64,000 nt of DNA from Bombella dulcis (GTDB lineage: Bacteria > Pseudomonadota > Alphaproteobacteria > Acetobacterales > Acetobacteraceae), in the NCBI RefSeq assembly GCF_026385505.1, contig NZ_JANIDV010000001.1:1-64000 (forward strand), read 5' to 3'. Shown one piece after another: positions 1-64,000 of the stretch. How positions within the stretch are numbered: position 1 is the stretch's first letter; every line of letters starts with the position of its first letter. The translations under genes were made by a program, and so were the position numbers. Under the pieces are notes generated by a model that had not been told where the DNA came from, made no database searches, and saw only the letters and a list, made by a program, of their open reading frames with translations.

Positions 1-40
1 TGAAAACATGGAAGGAGCAGCTATGGCAGATAAATAGAAA

Positions 41-73
41 ACCCCCGCACGAGGTTCAAAGTCGGCGGGGGCT
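41..73 (-). terminator. Rho-independent terminator of the leftward prophage operon
   Basis: A stem CCCCCGC/GCGGGGG with a loop of about 15 bases is followed on the minus strand by TTTTC. It lies downstream of the minus-strand gene ending at 161, so it would end that transcript. Confidence 0.55.
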
Positions 74-160
74 AATTGTGCGCCCTACAAGACAAGCACG
101 GAAAGGATAGGCGCACAAATTCCAAAGCTAGCGATTTGATAGGGTTTTTTTTCGGTCTCG

Positions 161-679
161 TCAACAGCTTTCTACAATGACGGCTCGTGGCGATCTTGGC
201 CAAGGGTGCCCGTCTGCCGTTTTGTTGGCTGTTTTCCGCCGTTCTTTGCGATAATCAGACAGCCAAATTACTAGACGATCCAAGAGGTCGAGGCACAACC
301 GACGCCCGTGTTCATATTTCTGGGTATTTTTGAGTTCTGGACGGTACGCCGCCCCGATCTCTTGAAACGATTTCTGCTCGACCAGAAACGAATACGCCAG
401 CCCCCAATAGCCCCATCCATGCTGGTCATAGAATGTCCTGAGTATTGCATGCGTGTCGGCTCGCGAAAGCCGCCATGTCAGTTCATCGCCGGATGCTTCT
501 TCCTGCCCGGCGCTGTTGTATCGTGAGGGGACGGCATCCAGAACTGGATCACGCACCCCGTGTCTTGCCCAGATTTCCCTTGTCCAGAACCACTCTGCTG
601 CCTCGCACTGCTCTGATGTGGCGTTCAGGGATTCCAGATGCCGGTCTAATTTTGTTCGTTTTTCTGTTGTTTCGCCCAT
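161..679 (-). CDS. Hypothetical prophage protein, late-regulator slot
   Basis: I do not recognise this 172-residue protein. It is soluble, with no signal peptide or membrane segment. A stretch around residues 95-115 (EQKSFQEIGAAYRPELKNTQ) looks like part of a helix-turn-helix, and the tail is basic (DYRKERRKTANKT). It is the last leftward gene visible, beyond the replication module and before a terminator. In lambda-like phages that place is usually taken by a late-gene regulator such as Q, so a transcription role is possible but rests on position only. Confidence 0.5.
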   Translation of the reverse strand: MGETTEKRTKLDRHLESLNATSEQCEAAEWFWTREIWARHGVRDPVLDAVPSRYNSAGQEEASGDELTWRLSRADTHAILRTFYDQHGWGYWGLAYSFLVEQKSFQEIGAAYRPELKNTQKYEHGRRLCLDLLDRLVIWLSDYRKERRKTANKTADGHPWPRSPRAVIVESC

Positions 680-742
680 TGCGCTGCCCGTCCTGCCGTG
701 ATAATTAGTTCACACCCCAACAAACAAGAACAGCAGTCACGA

Positions 743-775
743 CCGCCCGGGATCGTCCCCCGGGCGGTTTTTTTT
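743..775 (+). terminator. Strong hairpin with T8 on the plus strand
   Basis: CCGCCCGGG and CCCGGGCGG form a 9-base-pair stem around a 7-base loop, followed directly by eight T on the plus strand. The flanking genes both run on the minus strand, so the transcript it would terminate is not apparent. Confidence 0.55.
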
Positions 776-816
776 GGCCTGCCCAGCTCTATCATTCCCG
801 AATGTGGTTTCAGGCA

Positions 817-1206
817 TCATGCGGACATCCCATACCCTTTGAACGGTGGGAATTCCCGTGTTTTTCTGGTTTTTGACTGCCCGTTATTCTTGGTTTGACG
901 GGCTGCTTTGTTTTTCTCGACGCATCCCTTGCAACGCCATTGCAGGCCGCAGGTTTTGCTCCTGTCTCGACTGAATCGGGAAACAGGTAATGTCTGTAGG
1001 CACTGTCCGCAGATTTTCTGCCCGTTCACCACGGATGTTGTTGAAATTTTTGGTATTTGTCTTGCCGCTTTTTCGGCATAAATCTTCTTTCGTTCGGCCC
1101 GGTAGCATTGCAAGCATGTGTGGCGATATCCGCCTTTGCTTCGGCTGTCCTTGCAGAATTCGGTAAGGGATTTCTCAGCCCCGCATTTCCGGCATGTTCT
1201 GTTCAT
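817..1206 (-). CDS. Small double zinc-ribbon protein, endonuclease VII/HNH-like
   Basis: This 129-residue protein has two paired CxxC modules: CRKCG with CLQC in the first half (residues 5-34) and CGQC with CKGC in the second (about 65-95). Each is followed by K/R-rich sequence. Such repeats occur in phage recombination endonuclease VII-type and HNH-like proteins that bind structured DNA. I see no clear HNH catalytic triad, so the protein may bind DNA without cutting it. It sits in the leftward prophage operon between the replication genes and the late-regulator slot. Confidence 0.55.
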   Translation of the reverse strand: MNRTCRKCGAEKSLTEFCKDSRSKGGYRHTCLQCYRAERKKIYAEKAARQIPKISTTSVVNGQKICGQCLQTLPVSRFSRDRSKTCGLQWRCKGCVEKNKAARQTKNNGQSKTRKTREFPPFKGYGMSA

Positions 1207-1349
1207 GCATACCTCCTGTCGTGGCCTTCAAAATAAAATACCTTCACAGAAGCTCTCTGAGCCACGCCTGTGTCGTGCCCGGTGTCATCCTATCGTAGAA
1301 TGATTTGCACCGCACTCAGCGACGTCCTGTGAGGCTGATAGAGGCATAT

Positions 1350-1997
1350 TCATCCCACCATCGCCTCTCGTTTGGTTTTTATCTCGTCATTGACGCCCTT
1401 CCTGGCCGACCTGAGAGTTTCCTCCTGGTCACGGGTGAGCTGCGGCGGTTCGGTCGGTTCGTGCTCTAGCGGCGGAGCATAACCCAGCGTGAACCGTTTC
1501 CCGGCATCGTGGGTCACGATCAGGCGAACCTTGGTGACCTTGGCCCGATATTCTTCCGCCAGCTCGTTGGCCAGCTCCAGAAAATCAGCCGGAGTTGGCA
1601 TCCACTTGAACCGGGCGAAGCAGGCTTTGGCGAACTTGTCCCCGAACGCACAGCGTGGTGCGTCTTCGAGTGTCATCTGGGCCGCCGCAACCCTCAATTC
1701 CAGCGTTTCACGGTCCAGAGGCTTGATGGCGATTGCGTTCAGCGAGTGATGCAATGTCACAAGAAATTCCCGCAATTCAGCCGGCTCTGCGGGGGACAGG
1801 AACTTTGCCTCAATCGCCTCTGCGGCCTTCCTCGCCTCCGCCACAACGGCACGGGGCAGGTAGGGGAGATGGCTGGCATCGGGGGCGTCCGTCTGCTGCT
1901 CGATCGCCTTGAGCAGGCCGGGGCTGAACTCGATCTTTCCCCCCCGGATCATGGTGGGGAACCGCGATTCTCCGGTGACTGTGAGCTGGTTATCCAT
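1350..1997 (-). CDS. Hypothetical prophage protein downstream of the O-like gene
   Basis: A 215-residue, mostly helical soluble protein with no motif I recognise. Its start (1997) overlaps the end of the O-like replication gene (1990), so the two are translationally coupled. In lambda-like phages the gene after O is the helicase loader P or a replicative helicase. No Walker A motif is visible, so if it has a replication role it is more likely a loader or accessory factor. That role is inferred from order only. Confidence 0.55.
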   Translation of the reverse strand: MDNQLTVTGESRFPTMIRGGKIEFSPGLLKAIEQQTDAPDASHLPYLPRAVVAEARKAAEAIEAKFLSPAEPAELREFLVTLHHSLNAIAIKPLDRETLELRVAAAQMTLEDAPRCAFGDKFAKACFARFKWMPTPADFLELANELAEEYRAKVTKVRLIVTHDAGKRFTLGYAPPLEHEPTEPPQLTRDQEETLRSARKGVNDEIKTKREAMVG

Positions 1998-2799
1998 TGG
2001 CCAAACCCTTCAGGAAATCCATGGACGCCCGGCGGTTTTCCTCCTCTCGGCTCATCCGGCTGGGGAACGGGGTGACGTTGTGGGGCAGTGGGCCGTTACG
2101 GTCGTTTTTTGGCGGAAAAATTCCCTGCCACCCGTTGACCGTGGACTGGTCGAGAACCTCCCCTGGGTCGTGTCCCTGCTGCCGGAATTCGTCCAATTTT
2201 TTCACGATCAGCTGCGCCGCCCGGTCGGTGAACGGCCTTTTCGATTTCCGGCGCATCTCCACGAACCCATCCCACGCCTCGACTGGCATCCAGTCGGGCA
2301 GATCGATTTTCGGTTGTGACGATTTCGGTTTCGAGGCGGTCGATTCCTTCGGATGGGGGGTAGGGGGGATAGAGTGATGGTTATTGGTGGTTATTGGTGG
2401 TTCTGGTACTGCGGAACGAGGTTCCGTTTTGATGGAAGGAGGTTCCGCCAAGACGGAACGAGGTTCCGTTTTTGATGAAGTGGAACGAGGTTCCGTTTTT
2501 TGGGAATTACGTTCCGTTTTTACGGAACGAGGTTCCGTTTCCTCGGAATTGGCGGTCATAGAGAGACGCACGTCATTGAGCCGCATCCAGCTTTCCTTCA
2601 CGAGGAAACCGGCATTCAGCATTGCCTTCTTTGCAGTGCGAATTGCTTTATCGCTAAGGCCAGTGACCTCTTCCAGATAGCTCATGGAGGGGAAGGCCAG
2701 ACCATCGCTGTCAGCACAATCGGCCAGCACCAGAAGAACCAGCTTCTGGGTTGGGCTGACACGCTGTTTTTTTGCCCAGTTGATAGCTTCAATGCTCAT
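1990..2799 (-). CDS. O-like phage replication initiator (winged helix) with internal iterons
   Basis: Start chosen at 2799 (MSIEAINWAKKQ), because this ATG overlaps the upstream stop in an ATGA junction; the longer frame to 2889 lies inside the upstream gene. The product is 269 residues. Residues 1-80 resemble the helix-turn-helix domain of phage replication proteins (SPTQKLVLLVLAD, then LEEVTGLSDKAIRTAKKAM). Residues 90-140 are a low-complexity linker with repeated TEPRS units, encoded by six palindromic DNA repeats described separately. The C-terminal part (DLPDWMPVEAWDGFVEMR) is the likely partner-binding region. The layout parallels lambda O, whose gene contains the phage origin. Confidence 0.75.
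   Translation of the reverse strand: MSIEAINWAKKQRVSPTQKLVLLVLADCADSDGLAFPSMSYLEEVTGLSDKAIRTAKKAMLNAGFLVKESWMRLNDVRLSMTANSEETEPRSVKTERNSQKTEPRSTSSKTEPRSVLAEPPSIKTEPRSAVPEPPITTNNHHSIPPTPHPKESTASKPKSSQPKIDLPDWMPVEAWDGFVEMRRKSKRPFTDRAAQLIVKKLDEFRQQGHDPGEVLDQSTVNGWQGIFPPKNDRNGPLPHNVTPFPSRMSREEENRRASMDFLKGLANG
2412..2537. repeat. Six iterons inside the O-like gene: candidate prophage replication origin
   Basis: Six copies of a 15-base palindrome, consensus CGGAACGAGGTTCCG, start at 2412, 2433, 2454, 2481, 2502 and 2523. Spacing is 21, 21, 27, 21 and 21 bases, so all copies lie on nearly the same helix face, and the one longer gap adds two codons. Copies two and five are imperfect. T-runs follow most copies. 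To the left (2378-2401) is a tandem GGTTATTGGT repeat next to a G-run, a possible unwinding element. Lambda has four palindromic iterons in O; this array is the analogous arrangement. Confidence 0.75.
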
Positions 2800-3149
2800 G
2801 CGACCGAGCCTTTCATCTTCACGCCATTCTCTGTCAGGAACGCCACAACGTCCTCTAGAGACCGGCACACACTCACAGCCCCGCCACACTGGCGGATCCT
2901 TTCATGCAGGGCCGCCTGCGCTTCATTGAGGCGACCTGATTTTGTTTTGAGTTCCACGCAGAGCAGGCGGCCATCGTGCAGGAAATGAAGGTCTGGTACG
3001 CCGGGAATACACCCTCGGTTTTTTCGCCGTCTGCCTTCACGTTTCCCATTCCTCCGGTTCTCGACGGACCATGACAGGCACCCCTCAGGGAGCAGGTGCT
3101 GGAGCTGCCTCCAGATGGAGGCGTGGAGGATATCCTCGCAGTGTCTCAC
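2796..3149 (-). CDS. VRR-NUC domain nuclease
   Basis: This 117-residue protein matches the stand-alone VRR-NUC family of PD-(D/E)XK nucleases. The signature GVPDLHFLHDGRLLCVELKT carries the acidic PD and the E-x-K catalytic pair, followed by GRLNEAQ and a basic N-terminal half. Phage copies of this family cut branched DNA such as Holliday junctions or flaps. It lies directly upstream of the O-like gene with an ATGA overlap, fitting a role in replication or resolution. Confidence 0.85.
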   Translation of the reverse strand: MRHCEDILHASIWRQLQHLLPEGCLSWSVENRRNGKREGRRRKNRGCIPGVPDLHFLHDGRLLCVELKTKSGRLNEAQAALHERIRQCGGAVSVCRSLEDVVAFLTENGVKMKGSVA

Positions 3150-3379
3150 CTGACGAACCTTCCCTTATCATCACGCTTCCGGCACGCTAGGGCGTCATCC
3201 CGCTGGGCACGCAGGCGGCAGTTCTGGGCGATCAGGGCGTCCCTGTCCTCTGCCAGTTTCCGGATGTATGCCATCTCGGTGAGCAGCCGTTCTCTCGCAC
3301 TGCTGAGGGCCAGTTTCAGGGCGCGGTTTTCAGCCCTGATCATGGTACAGCAGTTCACAATAAAATCCAGAATACTCAT
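3146..3379 (-). CDS. Small coiled-coil prophage protein
   Basis: A 77-residue protein with a long amphipathic helix (about residues 15-65, AENRALKLALSSARERLL onwards) and a basic tail (CRKRDDKGRFVR). It is coupled on both sides by 4-base overlaps to the GapR-like gene and the VRR-NUC gene. No family is recognised. It may form dimers or bind DNA, but nothing more can be said. Confidence 0.55.
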   Translation of the reverse strand: MSILDFIVNCCTMIRAENRALKLALSSARERLLTEMAYIRKLAEDRDALIAQNCRLRAQRDDALACRKRDDKGRFVR

Positions 3380-3645
3380 ATTCCCAGTGCCCTCCGGTAC
3401 GTGTCGACAAGCATTTCCTGTTCATCGACGTCAGCAGGGTTCTGCTTGCGGAGCTTGAGAATCTGCTTGATCGCCTTCACGTCAAAACCAGCTGACTTGG
3501 CCTCCGTGAACACGTCCCGGATGTCGGAACCAAGTGCCTTGCGTTCATCTTCCAGACGCTCGACACGCTCGACGATGGAGCGAAGGCGGTCAGCGGCAAT
3601 TCCGCCCACATTGTTGGCTGTTTTGTTGGTCATCTTATTCTCCAT
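3376..3645 (-). CDS. GapR/DUF2312-family DNA-binding protein
   Basis: 89 residues, the same length as Caulobacter GapR. It shows the family pattern: RLRSIVERVERLEDERKAL, then SDIRDVFTEAKSAGFDVKAI and LRKQNPADVDE. GapR forms tetramers that clamp overtwisted AT-rich DNA ahead of replication forks and stimulates topoisomerases. A phage copy between ssb and the nuclease would fit support of phage replication. The ATG overlaps the ssb stop; a second Met four codons later could also be used. Confidence 0.85.
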   Translation of the reverse strand: MENKMTNKTANNVGGIAADRLRSIVERVERLEDERKALGSDIRDVFTEAKSAGFDVKAIKQILKLRKQNPADVDEQEMLVDTYRRALGI

Positions 3646-4103
3646 CAGAATAGGTTTTCGTCATCGCCATATCCGGCGAAGTCGCTCATTGAGGTGCTGC
3701 TCTGGTACTGCTGGCTGTTGTTGGATTGTGCGGGCTGGGGCTGACGGGTTTGGCCCTGACTGTCGAGCAGTATGAGACTGCCCCGGAAGCGGTCGATCAC
3801 GACCTCAGTCGTATATTTTTCCACGCCCTGCTGGTCTTTCCATTTGCGGGTGCGGAGTTCGCCCTCGATGTAGACCTTGCGGCCCTTGCGGAGGTAACGC
3901 TGCGCCACATCACCAACACGCTCATCAAAAATGGAGACACGGTGCCACGTTGTGCGTTCCCGCCGCTCACCTGTGTTGCGGTCCTGCCATGTGTCGCTGG
4001 CGCCGATGGCTAGATTGACAATCTTGCTGCCGGACTGTGTGTTCCTGACTTCTGGGTCACGCCCCAGATTGCCGACAAGGATCACCTTGTTGACGCCGCT
4101 CAT
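3645..4103 (-). CDS. ssb: Single-stranded DNA-binding protein (phage)
   Basis: 152 residues, with the typical OB-fold opening (NKVILVGNLGRDPEVRNTQSG) and WHRV motif, then a Q/S/N-rich linker and an acidic tip ending DDENLF. The usual tip ends in DDIPF, so the partner-binding peptide is slightly divergent. It coats single-stranded DNA during phage replication and recombination. It is coupled to the Rha/KilA gene upstream by an ATGA overlap. Confidence 0.9.
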   Translation of the reverse strand: MSGVNKVILVGNLGRDPEVRNTQSGSKIVNLAIGASDTWQDRNTGERRERTTWHRVSIFDERVGDVAQRYLRKGRKVYIEGELRTRKWKDQQGVEKYTTEVVIDRFRGSLILLDSQGQTRQPQPAQSNNSQQYQSSTSMSDFAGYGDDENLF

Positions 4104-4777
4104 GCCGGAATTCCTTCCTTGGCAACGGTCTCAGCCATTCGGGTCAGCCCTTTGCGGGTCAGAACCATCACATCAGATAGGCGGTCTTCACCGGTGTGCG
4201 GGTCCGTGTAGCAGCGGGTCACGAAACGAACGTATCCGTTGGAGAGCCCGTAATGGGCGGCTTTCAGCTTGGAGCGGCTACCTTCACGGCAGGCCCAGCG
4301 GCGTTCAATCAGGAGACGGGCTAGACGTGTCTGTCCGATGCCCAGCTCACGCCCAGCATCCCGCACGCCCAAATCGTCCTGTGATTGGCTAATAGCGTCC
4401 AGAGCGGCAGCCTTTGGCTCTAGCAATTCCACACGTTCCGCCTTTTCGGCGGCTAGGCGTAGGGCTTCGGATAGAGTGGTGGGGACACGAGGTTGAGCCT
4501 GCTGTTCCAGTTCGAGCCAGCGGTCGATGATCTTCAGTCGCAGGTCAGGCCGGTACCCGGCAACTAGGTTGATTGTCAGGTTCTTGGGGAGCCGATATTC
4601 TTTTTGATCCCGTCCGTAGCTGTCATGATAGATGTGCTCAAAGTTGAGCACATCTTTCCCGATGACATTCAGCATCTTTTCGATGTCACGAACGACGTTG
4701 CGGTGGGCTTTCCCCATCAGCTCCGCAATCTCACGGCTGGACATTGTGAGGCTGGTTGTGGCGATGGATACGCTCAT
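4100..4777 (-). CDS. Rha-family regulator with KilA-C/antirepressor C-terminal domain
   Basis: Start chosen at 4777 (MSVSIATTSLTMSSREIAEL) because AGAGGAG lies six bases upstream and the ATG overlaps the cro stop. Residues 1-95 match the Rha phage regulatory domain (MSSREIAELMGKAHRNVVRD, then DQKEYRLPKNLTINLVAGYR). Residues 110-225 match the KilA-C antirepressor domain (PKAAALDAISQSQDDLGVRD). Such Rha-Ant fusions are common just after cro and are thought to interfere with repressor function during the lytic switch. Confidence 0.85.
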   Translation of the reverse strand: MSVSIATTSLTMSSREIAELMGKAHRNVVRDIEKMLNVIGKDVLNFEHIYHDSYGRDQKEYRLPKNLTINLVAGYRPDLRLKIIDRWLELEQQAQPRVPTTLSEALRLAAEKAERVELLEPKAAALDAISQSQDDLGVRDAGRELGIGQTRLARLLIERRWACREGSRSKLKAAHYGLSNGYVRFVTRCYTDPHTGEDRLSDVMVLTRKGLTRMAETVAKEGIPA

Positions 4778-4974
4778 GATGCGCTCCTCTGGGTGGGGGT
4801 AGATGACAGGGCATTTTGAATTTTCCCTACAGTTCTCAGGGTCGGCGCGGTTTTCCCTGACCGCCATCTGTCCAAAACAGACCGTGCAACGCCTGCTTTT
4901 CTTGCCAGCTCATTCAGGGAAAGGTTTTTCTCCTGAGCGAGGGCTGCAATCTGGGAATAAGTAATAAGTTTCAT
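4774..4974 (-). CDS. Cro-like repressor (XRE helix-turn-helix)
   Basis: A 66-residue HTH protein (SLNELARKAGVARSVLDRWR). It starts the leftward lytic operon and faces the CI-like gene across an 83-base region holding three operator sites. By position it is the Cro analogue, which shuts off the repressor promoter in the lytic state. Confidence 0.8.
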   Translation of the reverse strand: MKLITYSQIAALAQEKNLSLNELARKAGVARSVLDRWRSGKTAPTLRTVGKIQNALSSTPTQRSAS

Positions 4975-4985
4975 AAGAGTTAATT

Positions 4986-5057
4986 AAGCTTTTATGCTTA
5001 TAATGTAAATGCTTTTTTGCTTGTATCTTTTTTGCATACATCGGAGCAAAAAAGCTT
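4986..5057. promoter_or_regulatory. Three-site operator between cro and cI
   Basis: Perfect inverted repeat AAGC-N6-GCTT at 4986-4999 (AAGCTTTTATGCTT), with two imperfect copies at 5009-5022 (ATGCTTTTTTGCTT) and 5044-5057 (GAGCAAAAAAGCTT). Three sites in a divergent repressor region mirror the OR1-3 layout of lambda. The last copy touches the cI start codon. Confidence 0.7.
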
Positions 5058-5759
5058 ATGACTGATTTATCGACACGCATTCGTCAGAAGGCATGGATTG
5101 ATCATATTGCCCAGCTTTCCGGACATAGTTACTCCCGCATAGCCAAAGAGTGTAAGCTTGCTCAAACTACGGTCAGTCGTTTCATGGACGATGCCCAGAG
5201 CAGCAATGCGTTATCCGCCCGCACTGAAGAAAAGATAAAGGCCAGATATGCTTCTTTGCTGGCTGGTAACGAAAATAAGCCATCCACCACAGACATGGCG
5301 CATCCAAAGCAGAGTCATCTGGACGGCACCTATGGCATGGTGCAGATCCCTGAGTTTGACGTGCAAGCTGAGGCCGGCGCGGGACTAGAGGTTCCTGACC
5401 TGCAAGACGCGTCCAAGATATGGACAATCCCCAGAAGTGCCCTGGCTGGGGTACGGGCCACCTCGCTCAACAATCTGGCCATCGTCACGGTGGCAGGTGA
5501 GTCCATGGTCCCGGATTATCTTCCGGGGGAGAAAGTCCTTGTGGATGTGGGGGACCGGACCGTTTCGCATGATGGGGCCTACATCATCCACAATCGCTAC
5601 GGTCTGGTGGTGAAGATGGTCCAGATCATCCCCGGTTCATCCCCTGAGCAGGATGTTCTCCGCATCATCAGCAAGAACCCGGATTATGCTCCGTATGACC
5701 AACCTGTGATGGATGTGATGATACAGGGACGCGTGGTCGGGAAGTGGGTGTGGAAGTAG
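5058..5759 (+). CDS. CI-like prophage repressor with S24 (LexA-type) peptidase domain
   Basis: 233 residues. The N-terminal HTH reads GHSYSRIAKECKLAQTTVSR. A linker follows, then a self-cleavage domain. The catalytic Ser is in GESMVPDY (about residue 148) and the Lys in LVVKMVQ (about 186). A likely Ala-Gly cleavage site is in AEAGAGLEV (about 97-105). It would hold the prophage silent and be cleaved through RecA after DNA damage. The operator copies at 4986-5057 and 7399-7446 are its probable targets. Confidence 0.9.
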   Translation: MTDLSTRIRQKAWIDHIAQLSGHSYSRIAKECKLAQTTVSRFMDDAQSSNALSARTEEKIKARYASLLAGNENKPSTTDMAHPKQSHLDGTYGMVQIPEFDVQAEAGAGLEVPDLQDASKIWTIPRSALAGVRATSLNNLAIVTVAGESMVPDYLPGEKVLVDVGDRTVSHDGAYIIHNRYGLVVKMVQIIPGSSPEQDVLRIISKNPDYAPYDQPVMDVMIQGRVVGKWVWK

Positions 5760-5801
5760 TTTGTTGATAAACCTTTTTAGAAGTATAGGGAGATTATAAA
5801 A

Positions 5802-6740
5802 ATGGCAGATAGGTTTCAGCGTAATTTTTGGTTCTATAAGGCAAGCTATTGTGTTTTAGGGAAGCCTTCGGAAAATCTTTCTTTGAAGGATGCAATTAAT
5901 GAAATTTATAATTTGAGAGAATTGGGGAACACATGTGAATGTGATTTTTCACCTTCAAAAACTTCTCACGATTATAGGTATAGTGGCTGCATAAGTGATA
6001 TATATAGAGAGGATAAGCTTGCAATAATTCTTCTTGGTGCAATTGATAGGGAACATGATCAAGCCGTTGGAGATGAAAGAAATTTTAATTTTAGGAATGC
6101 AGCAATGCATGACAATGAACATACAGCTGAAGCTATACATATTCTCATAGATTTCTCTGAAAAAGTAAGTGGATATACTGTTATCGTGGAAAAAGGTAAT
6201 GTTATATCTCCACATTTAGCATTTAAATTTTTAAATAACATTCTAAAAAAATATGTTCAATTTACAGATGGAAACGATAATATTGTGCAAGGTAGGTTGT
6301 CAGCATCAAAATCTGTTGATTCTTCTCTTAAGGAAGAACTTAATGGAGCTGAAATAACATATTTTGATTTTAAGAGAAAGCCAATTAACGACGAACTCCA
6401 TGATGAAGATATAGCTGCACCTAAAGAGTCGAAATTGATTTTCAAAGTTAAGGAGAAGAATTCATTTTCATGGGTGAATAAACTTTTAGCATCAAAAACT
6501 GCTAAAAAATACGAAGATTACACTTTAAAGTATCGCGATAATTCTGGGAATAGCCATACAGCATCTTCACGTATTGCTGATATACAGGATATTCTATCCG
6601 ATTTAGTTCATAGGCGTGTAATAATACAATTTGATGATATTCTTCCTCCGGTGTGCCATGAAGTTCATGAAAAGATACGTGACAAAATGATAGAAGTAGA
6701 TCATACATATCTAAATGAGATCATATCTTCTCAGTACTAG
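5802..6740 (+). CDS. AT-rich cargo protein next to the repressor, function unknown
   Basis: A 312-residue soluble protein of no family I can name with confidence. It opens MADRFQRNFWFYKASYCVL and contains ASRIADIQDILSDLVHRRVI near the end. No transmembrane segment or signal peptide is visible. The gene is far richer in A/T and rare codons than the phage genes on either side, which suggests separate acquisition. It lies directly after cI, the usual place for lysogenic-conversion genes such as superinfection exclusion or anti-phage factors. The membrane-protein gene at 6742 begins one base after its stop, so the two probably act together. Confidence 0.6.
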   Translation: MADRFQRNFWFYKASYCVLGKPSENLSLKDAINEIYNLRELGNTCECDFSPSKTSHDYRYSGCISDIYREDKLAIILLGAIDREHDQAVGDERNFNFRNAAMHDNEHTAEAIHILIDFSEKVSGYTVIVEKGNVISPHLAFKFLNNILKKYVQFTDGNDNIVQGRLSASKSVDSSLKEELNGAEITYFDFKRKPINDELHDEDIAAPKESKLIFKVKEKNSFSWVNKLLASKTAKKYEDYTLKYRDNSGNSHTASSRIADIQDILSDLVHRRVIIQFDDILPPVCHEVHEKIRDKMIEVDHTYLNEIISSQY

Positions 6741-6741
6741 G

Positions 6742-7323
6742 ATGTATAAGATGTTTGCGTTTCTCATTCTGCCAGTGAGGAGATATTTTCGTATAAGAAA
6801 TAAACAAAAAAATCGTATTGATAAGTGGTCTGTATTTTTTGGTTTTGTAATATCTTTTTCTGCATTTTCTCCTAATTTCCAAATTTCTGGGGAAAATGGT
6901 CTAACATCTGAGATGGGGGCATTTTTGGCTGCTTTGGCTGGTTTTTTTATTACTGCCTTGGCAGCTATCGCAACATTCCCGGGAACAAAAGATTATTCTT
7001 TAGAAATGCCGTTAAGAGGAGAGGGTGTTTTTCTAGGAGAAGATTGTCTTTCGAGAAGACAGTTTTATTGTATTTTGTTCGGTTATCTGTCGGAAATTTC
7101 TATAATTTTGGTTTTATTATGTAGTTTTTTACCCTTATTTATAAAAATAATTCCTTCTTCATTTTTAATTCCTTGTTTTGTCTTTATAGGAAGGTTTTTG
7201 TTTTTGTGTATGGTTCTTCCATTTTTCTGCCATATGCTGGCAACATTTATGCTGGGCTTAGTTTTTTTGTCAGTTCGTATGCATGAAAACAGTCATGATT
7301 ATAAGATAACGAGGAAAAAATAG
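6742..7323 (+). CDS. AT-rich multi-spanning membrane protein paired with the 5802 gene
   Basis: Start taken at 6742 (MYKMFAFLIL), one base after the upstream stop; an in-frame ATG at 6715 would overlap it. The product is 193 residues with about four membrane segments (SVFFGFVISFSAF; MGAFLAALAGFFITALAAIA; LSEISIILVLLCSFLPLFI; FVFIGRFLFLCMVLPFF) and a charged tail. The composition matches the preceding gene. A soluble protein plus a small membrane partner in the lysogenic cargo position fits exclusion or abortive-infection modules, but no known family is recognised. A terminator follows at once. Confidence 0.6.
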   Translation: MYKMFAFLILPVRRYFRIRNKQKNRIDKWSVFFGFVISFSAFSPNFQISGENGLTSEMGAFLAALAGFFITALAAIATFPGTKDYSLEMPLRGEGVFLGEDCLSRRQFYCILFGYLSEISIILVLLCSFLPLFIKIIPSSFLIPCFVFIGRFLFLCMVLPFFCHMLATFMLGLVFLSVRMHENSHDYKITRKK

Positions 7324-7343
7324 ATTGCTTAATTTATTTCAAC

Positions 7344-7365
7344 CGCCCTTCGGGGCGTTTTTTTT
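7344..7365 (+). terminator. Terminator after the cargo pair
   Basis: CGCCC-TTCG-GGGCG hairpin with a UUCG tetraloop, followed by eight T. It ends the cI/cargo transcript before the next operator block. Confidence 0.8.
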
Positions 7366-7398
7366 GTGTCTGTTGGCAGGATGTCTCATAAAAGAATA

Positions 7399-7446
7399 AA
7401 GCATAAAAGCTTTTAATCGGCATTGACATTATAAGCATAAAAGCTT
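7399..7446 (+). promoter_or_regulatory. Second operator block and promoter of the rightward early operon
   Basis: Two perfect copies of AAGCATAAAAGCTT lie at 7399-7412 and 7433-7446, the same AAGC-N6-GCTT palindrome as near cI. A TTGACA -35 box lies between them at 7423-7428, and the second copy fills the space down to a weak -10 (TACCTA). This is the expected design of a repressor-controlled OL-type promoter. Confidence 0.7.
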
Positions 7447-7485
7447 ACCTATGACCTCACACCACACGAACACGGAGGTGACGAG

Positions 7486-7746
7486 GTGGAAAACAGCAGG
7501 AATGAAGCCCTGTCTCGAATCAAGGCGGTCCATGCCGACCTGGAAATGATTTCGGAGGCAAGCGGCCTGACAATAGATGAGCGAAACGAACTCATAACAG
7601 CGAAAGTTGCTATCGATACCCTGATTGACAGCCTGTCATATCCACAGGAGATGCGTGGTCCGATTACTGAATCATCTTTCCCTGCCATTGGCCACTTCAG
7701 GAATGAAGACCTTGATGCCCTGACGATCAGGGGAGAGACCAAATGA
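7486..7746 (+). CDS. Small hypothetical early phage protein
   Basis: 86 residues from a GTG start with a good GGAGGTGA site upstream. The protein is helical and acidic with no recognised motif. It is the first gene of the repressor-controlled rightward operon and overlaps the next gene by four bases. Confidence 0.6.
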   Translation: MENSRNEALSRIKAVHADLEMISEASGLTIDERNELITAKVAIDTLIDSLSYPQEMRGPITESSFPAIGHFRNEDLDALTIRGETK

Positions 7747-8066
7747 ACGCCATTGAGTCCCAAATTTCTCGTACCAAACGCCCCTCAGATAGCGGCCTTC
7801 TGGAGCGTGTCGAGAATGGCCGTAATCCTTCAAAGCGTGCCGTTCTTGCGCTGATCAGCCGTACAGCTGACGTTCTGGACAAGAATGACTGGCTGAATGA
7901 GTGCCTGGAAGATGAAACGTACGTGGCGTTCGATGCGCTCGATAAGCTGAGAGGCAAGTTAAGCGATTGTATCGACGAAGACGATACGGGCGTAACGGAA
8001 GTTAAGCGGCATGAAGACGCTATAAAGCAACGTCACGATTATAACCGGAAGAGTGAAGCGGCGTAA
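7743..8066 (+). CDS. Small hypothetical early phage protein
   Basis: 107 residues, charged and soluble (RTKRPSDSGLLERVENGRNP near the N-terminus; acidic ECLEDETYVAFDALDKLRGK in the middle). It is coupled to the gene before it by an ATGA overlap. Function is not recognisable. Confidence 0.6.
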   Translation: MNAIESQISRTKRPSDSGLLERVENGRNPSKRAVLALISRTADVLDKNDWLNECLEDETYVAFDALDKLRGKLSDCIDEDDTGVTEVKRHEDAIKQRHDYNRKSEAA

Positions 8067-8107
8067 CCGCTAGTTAGAACTACCAAATAAACTGAGGATT
8101 TTTTGAG

Positions 8108-8341
8108 ATGCTGAAAAACGCAGTCAGGAAAAGTGCGTCCTTTTTATGCCCGGGAACTCTGGAGCGGTCGGAATATCAGATTATGACCAGGCGTCACATT
8201 GGATCGCTGAAGGAAGATATCAAGAGCCTGCTTCAGGAGTCAGATAGTGCATCCCAGAACGGACAACACCTTTATGCAAGCGGCCTTGAGCATGATGCAA
8301 CCGTGATGATGCGTAAGCTCATTGAGATGGGGGCGTTCTGA
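8108..8341 (+). CDS. Small hypothetical early phage protein
   Basis: 77 residues, helical, with a basic N-terminus (MLKNAVRKSASFLCPGTLER). Its TGA shares one base with the ATG of the next tiny gene. No family is recognised. Confidence 0.5.
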   Translation: MLKNAVRKSASFLCPGTLERSEYQIMTRRHIGSLKEDIKSLLQESDSASQNGQHLYASGLEHDATVMMRKLIEMGAF

Positions 8342-8469
8342 TGGAAAAGGTGTTTTTCATCATACTTATTTGTGCCCTTGGGGCTCAGGGAATTGTCGCC
8401 TGCCACGAAGATGCGGAAAAACCCGTTCATACGCCCGCATGCTCCAGTGAAAAGGGAGGAGCAAGATGA
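8341..8469 (+). CDS. Tiny predicted lipoprotein (42 residues)
   Basis: The frame begins MEKVFFIILICALGAQGIVA and continues with Cys21, then an acidic, Pro-rich tail. A short hydrophobic signal ends in the lipobox-like IVAC, so it may be lipidated. It overlaps the preceding stop (TGATG) and the following start (ATGA), which supports real translation in the operon. Tiny phage lipoproteins sometimes act in exclusion or lysis; nothing here decides that. Confidence 0.5.
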   Translation: MEKVFFIILICALGAQGIVACHEDAEKPVHTPACSSEKGGAR

Positions 8470-9485
8470 GCGAGAAAAAATACGAACTGACGGAAGAGAC
8501 AATAAGTTTCCAAGGGCGCACTCTGCACCGTATTCGGGCACTCGTCGACATAGAGTCTGCCGGGGTTTCACCGGGCGATTTAGGTGGATACGTAGAAACA
8601 GAATTTAACCTTGATCAATCGGGTAATGCGTGGATCTTCGGGAATGCCAGCGTGTTCGATAATGCCAAGGTGTTCGATAATGCCAAGGTGTTCGATAATG
8701 CCAAGGTGTTCGATAATGCCTTTGTGTTCGGGAATGCCAAGGTGTTCGATAATGCCCAGGTGTTCGGGAATGCCAAAGTCTCCCGGGAGGCCAAGGTGTA
8801 CGGGTATGCCGAGGTGTACGGTGATGCCCTGGTGTCCGGGCGTGCCGAGGTGTACGGGGATGCCAGGGTGTTCGGGGATGCCGGGGTGTCCTGGGATGCC
8901 AAGGTGTTCGATAATGCCGAGGTGTACGATAATGCCTTTGTGCTCGGTGATGCCAAGGTGTTCGATAATGCCCAGGTGTTCGGGAATGCCAAAGTCTCCC
9001 GGGAGGCCAAGGTGTACGGGTATGCCGAGGTGTACGGTGATGCCCTGGTGTTCGGTGATGCCGAGGTGTACGGGGATGCCAGGGTGTTCGGGGATGCCAA
9101 AGTCTCCCGGGAGGCCAAGGTGTACGGGTATGCCGAGGTGTACGGTGATGCCCTGGTGTTCGGTGATGCCGAGGTGTACGGGGATGCCAGGGTGTTCGGG
9201 GATGCCAAGGTGTTCGGGAATGCCAAGGTGTCCTGTGATGCCCGCATTTCTGGGAAAACGGATTATTTTTTCGTTGGCCCTGTTGGATCAGAATGCGGCG
9301 TTCTTACAATATTCCGCACAGAGAACGGGGTTTCTGTGAACAGGGGGTGTTTTTCTGGAACCCTATCAGAGTTTGAAGATGCTGTTCGGAGAAAACACGG
9401 AAGTAATAGATACGGTGACGAATACCGCCTTTTGATCAAGCTTGCCCGCCTGCGGGAAAAAGAATGGCTCAAGGAGGGTGAGTGA
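8466..9485 (+). CDS. Hexapeptide-repeat (left-handed beta-helix) phage protein
   Basis: 339 residues. Residues 1-55 form a non-repeated head (MSEKKYELTEETISFQGRTL), about 57-260 are some 34 six-residue units of the type N-A-x-V-F/Y-G/D, and the last 75 residues are a separate tail. The repeat spacing, with Ala and Val at fixed positions, predicts a left-handed parallel beta-helix, as in YdcK-like and other prophage proteins rich in VYGNA repeats. The function of these phage proteins is not established. The DNA repeats are nearly exact, so length is likely to vary between strains. Confidence 0.75.
   Translation: MSEKKYELTEETISFQGRTLHRIRALVDIESAGVSPGDLGGYVETEFNLDQSGNAWIFGNASVFDNAKVFDNAKVFDNAKVFDNAFVFGNAKVFDNAQVFGNAKVSREAKVYGYAEVYGDALVSGRAEVYGDARVFGDAGVSWDAKVFDNAEVYDNAFVLGDAKVFDNAQVFGNAKVSREAKVYGYAEVYGDALVFGDAEVYGDARVFGDAKVSREAKVYGYAEVYGDALVFGDAEVYGDARVFGDAKVFGNAKVSCDARISGKTDYFFVGPVGSECGVLTIFRTENGVSVNRGCFSGTLSEFEDAVRRKHGSNRYGDEYRLLIKLARLREKEWLKEGE
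8640..9245 (+). repeat. 18-base tandem repeats with higher-order duplications
   Basis: The coding repeat is an 18-base unit of the form GGTGTTCGATAATGCCAA. Longer blocks are also duplicated: the stretch reading AAAGTCTCCCGGGAGGCCAA and its downstream units occurs near 8777, 8991 and 9099. All unit lengths are multiples of 18, so the frame is kept. Confidence 0.9.
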
Positions 9486-10378
9486 TGAGTAAGATCGTCG
9501 ATCCCGGCATCTACAACCTAACGAGCGAGCAATACCATGCGGACCCGTGCCCGGAGGCCAGCTTGTCCAATTCAATCGCCAAGGTTCTACTAGATCAAAG
9601 CCCACTCCATGCACGGTTCAGACATCCTCGCCTGAATATTGACAGGCCAGATTTCCAGCCGACGAAGCCAATGCAGAAAGGATCGGCATTGCACAGGCTA
9701 ATTCTGGGGAAAGGAGCGGATATCGTAGCGATACCTTTTGATAACTACCTTAGCAAAGCAGCTAAAGAAGCTCGGGATGCAGCTCAGGCAGGAGGGAAAA
9801 TTGTCCTTCTGGAGTATGAGTATGAAGCAGTTCTGGCATGTGCTGAGGCGGCCCGTGATCAGCTGATGCAGAGAGAGGACTGCGCCGCTTTTTTCGAGCC
9901 GGGGCAGTCCGAGGCCGTCATAGCGTGGCGGGAGAGGGACATCTGGTGCCGTGGGATGGTGGATTTCCTGCCGGATAATCCCAGATCCCCATTGTTTGAC
10001 CTGAAAGGCACGACCAAGAGTGCATCGCCCCAGCAATGGAGCCGCTCACTTGCAACGGAATACCGCACGCAGGACCGTTTTTATGCTCGTGGCATGAAGG
10101 CAATACGGGGGATTTCTCCAGAGCCAATGCGGTTCATCGTAGTGGAGATGAACGCTCCTTACGCTGTTTCTGTTCTCACCCCCGCTCCAAGTCTCCGTCA
10201 TGTGGCGGATGAGAATGTCACCCGTGCAATCCGTATCTGGAGCGAGTGCATGAAGAGCGGGAAATGGCCCGGATATCCTCACATGGCCCACGTGGAGGCC
10301 CCTGCATGGCTCATTAATGAGCAGGAAGAGCAGGAGATAAGGGATGACATTCTGGCGGAATTTGGAGATGCGGCATGA
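9485..10378 (+). CDS. RecE/exonuclease VIII-like PD-(D/E)XK nuclease
   Basis: Start at 9485 (MSKIVDPGIYNL), with GGAGG eight bases upstream and an overlap with the previous stop. The 297-residue product matches the exodeoxyribonuclease VIII PDDEXK-like domain: LSNSIAKVLL near the start, KGSALHRLIL, CRGMVDFLPD supplying the first acidic residue, then LFDLKGTTKSASPQQW with the D-x-K pair. It would chew one strand of a double-strand end for phage recombination. The next gene, a RecA-like ATPase, overlaps by four bases. Confidence 0.85.
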   Translation: MSKIVDPGIYNLTSEQYHADPCPEASLSNSIAKVLLDQSPLHARFRHPRLNIDRPDFQPTKPMQKGSALHRLILGKGADIVAIPFDNYLSKAAKEARDAAQAGGKIVLLEYEYEAVLACAEAARDQLMQREDCAAFFEPGQSEAVIAWRERDIWCRGMVDFLPDNPRSPLFDLKGTTKSASPQQWSRSLATEYRTQDRFYARGMKAIRGISPEPMRFIVVEMNAPYAVSVLTPAPSLRHVADENVTRAIRIWSECMKSGKWPGYPHMAHVEAPAWLINEQEEQEIRDDILAEFGDAA

Positions 10379-11460
10379 GCTTTACGATTAAACCGGCCGT
10401 TCGGGAAAAGATTGGTCTTCTGTTTGGTATCGCTGGGGCTTCTGGCTCCGGAAAAACGTTCTCTGCTCTGACGCTGGCTGAGGGGATCAAGGGAAAGAAT
10501 GGGAAGATTGCCGTTATCGATACGGAAGCCGGGCGTGCCCTTCATTACGCACCACGTCCCGGTCAGAAGGCTGACCCCTCCAAAGGTACGTTTGATTTCC
10601 TCCATGTTGACTTCCAGCCGCCTTTTGAGCCGATGCGTTATATCGAAGCGATCCGGGCGGCCGAGAAAGCTGGGGCAACGGTTATCGTAATCGACAGCAT
10701 GAGCCATGAGTGGGACGGGGAAGGCGGATGTTCTGATATGGCGGAGAGGGCGGCCCTGGCGGCGGCCACTGACCGTCAAGGTAATATCCAGCAATGGAAG
10801 GTTGAAGCTATGACCGCTCCAAGCTGGAAGAAGCCAAAGCAACAGCACAAGCGTATGATGGCACGCTTGATTCAAACACGCACGCATTTGATTTTCTGCC
10901 TAAGGGCACAGGAGAAGATCAAGTTCGAAAAGGTTGAGAACCCAGAAACAGGGCGAACACGCAACGAGATTAGGCAGATGGGATTTCAGCCAATCTGTGA
11001 AAAGTCTTTCATGTTCGAGCTGTCTGGTTCCATGACCATGCACCCTGAAACTCCTGGACAGCCCTGCTATGACCTGCCTCACAAGCTAAACCATGAGTTG
11101 CAGCAAATATTCCCTGAAGGGAAGCGAATTATCGCAGAACAGGGGGCCCGCCTGAAAAATTGGGCAGAAACCGGAACTGACAGGCCTCCGGAAGATAGGA
11201 GCATGGTGGAAGCTCGCGAAATGGTGGAGGCCATCCAGGATGCGGCAACAGTGGAAGCCCTTCAGAAACTCACAAGCGACCAGGGGTTCATGGGCTTAAG
11301 GGAGAAGCTTAGGGCAAGCCGCCCTCAACTGTCAGAGCGGGTTGATAGGGCGGTTAGAGACAAGATGGCCTCATTTGAGGCCAACGAGAATGAACTGGGA
11401 GGAACAGAAGCCTCAACACACTCTGGCACTGATGATCTGGAGGTCCCATCATGGGTCTGA
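10375..11460 (+). CDS. RecA-like AAA ATPase of a phage recombination module
   Basis: 361 residues with Walker A GIAGASGSGKT at about 18-28 and a Walker B-like VIVIDSMSHEWDG at about 100-112. The order and strand spacing fit the RecA-fold phage ATPases related to Sak4-type annealing proteins. The C-terminal 90 residues are helical and acidic. Coupled directly to the exonuclease VIII-like gene, it probably replaces a RecT/Beta annealase. The exact subfamily is inference. Confidence 0.7.
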   Translation: MSFTIKPAVREKIGLLFGIAGASGSGKTFSALTLAEGIKGKNGKIAVIDTEAGRALHYAPRPGQKADPSKGTFDFLHVDFQPPFEPMRYIEAIRAAEKAGATVIVIDSMSHEWDGEGGCSDMAERAALAAATDRQGNIQQWKVEAMTAPSWKKPKQQHKRMMARLIQTRTHLIFCLRAQEKIKFEKVENPETGRTRNEIRQMGFQPICEKSFMFELSGSMTMHPETPGQPCYDLPHKLNHELQQIFPEGKRIIAEQGARLKNWAETGTDRPPEDRSMVEAREMVEAIQDAATVEALQKLTSDQGFMGLREKLRASRPQLSERVDRAVRDKMASFEANENELGGTEASTHSGTDDLEVPSWV

Positions 11461-11636
11461 TCATCTCCCTACTTATCGCCGGGTATCTGACCCCCGGCAT
11501 TCTGTGGCGCATCAGCATGCTGCGTACCAGCAGTGGATACCGTCCTGGCCTGACCAGTGCCGTGGTGTGTGTGACCCTCTGGCCGCTCATCGGGGCCGCT
11601 GAACTGAATGAATGGGTGAAGGAGAGAATGGCGTGA
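11451..11636 (+). CDS. Small membrane protein of the phage early operon
   Basis: 61 residues with two hydrophobic segments (MGLIISLLIAGYLTPGI and SAVVCVTLWPLIGAAELN). It overlaps the ATPase gene by ten bases. Function is unknown. Confidence 0.55.
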   Translation: MGLIISLLIAGYLTPGILWRISMLRTSSGYRPGLTSAVVCVTLWPLIGAAELNEWVKERMA

Positions 11637-11824
11637 CTCTTTTAATCATAATAGCTTCTTTCCTCTACCTCTGGTCTGGTTTATTCGCCCGATACAGGGA
11701 GACGATCTACCGGCCCCGCTGTCCCCGTGGCATATGGTCAGTAATCAGCACCGTTTTATTCTGGCCGTACAAGATAGCGGTCATGTTCTGGAAGGAGTGG
11801 AGGCGGGAATGCCCGATCAAATAA
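11633..11824 (+). CDS. Small membrane protein of the phage early operon
   Basis: Read from a GTG at 11633, four bases inside the previous gene, giving 63 residues. It has an N-terminal membrane segment (VTLLIIIASFLYLWSGLFA) and a second one (VISTVLFWPYKIAVMFW), with basic ends. It may work with the preceding small membrane protein, but no family is recognised. Confidence 0.45.
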   Translation: MTLLIIIASFLYLWSGLFARYRETIYRPRCPRGIWSVISTVLFWPYKIAVMFWKEWRRECPIK

Positions 11825-12201
11825 CAAAACTGACAGCTCAGATTGTCGAAGCGTATCTTACAAATCATGAGGTGACAGCCGAGGCGGTACCTGGTTTGAT
11901 CCGTTCTGTTCGTAATGCCCTTGCCGCTGAGGCAAGCCCGGTTAAATCAGAGCAGGAGAAGCCTGTTCCAGCCGTGCACCCTCGCAAGTCCGTATTCCAT
12001 GACTACATCATCTGCCTAGAAGATGGGAAGAAGCTCAAGACACTGAGGCGGCATCTTATGTCAACTTACGGCATGACTCCACAACAGTATCGGGAGAAGT
12101 GGGACCTCCCAAGCACCTATCCGATGGTGGCACCATCCTATTCCGTGCGGCGGTCAGAGATTGCGAAAAATAATGGTTTGGGAAGGAATGTTGATGACTG
12201 A
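11809..12201 (+). CDS. Ros/MucR-family regulator lacking a zinc-ligand cysteine
   Basis: Start at 11809 (MPDQITKLTAQIVEAYLTNH). The 130-residue product matches Ros/MucR: the helical N-terminus, then YIICLEDGKKLKTLRRHL, GMTPQQYREKWDLP and YPMVAPSYSVRRSEIAK. Classical Ros has CxxC before the F-x2-L-x2-H stretch; here the second Cys is Asp (CLED). Zinc-free Ros homologues with such changes are known in Mesorhizobium, so the fold may be intact. It is a DNA-binding regulator, possibly acting on host as well as phage promoters. Confidence 0.85.
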   Translation: MPDQITKLTAQIVEAYLTNHEVTAEAVPGLIRSVRNALAAEASPVKSEQEKPVPAVHPRKSVFHDYIICLEDGKKLKTLRRHLMSTYGMTPQQYREKWDLPSTYPMVAPSYSVRRSEIAKNNGLGRNVDD

Positions 12202-12388
12202 ACCAGAACTCAAGCCGTTCCCGTTTTGTCCTGATGGGGGGGGACCTGTTGGACGCAAAGAAAGCCGCTACCTGACCAATCTTTATTACGCTGTCTGTAA
12301 GGAATGTAACGCCAACGGTCCGTGGAATAGTCGGGCACAAGAGAAGGCCATAGGGGCGTGGAACACCAGAGCGGGGGAGAAGGGATGA
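12194..12388 (+). CDS. Lar-like restriction-alleviation zinc-ribbon protein
   Basis: 64 residues from 12194 (MTEPELKPFPFCPDGGGPVG). The pattern follows the Lar family: LKPxPFC, a middle CKEC, and a closing AIGAWNTRA. In typical members the first motif is KPCPFC with two Cys; here the first Cys is Phe, so zinc binding may be weakened. Lar of the Rac prophage relieves type I restriction. Similar tiny proteins are common near phage recombination genes. Confidence 0.7.
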   Translation: MTEPELKPFPFCPDGGGPVGRKESRYLTNLYYAVCKECNANGPWNSRAQEKAIGAWNTRAGEKG

Positions 12389-12570
12389 GCGGGCAGATTT
12401 ATATTTCTGTGAAGAAGACCGCTGAGATTGTTGGGGTTAACCAGAGAACGATCTGGAGATGGGTCGGTAGCAACAAGTTCCCAGCTCCTTCAATCCAGAC
12501 GGGGGGAGCAACACGCTGGTCTGAGCAGGCAGTGAGGGACTGGTGCTCTCGGAACGGAAGGGCCGCCTAG
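12385..12570 (+). CDS. AlpA-family DNA-binding protein, probable excisionase
   Basis: 61 residues from 12385, overlapping the Lar-like gene in ATGA. A MerR-like winged helix (KKTAEIVGVNQRTIWRWV) and SNKFPAPSIQTGG match AlpA regulators and phage excisionases. It is the last phage gene before the host junction, where xis is expected. No integrase accompanies it. Confidence 0.75.
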   Translation: MSGQIYISVKKTAEIVGVNQRTIWRWVGSNKFPAPSIQTGGATRWSEQAVRDWCSRNGRAA

Positions 12571-12995
12571 GCGGGATAAAAGTGGGTAAAAGGGTGGGTA
12601 ACATAATCTTACCCACCCATTAAACTTGTTGCATATAGCCACTTTTATGCGCTGTTTTGTATCCCAGCCTAGGACATTCATAACGGGATCGGAACAGTGA
12701 AAACGTGATTGTGACAGGGTGTACCGTGTGAGGCTTCCATGATCATGGACGGTTGGGGAGCGGTGCCGTCCTGTTTTTTCCGGCCGGGGTTCTGCAGGTC
12801 ATGTTACGTTTTTGTAACATGATGGTGTCCTCCGGGCATCATGGTCAGAATTGTCAGCATTCATCAGGGGAAACGGCCTTTCCTGAGAGGGGGCTGTGCC
12901 GGGGGGCATGGCGGGGTTGGTTTTCAGGGGGGATGTGCGGGGCAGCCTGTTTTGGTAGAGTAAGGTCTGGCAATTTTTTCATCCAGGAGGGGGCC
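12571..12995. other. 425-base gene-free junction between prophage and host
   Basis: No convincing gene. It holds a perfect 10-base inverted repeat GGGTGGGTAA/TTACCCACCC (12592-12618) next to a second GTGGGTAA, a 12-base palindrome CCATGATCATGG (12737-12748), and an inverted repeat CATGTTAC-N6-GTAACATG (12800-12821). Composition moves from phage-like to host-like here. It probably contains attR, but the core cannot be set because the other prophage end is outside the window. Confidence 0.5.
12800..12821. promoter_or_regulatory. Perfect inverted repeat, possible operator
   Basis: CATGTTAC, six bases GTTTTT, then GTAACATG. The form suits a dimeric regulator. It is about 175 bases upstream of the gene at 12996. 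No T-run follows, so a terminator is unlikely. Confidence 0.35.
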
Positions 12996-13511
12996 ATGGC
13001 CACAACTGCCAAAATCAGTGTTACTCTTGATCGTTCCAAGATGCTGAATTTCAACTCATCCATGTACGGGCCTGAGTTCCTTGAGCGTATCCTGGAGGCA
13101 GTGCAGACTGTTGCTCCTGAATCTTATCAGGTGCAGGCTAATTTCGGGTCCGACATTGCCACGGTGGAGGTCACCACGACCGAGGATGTGGAAGAATTCC
13201 CCGATATTTCGCAGGTCTATGCGGCCATCCGGAAGACGTTCGAAGAGTGGAATCACGCCGTCCGTCAGATTGATGAAGAAAAACTGGCTGACCTGCCCTT
13301 CGCCAAAAACCAGACGCTGGTGAAGACGGAAGAACATCGTGGTGAAGGTGAGGCATCCGACCGCTTCCTCGTCATTGATGTTCACTATGACGATGAAGGT
13401 TTTGTCGTTTACGAGATCGAGAAGCTGGATCATGCCGGCAAGCCTCTCCCTGACACCCGTGAGGCCGTGTCTCTTGAACATCTGGAAGAGATTTTCACGA
13501 AAGCGGAATGA
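12996..13511 (+). CDS. Conserved-looking acidic hypothetical protein
   Basis: Start at 12996 (MATTAKISVTLDRSKMLNFN), eight bases after CAGGAGG; the longer open frame upstream lacks such a site. The product has 171 residues, is very acidic and soluble with alternating strand and helix character, and has no motif I can assign. Composition is host-like. It is the first host gene after the prophage and may share a transcript with the exchanger gene at 13590. Confidence 0.65.
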   Translation: MATTAKISVTLDRSKMLNFNSSMYGPEFLERILEAVQTVAPESYQVQANFGSDIATVEVTTTEDVEEFPDISQVYAAIRKTFEEWNHAVRQIDEEKLADLPFAKNQTLVKTEEHRGEGEASDRFLVIDVHYDDEGFVVYEIEKLDHAGKPLPDTREAVSLEHLEEIFTKAE

Positions 13512-13589
13512 GGGTGGAGGGGAGTCATCATGGCGTTCTGATGAAGGTGTGGTGATTCCCCTGACTGTTCTTGGGGAAAAGGTCACGGG

Positions 13590-14813
13590 ATGCTCCAGTT
13601 TTTGTCTCACGGTCTGTCGCAGCTTTTCGCACAGGCCCCGGAGCTGGCTTTTTTCCTGTCCGTCGGTCTTGGGTTCTGGGTCGGGCGCATAAAGGTCGGG
13701 GCCTTCCAGCTGGGGGGTGTTGCCGGGTCTCTGCTGGTGGCGGTGCTGCTCAGCCAGTTCGGAGGCCATGCAGGGTCAAGCCTCAAGACCGTCCTGTTTG
13801 TCCTGTTCATCTATGCCGTGGGCTACCGCAGCGGGCCGGGCTTTTTCCGCTCGCTGGGGCGGCAGTCCCTGCGGGAGATCGTACTGGCCGTCATTATGGC
13901 TGCCAGTGCGTTCGTGACGGTTCTCGGGGTGGGGCGGCTGTTCCATCTGGACAAGGGCACGGCTGCCGGTCTGGCGGCAGGTGGACTCACGCAGTCCGCC
14001 ATCATCGGCACGGCCAGTTCTGCGCTGGAAAAACTGGGCCTGCCGCTGGCCCAGGTGCAGCAGATGCAGGCCCATGTCGCTGTTGGCTATGCCGTGACCT
14101 ATATTTTCGGCTCCATCGGGACCATCATTTTCTGTGCCACGATCCTGCCGCTCGCCATGCGCCGCACTATGCGGGATGATGCGCTGAAGGCCGGTGTCCT
14201 GCCGGAGGCCGTGGAGGGTGAAAACCCGCCCGTCACGCCGGAGGCTCCTCCCCAGCAGGCTGCCGTGCCCGTGGCGACGGACCTCGTCTACAACATGATG
14301 GGCGTGGCCCTGGGGCTGGTGTTCGGGCTTGTGGTTGTCCGGCTGGGTGGTGTGCCTGTCACGCTGGGCAGCGGTGGCGGTGCGCTGCTTTCCGGTCTGC
14401 TGTTCGGGTGGTGGCATGGGCGGCATCCGGCCTATGGGGCCATACCGTCCTCTGTCTGTTCCCTCTGGGGCAGTTTTGGTCTGGCCGGGTTCGTGGCCGT
14501 GACGGGACTGCAGACAGGCGAGCAGGTTGTGGCCATCATTGCCCGGCATGGCATGATGCTGCTTCTGCTCGGCATGGTGGTGACCCTTGTCCCGCTGGTG
14601 GTGACGGCCCTTGCGGGCCGTTATCTGCTGGGCTATCGCAATGTCGCCCTTTTTGCGGGGGCACTGGCGGGCACCCGCAGTTCCAACCCGGCTTTTGGTG
14701 AGGTTCTGGCCAAGGCGGGCCATAGCAGCCCCACCATTCCCTTTGCCATCACCTATGCTGTGGCTAATGTGCTGCTGACTCTTCTGGGGCCGCTCATTGT
14801 GGCTTTCGTATAG
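13590..14813 (+). CDS. AspT/YidE-YbjL-type transporter without RCK domains
   Basis: 407 residues in two homologous membrane halves (about 1-200 and 235-407), each with the duplicated YidE/YbjL domain; GTRSSNPAFGE is a family motif. Known aspartate:alanine exchangers are about 540-560 residues, with two TrkA-C/RCK domains between the halves. Here only a Pro/Ala-rich linker of about 40 residues (around 205-240) is present. It directly precedes an exported asparaginase, which fits uptake of the aspartate released outside the membrane. Substrate is inferred from family and context. Confidence 0.75.
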   Translation: MLQFLSHGLSQLFAQAPELAFFLSVGLGFWVGRIKVGAFQLGGVAGSLLVAVLLSQFGGHAGSSLKTVLFVLFIYAVGYRSGPGFFRSLGRQSLREIVLAVIMAASAFVTVLGVGRLFHLDKGTAAGLAAGGLTQSAIIGTASSALEKLGLPLAQVQQMQAHVAVGYAVTYIFGSIGTIIFCATILPLAMRRTMRDDALKAGVLPEAVEGENPPVTPEAPPQQAAVPVATDLVYNMMGVALGLVFGLVVVRLGGVPVTLGSGGGALLSGLLFGWWHGRHPAYGAIPSSVCSLWGSFGLAGFVAVTGLQTGEQVVAIIARHGMMLLLLGMVVTLVPLVVTALAGRYLLGYRNVALFAGALAGTRSSNPAFGEVLAKAGHSSPTIPFAITYAVANVLLTLLGPLIVAFV

Positions 14814-14828
14814 AAAAAGGCCTTGTCC

Positions 14829-15965
14829 ATGACCATCCGACACACGCTGAACAGTCTGAAAACCCGTGCCGGGGCACGGCATTACGTGAAGACGGCTCTT
14901 TCCGCCCTCAGGGTACTGCCGGTCGGTGCCGGGCTGATGGCAGCCCAGCCAGCCTCTGCTGAGGGCGGGCAGGCCGTGGCGGAGCTGCCCCGTGTCCTCA
15001 TTCTGGCAACGGGCGGGACGATTGCCGGGAAGGCGGACCCACGTTCTGCCATCGGGTATGATGCCGGGTCGGCCAAGGGGCAGCAGCTGGTGGAGGCCGT
15101 GCCCGGTCTGGACAGGCTGGCTCATCTCCAGGTGGAGCAGCTTTCCAACATTCCGTCGCAGGACATGAATCACAAGGTCTGGTTTCGTCTGGTTGACCGG
15201 ATCAATGCGGCTTTTGCCCGCCACGAGGCGGATGCGGTGGTCATCACGCACGGGACGGACACGATGGAAGAAACGGCCTTCTTTCTCGGTACCGTCCTGC
15301 ATCATGAACAGCCCGTAATCATGACAGGTTCCATGCGTCCGGGGTCAGCCATCAGTGCGGATGGACCGGCCAATATTTATGAAGCCGTCAAGGTGGCGGC
15401 GCATCCGCAGTCCAGAGGGCGGGGGGTGCTGGTGGTGCTGAATGACACTATCCATGCGGCGCACTGGGTCAGTAAGGCGGATACGACGGCATTGCAGACT
15501 TTCGTGTCCCGCAATGCGGGGCCGGTGGGGATCGTGGACCCTGCTGCCGTGCGTTTCTATGGTCCGGCCCGTGCCCGTCTGTCCCTTCCACTGGCACCTG
15601 ATGCGGAGCTTCCGCCCGTGGATGTGATCTATGCCCATGCGGACATGGATGGTCGCCAGATTGACGACGCCATCCGGGCCGGTGTGAAGGGGCTTGTCAT
15701 TGCAGGGATGGGGGATGGCAATGTGTCCGCCCCGGCCATGCAGGCACTGGATCGGGCTGTGAAGGCCGGGCTGGTGGTCGTGCGGTCCAGCCATGTCGGG
15801 GATGGCTTCGTGAACCGCAATGTGGAAGTGGATGATGACGCCCATCACTTTGTGGCGTCCTATGACCTGAACCCGCAGAAGGCCCGTCTGCTGCTCCAGA
15901 TTCTTCTGGCCGGTGGCGTGCAGGATGTGGCCGCCGTGCAGCAGGCTTTTGCGTTCGGTTACTGA
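14829..15965 (+). CDS. ansB: Exported L-asparaginase (type II)
   Basis: 378 residues from the ATG at 14829. A signal peptide spans about residues 1-45, ending near PASAEGG. The two asparaginase signatures are clear: LILATGGTIAGKA with the nucleophilic Thr, and VVITHGTDTMEETAFF with the second catalytic Thr-Asp. The enzyme would hydrolyse asparagine to aspartate and ammonia in the periplasm. It starts 15 bases after the AspT-type transporter, making a probable scavenging operon. Confidence 0.9.
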   Translation: MTIRHTLNSLKTRAGARHYVKTALSALRVLPVGAGLMAAQPASAEGGQAVAELPRVLILATGGTIAGKADPRSAIGYDAGSAKGQQLVEAVPGLDRLAHLQVEQLSNIPSQDMNHKVWFRLVDRINAAFARHEADAVVITHGTDTMEETAFFLGTVLHHEQPVIMTGSMRPGSAISADGPANIYEAVKVAAHPQSRGRGVLVVLNDTIHAAHWVSKADTTALQTFVSRNAGPVGIVDPAAVRFYGPARARLSLPLAPDAELPPVDVIYAHADMDGRQIDDAIRAGVKGLVIAGMGDGNVSAPAMQALDRAVKAGLVVVRSSHVGDGFVNRNVEVDDDAHHFVASYDLNPQKARLLLQILLAGGVQDVAAVQQAFAFGY

Positions 15966-16003
15966 GCGCAGCATCATGGCAGGTTGAGGGAAGGAACGGA
16001 CTT

Positions 16004-17236
16004 ATGGGCAAAGTGATTTTAGGCACGAGGACGGGGCGTGGCAGCCCGTCTCTGGCCCGTCTTTCCCGGCGTGGTCTGCTGGGTGGCCTGGCCGGGCTGG
16101 CCGTCTCGCCCCTGGCGGGGCGGGCAGTTGGGTCCATTGCGTCTTCTCCCAGCGTGATGTCCACGCCGCCCCGTACATGGGGAGGGGATGATACGCCGGT
16201 CAATCTGCCAGACCCGGATGTTCTGGCACTGGACCCGTCCTTCGGGCTGGTGAATTACGGGAACTCTCCCCTGCGGAAGCTGTGGCAGGGGACGGGCTGG
16301 CTGGAAGGTCCGGCCTGGTGCACGGTCGGGCGGTTCCTGCTGCTGAGCGATACGATCACAAGCCGCCAGTATCGCTATGATCCGGAAGATGGACCGCAGG
16401 GACATATGAGCCTCTACCGGCGGGAGAGCTTCAATGCTAATGGCAACACGTTCGATGCAGAAGGGCGGCTGGTCACCTGCGAGCACGGGATGCGCCGGGT
16501 GATCCGCTGGGAGCATGATGGCAGCGTGACCGTACTGGCGGACCGGTACCGAGGCAGGACGTTCAATTCTCCCAATGATGTCGTGGTGGCTCCTGATGGC
16601 AGCATCTGGTTCACCGATCCCGCTTACGGTGATGGCGTGGCGGAAGGTCATCCTGATGTGGATGGCCCTGCCAATCCACAGCGTCATCTTGACCCGTATC
16701 TGGATGCAGAGCTGACGGCCCAGTATGGCGGGCTGCGGCGGCAGGAAGACCATACCTTCCGGGTGGATGGCAGGACCGGGAAGGTCGAGGCCATGCTGTC
16801 GCAGCATGATGTGGCCGGGCCAAACGGACTGTGTTTCTCTCCGGACGGGACAAAGCTTTATGTCGTGTCGTCCGCACCGGCTCCCGGCTCACAGCCGCCC
16901 CTGCCGGATCATGCCATTCATGTGTTTGACATGAAGCAGGGGCGGCCGATCAATGGCCGTCTTTTCACGGATTTCACATTGGCCGGACGGGCCATGCGCC
17001 CTGATGGCATCCGTGCCGATGTGGAAGGCAATCTCTGGTGTGGGGCCTGGGGGCCACTGGGGCTGTGTGGCGTGTTTGTCTATAACCCGCACGGCCAGAT
17101 GATTGGCCGCATCCGGCTTCCCGTTGGCTGCTCGAACCTCACCTTTGGCGGGCCAAAACGGAACGTTCTCTATATGTGCTGTGGCACGGCCCTCTTCAGC
17201 CTCATCACCGCCACGCAGGGCGCAGGCCATAGCTGA
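16004..17236 (+). CDS. Tat-exported SMP-30/gluconolactonase-family hydrolase
   Basis: 410 residues. A twin-arginine signal is visible (LSRRGLLGGLAGLAVSPLAG). The six-bladed propeller repeats follow: LEGPAW, NSPNDVVVAPDGSIWFTDPA with metal-site Asn/Asp, GPNGLCFSPDGTKLYV and RPDGIRADVEGNLWCGAWG. Family members open sugar lactones. In a bacterium that oxidises sugars in the periplasm, an exported gluconolactonase would hydrolyse the products of membrane dehydrogenases. It lies 38 bases after ansB and may share its transcript. Confidence 0.85.
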   Translation: MGKVILGTRTGRGSPSLARLSRRGLLGGLAGLAVSPLAGRAVGSIASSPSVMSTPPRTWGGDDTPVNLPDPDVLALDPSFGLVNYGNSPLRKLWQGTGWLEGPAWCTVGRFLLLSDTITSRQYRYDPEDGPQGHMSLYRRESFNANGNTFDAEGRLVTCEHGMRRVIRWEHDGSVTVLADRYRGRTFNSPNDVVVAPDGSIWFTDPAYGDGVAEGHPDVDGPANPQRHLDPYLDAELTAQYGGLRRQEDHTFRVDGRTGKVEAMLSQHDVAGPNGLCFSPDGTKLYVVSSAPAPGSQPPLPDHAIHVFDMKQGRPINGRLFTDFTLAGRAMRPDGIRADVEGNLWCGAWGPLGLCGVFVYNPHGQMIGRIRLPVGCSNLTFGGPKRNVLYMCCGTALFSLITATQGAGHS

Positions 17237-17324
17237 GGGTTTGCTCCGGGGTTACCCACAGTTCCGGCGGATGGAATGGTGGAGGAATCGGGGAGCGTGG
17301 TGTGAACCGTGGGTATGGAGTTTC

Positions 17325-18098
17325 ATGAGGGTGGCGGTGTCGAGGAAGAGTGGTTTCTGGCAGGGTTTTAAAAGTGAGAAGTCCTTCAGGTTGGCGTTGG
17401 CCGGCTCCCGTGTTGGGATAGGGTTTGGTGTGGCGTTTTTGATTGCCTGTCTTGGAAGTTATCCAACATATAATGTGTTGGAAGTCGATAGTAACAAAAA
17501 TAGTTTGGCATGTACTTTGGCTTCGGTAGCGCATCATGCTTATTTGTGGACCTTTCTTTATATCATAATAGGAGTATCACTTTCGTTATTATCTTTTTTG
17601 TTTTTAATTTCTGAAGAAAAATCTTTAGAGAAAGAAAGCCGTTCCATCATGCAATCAGTAGGTTGTATGATTTTGGATACACTTTTTCCGTGTTCAGCGT
17701 CTTCCAGTAGGAAGAAAAATAGAGTTTATGGTTACTCTCTAAAGCCATTTATTGTTTTTATGTTGGATGCTTTCCTGTTCCGATCAAAATGTTTCAGGAA
17801 TTCTTTTAACAGGAAATATATTTCTATTTTTCGTTCGTCATCTCCTTTTCTTGTGGAGTCATTATTCTCTTTTTTTGGTAAGAAATTGGATCTATTTGAT
17901 AGGAAATATTATTCTGTCTCATGGGTAGCTGTATTTTGTGCATATGTTTTCCTTTGTGCTTCAGTTTTTTCCTATGGCTATGCGGTGAAAGAAATGGCCT
18001 CGTTTATGGGGGGTAGTTCTCAGCCTGCGCTTACGGCTATGGCAAAGCCATTGGACGGTTATATATGCCCTCCTCCAGAGCCGAAAAAATCTCATTGA
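17325..18098 (+). CDS. AT-rich membrane protein, function unknown
   Basis: Start at 17325 (MRVAVSRKSGFWQGFKSEKS), chosen for the TGGAG site upstream; an ATG at 17271 is possible. The product is 257 residues with about three membrane segments: IGFGVAFLIACLGSYP, LWTFLYIIIGVSLSLLSFLF and VSWVAVFCAYVFLCASVF. Between the second and third is a basic, aromatic region of about 110 residues. A/T content is clearly higher than in the flanking genes, suggesting recent transfer. No family is recognised. Confidence 0.6.
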   Translation: MRVAVSRKSGFWQGFKSEKSFRLALAGSRVGIGFGVAFLIACLGSYPTYNVLEVDSNKNSLACTLASVAHHAYLWTFLYIIIGVSLSLLSFLFLISEEKSLEKESRSIMQSVGCMILDTLFPCSASSSRKKNRVYGYSLKPFIVFMLDAFLFRSKCFRNSFNRKYISIFRSSSPFLVESLFSFFGKKLDLFDRKYYSVSWVAVFCAYVFLCASVFSYGYAVKEMASFMGGSSQPALTAMAKPLDGYICPPPEPKKSH

Positions 18099-18126
18099 GA
18101 AGCAGAACGTTCCATTACTGAAGTTG

Positions 18127-18819
18127 TCATAGATAACCCGCCCGTTCCACCATCCCACCCGCATCCACCTCATAAACGAGCGGCGTCCCGGTCGGGATTT
18201 CCAGCGTCCGGGCTTCTTCCGGGTTGAGGTCGTTGAGATGGCCGATGAGGGCACGCATGACCGTTCCATGCGTGATGACAAGCAGGGACTGGCCTCGTTG
18301 CGGGCTGGGGAGCAGCGTTTCCTTCCAGTAGGGCAGAACTCGTTGCATGGTTGTGGCCAGACTTTCCGCACGGGGGAGATCAGCCCTGGGAATGGTGGCG
18401 TAACGTGAATCATTGCCGGGATAGTGGGGGCTATCCAGTTCCACTTCCGGTGGGGTGATGTCAAAGCCCCGACGCCATTGCTGTACCTGCTCCCGCCCGT
18501 AACGGGCGATGGTGTCGTCCCTGTTCAGTCCCTGTAATGCGCCGTAATGGCGTTCATTCAGCCGCCAGCTTCTGTATTCTGGCAGCCATGTCTGATCCAG
18601 CTCGTCCAGACAGTGATGAAGCGTGTGGATGGTCCGTCTGAGCATGGAGCAGTGGGCGGCATCAAAGCGGAAACCATGCGCCCGCATCAGCCGGCCTGCC
18701 CTGCGGGCTTCCTCATGGCCATCGGGAGACAGGTCCAGATCATTCCAGCCGGTGAACTGGTTGGCCTCATTGCCCAGACTCTGTCCGTGGCGCATCAGTA
18801 CCAGCCTTGTTTCCGCCAT
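18127..18819 (-). CDS. gpmA: 2,3-bisphosphoglycerate-dependent phosphoglycerate mutase
   Basis: 230 residues. The phospho-His motif is LVLMRHGQSLGN, followed by FTGWNDLDLS, RRTIHTLHHCLDELDQ, WRLNERHYGALQGLN with the catalytic Glu, and ITHGTVMRALIGH with the second His. It interconverts 3- and 2-phosphoglycerate in the cytoplasm. It is monocistronic and convergent with the AT-rich membrane gene. Confidence 0.93.
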   Translation of the reverse strand: MAETRLVLMRHGQSLGNEANQFTGWNDLDLSPDGHEEARRAGRLMRAHGFRFDAAHCSMLRRTIHTLHHCLDELDQTWLPEYRSWRLNERHYGALQGLNRDDTIARYGREQVQQWRRGFDITPPEVELDSPHYPGNDSRYATIPRADLPRAESLATTMQRVLPYWKETLLPSPQRGQSLLVITHGTVMRALIGHLNDLNPEEARTLEIPTGTPLVYEVDAGGMVERAGYL

Positions 18820-19002
18820 GATGGTTTCCTTTTAATGCTTCAGGGGCTTGCACCATTCATGTAGGCACTGTGAGACAGAATTGCAGGATATGCCGCTGCA
18901 AGAAAGGCGGCAGGCCCCTATTATGATGCATGGCATATGATACTTGTCAGGATGATGAATATACGTCATGCCTTGCAGGGTAATTATGGAAGGGGTCAGG
19001 TC

Positions 19003-19542
19003 ATGATTGACAGTCAGCAGAAGACGTTACTGAAGCAGGAAGGTAATGGTGGAATCATCATGGGGGCCTTGATTGTCCTCACGGGCGTTTTCATGGCGAT
19101 GGCCCCCGTCCTGACCGTGATCTCCCTGACGGCACTGGTGGCACTGGTGCTGCTGGTTGTGGGCGTGTGTACGCTGGTGGATGTGTTCCGCCGGGCAGGG
19201 ATGGAACGCAGGATGCTGGATGGCCTGCTGGGCGTGTTTTTTATCATCCTGTCTTTTCTGGTCTTTTTCAATCCTGTCGGGTCAGCGGTCGGGCTGGTGG
19301 TCTGGGTGACCGCATGGTTCATCGTACGTGGCGTGATGGAACTGGCCGGGATGGGGGCGTCCCCTTACGGGCGCAGCTTCATGGCTCTGGATGCCATCGT
19401 CAACATCGTGCTGGGTGTGACCCTGTTCTGCATGAATCCGATCATGGCGCAGGCAGCTCTGGGGTACTATGTGGCCATCAGCCTGATGTTCTGGGGGTTC
19501 TCGGTGATCCATCGCAGCATTCTGCTCAGAAACATGGGCTGA
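19003..19542 (+). CDS. HdeD/DUF308-family membrane protein
   Basis: Start at 19003 (MIDSQQKTLLKQEGNGGIIM), with a GGGGTCAGG site upstream. The 179-residue product has six regular membrane segments of the HdeD type, including GALIVLTGVFMAMAPVLTVI and VVWVTAWFIVRGVMELAG. HdeD of E. coli is linked to acid resistance at high cell density; that link is plausible in an acid-making bacterium but unproven here. A terminator follows. Confidence 0.8.
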   Translation: MIDSQQKTLLKQEGNGGIIMGALIVLTGVFMAMAPVLTVISLTALVALVLLVVGVCTLVDVFRRAGMERRMLDGLLGVFFIILSFLVFFNPVGSAVGLVVWVTAWFIVRGVMELAGMGASPYGRSFMALDAIVNIVLGVTLFCMNPIMAQAALGYYVAISLMFWGFSVIHRSILLRNMG

Positions 19543-19567
19543 AGTTCATTTTTTCTGGAAATTGAGG

Positions 19568-19597
19568 AAAACCCGGTCCTGTAAGGCCGGGTTTTTT
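19568..19597. terminator. Bidirectional terminator between hdeD-like gene and icd
   Basis: AAAACCCGG pairs with CCGGGTTTT, with T-runs in both directions. It separates two convergent genes. Confidence 0.8.
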
Positions 19598-19609
19598 CAT
19601 GGGTAAAGA

Positions 19610-20668
19610 TCAGGCAGTTTCCAGTGCCCTGATGAGGGCTGCCGTAAACTGGTCCGTCGTGGCCGTGCCACCAAGGTCGCCCGTGCGTGTGCCGTTCTGG
19701 AGAGTCCGGGTGATGGCATCACGCAGGCGTGTGGCCAGCGTCTCATGGCCCGTATGGTCCAGCATGAGCGCACTGGCGAGCAGCAGGGCGGTAGGGTTCG
19801 CTCTGTTCTGTCCGGCTATGTCGGGAGCGGACCCATGTACGGCCTCAAAGATGGCCATGTCGTTTCCGATATTGGCTCCCGGTGCCAGTCCCAGCCCGCC
19901 CGTCAGGCCGGATATCTGGTCGGAGAGGATGTCCCCGAAAAGATTCGTGGTGACGATCACGTCAAACTGTGCGGGGTTCAGGCAGAGCTGCATGGCGCAG
20001 GCATCAACGATGCGTTCGTCAAAAGCGATACGGTCTTCATAGCGGGCAGCCACTTTCCGGCCTGTTTCCAGAAACAGGCCGCTCATCAGCTTGAGGATGT
20101 TGGCTTTGTGGACGAGTGTCACCTTTCTGCGGCCATGCGCCAGGGCGTATTCAAAGGCATGGGTGACGATGCGTTCACATTCAGCCCGTGTCGTGTATCC
20201 GGCGGAGAGGGCCATGCCCTGCGGGTCATCCCCCTGGGGGATGTAATAATCACGGGCGGCGTAATAGCCTTCGATATTCTCCCGGATCAGCACGATATCC
20301 AGCCCGTCATAACGGCGTAAATCTTCCTGCGGAATGAGCGTGCGGGCCGGACGGATATTGGCGTAGAGATCGAATCTCTGCCGCAGCATGACATTGACGG
20401 ACCGAAATCCCGTGCCGCTGGGCGTGGCCAGTGGAGCCTTGAGGGCGAGGCGGGTGCGTTCCAGACTCCTGAGCGTGGCGTCCGGCAGGGGCGTGCCGTC
20501 TTCTTCCAGGGCGATGGCACCGGCTTTCTGCTCATCCCAGAGGAATGGTGCGCCGAGGGCGGCCAGAACGTCTTTTGTGGCCCGTGTGATTTCCGGGCCG
20601 ATTCCATCGCCGGGAATCAGGGTGACGGGTATGGGCTGCCCTGCTGTGGGGGATGTATGGGCCGACAT
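19610..20668 (-). CDS. icd: NAD-type isocitrate dehydrogenase
   Basis: Start at 20668 (MSAHTSPTAGQPIPVTLIPG), with GGGAGAG upstream. 352 residues of the beta-decarboxylating dehydrogenase family. Visible motifs are TPSGTGFRSVNVMLRQRFDL, VLIRENIEGYYAARD, VHKANILKLMSGLF and the metal/cofactor loops LFGDILSDQISGLTGGLGLA and HGSAPDIAGQNRANP. The Asp in HGSAPD marks NAD rather than NADP preference. Homoisocitrate or tartrate dehydrogenase are relatives, but gltA and acnA alongside favour isocitrate. It is divergent from gltA. Confidence 0.85.
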   Translation of the reverse strand: MSAHTSPTAGQPIPVTLIPGDGIGPEITRATKDVLAALGAPFLWDEQKAGAIALEEDGTPLPDATLRSLERTRLALKAPLATPSGTGFRSVNVMLRQRFDLYANIRPARTLIPQEDLRRYDGLDIVLIRENIEGYYAARDYYIPQGDDPQGMALSAGYTTRAECERIVTHAFEYALAHGRRKVTLVHKANILKLMSGLFLETGRKVAARYEDRIAFDERIVDACAMQLCLNPAQFDVIVTTNLFGDILSDQISGLTGGLGLAPGANIGNDMAIFEAVHGSAPDIAGQNRANPTALLLASALMLDHTGHETLATRLRDAITRTLQNGTRTGDLGGTATTDQFTAALIRALETA

Positions 20669-20761
20669 GAGAACTCTCCCTGAAAATGGGGCCTGATGCC
20701 CCGTTCCTGGCCGCAGCAGACAGGGAGTCTGTCTGCGTGAAATGGAAAGCTGATCATGTTT

Positions 20762-20859
20762 CATAACGATATGGCAAGGGTTCAGTCGGTAAACATGTTT
20801 TCATCAGGCAGGCTTCTTGCGGGTCGCAGGGATGTGTGCGTTACTCAAACATAACGATA
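20762..20859. promoter_or_regulatory. icd-gltA divergent region with repeated CATAACGATA
   Basis: The decamer CATAACGATA occurs at 20762-20771 and 20850-20859 in the 240-base divergent space, exactly 88 bases apart, and no coding role explains it. It may be a shared regulator site for both TCA promoters. Confidence 0.35.
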
Positions 20860-20908
20860 ACGGAATAAACTGGACCGTTCCGGTTTCTTTTCGCAGGGAG
20901 GTCGTATC

Positions 20909-22234
20909 ATGGGCATCGGGGAGACAGCAGCGGACAGGTGGGTACTTCGCAGGGCGAACGGAGCGCAGGATGTTCCTCTGGAGAGCATGAAGAGCCAGAT
21001 GGGGCCGGATGTGGTGGACATGCGGCACCTCTACCAGCAGGCAGGCGTGTTCTCTTATGACCCCGGCTTTGCCAATACGGCGTCCTGCCAGAGTGCCATC
21101 ACCTACATTGACGGTGAAGAGGGACTCCTGCTGCATCGTGGCTACCCGATCGAACAGCTCTGCGAAAAGGCAAGCTTTACGGATGTTGCCTGGCTGCTCT
21201 CGCATGGCGAACTGCCCGATGCCCGGCAGAAAGCCCGTTTCGAGCAGGGCCTGATGGCCGAAGCCCATCTCCATGAGCAGATACGCAATTTTTTCAATGG
21301 GTTCCGGCGGGATTCTCACCCCATGGCCATGCTCTGCGGGACGCTGGCCGGTCTTTCCAGCTTCTATGGCAATCAGGAAGCTGACCAGCGGCACCGTATC
21401 ACGCCGGAAGAGCGGGAGATGTCCACGCTGCGGCTGGTGGCCAAAATGCCAACCCTTGCGGCATGGGTCTATCGCTACAGCCGTGGTCTGCCGCTGATCT
21501 ACCCCCGTCCGGGACTGAGTTATGCAGAGAACTGCCTGCACATGCTTTTCTCCATGCCGGAAGCTCCGTGGCAGGTGAATCCCGTTCTGGCCCGTGCTTT
21601 TGACAGAATTCTGATCCTCCATGCCGATCACGGGCAGAACGTGTCCACCTCCACCGTGCGGACGGTCGGTTCCACGGGGGTTAATCCGTTTGCCTGCATT
21701 GCCGCAGGTGTGGCGGCTCTCTGGGGACCGGCACATGGCGGAGCGAATGAAGCCGTGCTGGACATGCTGGATGAGATCGGCACGGTGGACGGTATACCGG
21801 CCTTCATGGAGCGGGTACGGAACCGGGAGGACGGAACGAGGCTGATGGGCTTCGGGCACCGTGTCTACAAGAAGCTGGACCCGCGGGCCGGGCTGATGCG
21901 GCGCATCTGCCATGAGGTTCTGGCCGAGCTGGGCATGGACCATGACCCCCGCCTTGAACTGGCCCTGAGGCTGGAAGAAACGGCCCTGAATGATGAGTAT
22001 TTCATCTCCCGGCGGCTTTATCCCAATGTGGATTTCTATTCCGGCATCATTCTGCGGGCGATGGGGATTCCGTCTTCCATGTTCACGGTCTTCTTTGCGG
22101 TGGCCCGCACGGCAGGCTGGGTCGCCCAGTGGAAGGAAATGCTGGAGAGCCGACCCGGCATCAGCCGTCCCCGTGCCCTGTATGTAGGGCAGACCAGACG
22201 GGATGTTCCGTCTTCTTATGGCGCAGAGAACTAA
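20909..22234 (+). CDS. gltA: Citrate synthase (type II)
   Basis: 441 residues, preceded by GGGAGGT. The active-site elements are all present: LILHADHGQNVSTSTVR, GPAHGGANEAVLDML, FGHRVYKKLDPRA and the Asp of NVDFYSGI. It condenses acetyl-CoA with oxaloacetate. acnA follows after 30 bases, so the first two TCA steps are co-transcribed. Confidence 0.95.
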   Translation: MGIGETAADRWVLRRANGAQDVPLESMKSQMGPDVVDMRHLYQQAGVFSYDPGFANTASCQSAITYIDGEEGLLLHRGYPIEQLCEKASFTDVAWLLSHGELPDARQKARFEQGLMAEAHLHEQIRNFFNGFRRDSHPMAMLCGTLAGLSSFYGNQEADQRHRITPEEREMSTLRLVAKMPTLAAWVYRYSRGLPLIYPRPGLSYAENCLHMLFSMPEAPWQVNPVLARAFDRILILHADHGQNVSTSTVRTVGSTGVNPFACIAAGVAALWGPAHGGANEAVLDMLDEIGTVDGIPAFMERVRNREDGTRLMGFGHRVYKKLDPRAGLMRRICHEVLAELGMDHDPRLELALRLEETALNDEYFISRRLYPNVDFYSGIILRAMGIPSSMFTVFFAVARTAGWVAQWKEMLESRPGISRPRALYVGQTRRDVPSSYGAEN

Positions 22235-22264
22235 CGGAAAGACGCAGGAGAGCGGGAGCCTATC

Positions 22265-24961
22265 ATGAGTGAGATGAACGGGGCCGACAGGCAGGGAATT
22301 ATTGCGTGGCAGACGCTGGAGCATGAAGGGCAGAGCTATCGCTATGTGTCCCTTCCACCAGTACTGGCGGAAGCCGGGGAAAAGGCACGACGCCTGCCTT
22401 ATGCGCTGAAGATCGTGCTGGAGAATGTGCTGCGGCAGGGGCGGCATGATGCGGCGGCACTGGTGACGGGCTGGGCCGAGAGCTGTCACTCCGAAGGAGA
22501 AATTCCCTTCTGCCCCGCCCGCATCCTGATGCAGGATTTTACAGGCGTGCCCGCCGTGGTGGACCTTGCCGCCATGCGGGATGGCATGAAAGCTCTGGGG
22601 GGCGATCCGGAAAAGGTCAATCCGTTCATTCCCGTGGACCTCGTGATCGACCATTCCGTGACGGTGGATGTGGCCGGGCAGAAGGATGCCCTGGAGCAGA
22701 ATGTGGCCCATGAGTTCAGCCGCAACCGGGAGCGGTACAGCTTCCTGCGCTGGGGGCAGCAGGCTTTCGACAATTTTCGGGTCATTCCGCCCGAGGCAGG
22801 CATCTGCCATCAGGTGAATCTGGAATATCTGGCCCCGCTGGTCATGCGGAAGGAAGAGAACGGCGTGACGACCCTGTTCCCGGATACGGTGTTCGGAACG
22901 GACAGTCACACGACCATGATCAATGGCCTTGGTGTTCTGGGCTGGGGCGTTGGCGGGATTGAGGCGGAAGCTGCCGCTCTGGGTGAGGCCATCGCCATGC
23001 GTCTGCCCGACGTCGTGGGCGTGTATCTGGAGGGACGGCCCGCTCCCGGCGTGACGGCCACGGATATCGTGCTGACCCTGACGGAACAGCTCCGGGCAGA
23101 GGGCGTGGTCGGCAAGTTCGTGGAGTTCTTCGGGCCTGCGCTGGATCATCTGCCGGTGGCGGACCGGGCCACCATTGCCAACATGGCCCCGGAATATGGA
23201 GCGACCTGCGGCTATTTCCCCCCCGATGCGCTGACGATGGAGTATCTGGCCCTGACAGGTCGTTCTCCGGATCACATCCGTCTCGTGGAAGCCTATCTGC
23301 GGAAGCAGGGCCTGTTCCGCGAAGGGAATGAGGAGCCGCTCTTCACCACCGTGCTGCGGCTGGACCTTGCTACCGTGAGGCCTTCTGTCGCCGGGCCGAA
23401 AACACCGTCCCAGCGTCACGACCTTCCTGCTGTGGCAGAGACAAGCCGTGCTGCACTGGCGGCTGAGAAGCAGAATGATGCCCGTCTGCCCATCCACACG
23501 GAGGATGCAGCTCTTGCGGGAGAAACACTGGGGGCCGGGGATGTCGTGCTGGCGGCGATCACTTCCTGCACCAACACGTCCAACCCTGCGGCCATGCTGA
23601 CGGCTGGTCTTTTGGCACGGAAGGCCCGTCAGCGGGGGCTGAAAGTGGCAAGACGCATCAAGACCTCTCTGGCTCCGGGCAGTCAGGCCGTGACCCGTTA
23701 TCTGGAGCGGGCCGGTCTGCTGGACGATTTCAGTGCGCTGGGTTTTGAGATTGTCGGCTATGGCTGCACGACCTGCATCGGCAATAGCGGGCCGTTGCAG
23801 GCCGACATTGCCCGGACGATCACGGAGCATGATCTGACAGTCGCCGCCGTGCTGTCGGGCAACCGTAATTTCGAGGGGCGTGTGTCCCCCTATACGAAGC
23901 TGAATTACATCACCAGCCCGCCGCTCGTGATGGCCTATGCTCTCGCCGGGACTGTGATACGGGACCTGACGACCGAACCGCTTGGGCATGATGAAGCCGG
24001 TCAGCCCATCATGCTGTCTGACATCTGGCCCGATGGGGACGAGCTGGCCCGGCTCATGGCGCAGTCTGTCGTGTCAGAGGCGTTCGCCCGTGGCTATGCC
24101 ACCGTGGAGCAGGGACCAGCCCAGTGGCAGGCCCTGGGGGAGGACAGGGCTGGTGCAACCTTTGCATGGGATGAGACCTCCACCTACATCCATTCTCCAC
24201 CGTGGCTGGAGGGGAGTGCCGGCGTGACGGGGCCGATCCGCAACGCCCGGATTCTGGCTCTCTTCGAGGACAACATCACGACTGACCATATCTCCCCGGC
24301 CGGGACGATTGCGGCCCACTCGCCTGCGGCCTGGTATCTGAAGGAGCATGGTGTGGCTCCGGCGCAGTTCAATTCCTATGGCAGCCGCCGGGGGAATGAT
24401 CTTGTCATGGCACGGGGCACGTTTGCCAATATCCGCATCAGGAATGAGATGATCCCCGGTAGTGAAGGCGGTGTGACCCGCCACTGGCCCGATGGCGAGG
24501 AAGGGTCCATTTTCGACGTTGCCGCCCGGTATCAGCAGGAGCGGGTACCGCTGGTGGTGGTTGCCGGGCGGAATTACGGCATGGGGTCATCACGGGACTG
24601 GGCAGCGAAAGGCCCCCGTCTTCTGGGCGTGAAGGCCGTCATTGCTGAGGATTTCGAGCGGATTCACCGGGCCAATCTGGCCGGGATGGGGATTCTGCCC
24701 ATCACCTTCCCCAGGGGTGTGACCCGCCAGACGCTCGGCCTGACAGGGCAGGAGCAGGTGAGCATTGACCTTTCCGACCGGCTGGAACCCCGGCAGCCGG
24801 TTCAGGTGCGTTTTACGACCCCTGATGGAGCAGAGCAGACCATTCAGGCCACCCTCCAGCTGGAGACGGAGGCCGAGCTGGCCTATATTGCCCAGGGGGG
24901 TATTCTGCCTTATGTGCTGCGGCGTATTGCGGCAGCTGACGGAGCCGGTGTGCAGCACTGA
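22265..24961 (+). CDS. acnA: Aconitate hydratase A
   Basis: 898 residues, the usual AcnA/IRP length. The iron-sulfur cysteines lie in SCTNTSNPAAM and GYGCTTCIGNSG. The active-site loop VAGRNYGMGSSRDWAAKGP is in the C-terminal domain. The enzyme isomerises citrate to isocitrate. It is the second gene of the gltA-acnA operon; a GGAG site precedes the ATG. Confidence 0.95.
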   Translation: MSEMNGADRQGIIAWQTLEHEGQSYRYVSLPPVLAEAGEKARRLPYALKIVLENVLRQGRHDAAALVTGWAESCHSEGEIPFCPARILMQDFTGVPAVVDLAAMRDGMKALGGDPEKVNPFIPVDLVIDHSVTVDVAGQKDALEQNVAHEFSRNRERYSFLRWGQQAFDNFRVIPPEAGICHQVNLEYLAPLVMRKEENGVTTLFPDTVFGTDSHTTMINGLGVLGWGVGGIEAEAAALGEAIAMRLPDVVGVYLEGRPAPGVTATDIVLTLTEQLRAEGVVGKFVEFFGPALDHLPVADRATIANMAPEYGATCGYFPPDALTMEYLALTGRSPDHIRLVEAYLRKQGLFREGNEEPLFTTVLRLDLATVRPSVAGPKTPSQRHDLPAVAETSRAALAAEKQNDARLPIHTEDAALAGETLGAGDVVLAAITSCTNTSNPAAMLTAGLLARKARQRGLKVARRIKTSLAPGSQAVTRYLERAGLLDDFSALGFEIVGYGCTTCIGNSGPLQADIARTITEHDLTVAAVLSGNRNFEGRVSPYTKLNYITSPPLVMAYALAGTVIRDLTTEPLGHDEAGQPIMLSDIWPDGDELARLMAQSVVSEAFARGYATVEQGPAQWQALGEDRAGATFAWDETSTYIHSPPWLEGSAGVTGPIRNARILALFEDNITTDHISPAGTIAAHSPAAWYLKEHGVAPAQFNSYGSRRGNDLVMARGTFANIRIRNEMIPGSEGGVTRHWPDGEEGSIFDVAARYQQERVPLVVVAGRNYGMGSSRDWAAKGPRLLGVKAVIAEDFERIHRANLAGMGILPITFPRGVTRQTLGLTGQEQVSIDLSDRLEPRQPVQVRFTTPDGAEQTIQATLQLETEAELAYIAQGGILPYVLRRIAAADGAGVQH

Positions 24962-25027
24962 GTTTTCCTGATGATGTGAGGGCGTGTTGGTGTTACGGTG
25001 ACGGGCGTGACCGTAGAAGGAGAAAGA

Positions 25028-25693
25028 ATGATGTTCAGACGCTCTCATGTCGTCATGGCAGGGGTGGCAGCTGCCGGAATGCTGTCTGCCCTGTCTGCTT
25101 CCGCTGCCGAGCCGAAGGATAACCGGGCAGCGGCGGTGGAAGCTGTGACGGAAAAGGGAGGCGGCCTCCCGGAGATCATGGCGGCTGAACATCCGGGCGT
25201 GGCATCCCGTTCCGCTTTTGCGGGGCCGTGGCGTTATGGCTGTGCCTATCCGGCCAAAGGGAGCCGTCAGGGGACACAGTTCTGCACCATCCAGCTGGAG
25301 CACATGGTGGGGACCACGATGGATAGTGGTTTCTTCCTGCTGGCCCATGCCACGTCGGATCTCATCAAGAAGCCGCTGGCCCAGCAGCCCTGGCAGATCA
25401 GCCTGAACCTTCCGACACGTCTGCCGTTCGACATGAAGGCTGATCTCCAGCTGAGCGTGGATGGCGGGCAGTCCGTGTCCCTGCCATTGCAGTCCTGTGA
25501 TGAAACAGGCTGCATGGCCCAGCAGGAGCTGCCAGCCAGCATCGTTCAGGTCCTTTCATCCGGAAAGACTGCACGGCTGACGGCGAAGACAAAGACGGGT
25601 GAGCCGTGGAGTTATGAGTTTCAGCTCGTGGATATCCAGACGGGAATGCAGCAGCTTGCAGGCTGGCTGGAGCGGGGCGAGCTGAATCCGTAA
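25028..25693 (+). CDS. IalB-family (invasion-associated locus B) exported protein
   Basis: Start at 25028 (MMFRRSHVVMAGVAAAGMLS), seven bases after GAAGGAG; the next Met is also possible. 221 residues with an N-terminal signal ending near SASAAEP. The body follows the IalB fold: FAGPWRYGCAYP, FCTIQLEHM, WQISLNLPTRLPFDMKADLQ and the paired cysteines in SCDETGCMAQ. Such proteins are widespread periplasmic proteins of unknown function in non-pathogens. It runs convergently to within 15 bases of the next gene. Confidence 0.8.
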   Translation: MMFRRSHVVMAGVAAAGMLSALSASAAEPKDNRAAAVEAVTEKGGGLPEIMAAEHPGVASRSAFAGPWRYGCAYPAKGSRQGTQFCTIQLEHMVGTTMDSGFFLLAHATSDLIKKPLAQQPWQISLNLPTRLPFDMKADLQLSVDGGQSVSLPLQSCDETGCMAQQELPASIVQVLSSGKTARLTAKTKTGEPWSYEFQLVDIQTGMQQLAGWLERGELNP

Positions 25694-25708
25694 ACTGTCA
25701 GGCCGTTT

Positions 25709-26914
25709 TCAGTCCTTCCTGTCCTGACGGATGAGCAGCAGGAAGGCGAGGCTGAGCAGCGAGCCGACGCCGATGGTCGTGGCCATGGGGCGGGGTGTAC
25801 CATCGGTCAGCAGCCCCACCATGCCGGAGCCGATGATGCCGCTGCCATAATGGACGGCACCCGTCATGGCCGAGACGGTGCCTGCATGGCCGGGGTCATC
25901 ATGCAGGGCACCGGAGAGTGAATTGGCCACAATGAAGCCCGCCATGGCGACGAAAAGGAACAGGGGCAGGAACATCCCCCATATCCCGCCGAAATCTGTC
26001 CAGACGTCAATCATCAGCCAGAGGGAGACCAGAACGCTGATGATGGTTCCCATGACAAGCAGCCTGTCACTTCCCCATGTGCGGACCAGACGGGCATTGA
26101 TCATGTTGGCGGTCATGATGCCGATGATCCCCATGCCGAAGAGCAGCGCATAGAGCAGGGACGAGGCATGATGGTAGCTGATATAGGCAAAGGGTGAGCC
26201 GGAAATATAGGCGAATGTCCCCGCATAATAGCAGCCACCCGCCCCGGCATAGCCGATCAGGCGGGGGCGGCGGATGAGATGGGCATAATGGGAAAAGGCA
26301 TGAAGGACGGAATGGGACTGTTCAGTCCGTTTCGGCAGGGTTTCCGGCAGGAAGATGAGGCTGCCAAGCATGATGATGCCCACACAGACCAGACTGACAA
26401 AAATGGCCCGCCAGCCCCAGAAGGCCAGAATCTGCCCGCCAATGAGGGGTGCAAGCAGGGGCGTGATGGCCGTGACCGTCATCAGCGTGGAGAGCATCTG
26501 GGCCGCACGGTGACCATGATAGAGGTCCCGCACCATGGCACGGGCAATGACGACATTGGCGCAGGCCCCGATGGCCTGAAGGATGCGGAAGGCAATGAGT
26601 GTCGTGATGGAGTCCGCAAGGGCACAGCCTGCCGAGCCGAGCGTGAACAGGACCAGCCCGAGGGCGATGGGCAGCCGCCTGCCATAATGGTCACTGACCG
26701 GCCCCCAGATGAGCTGGCTGAAACTGAACCCGACCAGATAGCCCGAGATCGTCCATGCCATTTCGCCACCTGGTGCCTGTAAGGCCTGTGACATGGTAGG
26801 CATGGCGGGCAGGTAGAAATCGGTCGAGATGGCCGCAAAGCCCATCAGGACGCTGAGAATTCCCAGCAGACGGAGCGGATGGGCAGCCGGCGGCGATATG
26901 GGGGTAGAAGACAT
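25709..26914 (-). CDS. Bcr/CflA-family MFS drug efflux transporter
   Basis: Start at 26914 (MSSTPISPPAAHPLRLLGIL); upstream codons start with TTG only. About 400 residues and 12 membrane segments. The family motif STDFYLPAMPTMSQAL follows the first helix, and the MFS motif between TM2 and TM3 reads GPVSDHYGRRLPIALG. Members expel bicyclomycin, chloramphenicol and similar compounds by proton antiport. Substrate here is unknown. Confidence 0.85.
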   Translation of the reverse strand: MSSTPISPPAAHPLRLLGILSVLMGFAAISTDFYLPAMPTMSQALQAPGGEMAWTISGYLVGFSFSQLIWGPVSDHYGRRLPIALGLVLFTLGSAGCALADSITTLIAFRILQAIGACANVVIARAMVRDLYHGHRAAQMLSTLMTVTAITPLLAPLIGGQILAFWGWRAIFVSLVCVGIIMLGSLIFLPETLPKRTEQSHSVLHAFSHYAHLIRRPRLIGYAGAGGCYYAGTFAYISGSPFAYISYHHASSLLYALLFGMGIIGIMTANMINARLVRTWGSDRLLVMGTIISVLVSLWLMIDVWTDFGGIWGMFLPLFLFVAMAGFIVANSLSGALHDDPGHAGTVSAMTGAVHYGSGIIGSGMVGLLTDGTPRPMATTIGVGSLLSLAFLLLIRQDRKD

Positions 26915-26989
26915 GTTTCGAGAGATGTGAGGCCGGTCTCTTCCTGTCAAGGATAGAAGGAAACATTGAGAGTAGCGGGAGGGTAAATT

Positions 26990-28003
26990 TTATTTATCAA
27001 CATCTAGGTAATATTCCATCATATTATTAACTCTATCAAAGAATTCTCCTTTCATATTTGAATTGTGATATATTAATTTTAATTCTTTTTCGTATTCATC
27101 TGATTTAATTCTTATTTTTACTTCAATGTTGTTGATTTGTTCTACTAAATGTCTATTTATTTTTTTTAAGTTATTTAATTCTTTTTCTATTTCGTCTATT
27201 GATTCTTTATTTTGCTGAATTTCTTTTTTGATTTTTATAATATTGCTATCGTCATCATGTGAGTAATTCTTATTTTGTTGTATACTATAAATTTCTTCTT
27301 CTTTTTGTGAGATGCTATGCTTTAGATCACATACGCTACGATGCTTCTTTATGAAAGTGGTATAAAAATTTTTTAATTCACTAAAATTACTAATGAATAA
27401 TAATTCATTATCTATAAAATCATAGGTCATTATTATTTTTCTGAATAATTCTGCAAATTTTTCATCATAATTTTCCTGATTAATTAATATTATTTCCTTT
27501 AGAGTTTTGCATCTAATAAAAATATCTTTATATTTCCCATGGTTATAAGATATATTAGTATTGTATTCTATAGATTTTATAACGTCTCTGAACTTGTTTT
27601 CTGGATCCCTGAATAGAAACTTAATTTCTTTCAGGATTTTTGAAATTTCCTCTTCATATGATTGATCGCTCAATGCTCTATCGAGTATTTCTTCTAAATC
27701 TATTCCGTGTTCTCTTGGTGTTTCTATTCGGAAAAGATCTCCAAATTTGGCACTGTAAGCATATTTTTTGTCATTGAATTTTTTCCATAAAGCGAATCTT
27801 TCTTTAAAAAGGTTTAGGTTGTATGATTTTCTATTAATTTCTTTTTGGTTTTTCGTAATTCGAGAAACAGACCAAGCAAGTCCTAAGCTAAGCGTCGAGA
27901 CAATGAGGGGACCAAAGTTTTTGAGAAACGTTCCTATGGCTCCATAATCATGTAGGGTTGAACCTGTTAAGATCATATCATGTATTGTACATTCTGTAGC
28001 CAT
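26990..28003 (-). CDS. AT-rich membrane-anchored coiled-coil protein, unknown
   Basis: 337 residues. One membrane segment lies near the N-terminus (NFGPLIVSTLSLGLAWSVS, about 29-47), followed by a long cytoplasmic helical region. Residues about 230-310 are strongly coiled-coil with Lys/Glu/Ile-rich heptads. The gene is extremely AT-rich within a GC-rich region, a clear sign of transfer. The form, a membrane anchor plus a long coiled coil, resembles the sensor or effector halves of some defence systems, but no known domain is recognised and no partner gene is adjacent. Confidence 0.6.
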   Translation of the reverse strand: MATECTIHDMILTGSTLHDYGAIGTFLKNFGPLIVSTLSLGLAWSVSRITKNQKEINRKSYNLNLFKERFALWKKFNDKKYAYSAKFGDLFRIETPREHGIDLEEILDRALSDQSYEEEISKILKEIKFLFRDPENKFRDVIKSIEYNTNISYNHGKYKDIFIRCKTLKEIILINQENYDEKFAELFRKIIMTYDFIDNELLFISNFSELKNFYTTFIKKHRSVCDLKHSISQKEEEIYSIQQNKNYSHDDDSNIIKIKKEIQQNKESIDEIEKELNNLKKINRHLVEQINNIEVKIRIKSDEYEKELKLIYHNSNMKGEFFDRVNNMMEYYLDVDK

Positions 28004-28134
28004 GTATTGATTTTCCTTTTCATGCCAGTATGGGGCCTAGATGTAGACGGTTGTTTAATTGCCGGTCAATCATGGTTCGGAATATGTACTTAAAGTCGTA
28101 ATCTTGTTTATTCCATATTGACTCATCATGAGTC

Positions 28135-28758
28135 TCACATCTGCTTCAGGCAGGTTTCACCAAGCATCAGCAGGGCAATGCCTGTCATGGAACAGCCTGA
28201 AAGCCTGTTGACCAGCCCGGCCATCCGGGGGCGGGCGGAGAGGAGGAGATGTGCCCCATAGCCGACTGCCAGATAGACACACAGGCAGGTCAGGCAGTGG
28301 ATGAAGCCAAGAAGGCTGATCTGCCAGTAGGGGCTTACGGGTGACCCCTGCTGAAGGAACTGGGGCAGGACGGCCATTATGATCATCATGACCTTGGGAT
28401 TGAACAGGCTGACTGTCACACCCTTGCCCAGCCAGTGCAGGGCGGAACCTGATGAGGTTTTCACCGTGCCGGGCAGGGCGGCTTCCGCCCGGAGCTGTCC
28501 GATCCCCAGCCAGAGCAGGTAGAGGGCACCACAGAAGGTGATGGCAGGCAGGGCAAAGGGCGTCGCCCTGAGAAGTGATCCCAGCCCCGCAGCGACCAGA
28601 AGGATGATGAGGAAATGCCCCAGCACCATGCCGCTGACGGCCGGGATGACACGACGGCCCGTGCTGCCTGCGGTGATGGCATAGGCCCAGTCCATGCCCG
28701 GTGACATGATGAAAAGGAAGGAAACAAGCCAGAAGGCGGACAGGATACTGAAGGGCAT
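28135..28758 (-). CDS. LysE/RhtB-family amino-acid exporter
   Basis: 207 residues with about six membrane segments. The family start is clear: FLFIMSPGMDWAYAITAGST, then GMVLGHFLIILLVAAGLGSL and LFNPKVMMIIMAVLPQFL. It exports amino acids or related small molecules. It is divergent from an Lrp-type regulator 108 bases away, the classic lysE-lysG style arrangement, so its expression is probably set by that regulator. Confidence 0.88.
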   Translation of the reverse strand: MPFSILSAFWLVSFLFIMSPGMDWAYAITAGSTGRRVIPAVSGMVLGHFLIILLVAAGLGSLLRATPFALPAITFCGALYLLWLGIGQLRAEAALPGTVKTSSGSALHWLGKGVTVSLFNPKVMMIIMAVLPQFLQQGSPVSPYWQISLLGFIHCLTCLCVYLAVGYGAHLLLSARPRMAGLVNRLSGCSMTGIALLMLGETCLKQM

Positions 28759-28866
28759 GGAAGGCTCTCGTTCTTGCGGGGTCTGCGGGACACGATAATC
28801 TTCCCGGTATGGAAATATTTTTCAAAATATCCTGTATGATGAGGAAATTTTGGAAGGAAACATGTC

Positions 28867-29319
28867 ATGGATGCACTTGACCGGAAGATTCTTGCTGAAC
28901 TCCAGAGGGATGGTCGGCTGAGCATCACGGAACTGGCCGACCGCGTCGGCCTCAGCCTGTCCCCTTGTCACAGACGGGTGAAGACGCTCGAGGCCAGTGG
29001 GGCGATCAGGGCTTACAGGGCGCAGATCAATCCGGCGAGCGTGGGGCTGGAATTTTCATCACTCGTGTTCGTGACCTTCCGGGACATCACGCAGAGCGTC
29101 CTGCGGGCGTTCGAGGAAGCCGTCATTGCCATCCCCGAAATCACGGAGGCACGGCGTCTTTTCGGAGACCCGGATTTCATGCTGGAGGTCATGACGAAAG
29201 ACCTGCCCGCCTATCAGAGGCTGTATGATGACCGTCTGACAGCCCTGCCGGGTGTGCAGCGGCTGACCTCCACCCTCATCATGAAGGATGTCGTGCGGGA
29301 CAGGATGTTTCCCCTGTAG
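28867..29319 (+). CDS. Lrp/AsnC-family transcriptional regulator
   Basis: 150 residues. The HTH is LDRKILAELQRDGRLSITEL and LADRVGLSLSPCHRRVKTLE; the C-terminal ligand-binding domain ends STLIMKDVVRDR. Likely a sensor of amino acids controlling the divergent LysE exporter. Confidence 0.9.
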   Translation: MDALDRKILAELQRDGRLSITELADRVGLSLSPCHRRVKTLEASGAIRAYRAQINPASVGLEFSSLVFVTFRDITQSVLRAFEEAVIAIPEITEARRLFGDPDFMLEVMTKDLPAYQRLYDDRLTALPGVQRLTSTLIMKDVVRDRMFPL

Positions 29320-29396
29320 CTCATTTTTCATCTGGCACGGGGCGGGAAGTTCCGTTACGGTTTGAGAACGAGCAAGTTTCATGTGGAGTGCTGCCA

Positions 29397-30224
29397 ATGG
29401 GCATCGTGTCTTCCCTGCCGTCCCTGACCGGGGCGAAGCGTCTTGTCATCAAGATTGGCAGTGCCCTGATGGTGGACCCGCAACAGGCAGCCCCCAGGCA
29501 TGAGTGGCTGGACAGTGTGGTAGCGGACATTGCTTTCCTGCGGGAGCGGGGCGTGCAGGTCTGTGTCGTGTCGTCCGGGGCGATTGCACTGGCCCGCTAT
29601 CGGCTGGGGCTGGTGGACGGTACCCTGCGTCTGGCTGAGAAACAGGCAGCGGCCTCTGTCGGGCAGGTCCTTCTGGCGCAGGCCTGGGCGGAAGCACTGG
29701 AACGCCACGGCATGACAGCCTCGCAGATTCTCCTCACGGCAGAGGATACGGAAGAGCGGCAGCGTTACCTCAACGGGCGGGCCACGATACAGACCCTGCT
29801 GGAGCTGGGCTGTGTTCCTGTCATCAATGAGAATGACACGATTGCCACGGCAGAAATCCGCTTTGGTGACAATGACAGGCTGGCCGCCCGCATTGCCCAG
29901 ATGATCGGGGCCGACCAGCTCGTTCTGCTGTCCGACATTGACGGGCTGTATGAGTCCGACCCCCGCAGCAACCCGGCAGCGGTGCATCTGCCCGTGATTG
30001 AGCGGCTGACACGGGAGATCATGGCAATGGGCGGCAATCCGCCGCCCGGTTATCCTTCTGGCGGCATGAGAACCAAACTTCTGGCCGCTGTCATGGCCAC
30101 GCAGTCCGGCTGTGCCATGGTCATTGCTCAGGGAGCCATGAAGCATCCTCTCTGTGCCGTGATGGAAGGCGAGCGGTGCAGCTGGTTCCTGGCTGCGGAA
30201 GAAGCCCTGACAGTCCGGCAGTAA
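29397..30224 (+). CDS. proB: Glutamate 5-kinase, kinase domain only (cut by an in-frame stop)
   Basis: Start at 29397 (MGIVSSLPSLTGAKRLVIKI). The 275-residue amino-acid kinase domain is complete: VIKIGSALMVD, ENDTIATAEIRFGDNDRLAA, LLSDIDGLYESDP and the substrate loop GGMRTKLLAAV. A TAA at 30222-30224 ends the frame exactly before WIAGGLKPG, which normally continues into the PUA domain in the same frame. In E. coli the PUA domain is not needed for kinase activity but affects proline feedback, so this truncated form may still work. It makes glutamyl phosphate for proline synthesis; proA is 390 bases downstream. Confidence 0.85.
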   Translation: MGIVSSLPSLTGAKRLVIKIGSALMVDPQQAAPRHEWLDSVVADIAFLRERGVQVCVVSSGAIALARYRLGLVDGTLRLAEKQAAASVGQVLLAQAWAEALERHGMTASQILLTAEDTEERQRYLNGRATIQTLLELGCVPVINENDTIATAEIRFGDNDRLAARIAQMIGADQLVLLSDIDGLYESDPRSNPAAVHLPVIERLTREIMAMGGNPPPGYPSGGMRTKLLAAVMATQSGCAMVIAQGAMKHPLCAVMEGERCSWFLAAEEALTVRQ

Positions 30225-30530
30225 TGGATTGCCGGTGGTCTGAAACCCGGTGTTGCTCTGGTGATTGATGCCGGGGCCTGTGACGCCCTGAAGCAGGGCG
30301 GGTCCCTCCTGCCTGCCGGGCTTGTCCGGGTGGAAGGCCAGTTTTCGCAGGGAGAGCCTGTGCCCATTCTGGATGAAGCGGGACACTGTCTGGCTTATGG
30401 CCTGCCCGCTTATGATTCAGAGGAAATGGTCCGGCTGACTGGCTGCCAGTCGGGAGAGATTGCCGGGAAACTGGGGCGTGAGGGGCCGGATGCCATCGTG
30501 CATCGGAACGATCTTGCCATGCCGCCATAA
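30225..30530 (+). pseudogene. proB: PUA-domain remnant of proB after the in-frame stop
   Basis: The frame continues without a shift after the TAA for 101 codons, with typical ProB PUA sequence (WIAGGLKPG, GSLLPAGLVRVEGQF, EIAGKLGREG, AIVHRNDLAM) to a normal stop. No good ribosome site precedes an in-frame start. The domain is otherwise intact, so the nonsense change is recent, is a sequencing error, or is read through. Confidence 0.8.
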
Positions 30531-30616
30531 ATCGGCACGATGAATTTCCAGGGATGGATGGTGCAGATCATCCGGCAGCTTGAGCCGTGCCGGTAGAGAG
30601 ATGAGGAGAGAAGGCC

Positions 30617-31885
30617 ATGCCCACAGAGAGGCAGAATGAGGGACAGTGTCCCCCCATGCATGTTCTGGCAAAACGTGCCCGTGTGGCGGCCGGGATACTG
30701 GCCTTAAGTCCGGCAGAACAGCGGGCAGACGCCTTGCGTCATATAGCCGCAGGATTGCGGAGTGAGACGGAGGCTCTGCTGGCCGCCAACCGGAAGGACC
30801 TTGAGCAGGCTGATGTCAGTGCCTCTTTTAGGGAGCGGCTGACATTGACGGAAGAACGTCTTGAAGGGATGGCCAGCGGCGTGGAAACCCTCGCCGTCAT
30901 GGAAGACCCGGTCGGGCAGGTTCTGGCGGAATGGGAACGGCCCAATGGCCTGAAGATGCGCCGTGTGGCCATTCCGTTCGGTGTGCTGGGCGTGATTTAT
31001 GAGAGCCGCCCCAATGTGGGGGTGGATGCGGCCGCCCTCGGCATACGCTCCGGTAATGCCCTGCTTCTGCGGGGCGGGTCGGAAAGTTTCCATAGCGCAC
31101 GGGCCCTGCATCATGTGATCCAGCAGGGTCTGGCCCGTGCCGGACTGCCGGAAGATGCCGTCCTCATGGCACCGGATGCCGGGCGGGAGCATGTGGGCGA
31201 CATGCTCAGTGCCGCAGGGCTGATTGACGTGATCGTGCCCCGTGGGGGGCGTGCGCTGGTGGAAGGTGTGCAGGCGGAGGCCCGTGTGCCCGTTCTGGCA
31301 CATGCGGCGGGGCTGTGCCACAGCTATGTGCATGAGGCAGCGGACCCTGAGCTGGCCAGAAAGGTCATGCGGAATGCCAAGCTCCGCCGCTCCGGTATCT
31401 GCGGGGCTACGGAAACGCTCCTGATTGATGCGGCGATCGCTCCGGTCCTTCTGCCGAAGATTGTTGATGATCTGGCAGCGGAGGGCTGTACCTTCCGAGC
31501 GGATGAGGCGACCCGTGCCATCCTGCCGGACCTGCCCGCCGCCACGGAAAAGGATTTTGCCACGGAATGGCTCGACAGGACCCTGAGCATTTCCGTCGTG
31601 GAGGGTGTGGATGCGGCCCTGGCGCATATTGCCCGTTTCTCCTCCCATCATACGGAAGCGATCCTGACGGAAGACGAGGCCGTGGCGCAGTATTTCATGC
31701 AGCGTATGCCCAGTGCCATCGTGATGTGGAACACGTCCACGCAGTTCAGTGATGGTGGGGAGTTCGGTTTCGGGGCGGAGATTGGCATTGCGACGGGCCG
31801 TATGCCGCCCCGTGGCCCGGTCGGCCCGGCCCAGCTGATGACGTACCGTTATGAAGTGCATGGAAAGGGGCAGCTGCGCCCGTAA
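30617..31885 (+). CDS. proA: Glutamate-5-semialdehyde dehydrogenase (gamma-glutamyl phosphate reductase)
   Basis: 422 residues with AGGAGAGAAGG upstream of the ATG. Family motifs include PFGVLGVIYESRPNVGVDAA, the catalytic Cys in RRSGICGATETLL, and NTSTQFSDGGEFGFGAEIGI near the end. It reduces glutamyl phosphate to the semialdehyde, the second proline-pathway step. It follows proB on the same strand. Confidence 0.95.
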   Translation: MPTERQNEGQCPPMHVLAKRARVAAGILALSPAEQRADALRHIAAGLRSETEALLAANRKDLEQADVSASFRERLTLTEERLEGMASGVETLAVMEDPVGQVLAEWERPNGLKMRRVAIPFGVLGVIYESRPNVGVDAAALGIRSGNALLLRGGSESFHSARALHHVIQQGLARAGLPEDAVLMAPDAGREHVGDMLSAAGLIDVIVPRGGRALVEGVQAEARVPVLAHAAGLCHSYVHEAADPELARKVMRNAKLRRSGICGATETLLIDAAIAPVLLPKIVDDLAAEGCTFRADEATRAILPDLPAATEKDFATEWLDRTLSISVVEGVDAALAHIARFSSHHTEAILTEDEAVAQYFMQRMPSAIVMWNTSTQFSDGGEFGFGAEIGIATGRMPPRGPVGPAQLMTYRYEVHGKGQLRP

Positions 31886-31897
31886 TATGCCGGATAT

Positions 31898-31917
31898 GGC
31901 GGGGTATCTGCCCCGCC
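31898..31917 (+). terminator. Hairpin after proA
   Basis: GGCGGGG-TATCTG-CCCCGCC, 13 bases after the proA stop. No T-run follows, so termination may be weak or Rho-aided. Confidence 0.4.
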
Positions 31918-32014
31918 GTGAAATTACTGGCATGAAATCATTTCCCAAAAGAAAGATTCTGTGTCTAGATGTTCTCATATCGAAATGAGATGAGCGGATA
32001 TGGGGAGACAGTCT

Positions 32015-33472
32015 ATGGGATCGTTCAGCGGGGCCGCCAGAGGGCAGGGTGGCACTTCTTCCCCATCCCCACAGGGCAGAAGCCCGGGGCTGAAGAAGGT
32101 CATGGGGCCGTGGAAGCTGACGGCACTCGGGGTCGGGGTGACGGTCGGGGCCGGTCTGTTTTCCCTGACAGGCGTTGCAGCTGGGCAGCATGCCGGGCCA
32201 GCCGTGCTGCTCTCCTTCATCGTGGCGGCCATTGCGTGCGGATTTGCGGGCCTCTGTTACGCTGAACTGGCGGGGATGATGCCTCTGGCCTCCGGCTCTG
32301 CCTATTCCTACGCGTCCCGCATCATGGGGAGAGGGATGGGCTGGGTCATCGGCTGGGATCTGATACTGGAATATATCGTTGCGGCGGCTGCCGTGGCGTC
32401 CAGCTGGTCGGGCTATGTGGTTTCCCTGCTGCGTGGCTGGGGGATCGTTCTGGACCCCCGTTTCCTTGCGCCCACCATGACACCGGTCACCATGCCGGAC
32501 GGGCGGCATGTGCTGGCGTGGGTCAATGCCCCGGCCATGCTGATCCTTGCGCTGGTTTCGATCATGCTGATGCGGGGGATGAAGGAATCCAGCACCATCA
32601 ACAGCATCATCGTGGGGCTGAAGCTCTCCATTGTTGCGCTGGTCATCATCGTCTGTCTGCCATCGGTGGCGGGAGAGAATTTCCATCCCTTCATTCCGCA
32701 GAATACGGGACATTTCGGTCATTTTGGCTTCAGCGGCATCATGCAGGCCGCCAGCATGACCTTCTTTGCCTATATCGGCTTTGACATTGTTTCCACGGCG
32801 GCACGGGATACGGCCAACCCGCAGCGGGATCTGCCACTGGGCATCATGGGGAGCCTGCTGGTCAGTTCCGTCCTGTATGTGGCGTTTGCGGCTGTGATGG
32901 TCGGTGTGGTGAATTATCACGAGCTGGCCAATGATCCGAACCCGGTCGCCACGCTGATGGATCGTGTCCATATTTCGTTTCTGGCCCCGCTGGTGAAGCT
33001 GGGGATTTCGGTAGGGTATATTTCGGTGCTGTACGGGCTGCTGCTGGGGCAGAGCCGTGTGGCGATTGCCATGTCGGATGACGGGCTGCTGCCCCGTTTC
33101 TTCGCCCGGCTGAACCCACGGACTCATACCCCCTGGGCGACCCATATCCTGATCGGTATGGCCGCCTGTGTTCTGGCAGGTATTCTGCCGATCGGCGTGC
33201 TGGGGGCCATGACCTCCATCGGGACGCTGCTGGCCTTCGTGATCGTCTGCATTGCCGTCATGCTTCTGCGCTTCCGTGCGCCGGAAATGGAACGCTGCTT
33301 CACGGTGCCGGGGGGCGCACTGTTTGTTCCACTGGCGGGGGCACTGTCCTGCGGTGCCGTGATGATCTCCATGGATGGCATTACATGGGCACGGCTGGTG
33401 ATCTGGCTGGTGATCGGTGGTGGTATCTATCTGGTTTATGGACGGCGTCATGACCGTGTAAACGGATCGTGA
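32015..33472 (+). CDS. APC-superfamily amino-acid permease
   Basis: Start taken at 32015 (MGSFSGAARGQGGTSSPSPQ), eight bases after GGGGAG; 32000 is an alternative. About 485 residues and 12 membrane segments. Motifs of cationic amino-acid/YfnA-like permeases are seen: GVGVTVGAGLFSLTGVAAG, CYAELAGMMPLASGSAYSYA and FFAYIGFDIVSTAARDTANP. It imports an amino acid; the exact substrate is not evident. Confidence 0.85.
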   Translation: MGSFSGAARGQGGTSSPSPQGRSPGLKKVMGPWKLTALGVGVTVGAGLFSLTGVAAGQHAGPAVLLSFIVAAIACGFAGLCYAELAGMMPLASGSAYSYASRIMGRGMGWVIGWDLILEYIVAAAAVASSWSGYVVSLLRGWGIVLDPRFLAPTMTPVTMPDGRHVLAWVNAPAMLILALVSIMLMRGMKESSTINSIIVGLKLSIVALVIIVCLPSVAGENFHPFIPQNTGHFGHFGFSGIMQAASMTFFAYIGFDIVSTAARDTANPQRDLPLGIMGSLLVSSVLYVAFAAVMVGVVNYHELANDPNPVATLMDRVHISFLAPLVKLGISVGYISVLYGLLLGQSRVAIAMSDDGLLPRFFARLNPRTHTPWATHILIGMAACVLAGILPIGVLGAMTSIGTLLAFVIVCIAVMLLRFRAPEMERCFTVPGGALFVPLAGALSCGAVMISMDGITWARLVIWLVIGGGIYLVYGRRHDRVNGS

Positions 33473-33575
33473 CATGAAACGGCTGATCCTGGGCTGGGCG
33501 GGTAGTTGACGCATGGGGCCGTGGGGTAGAGGGTACTTTCTCTGGAACTGCTCTACTGAAAAAGGAGAAGGCCCC

Positions 33576-34640
33576 ATGCATCGGAACGAGACTGATACAG
33601 GCAGGACAGAGGTTTCCGACAATGACGGTGTGGATGTGCCATCTGTAGGCAGGCGGGCCTTTTTCTCCGGTGCGGCGGCACTGGGGTCGCTGTCCTTGCT
33701 TTCATCCGCTCAGGCGGCAGGGAATGGTCCTTCTGTCGTACAGACGCAGGGAGCAGGCGGCCTTCTGGACCCCGTGACCCGTTATCCTGCTCCGCCGTTT
33801 CCCCAACAGCCGCAGAATTGGCCGGGTCTTCAGAGCCGGATGACGCCTCGGCCTGATTGTGGAGAGGAACATTATCAGGGGTCTGGCCGTCTTGCGGGGC
33901 GCAAGGCTCTGATTACTGGCGGGGATTCCGGCATCGGGCGGGCTGTTGCCATCGCCTATGCACGGGAAGGGGCCGATGTGGCCATCAGCTATCTGCCGCA
34001 GGAAGAAAGCGATGCTCGTGAGGTCGCGGGCCTGATCCAGAAAGCAGGGCGGAAGGTCGTCCTCCTGCCGGGGGACATCCGCAAAGAAGCCACCTGTCAG
34101 AAGATCGTCCGCAAGGCTGTGGATGAACTGGGAGGGCTGGATATTCTTGTCAATAATGCAGGGCGGCAGCATTACTGTGAGGACATTCTCGACCTGACGA
34201 CCGAAGAATTTGACTGGACGCTGAAGACCAACATTTACGCGCTCTTCTGGCTCGTCAAGGCAGCTGTGCCACACCTGCCGAAGGGCAGTGTGATCATCAA
34301 CACGACATCCCGCAATGCTTATCAGCCCAGCCATATTTTGGTTGATTACGCCATGACGAAAGCAGGCATCGCCAACATGACGCACAGTCTGGCCCGGCAG
34401 CTTCTGCCTCGGGGTATTCGGGTCAATGCTGTGGCACCGGGGCCATTCTGGACACCGTTGCAGGTCTGTGGTGCGCAGCCTCAGTCAGTCGTACAGCATT
34501 TCGGGGAGGAGACACCTTATTATCGGCCGGGTCAGCCGGTGGAGATTGCGCCGGTCTATGTCACTCTGGCCTCGCAGGAGAGCAGCTATGTGACAGGGCA
34601 GGTCTGGGGCATCACAGGTGGTGATGGCGTACCGGGCTAA
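33576..34640 (+). CDS. Tat-signal short-chain dehydrogenase/reductase (YghA-like)
   Basis: Start at 33576 (MHRNETDTGRTEVSDNDGVD), after AAAGGAG. 354 residues. Residues 25-55 look like a twin-arginine signal (VGRRAFFSGAAALGSLSLLS, then AQAAG). The SDR core follows: ALITGGDSGIGRAVAIAYA, NNAG, the active-site Ser in INTTSRNAY and Y-x3-K in DYAMTKAG. The long Pro-rich stretch before the core is typical of the YghA-type subfamily. Export of a nucleotide-dependent enzyme is unusual; the signal could instead be non-functional. Confidence 0.8.
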   Translation: MHRNETDTGRTEVSDNDGVDVPSVGRRAFFSGAAALGSLSLLSSAQAAGNGPSVVQTQGAGGLLDPVTRYPAPPFPQQPQNWPGLQSRMTPRPDCGEEHYQGSGRLAGRKALITGGDSGIGRAVAIAYAREGADVAISYLPQEESDAREVAGLIQKAGRKVVLLPGDIRKEATCQKIVRKAVDELGGLDILVNNAGRQHYCEDILDLTTEEFDWTLKTNIYALFWLVKAAVPHLPKGSVIINTTSRNAYQPSHILVDYAMTKAGIANMTHSLARQLLPRGIRVNAVAPGPFWTPLQVCGAQPQSVVQHFGEETPYYRPGQPVEIAPVYVTLASQESSYVTGQVWGITGGDGVPG

Positions 34641-34647
34641 AGAAGAT

Positions 34648-34670
34648 GATGGGGCCAGTATAGCCCCATC
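34648..34670 (+). terminator. Hairpin after the SDR gene
   Basis: GATGGGGC pairs with GCCCCATC around seven bases, directly after the stop codon. The following bases are only partly T-rich. Confidence 0.5.
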
Positions 34671-34870
34671 GCCGATCTATTTTACAGTCTTGCGGGGCGA
34701 TCTGTCACCACCGTTGCAGACCTGCTGATGTCAAACATGTGCTGCATGTATCCTCCTGTTGCAGAATGGTATTATGACAGATGATGTTTTTCCGAGATCG
34801 TAACATTCTCTGGATTATGCCCCGGACATGAGGTAATAAATCGCCAGAACAGCCTGGAAAAAGGACGGTC

Positions 34871-36400
34871 ATGGCGGTGAGGGTGCAGAAACTGCTTTGT
34901 GCGGCAGCAGTGTCAGCCGGTGTTTTTGCCGTGTCCGAAGCCCGTGCGGATGTGTCCCTGTTTTCCAGCAAGGCTATTACCCTGAATGCCGCTCTCGATA
35001 TCGGGGGTGATGCGTTTTATTTTCCGAATGCCAATTTTGGAACCGGTTCTTATGAGCCGCATAAATCAGGTTACTACACACGCACCAGAAACGTTGCTCT
35101 GGGTGAACTGTATGGCCAGCCCATGCTTTCCGGAACATGGAAGACCCCGTGGGGCTTTTCGGTTTTCGGGCTGGTGTCCGCCATTGGCTCCACGACTTTG
35201 GGGGATGGTGACGCCGAAAGCGTGAGCCAGACCTCCGGTACGCCCCGGCAGGTGAATCTTGAGGACGCCACTCTGGGCGTGAAGATTCCTCTTGCTGAGA
35301 AAAAGCGCCTCATCATTCAGGGCGGACGCCAGAAGTTCCAGATTGATGATGGTTTTCTCATGGGGAAGGGAGCCTACAGCTCCGGCGAGCGTGGCGCATG
35401 GTGGTATGCGCCCCGTTTTGCGTTTTCCGGGCCGGGTGTCCTCAAATATGAGGGGAAGTCCATCCGCTCTGACATCTTCATGCTGGAGAATAACAGCAAC
35501 AACCGCCAGACCTATGGCAATGACAAGCCTGAAACGAAGTTTGTCGGGTTTGATGTGACCCTGTTCCGAAGCAAACCGGGTGGGGATGGCGGCAGTATCT
35601 ATGGGGACAGGGCGGCTTATGTCACGCTGACCTATTTTTATGTCCGTCATGCTGACAAAGGGGCGGCCTACGACTACTCGAACAGGGCGGACAGGCAGGG
35701 CATGAGCGTGACGGCCCTGAGCTGGGGCGGCTCACCTTTTGTCATGAAGAGCCATCCTTTCACGAAGAACATCACGTTCTACGGCAATTTCGTGTCCGAG
35801 CAGAACAGTCATGCAGGCAATGGCTATAAGGGTGTCAGTGCCTATGCCGTGTATGTGGAGCCAGGGTACACGTTCGCCCGTCTGCCGTGGCGGCCTCATG
35901 TTTTCTATCGCTATACCCGTTTCAGCGGAGGGCGGGACCCGCATAGCCGGACGAAACATAATTACGATACGTTCTTCCTCTATGACGGTGCCCGGTATAC
36001 ATATGGCGGTTACTGGCCGGGTGAGATCGTGGGCAACAACATGTCACCTCTTTCCAACATGGAGGTTCATCAGTTCGACATCACCGGCGTCCCCCCCGTC
36101 CATCTCCTGAAGAAGGATGATGAGCTGAAATTAGGCCTGCATTTCTATGATCTTGCCTATCTCTATCCTACGGGGGCAGGGCTGCCCGTCGGGACGAAGC
36201 GTCATATGTCTGACGAGGTCAATGTTTCGGCAGAATATGCACTGGATGCCAATACGTCCGGGGCGATTGCTGCCGGGGTGGCTTTTTCCGGTCCGGCGGG
36301 GCGGGCTTTGGCGAAGGCTGGCGTGCCGGACGGGCAGGACATGCCGCCCGTGCATGGCGCATCCGGGGTGCTGGAACTGTATTTTTACAAACATTTTTGA
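34871..36400 (+). CDS. Outer-membrane beta-barrel protein, copy 1 of a tandem pair
   Basis: 509 residues with a signal peptide ending near SEARADV and a C-terminal Phe (YFYKHF), the mark of BAM-inserted barrels. The body alternates aromatic and polar residues throughout, and motifs such as GRQKFQIDDGFLMGKGAYSS, FYGNFVSEQNSHAGNGYKG and FYRYTRFSGG match the alginate-export/porin-like family. It is probably a substrate-selective outer-membrane channel. The paralogue at 36653 has the same length. Confidence 0.75.
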   Translation: MAVRVQKLLCAAAVSAGVFAVSEARADVSLFSSKAITLNAALDIGGDAFYFPNANFGTGSYEPHKSGYYTRTRNVALGELYGQPMLSGTWKTPWGFSVFGLVSAIGSTTLGDGDAESVSQTSGTPRQVNLEDATLGVKIPLAEKKRLIIQGGRQKFQIDDGFLMGKGAYSSGERGAWWYAPRFAFSGPGVLKYEGKSIRSDIFMLENNSNNRQTYGNDKPETKFVGFDVTLFRSKPGGDGGSIYGDRAAYVTLTYFYVRHADKGAAYDYSNRADRQGMSVTALSWGGSPFVMKSHPFTKNITFYGNFVSEQNSHAGNGYKGVSAYAVYVEPGYTFARLPWRPHVFYRYTRFSGGRDPHSRTKHNYDTFFLYDGARYTYGGYWPGEIVGNNMSPLSNMEVHQFDITGVPPVHLLKKDDELKLGLHFYDLAYLYPTGAGLPVGTKRHMSDEVNVSAEYALDANTSGAIAAGVAFSGPAGRALAKAGVPDGQDMPPVHGASGVLELYFYKHF

Positions 36401-36652
36401 AATTTTTTTCATACTCTCATGCCCGCCGGTTCGGAGGCAGCCGGACAGAAGGGTTCATGCGCCAGAAAGGGTCATAAACCGCCAGTCCGGGCCGGATTTC
36501 GGGTGACAGTTTCCGGGTAATGAGAACAAAGAATAACTTATATGCGGCTGCTAATTCATAGATAAAAATGATGACTGTAAAAGTCAAGATATGGACAGGA
36601 GTGTGTTCTTCTGTAATAAAATGATGAAGAATATCCCCAAAAGGTTTTTCAT

Positions 36653-38182
36653 ATGTCATCAAAACTGCGGAGACTTCTTGTTTCGTTGGCCGCTTTTGGC
36701 CACATCTATGTGGTTTCTGATGCCTATGCTGACCAGACACTTGTGGCGACCAAAAATGTTTCGATTAAGGCATCTCTGGATATTGGGGGAGACGCTTTTT
36801 TTCTGCCGAATACTAACTTCGGGACAGGCTCCTACCGGGAGCGGCGTACGGGGGGCTATGCCCTCATCAAGGACACGACCTATGCGGAGCTGTATGGCAA
36901 GCCCATTCTGGCCGGACAGTGGAAGACCCCGTGGGGATTCAGCGTGTTCGGGCAGGCTTCGGCTGTCGGGTCCACGACGCTGGGTGACGGTGATGCCGAG
37001 AGCATTTCCCAGACGACCCGGACCCCCCGTGCGGTCACGCTGGAAGAGGCCAATCTCGGCATAGACCTGCCCTTCAGCAAGGAACGGAAGCTGATTATCG
37101 AGGGGGGACGGCAGAAGTTCCAGATTGATGATGGCTTCCTCATGGGGAAAGGGGCCTATAGTTCCGGTGATCGTGGAGCCTGGTGGTATGCTCCCCGTTT
37201 TGCCTTTTCAGGGCCGGGTGTCATCAAGTATCAGGGGAAGAAGCTTCGGGCCGATGTCTTCATGCTGGAGAACAACACCAACAACAAGCAGACCCGGAAC
37301 AATGACCGCCCCGAGACGAAGTTTGAGGGCTTCGACATCACATGGTTCCGCAGCAAGCCGGGTGGGGATGGCGGGTCTTCCTATGAGGACCGGGCAGCCT
37401 ATCTGACCCTGGCTTACTTTCACGTACGCAAGGCCAATATCGGTGCCGCCTTTGATTACGCCAATCGTGGGGACCGGCAGGGCATGAACGTGACCCAGCT
37501 GGGCTGGGGCGGTACGTTTGTGCCGATCAAGGCCTTAGGAATTTCGAAGAATTTCACCCTCTATGGCACGTTCGTTTCTGAGCAGAACAGTCATGCTGGA
37601 AATGGGTACAAAGGGGTCAGTGCCTATGCGACCTATATAGAGCCGGGTTACACATTCACCACCCTGCCGTGGAAGCCTCATGTCTTCTACCGCTATACTC
37701 GCTTCAGCGGGGGGAAGAACCCGCAGAGCCGGACAAAGCATAATTACGATACGTACTTTCTGTACGATGGCCGCCGTTATACATATGGTGGGTTCTGGCC
37801 GGGAGAGATTACGGGCATGTATCTCTCTCCACTCTCCAACATGGAGGTGCATCAGGTGGACCTGACGGGCGTGCCTCCTGTCCATCTGCTGCGGAAGGAG
37901 GATGAGCTGAAGCTGGGTCTGCATTTCTACGACCTTTCTTTTCTCTATCCCACAGGCTCCGGGCTGCCGAGTAATGTCGGGAGCCATATGTCGGATGAGC
38001 TTGATTTCTCCGCAGAATATACGTTTGATGGCAACACGTCGGGTGCGATTACCGGCGGTGCCGCCTTTGCCGGGCCTGCGGGAAAGGCGATGGCGAAGGC
38101 CGGTGTTCCGGCCGGTATGGCCGTCCCGCCGGTGCACAGGACGGCAGGAGTGCTGGAGCTGTATTTCTACCGCCACTTCTGA
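36653..38182 (+). CDS. Outer-membrane beta-barrel protein, copy 2 of a tandem pair
   Basis: Also 509 residues and ending YFYRHF, with signal cleavage near DAYADQT. Long blocks are shared with copy 1, such as QKFQIDDGFLMGKGAYSSG and EQNSHAGNGYKGVSAYA, while the N-terminus and some loop segments differ. The 252 bases between the copies differ from the upstream region of copy 1, so the two may respond to different signals. An amino-acid permease follows at 38317. Confidence 0.75.
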   Translation: MSSKLRRLLVSLAAFGHIYVVSDAYADQTLVATKNVSIKASLDIGGDAFFLPNTNFGTGSYRERRTGGYALIKDTTYAELYGKPILAGQWKTPWGFSVFGQASAVGSTTLGDGDAESISQTTRTPRAVTLEEANLGIDLPFSKERKLIIEGGRQKFQIDDGFLMGKGAYSSGDRGAWWYAPRFAFSGPGVIKYQGKKLRADVFMLENNTNNKQTRNNDRPETKFEGFDITWFRSKPGGDGGSSYEDRAAYLTLAYFHVRKANIGAAFDYANRGDRQGMNVTQLGWGGTFVPIKALGISKNFTLYGTFVSEQNSHAGNGYKGVSAYATYIEPGYTFTTLPWKPHVFYRYTRFSGGKNPQSRTKHNYDTYFLYDGRRYTYGGFWPGEITGMYLSPLSNMEVHQVDLTGVPPVHLLRKEDELKLGLHFYDLSFLYPTGSGLPSNVGSHMSDELDFSAEYTFDGNTSGAITGGAAFAGPAGKAMAKAGVPAGMAVPPVHRTAGVLELYFYRHF

Positions 38183-38316
38183 GAGGCTGGAGAGGCTTTT
38201 ATTCTGTTCTGACTTCCATTTTGTCAGTAGATGTTACAAGATGGGAATGACTTAGCAGAACGTTCATGTTTCATGATGGGCGGGCTGCATAGCGAAAAAT
38301 TCATAAGGACCTTTTC

Positions 38317-39735
38317 ATGACGGAACCCACCACTGATCAGGCTCAGTCCCAGGATACGGGACTATCGAGTCGTCATATTGCGATGATCGCCCTTGGTGGC
38401 GTGATCGGCGCTGGACTGTTTGTTGGCAGCAGTGCTGCCATCGCCAAGGCCGGGCCGGGTATTGCGTTCGTTTTCGTGGCCGTTGGATTCCTGATCATGG
38501 GGATCATGCGGATGCTTGGCGAGATTGTTGTCAGTGATCCGGGGCGTGGCTCCTTCGTGGAGTATATCCGCCTTGCCCACGGGGACCGGATCGGCTTCGC
38601 CTCCGGCTGGCTGTACTGGTTCTTCTGGGTGGTCGTGATCGGCTCCGAGGCCATCGCCGGTGCGATGATGCTGCGGGACTGGATCAATCTGCCCGTGTGG
38701 CTGCTGGCCGTCGTGCTCATCATCTGCATGAAGCTCGTCAACTTCTTCGCTCCGAAGATTTTCGGTGAGTGTGAGTTCTGGCTTTCCAGCATCAAGGTCT
38801 TCACCATTGTGGCCTTCATCCTGCTGTCACTGCTGTTTGTCCTGCATGTGTTCGGTCCGGGTGTGCCTGTCCACCATAACCTGTTTGGTCAGCGTGGCCT
38901 GTTGCCGAATGGTGTCGTACCGCTGCTGGCTCTGGTGCCGACCGTGCTTTTCACCATGATGGGCTCCGAGATTTCCACCGTAGCAGCTTCTGAAACGGCT
39001 GACCCGGGTGAGAATGTGTCCCGCGTGACACGGACGCTTGGCCTGCGCATCATGATGTTCTACGTCTCCTCCATCTGCCTGATCACGATGATCGTGCCGT
39101 GGTGGACCCTGTATCCGGGCAAGTCTCCCTTCGTGGCCGTGCTCAAGATCATGGGTGTTCCGGGTGCTGCGCTGATCATGCAGATCGCCATTCTCAGTGC
39201 CGTGCTGTCCTGCCTGAATTCCAGCATGTACATCACGTCCCGTATCCTGACGGAGCTGGCCATTCAGGGTGATGCGCCTGCCTTCCTCGTGCGTACGTCC
39301 CCGGACAAGGCACCCCGCATGGCCATCACGATCAGCTCCGTGGCCGGCCTGCTGGTGGCGTTCTCCTCCATCTTCGCCCCGAGCCAGATTTTCGGCTTCC
39401 TGCTGAACTGTAGTGGTGGTTTGATCCTGCTGACTTATGCCCTGATCTCCACCTCCTATATCGTGCTGCGGCGTCGGAGCAAGCGGGCTGGTACGAGCAA
39501 GCACTTCACCCTGCCGCTCTTCCCCTATGTGAGCCTCATCTGTCTGGGCACGATCATTCTGGTTTTCGTGGCCATGCTGATCAATCCGGGTGAGCGTGAG
39601 ACGGCCTTTGCCTCTCTGGGTACGGCTGTTGTCTGCTATCTGATGGCCTGCAACTTTGCCAGCCGTCTGGCCCCCGTGACCACAACGGAGGAACCGGCAG
39701 CGACAGAAGAACCCGCTGAGAAGGAAGGCGAATGA
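38317..39735 (+). CDS. APC/AAT-family amino-acid permease (GabP/CycA-like)
   Basis: 472 residues with 12 membrane segments. The AAT signature is clear: RHIAMIALGGVIGAGLFVGS near the start, then MRMLGEIVVSDPGRGSFVEY and LNSSMYITSRILTELA. The tail is acidic (EEPAATEEPAEKEGE). It takes up amino acids by proton symport; GABA, lysine or aromatic substrates are possible. It may share a function with the two outer-membrane barrels upstream. Confidence 0.85.
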   Translation: MTEPTTDQAQSQDTGLSSRHIAMIALGGVIGAGLFVGSSAAIAKAGPGIAFVFVAVGFLIMGIMRMLGEIVVSDPGRGSFVEYIRLAHGDRIGFASGWLYWFFWVVVIGSEAIAGAMMLRDWINLPVWLLAVVLIICMKLVNFFAPKIFGECEFWLSSIKVFTIVAFILLSLLFVLHVFGPGVPVHHNLFGQRGLLPNGVVPLLALVPTVLFTMMGSEISTVAASETADPGENVSRVTRTLGLRIMMFYVSSICLITMIVPWWTLYPGKSPFVAVLKIMGVPGAALIMQIAILSAVLSCLNSSMYITSRILTELAIQGDAPAFLVRTSPDKAPRMAITISSVAGLLVAFSSIFAPSQIFGFLLNCSGGLILLTYALISTSYIVLRRRSKRAGTSKHFTLPLFPYVSLICLGTIILVFVAMLINPGERETAFASLGTAVVCYLMACNFASRLAPVTTTEEPAATEEPAEKEGE

Positions 39736-39786
39736 TCTCGACGGGAGGGGGATGAGTGCCCTCTCTGAAAGAGAGTGTTCCGGAAG

Positions 39787-39821
39787 GAGGGGACCTGCCA
39801 GTCAGGTTCCCTCTTTTTTTT
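39787..39821. terminator. Terminator between the permease and the EamA-like gene
   Basis: GAGGGGACCTG pairs with CAGGTTCCCTC (one G-T wobble), followed by eight T on the plus strand. It ends the permease transcript; the EamA gene converges from the right. Confidence 0.85.
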
Positions 39822-39835
39822 ATGGGTGCCCTGTT

Positions 39836-40264
39836 TCAGCCGAGGGAGACCAGAATGGCACCCAGCCCGATGAACATGATGCCCAGCCAGCCTTTGATGG
39901 AAAGCTGCTCCCCCAGTATCGTGACGCCGAGAATGGCGACGAAGACGACGCTCAGCTTGTCCAGTGGAGCCACACGGGCGGCATCTCCCAGTTTCAGGGC
40001 ACGGAAATAGCACAGCCACGAAGCCCCCGTTGCCAGACCGGACAGCAGCAGGAACAGGCAGGCCCGCGGGCTGAAGCCTTCAGTGGCCTGGAACTTGCCC
40101 GTTGCCAGCAGGATCGTGCCCAGCACGCCAAGAATGACCATCGTCCGGATGAAAGTGGCAAGGTCGGAATCAATGGTGCTGACACCAACCTTGGCACAGA
40201 GGGCCGTCAGTGCCGCAAATCCGGCTGAAAGCAACGCCCAGAAAATCCATGAGGTGGAGAGCAT
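39836..40264 (-). CDS. Half-size EamA/DMT-family membrane transporter
   Basis: 142 residues with one EamA domain of about five membrane segments (SWIFWALLSAGFAALTALCA, then VILGVLGTILLATGKFQ and KLSVVFVAILGVTILGEQLS), ending GLGAILVSLG. Full DMT exporters have two such domains. Single-domain proteins of this kind exist and probably act as dimers. Confidence 0.8.
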   Translation of the reverse strand: MLSTSWIFWALLSAGFAALTALCAKVGVSTIDSDLATFIRTMVILGVLGTILLATGKFQATEGFSPRACLFLLLSGLATGASWLCYFRALKLGDAARVAPLDKLSVVFVAILGVTILGEQLSIKGWLGIMFIGLGAILVSLG

Positions 40265-40304
40265 GATAGTGTGGCCTCCTGGGAGGTGGTGGAAAGAGAG
40301 AAGG

Positions 40305-40526
40305 GTGTTTCTGAGTACAGGAATTTATAGTGCTTTTGCAGAAAATGGTCTGGACTATTGCAGTTGCTATGTCATCAGTCTTTCAGAAGAGCTTTCTTGC
40401 ATTTCGTATGTGAAAATGGAAGATGATGATCTCGTCAAAAACAAGAGAGATACTGGACACGTTATCAAAAATGGAGTTGTGAGGGAGGGGGAGTTTTTCC
40501 CTCCATCACAGTTTTATGTTTTTTAA
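40305..40526 (+). CDS. Possible small protein upstream of the HEPN gene
   Basis: A 73-codon frame from a GTG at 40305 ends ten bases before the HEPN gene. Its last 35 residues (from MEDDDLVKNKRDTGHVIKNG) are charged and look protein-like, and the composition matches the HEPN gene, not the host. The start is uncertain, because the purine-rich AGAGAGAAGG lies too close to the GTG and a downstream ATG near 40416 could serve. It might be a partner or antitoxin, a remnant, or chance. Confidence 0.3.
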   Translation: MFLSTGIYSAFAENGLDYCSCYVISLSEELSCISYVKMEDDDLVKNKRDTGHVIKNGVVREGEFFPPSQFYVF

Positions 40527-40536
40527 GGAAAAAGTA

Positions 40537-42087
40537 ATGGATACAAACATAACAAAAAAAGAGGCAAAGAGACAGATAGCAGAACTTCATGAGACTGAAT
40601 CTCGTTTACAAGACTTATCGAATAGAAATCCTGAAGAGGCGATTAAGGAAGCGAGAAAATTAACAGATAAATATTCTGTGAAGTATTTTAATCTAAATCA
40701 GATGAAGGCATGTACTTTGGTTAATGCTGGGAGTCTCATACAGGATAAGAATGCCATTGAGGAAGGTTTAAGAATATTCCAGTGGTGTTATGAACAATAT
40801 CCCAGTCCCGGAATAGCTTATAATTTAGCAAACGGCATGAGTGCCATGATTGGTACACCACCACATGACGTGGATTGGCTGGATCATCAGGAAAGAACAC
40901 GGCATGATCGTAACAAGATACGTCAATATTTCTGGAAGGCAGCAGATGGTAAAAAATTTGATAATACAGAAAGGTCAATCGCTTTAACAAATCTTGGAAA
41001 TCAATTTTCAGCCAGTTTCCGATATGGAGATGCACAGGATGCATGGTTTTTTGCCCTGAAAGCAGACTTGGAAAATGGGGTTGCCGCCTCTTGTGCGGCT
41101 CGGAATTTGTTTCGTCTGTATCGCCAGGGAATGGGTTCTGATGCAACACTTGAACAGATAAAAAGACTGAACAGGCTTGTAAGGCTGAATAAGGGAAAAT
41201 TGACTGAATATACCAGTCAAAAAGAAGCTGACGATATTCTGAATTTTGCGAACCTATGGGATGAGCCTTTGGCTCAGCCTTCATCTGAGAGTTCCTATGT
41301 GCAGTGGGTTAAAGATGAACGTCTTGCTCTTGCGCCGACTTTGGAGGCTATGAATCTTACCTCAGAAACTTTGGATTGGTTGTGTTTACCCGACATCAGA
41401 GGTTTAATAAGTGAAGGTCAGCCAATTATATTTCCCATGTTTAATATGTTGAAAAGCGATTACATTCTGGCTCGCGATCTGACGTGGCGGGCTTTAGATG
41501 GAGATCGTTGGGCAGACATAGAAGGGTTTGCCAGTACATTTGATGGTGCTTTGTACGGAGCAGATATGTCAGCTCTTATTCTGGCTCATCGCTCAGTATT
41601 GGATCTCCTGGATAAGATTTCTGTATTCATCAACAGATATTTTGAACTTGGGGAGAATATGAAAGGTGTAAATTTTAGTAATTTGTGGCGTGTTTCTAAG
41701 AGTGTAAATGGTGAACGTCCGTTAAAAGATAAAGTTGTAGACATAATTAATTCTGGTGTCCAAGCGCTCTATGGTCTGGTTGAATTGTCTGGAGATTATA
41801 ATTCTGACAATGGCATTTTCAATTCTCACAAAAACATACGGAATTCTTCAACGCATCGTTTCGTAATATTGCATGATTATTTGCTTCATGAAGAAGGGAA
41901 TTCTTTTGAAGAGATAGAAAGATACGAATTTGTACAATTTCAGGACGAGGTCCTTCAGGCACTCCGTATTGCACGGTCAGCATTGCAGATACTTGTTTTA
42001 TCGATAAAACAGAATGAAGATATATTATCGAAAGATAGTGAGGGTCTTGTTCTGACTATTGATGTTCCTGATTTCAGGAGAATGTAG
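40537..42087 (+). CDS. LA2681-like HEPN-domain protein with TPR-type N-terminus
   Basis: Start at 40537 (MDTNITKKEAKRQIAELHET), with AAGGAAA upstream. 516 residues. About 1-230 are TPR-like helices (GIAYNLANGMSAMIG; ERSIALTNLGNQFSASFRYG). About 300-490 match the LA2681-type HEPN domain, with the catalytic R-x4-H as R-N-S-S-T-H near residue 435. HEPN proteins with this motif are usually metal-independent RNases used in toxin-antitoxin or abortive-infection roles. The gene is AT-rich and stands alone next to a tRNA gene. Confidence 0.75.
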   Translation: MDTNITKKEAKRQIAELHETESRLQDLSNRNPEEAIKEARKLTDKYSVKYFNLNQMKACTLVNAGSLIQDKNAIEEGLRIFQWCYEQYPSPGIAYNLANGMSAMIGTPPHDVDWLDHQERTRHDRNKIRQYFWKAADGKKFDNTERSIALTNLGNQFSASFRYGDAQDAWFFALKADLENGVAASCAARNLFRLYRQGMGSDATLEQIKRLNRLVRLNKGKLTEYTSQKEADDILNFANLWDEPLAQPSSESSYVQWVKDERLALAPTLEAMNLTSETLDWLCLPDIRGLISEGQPIIFPMFNMLKSDYILARDLTWRALDGDRWADIEGFASTFDGALYGADMSALILAHRSVLDLLDKISVFINRYFELGENMKGVNFSNLWRVSKSVNGERPLKDKVVDIINSGVQALYGLVELSGDYNSDNGIFNSHKNIRNSSTHRFVILHDYLLHEEGNSFEEIERYEFVQFQDEVLQALRIARSALQILVLSIKQNEDILSKDSEGLVLTIDVPDFRRM

Positions 42088-42442
42088 CTGTAATTTCTTC
42101 ATATTGGTGTTTAATTTACGCCGACACCGTAATCAATGTTCTTTGTGTCTCATCTGACAATTTATGATGGATGGAAAGTCATCCAATTCTGCTGTGAATG
42201 GCAATTTCATTTTTGAACTCTCATTGAGGCAGAGCAGCAAGATTTTTTAAAGATATTAAGTATATTCGGAAAGAGCCTTTGTAAGTCTCTGGCTATTCAG
42301 GCTGAGACGGATCTTAGCGGAACACTGGCCACGAAAGCGGCAGCCTTTAATAGTTTTTTTTAGGATGATAGATGTAGGTGGCGTTTTACAAGTCATCGGG
42401 ATCTTAAAAACGTCACAGCAAAGTTGAACTGGAAAGATTCAT
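42088..42442. other. 355-base gene-free stretch between the HEPN gene and tRNA-Arg
   Basis: AT-rich with a T8 run at about 42352-42361 but no convincing stem in front of it. I see no ORF of weight and no direct repeat of the tRNA 3' end that would mark an integration site. Confidence 0.5.
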
Positions 42443-42518
42443 GGTGGACCCGGCGCGATTCGAACGCGCGGCCTTTGCCTTCGGAGGGCAACGCTCTATC
42501 CAGCTGAGCTACGGGTCC
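42443..42518 (-). tRNA. tRNA-Arg (anticodon CCG)
   Basis: On the minus strand the acceptor stem GGACCCG pairs with CGGGTCC and the gene encodes its own CCA. The D-arm reads GCTCAGCTGGATAGAGC, the T-arm GCGCGTTCGAATCGCGC. The anticodon loop is CTCCGAA or very close to it, giving CCG, which reads CGG Arg codons. The coordinate of the 5' end may be off by one base. Confidence 0.93.
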
Positions 42519-42589
42519 CCGTTGACGGTACTTTTAACGGCAAGGAGCGTGCTTGCCTAGCCCTTGATGCACTCTTTTTTCCATTCCGT

Positions 42590-43624
42590 TCAGCGTGTCT
42601 GCTCCAGCCATAGCCACATGGTGGCGGCACTGTCCCCGCCAGAGGGCAGGAAACGTCCGGGCTGTTCAATCCATGAGATGATGTCCCTGGCAGGCCGGTC
42701 ATGTGGTTCACGGGTGATGAGGTGATAGCCACGGGGCAGCTCATCCAGACGGAAGAGGGATGGCGGAGCCTGCCGGATGAGGCGACGTGTGGCCGAGGCA
42801 GGAACAAACTGGTCCCGGTCACCCCAGATGAGCAGGGTCGGTGTCCGCACGGAGGGCACCTGCTCCAGCGCACGGCTCATCAGATGGGTCAGCCCCCGCA
42901 GGGCATGAACATTTGTGCCGTGGCGGGTCAGGGGGTCAAAAAACATGCGGCGGAGGGCTTTGAGATTGCCCGTGGCGACATGATGCCCCGGCATATGCGC
43001 ACCCGTCAGCCGTGCCTGTGGGGTAATGAGGTTCCAGCCTTCCAGAAGGGTCTGCCACGGCTCGCCAATCGTCATGATGGCCGGGGCCAGAAGGATCAGC
43101 CCGTCAGGGTGGGGGGCGGGCAATGTCGTGCTGGCCAGAAGGGCAATGGTACCCCCCATGCTTTCCCCCATCAGATAGAGGGGCAGGTCCGGCCAGTGCT
43201 GCTGGCACCAGCGGGTTTCTTCCACGGCATCGGCAATCATGCGGTCTGTCGTGCTCCAGCCTCCCCTGGTCGGGAATTCCCCAAATCCCCGCACATCCGG
43301 TGCCACGATGAGAAAACCCGCCCTGTTCAGGGCTGGTGCCATGACTTCCCACGCATCCCGGCTGTCCCCAAAGCCATGAAAGGTCAGAATGATCCCGTGT
43401 GGAGTACCCTGTGCCGGGTAAAGTCGTACCGGTGCCCGACGGCCATCGGAGAGAGCAATCTGCGTGCTGGCCGGGATGAAGGCGGCTTCAGCAGGGCGGT
43501 GGGGCAGACTTTGTGGCGCAGGCAGAGTCTGGCACCCGCCGAGCAGGGCCATGAGCAGAAATACGGCCATGACGGACAGGGGGCCGTTTTTAAAACGCCG
43601 GAAATCGGCTAGAGAAGAAAGCAT
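42590..43624 (-). CDS. Alpha/beta hydrolase lipoprotein (monoacylglycerol-lipase-like)
   Basis: Start at 43624 (MLSSLADFRRFKNGPLSVMA). The signal ends in lipobox LLGGC. 344 residues of the serine aminopeptidase S33/hydrolase_4 type: ILTFHGFGDSRDAWEVM, nucleophile elbow YLMGESMGGTIALLA, Asp in LLIWGDRDQFVPA and a late His in GYHLITREPHD. A membrane-bound lipase or esterase is likely. It is divergent from polA, and a long upstream extension is rejected because it would run into polA. Confidence 0.85.
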   Translation of the reverse strand: MLSSLADFRRFKNGPLSVMAVFLLMALLGGCQTLPAPQSLPHRPAEAAFIPASTQIALSDGRRAPVRLYPAQGTPHGIILTFHGFGDSRDAWEVMAPALNRAGFLIVAPDVRGFGEFPTRGGWSTTDRMIADAVEETRWCQQHWPDLPLYLMGESMGGTIALLASTTLPAPHPDGLILLAPAIMTIGEPWQTLLEGWNLITPQARLTGAHMPGHHVATGNLKALRRMFFDPLTRHGTNVHALRGLTHLMSRALEQVPSVRTPTLLIWGDRDQFVPASATRRLIRQAPPSLFRLDELPRGYHLITREPHDRPARDIISWIEQPGRFLPSGGDSAATMWLWLEQTR

Positions 43625-43667
43625 CTGCAAGACTGGTCTGTCTGCACGGGCAGGGGAGAAAGACGGC

Positions 43668-46451
43668 GTGACGTCAGAAAATACACATCTGGTTCTGGTG
43701 GATGGTTCGGGGTTCATTTTCCGTGCCTTCTTTGCCATTCGCCACATGAGTAATCCGGAGGGTGTACCCGTCAATGCCGTTTACGGCTTCACCAACATGC
43801 TCATGCAGCTCATGAGGGAACATGAAGGCCAGCCGATGGCCGTGATCTTCGATGCAGGCCGCAGGACGTTCCGTAACGACATTTATCCCGATTATAAAGC
43901 CCATCGTCCCGAACCGCCGGAAGACCTGCGCCCCCAGTTCGACCTCATCCGTCAGGCGACGGACCAGTTCGGGATTCCGGCCATCGAGCTGCCGGGCTGG
44001 GAGGCGGATGACCTGCTGGCAACCTATGCCCGTCTGGTCGTGGAGCAGGGCGGCAGCTGCACCATCATTTCGTCAGATAAGGACCTGATGCAGCTTATCC
44101 GTCCCGGCGTCTCCCTGAAGGACCCGATGAAGCAGAAGCCCATCGGTCTGGCCGAGGTGGAAGCCAAGTTTGGCGTGACGCCCGACAAGGTGGTGGACGT
44201 GCAGGCCCTCATGGGGGATTCCACCGACAACGTACCGGGCGTACCGGGGATCGGTCCCAAAGGGGCAGCACAGCTCATCAACGAATATGGATCGCTGGAT
44301 GCCGTTCTGGCAGCAGCTCCCGGCATGAAGCCCTCCAAGAGGCGGCAGAACCTGATCGATCATGCCGAGGGAGCACGCATTTCCCGTCAGCTGGTGCTGC
44401 TGGCGGATGACGTGGCGGTGCCTGTTCCCGTGGATGAACTGCGTCCCCGTGGTGAACCCGATGCCGAAACACTGCGGAGCTGGCTGGAGAGTATGGGGTT
44501 TTCATCCATTCTCCAGCGCATGGGCTTTGGCGGCAAGGCTCGTCATCCGGCACAGCGCAGGCCTGATGCCAGTCCGGCCTCTGCTTCAGCAGAGGCGCAG
44601 GAGGCTGGAGACATTCCCCGCAGTGATGCTCCTTTTGGCCCCTATGAGACCGTCACGGACAGGGAGACGCTGGCCCGGTGGATTGAGGCGGCCCAGGCCG
44701 CAGGGCGTGTGGCCGTGGATACGGAAACAACCGGCCTGAATGCCCGTACGGCGGAAATTGTCGGCTTGTCTCTGGCCGTGGCACCAGGTAAGGCCTGTTA
44801 TGTGCCGTTCCGTCATGAAGGCACGCTGGAAGCTCCCGTGGGTGAACAGCTGGACGTGAAGGAAACGCTGGAGCAGCTTGCCCCGCTGATGGCCGATGAT
44901 GCGGTGCTGAAGATTTTCCAGAATGCGAAATATGATCTCACCATTCTGCGGCAGGCCGGGCTGGATGTCATTGCACCGCTGGATGACACGATGCTGCTTT
45001 CCTACGCCCAGTCTGCCGGGGCGCACGGGCAGGGCATGGATGAACTCTCCCGTCTGCATCTGGGCCATACGCCCATCCCTTATGACGAGGTGACGGGGAC
45101 AGGGCGTAACCGCATCCCGTTCACGCAGGTGCCGCTGGATAAAGCTACGGCCTATGCGGCAGAAGATGCCGACGTGACATTGCGCCTCTGGGAGGTGCTG
45201 CGGGTAACACTACCCCGCCAGAAGGCCACGGCTCTGTATGAGGAAATGGAACGCCCGCTCATCACTGTTCTGGAGCGGATGGAGGAGGCGGGCATTCGGG
45301 TGGATGCCGATGAGCTGCGCCGCCTGTCGGAGGATTTCGCCAGTCGCATGGCGGAGATGGAGCAGGGGATTTACGACCGGGCCGGGCGGCCCTTCAATAT
45401 CGGTTCGCCCAAGCAGCTGGGGGAAATCCTGTTTGATGAAATGGGCATATCCGGTGGCAAACGGACCAAGACAGGCGCATGGGGGACGGATTCCCGTGTT
45501 CTGGAGGAGCTGGCCGAGCAGGGGCACGACCTGCCCACAGCCATCCTGAACTGGCGGCGTCTGGCCAAGCTGAAATCCACTTATGCAGATGCGCTGCTCA
45601 AGCTGATGGACCCGAAAACCCAGCGTGTGCATACGACTTTCCAGATGACGACCACGACTACGGGGCGTCTCTCCTCCAACGAGCCGAACCTTCAGAACAT
45701 CCCCATCCGCACGGAGGAAGGGGCACGCATCCGTCAGGCCTTTGTGGCGGCACCGGGGCACAAGCTGCTGTCTGCCGATTACAGCCAGATCGAGCTGCGT
45801 CTTCTGGCCCATGTAGCACAGATTGAACCGCTTCTGGATGCCTTCCGTCATGGGCAGGACATTCATGCCCGCACGGCCTCCGAAGTGTTCGGCATTCCTC
45901 TGGAAGAGATGGACCCGCTGACGAGACGGCGGGCCAAGGCCATCAATTTTGGCATCATTTACGGCATTTCGGCCTTTGGTCTGGCCCGTCAGCTTCAGGT
46001 GCCGCAGGGTGAGGCCAAGCGGTACATCGAAGCCTATTTTGAACGCTATCCCGGCATCCGGGATTACATGGAAAAGATGAAGGAAGAAGCCCGGGAAAAG
46101 GGCTATGTGCTGACCCCCTTCGGCCGTCGCTGTTATGTGCCGGGAATTACGGCCAAGCAGGCCGCACAGCGGTCCTATGCCGAGCGTCAGGCCATCAATG
46201 CGCCCTTGCAGGGGGGAGCGGCGGACATCATCAAGAAAGCCATGATCCGCCTGTCAGGCCGTCTGGCCGGGACGGGGCTGAAAGCCCGGATGCTGCTTCA
46301 GGTGCATGACGAACTGCTTTTTGAAGTCCCGGAAGAAGAGGCCGGGGAGACGGCAGCCCTTGTGAAAGAGGTCATGGAATCCGTGGCAGAGCTGGATGTT
46401 GCCCTGTCCGTGGAGACGGGGCTTGGTCAGAATTGGGCCGAAGCGCATTGA
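43668..46451 (+). CDS. polA: DNA polymerase I
   Basis: GTG start at 43668 after GGGGAG, giving 927 residues. Three domains are visible: 5'-nuclease (VLVDGSGFIFRAFFAIRHM to about 300), 3'-5' exonuclease with intact D-x-E in VAVDTETTGLN (about 350), and polymerase motifs A SADYSQIELRLLAHVA (about 703), B RRAKAINFGIIYGIS and C LQVHDELLFEVP (about 878). Both editing and nick-translation functions should be active. It removes RNA primers and repairs DNA. Confidence 0.96.
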   Translation: MTSENTHLVLVDGSGFIFRAFFAIRHMSNPEGVPVNAVYGFTNMLMQLMREHEGQPMAVIFDAGRRTFRNDIYPDYKAHRPEPPEDLRPQFDLIRQATDQFGIPAIELPGWEADDLLATYARLVVEQGGSCTIISSDKDLMQLIRPGVSLKDPMKQKPIGLAEVEAKFGVTPDKVVDVQALMGDSTDNVPGVPGIGPKGAAQLINEYGSLDAVLAAAPGMKPSKRRQNLIDHAEGARISRQLVLLADDVAVPVPVDELRPRGEPDAETLRSWLESMGFSSILQRMGFGGKARHPAQRRPDASPASASAEAQEAGDIPRSDAPFGPYETVTDRETLARWIEAAQAAGRVAVDTETTGLNARTAEIVGLSLAVAPGKACYVPFRHEGTLEAPVGEQLDVKETLEQLAPLMADDAVLKIFQNAKYDLTILRQAGLDVIAPLDDTMLLSYAQSAGAHGQGMDELSRLHLGHTPIPYDEVTGTGRNRIPFTQVPLDKATAYAAEDADVTLRLWEVLRVTLPRQKATALYEEMERPLITVLERMEEAGIRVDADELRRLSEDFASRMAEMEQGIYDRAGRPFNIGSPKQLGEILFDEMGISGGKRTKTGAWGTDSRVLEELAEQGHDLPTAILNWRRLAKLKSTYADALLKLMDPKTQRVHTTFQMTTTTTGRLSSNEPNLQNIPIRTEEGARIRQAFVAAPGHKLLSADYSQIELRLLAHVAQIEPLLDAFRHGQDIHARTASEVFGIPLEEMDPLTRRRAKAINFGIIYGISAFGLARQLQVPQGEAKRYIEAYFERYPGIRDYMEKMKEEAREKGYVLTPFGRRCYVPGITAKQAAQRSYAERQAINAPLQGGAADIIKKAMIRLSGRLAGTGLKARMLLQVHDELLFEVPEEEAGETAALVKEVMESVAELDVALSVETGLGQNWAEAH

Positions 46452-46481
46452 CGAAGTGAGACAGCACGAAGGAGACAGAGC

Positions 46482-47144
46482 ATGACTCTTCAGCAGGATG
46501 AGGAAAAGACGGGGCTGGACCCCAGAACGAAGGTCCGCCGTGCCTGGTGGAGTGTTCTGGGCCTGTTTCTGCTGGCGGTACTGCTGGGTTATGGGGGGTA
46601 CTGGCTCTCCACGGGTGCGGGTGAAGGGGCACGGGTCCACACGCAGGGCAATGTCGTGGGCGGGTCTTTCCGTGTCTTTTCCCTTGGCGGGGGCATGGTG
46701 ACGGAAGGTGATTTCCGGGGATCATGGGCGGTCGTCTGGTTCGTGGACCCACGCTGCCCGTCTGAACGTTGCCAGCCTCCGCTCAGGGCACTGGACCAGA
46801 CACTCGTGACGATGAAGCAGAAGGGACGCCATACCCTGCCGCTGGTCGTCTCTCTGGATGCAAAGGCCGAGGACCCCGATACGCTGAAAGATTATGTGAT
46901 GGGCGTTGCCCCGCATATTTTTCCCGTCTTTGCGACCCCGAACATGACACAGGCCATGACAGGGCTTTTCCACGCACCGTATGAGCTGGAAGCGGGGCAG
47001 AGTTATTACAGGCCTGCCCCGTCCTTCGTGGTGATGACACCGGAGGGACATTATGCTGGTATGCTGCCCGTGACAGATGATGCCGCCAGCCTGACGGCCG
47101 GTCTTGAGCGGCTCATGGCCCCGTCAGGCCAGAACAGAGAGTAA
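46482..47144 (+). CDS. Degenerate SCO/thioredoxin-like membrane protein
   Basis: 220 residues with one N-terminal membrane anchor (WWSVLGLFLLAVLLGYGGYW) and a periplasmic thioredoxin-like domain resembling SCO1/SenC. SCO proteins bind copper through C-P-x2-C(P) plus a later His before a strand ending in P-x-G. Here the Cys pair is CPSERC, one residue wider, and the His position reads YYRPAPSFVVMTPEG with no His. Copper delivery is therefore doubtful; a thiol role is possible. It is followed within ten bases by the HAD gene. Confidence 0.65.
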   Translation: MTLQQDEEKTGLDPRTKVRRAWWSVLGLFLLAVLLGYGGYWLSTGAGEGARVHTQGNVVGGSFRVFSLGGGMVTEGDFRGSWAVVWFVDPRCPSERCQPPLRALDQTLVTMKQKGRHTLPLVVSLDAKAEDPDTLKDYVMGVAPHIFPVFATPNMTQAMTGLFHAPYELEAGQSYYRPAPSFVVMTPEGHYAGMLPVTDDAASLTAGLERLMAPSGQNRE

Positions 47145-47153
47145 GGAACACCC

Positions 47154-47831
47154 ATGTTACGCTACCCCATCATTCTGCTGGATTATGATGGCACTCTGGC
47201 TGAAACCCGCCCGGCCATCCTGCGGAGCCTGGAGGAAGCTTTCAGGGACATCGGCCGTACGCCGCCGCCCCGTTCCTATCTGGTAGAGCGGCTGGGCAAG
47301 GGCGATGCGCTACAGGGGTTTTACCAGAGCATCGTGGATGAGGGAGCCTCCCTAGAGGAAGCCCAGCGTTATGTTGCGGCTTACCGCCAGCGTTACGCAC
47401 AGGCTGATGAGGAAGAAACCTACCTCTATGACGGTGCCCATGAGGTCCTGCATATTCTGCAGGAAAGGGGCTACAGGATGATCGCCCTGAGCAACAAGCA
47501 TGGCCCGACCCTGCGGCACAGTCTGGCCCGCTTCCAGCTGGAGACATTCTTTGAGGCGTCTTTCGGCGCGGAAGAGGGGCTGCCCCGCAAGCCGGAACGG
47601 GAAGTGTTCACCCAGCGTCTGTCCCATCTGTTGCCGGGCTGGGAAGCCGGACAGTTCCTGATGGTTGGTGATACGACGGCGGATATTCAGTTTGCCCAGA
47701 CGCTCGGCATGGATGTCTGCTGGGCCAGTTACGGGCATGGTGTGGCTGAAGTCTGCAAGGCCCTGAAGCCGAATTATCAGCTGGACAGTCTGTGGGAGCT
47801 GTCGACTCTTCTGTCGAAAACTGAACGTTGA
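47154..47831 (+). CDS. HAD-family phosphatase (Gph-like)
   Basis: 225 residues. Motif I is LLDYDGTLAET with the nucleophile and acid Asp pair, motif II MIALSNKHG, and motif III/IV LPRKPER and MVGDTTADIQFAQTLGMD. A helical cap lies between about 15 and 85. Phosphoglycolate or a similar small phosphate ester is the likely substrate. It ends just before a strong terminator. Confidence 0.85.
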   Translation: MLRYPIILLDYDGTLAETRPAILRSLEEAFRDIGRTPPPRSYLVERLGKGDALQGFYQSIVDEGASLEEAQRYVAAYRQRYAQADEEETYLYDGAHEVLHILQERGYRMIALSNKHGPTLRHSLARFQLETFFEASFGAEEGLPRKPEREVFTQRLSHLLPGWEAGQFLMVGDTTADIQFAQTLGMDVCWASYGHGVAEVCKALKPNYQLDSLWELSTLLSKTER

Positions 47832-47850
47832 AGGCACTGACTTCATGAAG

Positions 47851-47886
47851 AACAGGCCCTGCTCCTGAAAAGGAGCAGGGCCTGTT
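47851..47886. terminator. Strong bidirectional terminator between HAD gene and purD
   Basis: A perfect 15-base-pair stem AACAGGCCCTGCTCC / GGAGCAGGGCCTGTT with loop TGAAAA. It separates convergent genes. Confidence 0.85.
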
Positions 47887-47910
47887 TCATGCGTGGCGTG
47901 CAGTGATATC

Positions 47911-49149
47911 TTACAGCCCGATATCGCTGCGGAGCATTTTGTCATCCCATTGGATGGTCGCAGCGGCCTCATAGGCACGGGAGCGTGCCTTGGCGGCCGT
48001 GGGACCCGTGGCGCAGATGGTCAGGACACGGCCACCATTGGCCAGCAGCCTGTCACCATCCAGCTTCGTTCCGGCATGGAAGACGGACACGCCGGGAAGC
48101 TGTTCCGTCCGGTCCAGTCCGGAAATGACACCGCCCTTCACGGGTGCATCAGGGTATCCCCTGGCGGCCAGCACCAGAGAGATGGAAGGCTTGTCCGAGA
48201 AGCGGATGCTGTCTTCAGAAAGGGTACCTTCCGCCAGGGTCTTGAGGGCCGGGAGCAGGTCGCTTTCCAGACGGATGAGCAGGGCCTGTGCTTCCGGGTC
48301 ACCAAAACGCACATTGTATTCGATGAGTTTCGGGCCTTCTTCCGTCAGCATCAGGCCAGCGAAGATCACGCCACGGAAGGGCGTGCCACGGCGGACCATT
48401 TCGGCCAGCATTGGGCGGACGGTGAGGTCCAGCGCAGCTTCCTGTGCAGCACGGTCAAAATCAGGTGGCGGGCAGATGGCTCCCATGCCGCCGGTGTTCG
48501 GCCCGGTATCACCATCACCGACCCGCTTATGGTCCCGGGCGGCCCCGATCAGGCTGGCCTTGTCATCGGCACAGAAGGCGAAGAGGGAGACTTCCCGCCC
48601 GACAAGGCATTCCTCGATGACCAGCGGCAGGCCAAGGCGGTCAATGGCTTCCAGGGCTTCATCCACGCTCTGGGCCACGACCACGCCCTTACCGGCAGCC
48701 AGACCATCCGCCTTGATGACGATGGGGGCACCCTGTTCACGCACATAGGCTTTGGCAGCCTCTTTGGTGCTGCCGGTATCGAAACGCTGCCAGCAGGCCG
48801 TGGGGATACCGGCAGCATCGGCGACTTCCTTGGTGAAGGCCTTGCTACCTTCCAGCGCAGCTGCTGCTTGGGAAGGACCGGCACATGCAATGCCCGCCTG
48901 CTGGCAGGCATCGGTCAGTCCTGCCACGAGGGAGACTTCAGGCCCCGGTACGACGAGGTCAATCTTTTCCTTCTCGGCGAAGGCGACAAGGCCGGGAATG
49001 TCGTCAGCAGCGATGGAAACGCAGCGGGCACAGTCCGCCATGCCGGGATTGCCGGGAGCGGCAAAGAGTGTGTCCAGCAGAGGGGATCGGGCAATGGCTG
49101 TGGCGAGGGCATGTTCCCGCCCACCTGAACCCACCAGAAGTACGCGCAT
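47911..49149 (-). CDS. purD: Phosphoribosylamine-glycine ligase
   Basis: Start at 49149 (MRVLLVGSGGREHALATAIA), after AAGGAAACAGG. 412 residues with the ATP-grasp fold: VPGPEVSLVAGLTDACQQAG, VIKADGLAAGKGVVVAQS, NTGGMGAICP and EYNVRFGDPEAQAL. It joins glycine to phosphoribosylamine in purine synthesis. It is divergent from xseA, separated by 75 bases. Confidence 0.96.
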   Translation of the reverse strand: MRVLLVGSGGREHALATAIARSPLLDTLFAAPGNPGMADCARCVSIAADDIPGLVAFAEKEKIDLVVPGPEVSLVAGLTDACQQAGIACAGPSQAAAALEGSKAFTKEVADAAGIPTACWQRFDTGSTKEAAKAYVREQGAPIVIKADGLAAGKGVVVAQSVDEALEAIDRLGLPLVIEECLVGREVSLFAFCADDKASLIGAARDHKRVGDGDTGPNTGGMGAICPPPDFDRAAQEAALDLTVRPMLAEMVRRGTPFRGVIFAGLMLTEEGPKLIEYNVRFGDPEAQALLIRLESDLLPALKTLAEGTLSEDSIRFSDKPSISLVLAARGYPDAPVKGGVISGLDRTEQLPGVSVFHAGTKLDGDRLLANGGRVLTICATGPTAAKARSRAYEAAATIQWDDKMLRSDIGL

Positions 49150-49224
49150 CCTGTTTCCTTTTATATCTCGTGTGACGCAGATAGCCGCTTTCATGTTATC
49201 CGTCATTTAGCATAGAATGAGCGC

Positions 49225-50751
49225 ATGATGGAACGAGAGAGCCTTCTTTCTCCCGCCGGGGCGCAGAGTGGTCCGGGGCCGGGGAGCAGCAATATCCCGG
49301 AATATTCCGTTGGTGCCATTTCCTCGGCAATCAAGCGTGTGCTGGAAGGAACGTTCGGGCGGGTGCGTGTCCGTGGCGAGATCACGGAGATGAAGCGTTA
49401 TGCCTCCGGCCATGTCTATCTCTCCCTCAAGGATGAAGGCGGGAAGATTTCCGGCGTCATCTGGCGGGGGAATGTCTCCCGGCTGGGCATGGTGCCGGAG
49501 AATGGCACGGAGGTCATCGCCACCGGGAAGATTTCGTCTTACGGCGAACGCTCGAATTACCAGCTCATCATCGACAGCATGGAATTTGCGGGCGAGGGTG
49601 CTCTTCTGGCCCGGATCGAGGCCCTGCGTATCCGTCTGCGGGATGAAGGGCTGTTCGATCAGGGGCGCAAGAAACCCATCCCGTTCCTGCCCCGCTGTGT
49701 GGGGGTGGTGACGTCCCGGTCCGGGGCGGTGCTGCATGACATCTGCACGACCATTTCCCGCCGTTTCCCACGAAATGTTCTGCTCTGGCCCGTTGCCGTG
49801 CAGGGCGAAGGCGCAGCACGGCAGATCGTCCATGCTGTGCAGGCCATGAGTAGTCTGCCCAGCCCGCCGGATGTGCTGATCGTGGCCCGTGGCGGTGGGT
49901 CTCTGGAAGACCTCATGGCGTTCAATGATGAAGCCGTGGTGCGGGCCGTGGCCGCCTGCCCGTTGCCGGTGATCTCCGCCGTGGGGCATGAGACGGATAC
50001 GACCCTTGTCGATTACGCTGCGGACCGCCGGGCACCGACACCAACGGCGGCGGCTGAAATGGCGGTGCCGTTACGCTCCGAACTGCTGGCAGACCTTGCC
50101 CATCGGACAGCCCGTCTTTCCGGTGGGCTGGCGGGGATATTGCAGCGTAATGGTCTGCGGCTTCAGGCCGTTGCGGCTCGGATGCCGGACCTGCCGGGGC
50201 TGCTGGATACGGCCCGGATGCGCCTGGATGACCGTGCCCAGAGGCTGGAACTGGCCCTGCCGGGTTTCGTGATGCGTGCCCGTGCCCGTCTGGGGCAGTC
50301 GGGCTATCATCTGCCAGCGGTGGAGACGGTACTGGGGCAGAGGCGGAGCCTTGTGGAGGCGCAGGCGGGGCGGTTGCAGTCTGGCTGGGAGCGGTATCTG
50401 AATGGCTGCCAGATGCGTCTGCTGCGTACGCCCCTGCGTATGGACTCCGTCCAGTCCCGGCTGAACCTTCAGCGGGCAAGACTGGAGGGTGTGGCCCGTC
50501 ATCTGGACGCGGTGTCTCCCCGGGCCATTCTGAAGCGTGGCTATGTGCTGGTGCAGGATGAAGCAGGCCGTGCTGTCACCTCTTCCAGAGGGCTGGCACG
50601 GGGGAGCCGGGTGCAGCTTTCTTTTGATGATGGGACCAGACAGGCCCGGCTGGACCCGGAAGAGGCCGGGACTCCGGGAGAAGACCTGTCATCAGAAAAA
50701 ACGGTATTCTCTCCGGAGGCGCAGACCTCACAGGGGGAGCTTGGGCTGTAA
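49225..50751 (+). CDS. xseA: Exodeoxyribonuclease VII large subunit
   Basis: 508 residues. The OB domain is at the start (VRVRGEITEMKRYASGHVYL, then SLKDEGGKISGVIWRGNV), followed by the catalytic GVVTSRSGAVLHDI and ARGGGSLEDLMAFNDEAVVR, and a long coiled-coil arm from about 270 to 420. With XseB it degrades single-stranded DNA. The small subunit is not next to it. The last 50 residues after the core are low-complexity. Confidence 0.95.
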   Translation: MMERESLLSPAGAQSGPGPGSSNIPEYSVGAISSAIKRVLEGTFGRVRVRGEITEMKRYASGHVYLSLKDEGGKISGVIWRGNVSRLGMVPENGTEVIATGKISSYGERSNYQLIIDSMEFAGEGALLARIEALRIRLRDEGLFDQGRKKPIPFLPRCVGVVTSRSGAVLHDICTTISRRFPRNVLLWPVAVQGEGAARQIVHAVQAMSSLPSPPDVLIVARGGGSLEDLMAFNDEAVVRAVAACPLPVISAVGHETDTTLVDYAADRRAPTPTAAAEMAVPLRSELLADLAHRTARLSGGLAGILQRNGLRLQAVAARMPDLPGLLDTARMRLDDRAQRLELALPGFVMRARARLGQSGYHLPAVETVLGQRRSLVEAQAGRLQSGWERYLNGCQMRLLRTPLRMDSVQSRLNLQRARLEGVARHLDAVSPRAILKRGYVLVQDEAGRAVTSSRGLARGSRVQLSFDDGTRQARLDPEEAGTPGEDLSSEKTVFSPEAQTSQGELGL

Positions 50752-50807
50752 GGCCAATTATGGTTCTATGGGCCAGAAATGAGATAGCAGGGTGATGGAG
50801 GAGGGCT

Positions 50808-51194
50808 ATGGTGCGGAGCATCATGAACGGTCGTGAGATATGGGGTTATGGTCTGATGATGCTGATGGCGGGTGTACTGGCAGGGTGTAGCAGTTCGTCG
50901 ACATCGTCGTCATTTGAGGCGGCGGAGCATCCGGTAATTCAGAGTTTTGCAGGGGCACCGTCAGGCGGCAGCAGTGAAGAGGGTTCTTCTTCCCAGCAGA
51001 CCAAGACCAATCTGCCTTCTGCACCGGTGGACACGCCGCTCTGTGGTTCTGCCCTGCATGAGCAGGCCAGCACAGGGGCACAGGTGTATGGGAGCAGCCT
51101 GGCAACAGGCAATAGCTGTACACGGAACGCCTGTTTCCAGCCATTGACGGGTACATTCATTGCTCAGGATGGCAGCAACAGCGTCTGCCGCTGA
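50808..51194 (+). CDS. Small predicted lipoprotein
   Basis: 128 residues after GGAGGAGGG. Signal segment WGYGLMMLMAGVLAGC ends in lipobox LAGC, followed by a Ser-rich linker. The body has five more cysteines, including CTRNAC, so disulfides are likely. Function unknown. It is on the same strand as xseA, 56 bases downstream. Confidence 0.75.
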   Translation: MVRSIMNGREIWGYGLMMLMAGVLAGCSSSSTSSSFEAAEHPVIQSFAGAPSGGSSEEGSSSQQTKTNLPSAPVDTPLCGSALHEQASTGAQVYGSSLATGNSCTRNACFQPLTGTFIAQDGSNSVCR

Positions 51195-51219
51195 AAAGGG
51201 CCAGCATGAATTGGAAATG

Positions 51220-51257
51220 AAGAAAGGGCGGCCAGACTGATCTGGTCGCCCTTTCTT
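51220..51257. terminator. Bidirectional terminator between the lipoprotein and rne
   Basis: AAGAAAGGGCGGCCAGA and TCTGGTCGCCCTTTCTT form a 17-base-pair stem with one G-T wobble, loop CTGA, and flanking A/T runs. Confidence 0.85.
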
Positions 51258-51285
51258 CGTGTTCACGTCATGTGAAGGGTGGAGC

Positions 51286-54003
51286 TTAACGCTTCCACCA
51301 TCCAGCACGCCGCTTCTTGGGTTTGGCCTCATCAATATTGATGGGCTGGGGCACGGCGGCATTTTCTGTCGGGGCCGCATCCGCGGTCTCGCTGGCAGCC
51401 GGGACAGCTTCAGCTGCCTTTTTGCGCCGTGCAGGACGCCGCCTGCGGGCCGGTTTCTCGTCAGCCGGGGCGTCTTCCTGCACTGGAGAGGGTTCGGGCC
51501 TGCTGCTTTCTACAGCCGGGCTGTTTTCCTCATGGGAGACTGTGTCGGCAGGCTCGGCAGCCTCATTCCGTGCAGGACGACGACGGGGCGGGCGAGGCCG
51601 CCGTGTCGGACGGCGTGCTTCTTCATCACCTTCGGACAGCTCTGCCGGGCGAGAGGGGATTTTAACGATCTGATTTTCGTTATCATCCTGCTCCACTACA
51701 ATGCGGCTGCGTGTCGTCGGACGACGGCGGGGACGATGGGTAGGCTTTTGATGGCGATGGGAGGTTGATTCTTCCGTCTCTGTTGTGTCGGCGCTAGAAG
51801 CGAGATTATTCTGACGGGCTTCTTGCTGATCCATAATATCGAAGATATCAATCCGGGTCCCTTGGAAGGGGTTAGCTGGCGTCGGGCCTTGATAGTTAGG
51901 GAGCTCTTGCGTTGTCGAAGTCTGCTCTCTTTTCTGAGTACGGGCCGGACGTTTGGGATGCTTGTGGTAACGGCTGGACTGCTCTTCATCGTCACGCTGG
52001 GTAGATGGGGAGATACGCCGTGTTCTGGTACGACGACGACCGGGCATGAGGGCCTGATCGTTGTTTTCAGTTTCAGTGTGTCTGCTGTCGCTGTTCTCGG
52101 AGGATGTTACAGGCTGTTCAGTCATGTCGGTTGATGGTACTGGATTATTTTGCTCATTATGATGACGATCATCAAAGTGGAGGTGACGTGCCCCGTTTTT
52201 GGTGTCGTTTTCCAGCTCGGAAAGCACAGCACCCTCTGGTGTGGCAGAGGGTGCTGTGCTTTCCGTGATGTCATTGATGCGGAGCGCGCTGATGGGATTG
52301 TCTTCACGGGCGAGTTTCTGACGGGGGGCCTGTCGTTCGATTCGCAGTTCACCTTCCGGCAGGCTATTATTATTTTCGAAGCGGATAGTCATGTCATGCC
52401 GCTGTTCAAGCTGGCTGATGGCTGCTCGTTTGCTGTTGAGCATGTAGAGGACGATGCTGGGGCTGACATGGACGGTGATGTCGGAAGCCCGGCGGCGGCT
52501 GGCTTCATCCTCCACGCTGCGGAGGACCTGGAGGGCCATGCTTTCCACACCCCGGATGAAGCCTGTTCCCTGACAGTGCGGGCACGGGCTGAGCATGCTC
52601 TCGGCAATGGAGGGGCGCAGACGCTGGCGGGACATTTCCAGCAGGCCGAAGTGGGAAATGCGGCCCAGCTGGATGCGGGCACGGTCCACCCGGAGCGCAT
52701 CCTTGAGGCGTTTCTCCACCTGACTGTTATGACGGCGACTCTCCATGTCGATGAAGTCAATCACGATCAGCCCGGCAAGGTCCCGCAGACGCAGCTGGCG
52801 AGCGACTTCTTCAGCGGCCTCCAGATTGGTGCGGAGGGCGGTTTCCTCAATATTGCGCTGGGAGGTGGACTTGCCGGAGTTCACGTCAATGGCGACCAGG
52901 GCTTCCGTCTGGTTGATGACGAGATAGCCACCGGATTCCAGTCGGACGGTCGGGGAGAACATTGCTTCCAGATGGCTTTCCACATGATAGTGGGCGAAGA
53001 GATTTTGTCCCCGGTTCTGCCAGAGGCGGACACGGCTGGCATTATGGGGCATCAGCAGGCGGGTGAATTCCCGTGTGTTCTTCCAGGCTTCTTCACCATC
53101 GACCAGAACGGTCTCGATGTCCCGGGTGAAGAGGTCACGGATGGCCCGCTTGATGAGGCTGGCTTCTTCATAGATTAGGGCAGGGGCGATGGAGGACAGT
53201 GCATGAGTGCGAATATTGTCCCAGAGCTGGAGGAGATAGTCGCAGTCTCTGGTGATTTCTGCTTCCGGACGGCTGGCTCCAGCGGTACGGATGATCATGG
53301 CCATCGTCCGGGGCAGGTCCAGCTTGCTGACGATGTCACGCAGGCGGCGGCGGTCCGTCTCGGAGGTGATTTTGCGGGAGACACCACCTCCACGCAGGGC
53401 GTTGGGCATTAGCACGCCATAACGGCCGGCGAGGGAGAGGTAAGTCGTCAGGGCGGCACCTTTGTTGCCTCGCTCTTCCTTGACGACCTGGACGAGGATC
53501 ACCTGACGGCGGCGGATGACTTCCTGAATGCGGTAATTGCGGAGGAAGCGGGCCATACGGCGGCTGGCACTTTGCTCATCCCCGGTATCATGTTCACCGC
53601 TGACGATTTCCGGGCCGGGTTCATCCGTTTCAAGGGCGTCGTCGTCGGTTTCGTCGGTTTCGTCGGTTTCGCCGTCTTCGGTCTCTCTGTCCCGGTTGCG
53701 TTGTTCCGTGGCATATTCCTCTTCTTGGAGGGCGAGGAGTTTCTCACGGTCATCAACAGGAATCTGGAAATAGTCGGGGTGAATTTCACTGAACGCAAGG
53801 AAGCCATGACGGTTGCCGCCATAATCCACGAAGGCGGCCTGAAGGCTCGGCTCCACACGGATGACTTTTGCGAGGTAGATATTGCCTTTGAGTTGACGGC
53901 GCGCTGATGTCTCGACATCATAATCTTCAATGCGCTTGCCGTTCATGACCACGACACGGGTTTCTTCGGCGTGTGTGGCGTCTATGAGCATCTGCTTTGT
54001 CAT
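51286..54003 (-). CDS. rne: Ribonuclease E
   Basis: Start at 54003 (MTKQMLIDATHAEETRVVVM), the conserved RNase E N-terminus; the longer frame upstream is unlike the family. About 905 residues. The S1 domain (QLKGNIYLAKVIRVEPSLQA) is interrupted by an acidic insert of about 75 residues with ETDETDETDDD at about 110-120, usual in alphaproteobacteria. The catalytic Asp residues are in VAIDVNSGKSTSQ and VIDFIDM; the zinc link is SPCPHCQGTGF (about 475). The C-terminal third is a disordered Arg/Pro/Glu-rich scaffold ending RAGWWKR, for degradosome partners. Confidence 0.95.
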   Translation of the reverse strand: MTKQMLIDATHAEETRVVVMNGKRIEDYDVETSARRQLKGNIYLAKVIRVEPSLQAAFVDYGGNRHGFLAFSEIHPDYFQIPVDDREKLLALQEEEYATEQRNRDRETEDGETDETDETDDDALETDEPGPEIVSGEHDTGDEQSASRRMARFLRNYRIQEVIRRRQVILVQVVKEERGNKGAALTTYLSLAGRYGVLMPNALRGGGVSRKITSETDRRRLRDIVSKLDLPRTMAMIIRTAGASRPEAEITRDCDYLLQLWDNIRTHALSSIAPALIYEEASLIKRAIRDLFTRDIETVLVDGEEAWKNTREFTRLLMPHNASRVRLWQNRGQNLFAHYHVESHLEAMFSPTVRLESGGYLVINQTEALVAIDVNSGKSTSQRNIEETALRTNLEAAEEVARQLRLRDLAGLIVIDFIDMESRRHNSQVEKRLKDALRVDRARIQLGRISHFGLLEMSRQRLRPSIAESMLSPCPHCQGTGFIRGVESMALQVLRSVEDEASRRRASDITVHVSPSIVLYMLNSKRAAISQLEQRHDMTIRFENNNSLPEGELRIERQAPRQKLAREDNPISALRINDITESTAPSATPEGAVLSELENDTKNGARHLHFDDRHHNEQNNPVPSTDMTEQPVTSSENSDSRHTETENNDQALMPGRRRTRTRRISPSTQRDDEEQSSRYHKHPKRPARTQKREQTSTTQELPNYQGPTPANPFQGTRIDIFDIMDQQEARQNNLASSADTTETEESTSHRHQKPTHRPRRRPTTRSRIVVEQDDNENQIVKIPSRPAELSEGDEEARRPTRRPRPPRRRPARNEAAEPADTVSHEENSPAVESSRPEPSPVQEDAPADEKPARRRRPARRKKAAEAVPAASETADAAPTENAAVPQPINIDEAKPKKRRAGWWKR

Positions 54004-54215
54004 GTAAAGACTGGACTCCGTGGCGTAGGGGGTATGGCCCTGTCTGCGCTGATTGTCTTGGTCAACAGAGGGGCGTCCGTCTGGCCTCTTGCGGGCGGGC
54101 ACTTCTGACGGCCGCCGGGTTGGATAACGCAGAATAGCATTATAGCCTCTGGTAAACACGCTGATGGCAGATTTTGCCATCGGGATTTACAGCCCACCTC
54201 TTGAGAACGATAGAG

Positions 54216-54370
54216 TTACTTGGGGCTGGCTGCTTATGATCTTGATGCAGTCTCCCTGCCAGGGTGTAAGCACGCCGGAAACGGATGTCCCGGGTTATCT
54301 GCGCCAAACGGCACGGAGAGGCACTGCATGTGCTGGTCCAGCCTGATACCGCCTTGCCAGCCCAAGGTAA
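54216..54370 (+). ncRNA. Candidate structured RNA with 6S-like architecture
   Basis: TACTTGGGGCTGGC (54217-54230) pairs with GCCAGCCCAAGGTA (54356-54369): 13 of 14 positions pair, including one G-U wobble valid only on the plus strand. Inside is a 15-base unpaired 5' side, then a second helix TGCAGT/ACTGCA (54246-54251 / 54323-54328) that continues CTCC/GGAG and TGCC/GGCA. The 3' side of the open region carries a small hairpin (GCTGGTCCAGC). A closing stem, a central bubble with a 3' hairpin, a long terminal arm and about 155 bases in total resemble 6S RNA. Another structured RNA is possible, and no homology could be tested. Confidence 0.45.
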
Positions 54371-54460
54371 AGGGGCGGGGGTGCATTGGGGCAGTGGACT
54401 TACGCAACATAAGGATGGCCTAAATCGGACGGCGTGGCAAGTAGGGAGTTTCAGAAGGTT

Positions 54461-54486
54461 GAAGAGGGCGGTATAATGCCCTCTTC
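54461..54486 (+). terminator. Possible terminator downstream of the RNA candidate
   Basis: GAAGAGGGC-GGTATAAT-GCCCTCTTC, then CTGTATTGTT. The T content is modest. It could end a plus-strand small RNA or lie in the rne leader. Confidence 0.4.
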
Positions 54487-54640
54487 CTGTATTGTTGGGT
54501 TGTTAATTGAGGCGTGAGCGGGGATTATTTTGTCATATGGATGATCACTTAAATGAGGCGGTAGGATAAAGGGGGTCGTACTGTATCGTAGCTGATGGGC
54601 GTGTGAGGATGCGAAGCGGAAGAACGGGAAGGGAGGCATC

Positions 54641-55477
54641 ATGGGGAGACTGACACGCCGGAGCCTGCTGGGGGGCGTTGCCGGAGGGCTGCTGCTGCCT
54701 GCTGGCGGTACGGCTCTGGCAGCCCGGCATCATCAAGGGAGGAAGGCCGTGCAGGCTCCTGCCATTCTCCGCAATGCTCCCCCTCCCAAGCCCGTCATCA
54801 TGCTGGACCCGGGGCATGGGGGGAAGGACCCCGGGGCCATCGGCGTATCCGGCACCTATGAGAAACATATTGCCGTGGCTGCGGCGACCGAGCTTCATGA
54901 TCTGCTCATGGCTTCAGGCCGGTATGATGTGGTCATGAGCCGGAGGGATGACCGCTTCATTCCGCTGGCCGGACGGGTGGAGTTGGCCCATCAGCACAGG
55001 GCGGACCTGTTCATTTCCATGCATGCTGATGCGCTGCACCAGCCTGACGTGCGTGGTGCCAGTGTCTATACGCTGTCCGGCAGTGCATCCGACCGGCAGA
55101 CCGCCATGCTGGCCGAGACGGAAAACAGCGCAGACCGTTTTGCCGGGCCGGACATGGGAGGCGTTCCGCCCGATGTGGAGGAAATTCTCAACAGTCTCGT
55201 GCATGAGGAAACACGGCGGGGGTCAGCCCATATGGCGGCCAGCGTGATCCGGTCCTTTCAGGATCATATCCAGCTCCTGCGTCATCCTTCCCGCCATGCG
55301 ACCTTCAAGGTGCTGAAATCGGGAGACATTCCTTCCATTCTGGTCGAGATGGGTTTCATGTCCAATCATCTGGATGAGCAGGCTCTCCGCCGTGCAGCCC
55401 ACAGAACGCAGATCACACAGGCGATGAAACAGGCCATAGATGGTTACTTCCAGCGGCAGAAAAGGGGAATGCTGTAG
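54641..55477 (+). CDS. N-acetylmuramoyl-L-alanine amidase (AmiC-type, Tat signal)
   Basis: 278 residues after GGGAGG. The twin-arginine signal is LTRRSLLGGVAGGLLLPAGG. The amidase_3 domain follows: IMLDPGHGGKDPGAIG with the first zinc His, the Glu in YEKHIA, the second His in LFISMHADAL, and the catalytic Glu in SILVEMGFMSN. It trims septal peptidoglycan during cell separation. Its place before leuA and the mre cluster is close to other envelope genes. Confidence 0.9.
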   Translation: MGRLTRRSLLGGVAGGLLLPAGGTALAARHHQGRKAVQAPAILRNAPPPKPVIMLDPGHGGKDPGAIGVSGTYEKHIAVAAATELHDLLMASGRYDVVMSRRDDRFIPLAGRVELAHQHRADLFISMHADALHQPDVRGASVYTLSGSASDRQTAMLAETENSADRFAGPDMGGVPPDVEEILNSLVHEETRRGSAHMAASVIRSFQDHIQLLRHPSRHATFKVLKSGDIPSILVEMGFMSNHLDEQALRRAAHRTQITQAMKQAIDGYFQRQKRGML

Positions 55478-55534
55478 GGGCAGGTGCATTTCCCTCTTGC
55501 CTTCGCCCTGAAGGATCGTTACCGTTGCGCCGTA

Positions 55535-55579
55535 ATGACATTTTCTCACGTCCTTCTTCTACGACTTATAAACCCCTGA
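55535..55579 (+). CDS. leuL: Leucine-rich leader peptide of leuA
   Basis: A 14-codon frame reading MTFSHVLLLRLINP, with four Leu codons within six positions (CTT, CTT, CTA and CTT, the last after Arg). It ends inside the 5' arm of a terminator-like hairpin ahead of leuA. This is the expected form of an attenuation leader that senses charged tRNA-Leu. The ribosome site is weak. Confidence 0.65.
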   Translation: MTFSHVLLLRLINP

Positions 55580-55623
55580 ACGCCATACCGGCGAGCAGGT
55601 GCTTTGCTGCGTTCAGGGGTTTT
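55571..55623 (+). promoter_or_regulatory. Attenuator hairpin of leuA
   Basis: AACCCCTGAACGC (55571-55583) pairs over 13 bases with GCGTTCAGGGGTT (55609-55621), followed by TT and CCGCTTTT. The stop codon of the leader peptide is inside the 5' arm, so a translating ribosome that reaches it would affect folding. When leucine is short, stalling at the Leu codons would leave the arm free for an alternative fold. The competing antiterminator is not fully resolved. Confidence 0.65.
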
Positions 55624-55669
55624 CCGCTTTTCCAGTCTTTCATTCGTAGAAGTAGAGTAGAACGTCGCC

Positions 55670-57241
55670 ATGTCTTTTCAGCATCCTTCTTTCGGTCATA
55701 TCGCTGACAACCGCATCATCATTTTTGATACGACCCTGCGTGATGGTGAGCAGTCCCCCGGTTTCTCCATGAATCTGGGCGAGAAGCTGCGCATGGCCCA
55801 TGCCCTGGCCGCTCTGGGTGTTGATGTCATCGAGGCTGGTTTCCCCGCAGCTTCGGAGGGCGACTTTGAGAGCGTGAAGCAGATTGCCGACAATGTGGAT
55901 GGCCCTGTCATCTGCGGTCTGGCACGCAGTGCCCCGAAGGATATTGAAGCTGCCGGGAAGGCCATCAAAGGCGCACGGCGTGGGCGTATCCACAACTTCA
56001 TTTCCACCTCTCCGCTGCACATGAAGTACAAGCTGCGGATGGAGCCGGAGAAGGTGCTGGACCTGATCGCATTCGGCAATAAAGAGTCCCGCCGCTATAC
56101 GGATGACGTGGAGTGGTCTGCTGAAGACGGGTCCCGTACGGACCCGGACTTCCTGTGCCGCTGTGTGGAAACGGCCATTGCCAACGGGGCAACGACCATC
56201 AATATTCCGGATACGGTCGGGTTTGCGACGCCGGATGAGATGGAGCGCATCTTCACCATGCTGCGGGAGCGTGTTCCGGGGGCGGATCAGGTCATTTTCT
56301 CCACCCACAATCACAATGATCTGGGGCTGGCCGTTGGCAACACGCTGGCCGCTGTCGAAGGCGGTGCCCGGCAGATTGAATGCACGATCAATGGCATTGG
56401 TGAACGTGCTGGCAATGCGGCTCTGGAAGAGCTCGTGATGGCCCTGCGGACCCGTCATGACCGCTATGGTATGGAGACGGGAATCGAGACCCCCCGCCTG
56501 CTGGGCATGTCCCGTCTGCTGGCCACGATCACGGGCTTTGATGTCCAGCCGAACAAGGCCATTGTGGGGCGGAATGCCTTCGCCCATGAGAGTGGCATCC
56601 ATCAGGATGGCATCCTGAAGCACGCTGGCACCTATGAGATCATGACCCCGGAGAGCGTGGGCTGGACGAGCACCTCTCTGGTTCTGGGCAAGCATTCCGG
56701 CCGTGCGGCCTTCCGGGACAAGCTGAAGGCTCTGGGTTATGAAGACCTGATGGAAGAGACGGTCAATGCCGCCTTCCAGCGTTTCAAGGCTCTGGCAGAT
56801 CATAAGAAGATCGTGTTTGACGATGACGTGCGGGCACTGGTTGATGATGAAAGTCGTGACCATGAACGTGTCCGTCTGATCTCCCTGGAGCTGAAGGGTG
56901 GCACGCAGCATGCTGCCCAGGTGGTGCTGGATGTCAAGGTGGATGGCGAGGCCCGCCATGTGTCTTCCACGGGGAATGGACCGGTGGATGCGGTTTTCCG
57001 GGCCATTGGAGAGGCGTTCCCGCATGAGGCGACGCTGGCCCTGTTCTCTGTGGCCAACGTGACGGAGGGAACGGATGCCCAGGCCCGCACGACGGTGCGC
57101 CTTCAGGAAGGCGGCCGTCTGGTGGATGGGCAGGGGAGCGATGCGGATACCGTCGTGTCAGCTGCACGGGCCTATATTCATGCGCTGAACAAGCTGCTGG
57201 TCAAACGCCTGCGCAGCGAGCCGGAAGAACTGTCCGCCTGA
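55670..57241 (+). CDS. leuA: 2-isopropylmalate synthase
   Basis: 523 residues. Catalytic-domain motifs: [19 protein letters not shown], the metal-binding [16 protein letters not shown] and [20 protein letters not shown]. The C-terminal 130 residues form the leucine feedback domain. It condenses acetyl-CoA with 2-oxoisovalerate, the first committed leucine step. Expression probably depends on the leader and hairpin just upstream. Confidence 0.96.
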
Positions 57242-57254
57242 GCGTGAAAAAGGG

Positions 57255-57292
57255 GACCGGCATGGCCTGCTGTCATGCGCCATATGCCGGTC
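57255..57292 (+). terminator. Hairpin after leuA
   Basis: GACCGGCAT pairs with ATGCCGGTC across about 20 bases, 14 bases after the leuA stop. No T-run follows. Confidence 0.45.
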
Positions 57293-57387
57293 TCAGGCAG
57301 GCTCAGCAGGCTGGTCGGGACGTTACCCGCCATTAATTAGGTCTCGGTTTTCTGCGAAAAATATTCCCCCATAGGGGAATTATGGCC

Positions 57388-57415
57388 TTGCTGAACCGTC
57401 ATGGGTCTTTATAAT
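57388..57415 (+). promoter_or_regulatory. Sigma-70-type promoter of mreB
   Basis: TTGCTG (57388-57393), 16 bases, then a perfect TATAAT (57410-57415). A start near 57422 would give a leader of about 70 bases before the mreB ATG. Confidence 0.65.
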
Positions 57416-57493
57416 TTGTTGGGAATGCTGTGGATGGTGTTCTGACTATTTTCATGTCCCCGTGAGTGCGGGGTTACCGGCCAGGAGTTTTGA

Positions 57494-58540
<1,047 letters not shown>

Positions 58541-58608
58541 TCTTTTTGTCGTCAGGAAGGTTCCGGCTTTCCTGACAGTCAGGACTGGGGGAACGGAGTG
58601 GCCGTTTC

Positions 58609-59541
58609 ATGATCTCCATTCATACACGTCAGCTTCTCGCCGGACTGGTCCTGCCGGTCATGGTTTTTCTGGCTGTGGGGGTCATGCTGGCAGGGCAGAT
58701 ATGGTCTGCTAAAGCCATACAGCTGCGGATGGCGGCTGCCAGGGAGATGGGGCCGGTCTATCAGGGTCTGCTTTTTCCGCAGCATCAGTTCTATAAATGG
58801 CAGCTGACCCTGCAGGGTGTCGGGGACCTTCTTGCCGAGAATTCCCGTCTGAGAAAAGAGAATCGTCAGCTTGCCTACTGGTATGGTGAGGCGCAGACGC
58901 TCCGGCAGGAAAATGCCCGTCTGAAGGCGGTCCTTCACTGGGGTGCAGAAGATACCAGAGATTATGTCAGCGGCTGGGTCGTGCGGGATGAGAGTGGTCC
59001 TTATCTGCGGGCCGTGCTGTTGCAGGTGGGTGACCATCAGGTGCAGCAGGGCAGTCTGGCGGTGGATGCCGTCGGGCTGGTCGGTCGGGTCAGTGAGGTT
59101 GGCCCGCATGTCGTGCGCGTGCTGCTCATCGAGGATGCCGCCAGCCGCATTCCTGTCACGCTACAGAACAGCGGTGGCGATGCCATGATGATTGGCGACA
59201 ACACGCCCTATCCCCGTCTCATGTATTACAGCCAGAGTCTTCGTCCGGAAGAGGGCGAGCATATTGTCACGCGGGGACAGACCGGCCTGACGGGGGGGGT
59301 GTCGGTCGGGCATGTGCATTATCTGGCACCGGGGCAGCCTGTTGTCATACCGGATGCTGCGCTGGAACGTCTCGAACTGGTGCGTATTTTTGATGGTGAC
59401 TTCATGCCGGAGGCCCCTCCCAGTGCGGGCCGGGTGAGGGAGAAACCACCGCTCCTGCCTGATCATCATGATGGTGAGGCTCCCTCCAACTGGCAGAATC
59501 TGCGCCGTTTCCTGCCATTTTCTTCTTTAAGGAATGGCTGA
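58609..59541 (+). CDS. mreC: Rod-shape-determining protein MreC
   Basis: 310 residues. One N-terminal membrane segment (LLAGLVLPVMVFLAVGVMLA), a coiled coil at about 75-105 (AENSRLRKENRQLAYWYGEA) and the beta-domain pair (VGLVGRVSEVGPHVVRVLLI). It links MreB to PBP2 in the periplasm. It follows mreB by 68 bases. Confidence 0.93.
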   Translation: MISIHTRQLLAGLVLPVMVFLAVGVMLAGQIWSAKAIQLRMAAAREMGPVYQGLLFPQHQFYKWQLTLQGVGDLLAENSRLRKENRQLAYWYGEAQTLRQENARLKAVLHWGAEDTRDYVSGWVVRDESGPYLRAVLLQVGDHQVQQGSLAVDAVGLVGRVSEVGPHVVRVLLIEDAASRIPVTLQNSGGDAMMIGDNTPYPRLMYYSQSLRPEEGEHIVTRGQTGLTGGVSVGHVHYLAPGQPVVIPDAALERLELVRIFDGDFMPEAPPSAGRVREKPPLLPDHHDGEAPSNWQNLRRFLPFSSLRNG

Positions 59542-59744
59542 TCCTCCCGGGTCTGTCTGAAATTTGCCATATTTCCGGCTTCCGGCTAAACAGCCCATTG
59601 CCATTGATGGTTTACAAGACATGCTAGTCGTTCCGTGGCTCCCATGGGATGGCTGACAGGCTAGAAACTGAATTCAGAGGCATGGTCTACCCCGTAAGGG
59701 GTTTGCTTTCTTGAGGAAAGGACATTATCCCGGAGGACAGACGG

Positions 59745-60338
59745 GTGGTAGAACAGCAACGGGTGTGGGGCATGGCATTACGGTTGGAACAGGGACGACT
59801 GGACCATGAGGCACTGGAAGGCATCCGGCAGCGTAAGCTGATGGTGCAGGTGCGGCGTAAGCTCTTGCCCTGTGTCGTCATGGTCATCCTGGCTTTCGTG
59901 CTGTCGGCTCCTTTCGGAATTCTGGGGCAGACAGAGCTTCAGACGGCCCTGACTCTGGGGACGGTCTGGTTCTGGGCACTGTACCGGCCCGCCTTCATGC
60001 CCCTGTTTGGCCTGTTCTGTGGCGGGCTGGTAATCGAGCTGTTCAGTGCCAATCCGCCGGGTGTTCTGCTCTTCTGGATGCTGGTTGCCTATGGTGTGGC
60101 TCACGGCTGCCGGGCCGGGCTGTCCCGCCGGGGATTCCTGCTTTCATGGACGCTCTACGGGCTGATCATTCTGGGAGAAGCTCTGACAGACTGGGTCCTG
60201 ATGGTCATTCGTGTACGGGGTGCCCTGTCAGTCTATCCCATTGTGTTTCAGGAAGCTTTGGCTGTGGGGAGTTATCCTTTTCTGCACGTTCTTTATCTGT
60301 GGGGTCTCTCCATTATGGAAAAACATGACAGACTGTAA
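59745..60338 (+). CDS. mreD: Rod-shape-determining protein MreD
   Basis: 197 residues from a GTG after GGAGGACAG; an ATG at 59772 is also in frame. About five membrane segments, and the order after mreC fits MreD, though the sequence is not strongly conserved. The 203-base gap after mreC is larger than usual and includes a short hairpin ACCCC-GTAA-GGGGT at about 59690-59703, so it may have its own start of transcription. Confidence 0.8.
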   Translation: MVEQQRVWGMALRLEQGRLDHEALEGIRQRKLMVQVRRKLLPCVVMVILAFVLSAPFGILGQTELQTALTLGTVWFWALYRPAFMPLFGLFCGGLVIELFSANPPGVLLFWMLVAYGVAHGCRAGLSRRGFLLSWTLYGLIILGEALTDWVLMVIRVRGALSVYPIVFQEALAVGSYPFLHVLYLWGLSIMEKHDRL

Positions 60339-60413
60339 TAGACTGATCCAGTCTACGACCGGGAAGTTTTGTGATTTCTTTGTTTTAATCCTTCTTTAAG
60401 TGTATATTGAGCG

Positions 60414-62348
60414 ATGTTCTTTCGGCGTGGTGAAACTCGTCCGCCATTTCGGAAACGGAGTGGTCCAGCAGCTGACCTGTCTTTTTCAGAAGAACAGGCA
60501 GCCGGTGGAGGCATGTTCACACGTCGTGCCCTGCTACTTCTGGCTGCCCAGGCGGGCGTCATGGGGACACTGGCCCATCACCTTTACGAGATGCAGGTCG
60601 TTCATGGCGAGGAGCTGAAGGAGCAGGCCCGTCGCAACCGGACAAGCCGTCGTCAGATCGCTCCGGCCCGTGGTGAAATCTATGACCGCTGCGGTGTCCT
60701 TCTGGCCGGGAACAGGCCGAACTGGCGTGCGCTCGTCATGGTGGAGGAGACGACGGACCTTCAGGCCGTTGTGGACCGTTTTGCGGCCATCGTGCCGCTT
60801 GATGAGCGTGACCTCCTCCGCATCGAGCGTGACCGCAAGCATGTCCGCCGTTATGTTCCGCTGACCCTCAAGGAGTTTCTGACCTGGGATGATGTTGCCC
60901 GTCTGGGGCTGAATGCACCGACTCTGCCGGGTGTCCTGATTGATGTGGGAACGACCCGGGAATATCCTTTCAAGGAGCTTCTGGCGCATATCATCGGGTA
61001 TGTGGCTCCTCCGAATGAAAAAGATGTTCAGCGGGATGGCATCATGGCCCTGCCGGGCATGAAGGTGGGGCGTGCCGGGATCGAGCAGACGCAGGAAATC
61101 CATCTGCGTGGGCAACCCGGCACGGTGGAAATGGAAGTGAATGCTTATGGCCGGGTCATGGGCGAGCTGGAGCGTGTGGAAGGGCAGCCGGGTGCCCGCC
61201 TTGAGCTGACGCTGGACACGACCTTGCAGAGTCGCATCCGGGACCGGATTGGCGAGCGTGTGGCCAGTGCCGTGGTGATGGACTGTCGCAATGGCGAAGT
61301 GATGGGGCTGGTCAGCACGCCGTCTTTCGATCCGACGCTGTTTGATGGTGGCATCAGCCGGACCCAGTGGAACAGCCTGATTACGGACCAGCGCACGCCT
61401 CTGGTGGACAGGGCGGTGTCCGGCCTTTATCCGCCGGGTTCCACCTTCAAGCCTGCCGTGGCCCTGGCGGCCCTGAAAGCGCATGCCATCACGCCGTCCG
61501 AGCGTTTTTCCTGTCCGGGCTATTATGACATGGGGGGCGTGCGCTTCCATTGCTGGAGCCGGTATGGGCATGGGGCGATCAACCTGCATCAGGCCCTGAA
61601 ATATTCCTGTGACGTCTATTTTTATCAGGTGGCCCGGCGTTGTGGCATGGAGGCCATTCATGATGTCGCCATCACGCTCGGGCTGGATGGTCCGCTGCCT
61701 ATAGAACTGCCCCATGGGCGAGCAGGTTCTGTGCCCACACCGGAGATGCGGCGGAAGCGTGGCCATCATTGGAATGGGGGTGACACGGTTAATGCCGGTA
61801 TCGGGCAGGGACTGGTCCAGACGACCCCTCTGGCTCTGGCGACCTATGCGTCACGTTTGGCGACGGGGCGGCTGGTCCAGCCTCATCTTCTGCGCTCCGT
61901 GAGCGATCAGGCCATCGTGCCAGACCTGGCCCCGCTGCCTTTTGCCAAGGAGTTTCTTGTCGCTGCCCGGAGCGGCATGTTTGCCGTGGTGAACGAGCCG
62001 CAGGGTACGGCCCCGGCGGCCCGGCTGAACCTGCCCGGTGTCCAGATGGCAGGCAAGACTGGGTCGGCGCAGGTGCGGAATGTGCCACGTGCCCTGCGTG
62101 AAAGTGGGCACTTCAACTCCATGAATCTGCCGTGGCAGTATCGGCCCCATGCGCTGTTCATCTGTTTTGCGCCCTACGACAATCCCCGCTATGCGGTGTC
62201 CGTCGTGGTGGAACATGGTAATGCCGGTGCGACGGAAGCGGCCCCGCTGGCGGCGCAGATCATGACTGATGCGCTGGTCAGGGACCCGGCCAATCGTACG
62301 TCCCTTTCCAAAGGTGTGGTTGCACGGGCTGACGGGCTGGATGACTGA
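60414..62348 (+). CDS. mrdA: Penicillin-binding protein 2 (peptidoglycan transpeptidase)
   Basis: 644 residues. The pedestal begins at QIAPARGEIYDRCGVLLAGN. The transpeptidase motifs are complete: S-x2-K in YPPGSTFKPAVAL (about 342), S-x-D in KYSCDVYFYQ, and KTG in MAGKTGSAQV (about 547). It crosslinks wall for cell elongation with RodA. The start is less certain: Met34 (60513) has a GTGGAGG site, while 60414 lacks a strong one. Confidence 0.95.
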   Translation: MFFRRGETRPPFRKRSGPAADLSFSEEQAAGGGMFTRRALLLLAAQAGVMGTLAHHLYEMQVVHGEELKEQARRNRTSRRQIAPARGEIYDRCGVLLAGNRPNWRALVMVEETTDLQAVVDRFAAIVPLDERDLLRIERDRKHVRRYVPLTLKEFLTWDDVARLGLNAPTLPGVLIDVGTTREYPFKELLAHIIGYVAPPNEKDVQRDGIMALPGMKVGRAGIEQTQEIHLRGQPGTVEMEVNAYGRVMGELERVEGQPGARLELTLDTTLQSRIRDRIGERVASAVVMDCRNGEVMGLVSTPSFDPTLFDGGISRTQWNSLITDQRTPLVDRAVSGLYPPGSTFKPAVALAALKAHAITPSERFSCPGYYDMGGVRFHCWSRYGHGAINLHQALKYSCDVYFYQVARRCGMEAIHDVAITLGLDGPLPIELPHGRAGSVPTPEMRRKRGHHWNGGDTVNAGIGQGLVQTTPLALATYASRLATGRLVQPHLLRSVSDQAIVPDLAPLPFAKEFLVAARSGMFAVVNEPQGTAPAARLNLPGVQMAGKTGSAQVRNVPRALRESGHFNSMNLPWQYRPHALFICFAPYDNPRYAVSVVVEHGNAGATEAAPLAAQIMTDALVRDPANRTSLSKGVVARADGLDD

Positions 62349-62363
62349 AAAGAAGGGGGTGCC

Positions 62364-63521
62364 ATGTCGCTGAAGGACTTTACTGTCCCCCGTACGGCCC
62401 GCCGCCTGCTGCGGGCCGAGCCAAATCTGCGCATGTTCTCCCGGCTCTGGCAGATCAACTGGTTTTTCGTGCTGCTGATCTGCTGTCTGGCGGGTGTGGG
62501 CTATATTGCTCTCTATTCAGCCGGGGGGGGACGGGCGGAATCCTTTGCCCAGCCTCAGCTCATCCGTTTCTGTTTCGGTCTGCTCATGATGCTGGGCGTG
62601 GCTCTGGCCAGCCCACGGGTCCTGCGGCTGCTCTCCGTACCCATCTATGGCCTGTCCATCCTGCTCCTGGCACTGGTGCTGAAGATGGGGCACGTGGGCA
62701 AGGGGGCCGAACGCTGGATCAATCTGGGGGGCTTCCAGTTCCAGCCTTCCGAGTTCTCCAAGATTGCGCTGGTCCTCATGCTGTCGACATGGTTTTACCG
62801 CATCGGGCGGGAGCGCATGGGCAACCCGCTGCGGCTCATCATTCCGGCTCTGCTGACGCTTCTGCCGGTCGTGCTGGTGCTGAAGGAGCCTAACCTGGGG
62901 ACAGCAACCATCGTCGGCGTGATTGGGGCCTCCCTGTTCTTTGCGGCAGGAATGCGCTGGTGGCAGATCATCATTCTGGTGTCGCCACTGCCGTTTCTGG
63001 GGCCGTTCATTTACAGCCACCTCCATGATTATCAGAAGGCCCGGATTGACACCTTCCTGCATCCTGAGCGTGACCCGCTGGGGGCGGGGTACAACATTCT
63101 TCAGTCTCGTATTGCCTTGGGTGCCGGGGGACGGTGGGGGCAGGGCTATCTGCACGGGACGCAGGGACAGCTGAGTTTTCTGCCGGAGAAGCAGACGGAC
63201 TTCATTTTCACCATGATCGGGGAAGAATGGGGCTATGTGGGGGGAGCGGTCGTCATCGGGCTGCTGTTCCTGATCATGCTGAGCAGCATGCTGATTGCCC
63301 TCCGCTGCCGGAACCGTTTCGGGCGTCTGGTCGGGCTGGGCATTGCCATGGATTTCTTCCTTTATTGCGTGGTCAATCTGTCCATGGTCATGGGGGTCAT
63401 TCCGGTGGGCGGGGTGCCGCTGCCGTTGATCTCATATGGGGGATCGGCCATGCTGACCATGATGTTCGGTTTTGGCCTGCTGCTGTCCAGCTGGGTGCAT
63501 CGGGATGATCCGGACTACTGA
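62364..63521 (+). CDS. rodA: Peptidoglycan glycosyltransferase RodA
   Basis: 385 residues with about ten membrane segments of the SEDS family. Motifs: WINLGGFQFQPSEFSKIALV, the loop ILQSRIALGAGGRWGQGYLH, LPEKQTDFIFTMIGEEWGYV and PLPLISYGGSAMLTMMFGFG. It polymerises glycan strands with PBP2. It starts 15 bases after mrdA. Confidence 0.96.
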   Translation: MSLKDFTVPRTARRLLRAEPNLRMFSRLWQINWFFVLLICCLAGVGYIALYSAGGGRAESFAQPQLIRFCFGLLMMLGVALASPRVLRLLSVPIYGLSILLLALVLKMGHVGKGAERWINLGGFQFQPSEFSKIALVLMLSTWFYRIGRERMGNPLRLIIPALLTLLPVVLVLKEPNLGTATIVGVIGASLFFAAGMRWWQIIILVSPLPFLGPFIYSHLHDYQKARIDTFLHPERDPLGAGYNILQSRIALGAGGRWGQGYLHGTQGQLSFLPEKQTDFIFTMIGEEWGYVGGAVVIGLLFLIMLSSMLIALRCRNRFGRLVGLGIAMDFFLYCVVNLSMVMGVIPVGGVPLPLISYGGSAMLTMMFGFGLLLSSWVHRDDPDY

Positions 63522-63613
63522 TCTATTGGAACGGTAAGGAAGAAGCCCCATCTGGGGAGGGTCAGGTGCGGGGTGTTCCGTAACCGGTTCTTGTGTCAGG
63601 TGTCTGTTTTTCT

Positions 63614-64000
63614 ATGCATCAGTGGCTTCTTCCCTTGCTGGCTTTCACGACAGCGGCAGCGATTTTCACCATCACGCCGGGGCTGGACTCCGTCATGGTT
63701 TTGCGGACGGCAGCATCTGATGGGCGTCGGGCCGGTGTTGGGGCCATTTTCGGCATTGCTGCCGGGCTGAGCCTCTGGGGGCTGGCAGCCGCTTTCGGGC
63801 TGACGGCCCTGTTGGCAGCCTCTTCCACGGCATTTTTCGTCGTGAAATGTGTGGGTGCGGTCTATCTGGTCTGGATAGGCGTCAACCAGCTTCTGCGCCC
63901 CCGCATGGCCCTGACGGCTGAGGCAGGGCCGGAACAGGCCAGGCGGGTGGAGCATCGCAACGCCTTCTGGCCGGGGTTCCGTCGTGGGATGCTGACGGAC
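63614..64000 (+). CDS. LysE/RhtB-family exporter, cut by the window end
   Basis: The frame begins MHQWLLPLLAFTTAAAIFTI, continues TPGLDSVMVLRTAASDGRRA and GVGAIFGIAAGLSLWGLAAA, and stays open to the last base (129 codons visible). The T-P-G motif and early membrane segments are typical of LysE exporters, as in the gene at 28135. The C-terminal half lies outside. Confidence 0.85.
   Translation, partial: MHQWLLPLLAFTTAAAIFTITPGLDSVMVLRTAASDGRRAGVGAIFGIAAGLSLWGLAAAFGLTALLAASSTAFFVVKCVGAVYLVWIGVNQLLRPRMALTAEAGPEQARRVEHRNAFWPGFRRGMLTD

Follow-up and report, generated by a model that had tools for sequence, protein, structure and literature searches.

A divergent, putative RexAB-type gene pair in a defence-swap slot behind the cI-like repressor of a Bombella dulcis prophage

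Introduction

Directly behind the cI-like repressor gene of a prophage in Bombella dulcis lie two AT-rich genes, here called A and B. The locus raises the question of what these genes encode and whether they constitute a defence module. An initial annotation, made from the letters of the DNA, held that neither protein matched a familiar family and proposed a new two-component defence system. We address the question using the window, by which we mean the whole stretch of DNA analysed (64,000 nucleotides, positions 1 to 64,000 of contig NZ_JANIDV010000001.1), together with related loci in phages, viral contigs and genomes. The obvious point of reference is phage lambda, in which the genes are ordered cro, OR, cI-rexA-rexB, OL. 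RexAB ranks with the oldest phage-exclusion systems on record, its trigger is described as still unknown, and only five RexAB-like systems have been described according to a 2026 paper (PMC12894663).

Organization of the locus

The locus comprises the following features:

4774..4974, minus strand: cro-like HTH regulator of 66 aa, divergent from cI (HTH_3, E 1.5e-11)
4986..5057: right-operator-like cluster between the cro-like gene and cI, with one exact and two two-mismatch copies of AAGCATAAAAGCTT
5058..5759, plus strand: cI-like repressor of 233 aa, with HTH and Peptidase_S24 domains (PF00717, E 1.6e-9)
5802..6740, plus strand: A, soluble protein of 312 aa in the PDC-M53A family, with a predicted RexA fold (PADLOC, AlphaFold2, Foldseek)
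6742..7323, plus strand: B, four-helix membrane protein of 193 aa in the PDC-M53B family (PADLOC, PHROG, AlphaFold2)
7344..7365, plus strand: intrinsic-terminator-like hairpin (stem 7344-7357) and T run, closing the slot
7399..7446: left-operator-like cluster, with two exact copies of AAGCATAAAAGCTT and a partial third at 7387
7486..7746, plus strand: first early gene past the second operator block, the right flank common to the sister phages

The coordinates of A and B between cI and the second operators were confirmed. Both ORFs are intact and lie on the same strand, with one base between the A stop and the B start; an in-frame ATG at 6715 is an alternative start that would extend B to 202 aa. 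The cI stop at 5759 precedes the A start by 42 bp, and cI, which also matches a PHROG transcriptional repressor family (E 4.9e-21), would be the first gene of a cI-A-B unit. The G+C content of positions 5802-7323 is 0.328 versus 0.541 in positions 1-12700 of the window minus the cargo, and it falls below that of all 1189 equal-size segments taken in 50-base steps clear of the cargo (lowest value 0.350). The remark that the composition is unlike that of the phage was thus borne out.

Operator-like clusters bracket cI-A-B on both sides. The 14-mer AAGCATAAAAGCTT occurs exactly at 4986 (minus strand), 7399 and 7433, and with two mismatches at 5009 (minus strand) and 5044. When up to three mismatches are allowed, there are eight matches in the 64 kb, five of which are these cluster copies; the chance expectation is a mean of 3.24 matches, with a maximum of 7 over 100 shuffles. 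Three terminator-like sites were found in positions 4700-7800 versus 2.3 expected, so the consensus match at 7344-7365 is not exceptional, and the folding z-score of that hairpin is -1.85. Its stem and T run are nearly identical, and in the same place, in two sister phages that carry other cargo. For this reason we assign the putative terminator to the slot or the phage backbone, and not to the cargo as the initial annotation had it; its conservation is better evidence for a terminator than the consensus match.

The slot behind cI in sister phages

Two genomes of the host's genus, G273 and G296, hold sister phages with the same flanks. Up to the CI stop, the 3' half of their CI genes shows 87% and 89% nucleotide identity to the window; the early gene further downstream is 72% identical in G273 (window 7453-7681) and 74% in G296 (window 7454-7649). 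In both, the interval homologous to window 5760-7339 is occupied by a different cargo:

G273:C1:884500-891500 (L195): BstA
G296:C1:637800-644800 (L196): ABC-3C module

The G273 slot encodes one 319-aa protein, identified as BstA by PADLOC (E 1e-101) and lacking any Pfam match. BstA is a prophage-encoded abortive-infection family (PMC8585504). The G296 slot encodes an HNH protein (PDC-M68A, E 3e-74; Pfam ABC-3C CTD10), an ABC-3C middle component (MC6, E 1e-13) and a DUF2326 ATPase (PDC-M68B, E 1e-186). A CI match at E 1e-20 was found in 30 of 299 genomes, and the slot was examined in four besides the host's own: these two and two more distant ones. One of the latter (L197) has unassigned ORFs in the slot, two of which were tested and gave no PADLOC match; in the other (L198) the next large ORF is on the opposite strand, with no comparable cargo. 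One slot behind cI thus takes RexAB-type, BstA or ABC-3C cassettes, which makes it a place to seek prophage defence genes.

Two other differences among the sister phages were observed. In its C-terminal part CI is 87-88% identical to its counterparts in L195 and L196, but both its N-terminal HTH part and the operator sequences diverge from theirs, as would be expected if the operators had been swapped along with the DNA-binding specificity. Positions 8466-9485 of the window encode a 339-aa early gene product built of near-identical VFDNAKV/VYGDARV-type repeats, and its counterpart in the G273 sister phage, with a length of 90 aa, resembles it at the N-terminus. The repeat number of this gene seems to vary between sister phages.

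Protein families and predicted structures

Both proteins matched models of PDC-M53, a candidate system of PADLOC-DB 2.0.0: A matched PDC-M53A (PDLC04697) at E 7e-10 and B matched PDC-M53B (PDLC04699) at E 5e-22. B also matched PHROG 8257 (E 2.6e-14), a family of unknown function. These matches run counter to the statement that neither protein has a recognizable family. Neither gave a significant match in Pfam or NCBIfam, and no homology to a non-defence function emerged from the family searches (Pfam, PADLOC, PHROG and NCBIfam). No mechanism is stated in the PADLOC entry for PDC-M53. According to PMC11811056, the PDC label marks unpublished candidates from Payne et al. 2021. No paper found in our searches, which took in few subscription papers and no bioRxiv preprints, names PDC-M53, and the available text of the RexABpp paper (PMC12894663) mentions neither PADLOC nor PDC.

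The AlphaFold2 model of A, built with 39 sequences, has a mean pLDDT of 84.1 and a pTM of 0.76. Foldseek searches of the PDB returned lambda RexA (8twq) as the best solved match (E 6e-5, prob 1.00), and the only matches below E 0.001 were the two chains of that entry (6e-5 and 1.5e-4). Alignment with VIA-align also placed RexA first (Z 9.2, rmsd 3.5, 144 residues), followed by RdgC (Z 7.9, rmsd 7.4) and yeast Iml3 (Z 6.5). RdgC and IML3/CHL4 are among the relatives named for RexA by Adams et al. (PMC11077077). Whole-chain TM-scores of A versus RexA are low, at 0.26-0.29. The same authors interpret their RexA crystal as a closed state, with domains swung relative to an open form, and this may explain the low scores; the middling Z could also reflect a common fold arrangement. 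A RexA/RdgC fold is therefore predicted for A, from the model. Sequence searches of the PDB with A1, A2 and A3 gave chance matches or none.

A is acidic (pI 5.76), versus 9.16 for RexApp of Pseudomonas putida and 8.61 for lambda RexA. It also has T241 at a position occupied by K or R in 35 of the 39 alignment rows (window included). On these two grounds DNA binding by A is perhaps weakened and should not be assumed.

The AlphaFold model of B (pLDDT 91.7) shows four long helices (residues 21-41, 54-78, 105-136 and 144-179), in agreement with the four-helix membrane protein first described. Window B keeps the family stretches GFFI-ALAAIATF and RRQF and is a putative RexB-type membrane effector. 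The structural and remote-homology comparison thus succeeded for A, which led to the lambda RexA fold, and gave no convincing match for the B model in the PDB (E 1.4 or higher) or BFVD (best E 0.22). RexB of RexABpp is likewise reported to have no homologue by HHpred (PMC12894663).

At the sequence level, no link between A and RexA or between B and RexB was found with HMM libraries or with hhalign and its controls. Neither window protein matched the RexA/RexB HMMs (PF15969/PF15968 and PDLC02339/02340), all of which recognized lambda Rex (E 1e-97 and 9e-92 for Pfam, 9e-110 and 9e-61 for PADLOC). Using hhalign, single and four-member family profiles were compared with lambda Rex; the best result of these runs with the RexA profile as query was P 0.0023 and probability 12.7%, and with the RexB profile P 0.0092 and probability 4.4%. 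Among 300 control ORFs, 3 scored at or above lambda RexA, none at or above a distant RexA, and 40 at or above each of two other RexAs, and the reversed RexAs were equalled by 2, 3, 9 and 253 of the 300. The four RexBs were equalled by 2-4 of only 31 membrane ORFs and the reversed RexBs by 9-13. The profile comparison of PDC-M53 with lambda Rex is at noise level, and by these searches the window pair lies outside the lambda RexA/RexB sequence families. Sequence homology to lambda Rex was rejected as a claim, given that the hhalign scores are too weak.

Distribution and linkage of the family

Single-sequence searches with A or B in phages, plasmids and viral contigs (and with A also in genome contigs) returned no record or one, and it was the B alignment, used as a profile, that alone opened the family. 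The B profile search identified 113 relatives among viral contigs and another 68 loci among the genomes of named organisms. From these we assembled 148 loci, namely the best 80 of the 113 viral relatives, ranked by likeness to window B, and the 68 genome loci; L009 (in G082), where an 83-aa fragment of B lies close to the end of a contig, was left out of all counts.

In 137 of the 148 loci (76 of the best 80 of 113 viral, 61 of 68 genome) an intact A is the gene immediately upstream of B, and the co-occurrence called for at the outset is thereby well documented. The A model for this count was made from 50 A proteins, including upstream ORFs of the 80 viral loci, and the figure of 76 of 80 is therefore partly by construction, whereas the 61 of 68 genome loci lie outside the model. 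The gap between the genes has a median of 6 bp and is at most 30 bp in 133 of the 137 pairs (the viral part again being the best 80 of 113); ORFs were called from the first start codon, which may misplace starts. Before the genome loci were added, the 81 A proteins formed one BLAST-linked group at E <1e-4, which window A joins via P0003 (7e-14), L028 (4e-5) and L059 (9e-5).

The 11 loci without an intact called A are of several kinds. In one (L100) a full-length match to A stops 7 bp short of B; in two (L039 and L042) A is split over two frames and B is open (168 and 191 aa); and in two (L085 and L131) a C-terminal A fragment persists. B is at a contig edge in L093, L040 and L135, and A of L093 is cut by the contig edge. 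L093 and L135 are MAG contigs labelled cyanobacterium and Kurthia, may be contaminated, and are the basis of no claim. The other three (L099, L132 and L143) have no A match anywhere in the locus and encode B proteins of 182, 203 and 155 aa. The split genes of L039 and L042 hint that losing A is tolerated as long as B is there, or they may reflect sequencing error.

Gene-by-gene inspection of six annotated records found both proteins by HMM in each. In Shigella phage SfII the pair lies between Q and the holin gene S in antisense orientation; Salmonella phage F1055 carries it; in Moraxella phage Mcat23 it follows a 237-aa ORF that is repressor-like by eye; two Vibrio elements whose capsid gene is PM2-like encode it; and in an E. 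coli prophage it lies beside Q. Of 5426 complete E. coli genomes, 24 contain DNA like the E. coli subtype, 23 of them over >80% of the query. Judged from gene content, the cargo crosses virus realms, from Caudoviricetes to corticovirus-like elements. In the corticovirus-like Vibrio elements L011 and L163 (PQ189338.1 and PQ189345.1) A-B lies near one genome end, in PQ189345.1 beside an integrase-like gene. At L010 (G656:C1:1-16000) A-B and a gyrB-like gene converge close to the beginning of a contig of chromosome size; no phage gene was noticed in the vicinity, and this is possibly a stand-alone chromosomal copy. The names GyrB and Cro for unannotated ORFs, like that of the Mcat23 ORF, were assigned by eye.

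The linked pairs among the examined loci come from Pseudomonadota and one Thermodesulfobacteriota genome. PDC-M53B was detected in 2 of 398 genomes of the phylum, one being the window's own, and in 4 of 299 genomes of the host family, counting the own genome and one contig-end fragment; among the 11 genomes of the host's genus, 1 has the pair. Pfam RexA was found in 0 of 398 phylum genomes, a count that allows no inference, as controls also gave 0. On the B family tree, window B sits on one of the longest branches and groups with L012 and G018 (100/95).

Of the 138 loci with an upstream ORF (the 137 with an A match and L099, the viral part being the best 80 of 113), at least 26 have an S24-type repressor up to 3 kb upstream on the same strand. 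This is a lower bound, obtained with an iterative HMM at E 1e-4 in neighbourhoods that end at locus ends. On a tree of 98 non-redundant B proteins, the S24 trait (18 rows, window included) needs 9 changes, of which at least 7 are forced by well-supported branches. It follows that the pair entered or left the rex slot several times.

A tested relative in Pseudomonas putida

One family member has almost surely been studied experimentally. RexABpp is the pair PP_5643/PP_5644 of prophage P1 in P. putida, described by Rosendahl et al. (PMC12894663), who report that defence against some phages requires both genes. In the same paper RexApp binds DNA, and its overproduction halts growth only with RexBpp, the growth-suppressing effector. 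A fraction of RexABpp cells is leaky and depolarisation was not detected, RexApp in trans failed to restore defence, and contact between RexApp and RexBpp was not seen by two-hybrid assay. The printed mass of His-tagged RexApp is 37.5 kDa, and two genes separate the repressor from rexA (PMC12894663).

We take the locus L087 to be RexABpp because its B residues, the mass of its A protein and its neighbourhood agree with the paper. Six of the seven RexBpp residues named there are present at the stated positions in L087 B; 146 of the 148 B proteins have at most three, and the only other one above three is L139 (five), the sister of L087 on the tree. L087 A has a mass of 36.64 kDa, and the repressor is 918 bp upstream, leaving space for two small non-overlapping ORFs between cI and A. 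L087 matches PDC-M53A at E 8e-157 and PDC-M53B at E 3e-72. The IMG number of its contig presumably corresponds to KT2440.

Function of the pair and alternative explanations

Family membership, the predicted RexA fold, linkage of the two genes, the lambda-like layout and the defence modules in sister slots make it the best reading that A and B are an abortive-infection pair of divergent RexAB type, in a slot where defence cassettes are swapped. We put the probability at roughly 0.7 that the pair works like lambda RexAB, as a divergent member of the PDC-M53 family to which RexABpp also belongs. The prophage would transcribe cI-A-B from the repressor-maintenance promoter, in which case A and B would be made in the lysogen. 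A, with its RexA fold, could act as a sensor of DNA or of a phage nucleoprotein or protein; infection by another phage would lead A to activate B, and B would then compromise the inner membrane, halting growth and aborting the infection. Thus co-transcription with cI, sensing, activation of B by A, membrane damage and protection are what we infer for the window pair. Defence may not be its main role, since lambda Rex also tunes the lysis-lysogeny switch.

That last consideration can be taken further. A might, like lambda RexA, bias the CI/Cro switch, with phage exclusion as a side effect. In favour are the position of A immediately after cI and a report that lambda RexA tips the lysis-lysogeny switch toward lysis (PMC11077077). 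We consider this improbable, however, given that an S24-type repressor was identified upstream in only 26 of 138 loci (a lower bound), that the SfII pair is antisense between Q and S, that the sister phages put BstA or ABC-3C in the slot, and that RexABpp left repressor promoter activity unaltered (PMC12894663). Quite unlikely is a toxin and neutraliser pair with reversed roles, in which soluble A is the effector and membrane protein B keeps it inactive until infection. Mycobacteriophage Butters gp30/gp31 have the same architecture and are a precedent as told in PMC12894663, and B alone is tolerated in the three loci lacking a detectable A. The closer tested relative points the other way: overexpressed RexA was harmless without RexB, and among 38 suppressors of RexABpp the entire prophage was missing from 30 and the rexA cassette from 1, and the remaining 7 had mutated rexBpp (PMC12894663). 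Nor do the two loci with split A and open B suggest that unopposed A is toxic, although sequencing error could account for them.

A mechanism like that of Kiwa, in which a membrane protein senses injection and a soluble protein binds incoming phage DNA, seems very unlikely. The component kinds are the same, membrane-embedded KwaA and DNA-binding KwaB (PMC12904381). The best fold match of A is RexA, however, and no Kiwa model appeared among the PADLOC matches to E 10, a negative that counts only if the library contains Kiwa models. In Kiwa the membrane gene comes first. Kiwa had been our first guess from component sizes and was dropped after the RexA fold match. The least credible alternative, that the AT-rich cargo has decayed or is neutral and serves no function today, could draw on the long branch of B, acidic A with its T241 substitution, and the presence of the pair in only one genome of the genus. 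Against it stand two intact, tightly spaced ORFs, the conserved stretches of B, and the defence modules held by the slot in two sister phages.

Returning to the preferred RexAB-type reading, we also consider a broader proposal, which we regard as possible but doubtful. PDC-M53 could be a second Rex lineage, either very old or assembled independently, with a RexA-fold sensor and a membrane effector unrelated to lambda RexB. It would have spread through tailed phages, corticovirus-like elements and chromosomes and repeatedly entered the cI-rex slot, and acidic window A would perhaps be triggered by a phage protein or nucleoprotein and not by bare DNA.

The suggestion of a defence cargo in the initial annotation has held up: the family is a listed candidate, its member RexABpp is anti-phage (PMC12894663), and sister slots hold BstA and ABC-3C. 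Its novelty must be revised, in that the pair belongs, as a divergent member, to a candidate family already on record, and A has the predicted fold of lambda RexA. What appears to be new is the tie of PDC-M53 to the RexAB type, the breadth of the family and the swap slot, not a new kind of system. The candidate family, which extends from Caudoviricetes such as SfII to corticovirus-like Vibrio elements, is now linked to the RexAB type. The 137 linked pairs among the examined loci are a divergent set with which to ask what RexA senses, and whether RexB-type effectors have one origin.

Comparison with known systems

The gene order in the window is that of lambda: cro-like gene, operators, cI-A-B, terminator, operators. 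A soluble gene is likewise followed by a small membrane gene, and A has the predicted RexA fold. Sequence similarity between the window pair and lambda RexAB is not significant, and B, with 193 aa versus 144 aa in lambda RexB, is at most a putative relative of it.

With BstA and ABC-3C/PDC-M68 the window pair has in common the homologous slot behind the same CI and only that, the protein families being different. With PDC-M53 the relation is one of membership, both window proteins matching its models; B scores below the other scanned members and A modestly, which marks the pair as divergent.

RexABpp is the closest tested system. It belongs with the window pair to the PDC-M53A/B family by HMM, and both have the order A-B behind a CI-like repressor, a RexA-like fold and a four-helix membrane partner. 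They differ in sequence (identity of the window to L087 is about 15% for A and 27% for B), in charge (basic RexApp versus acidic A), and in the interval between repressor and rexA, which holds two genes in P. putida and none in the window.
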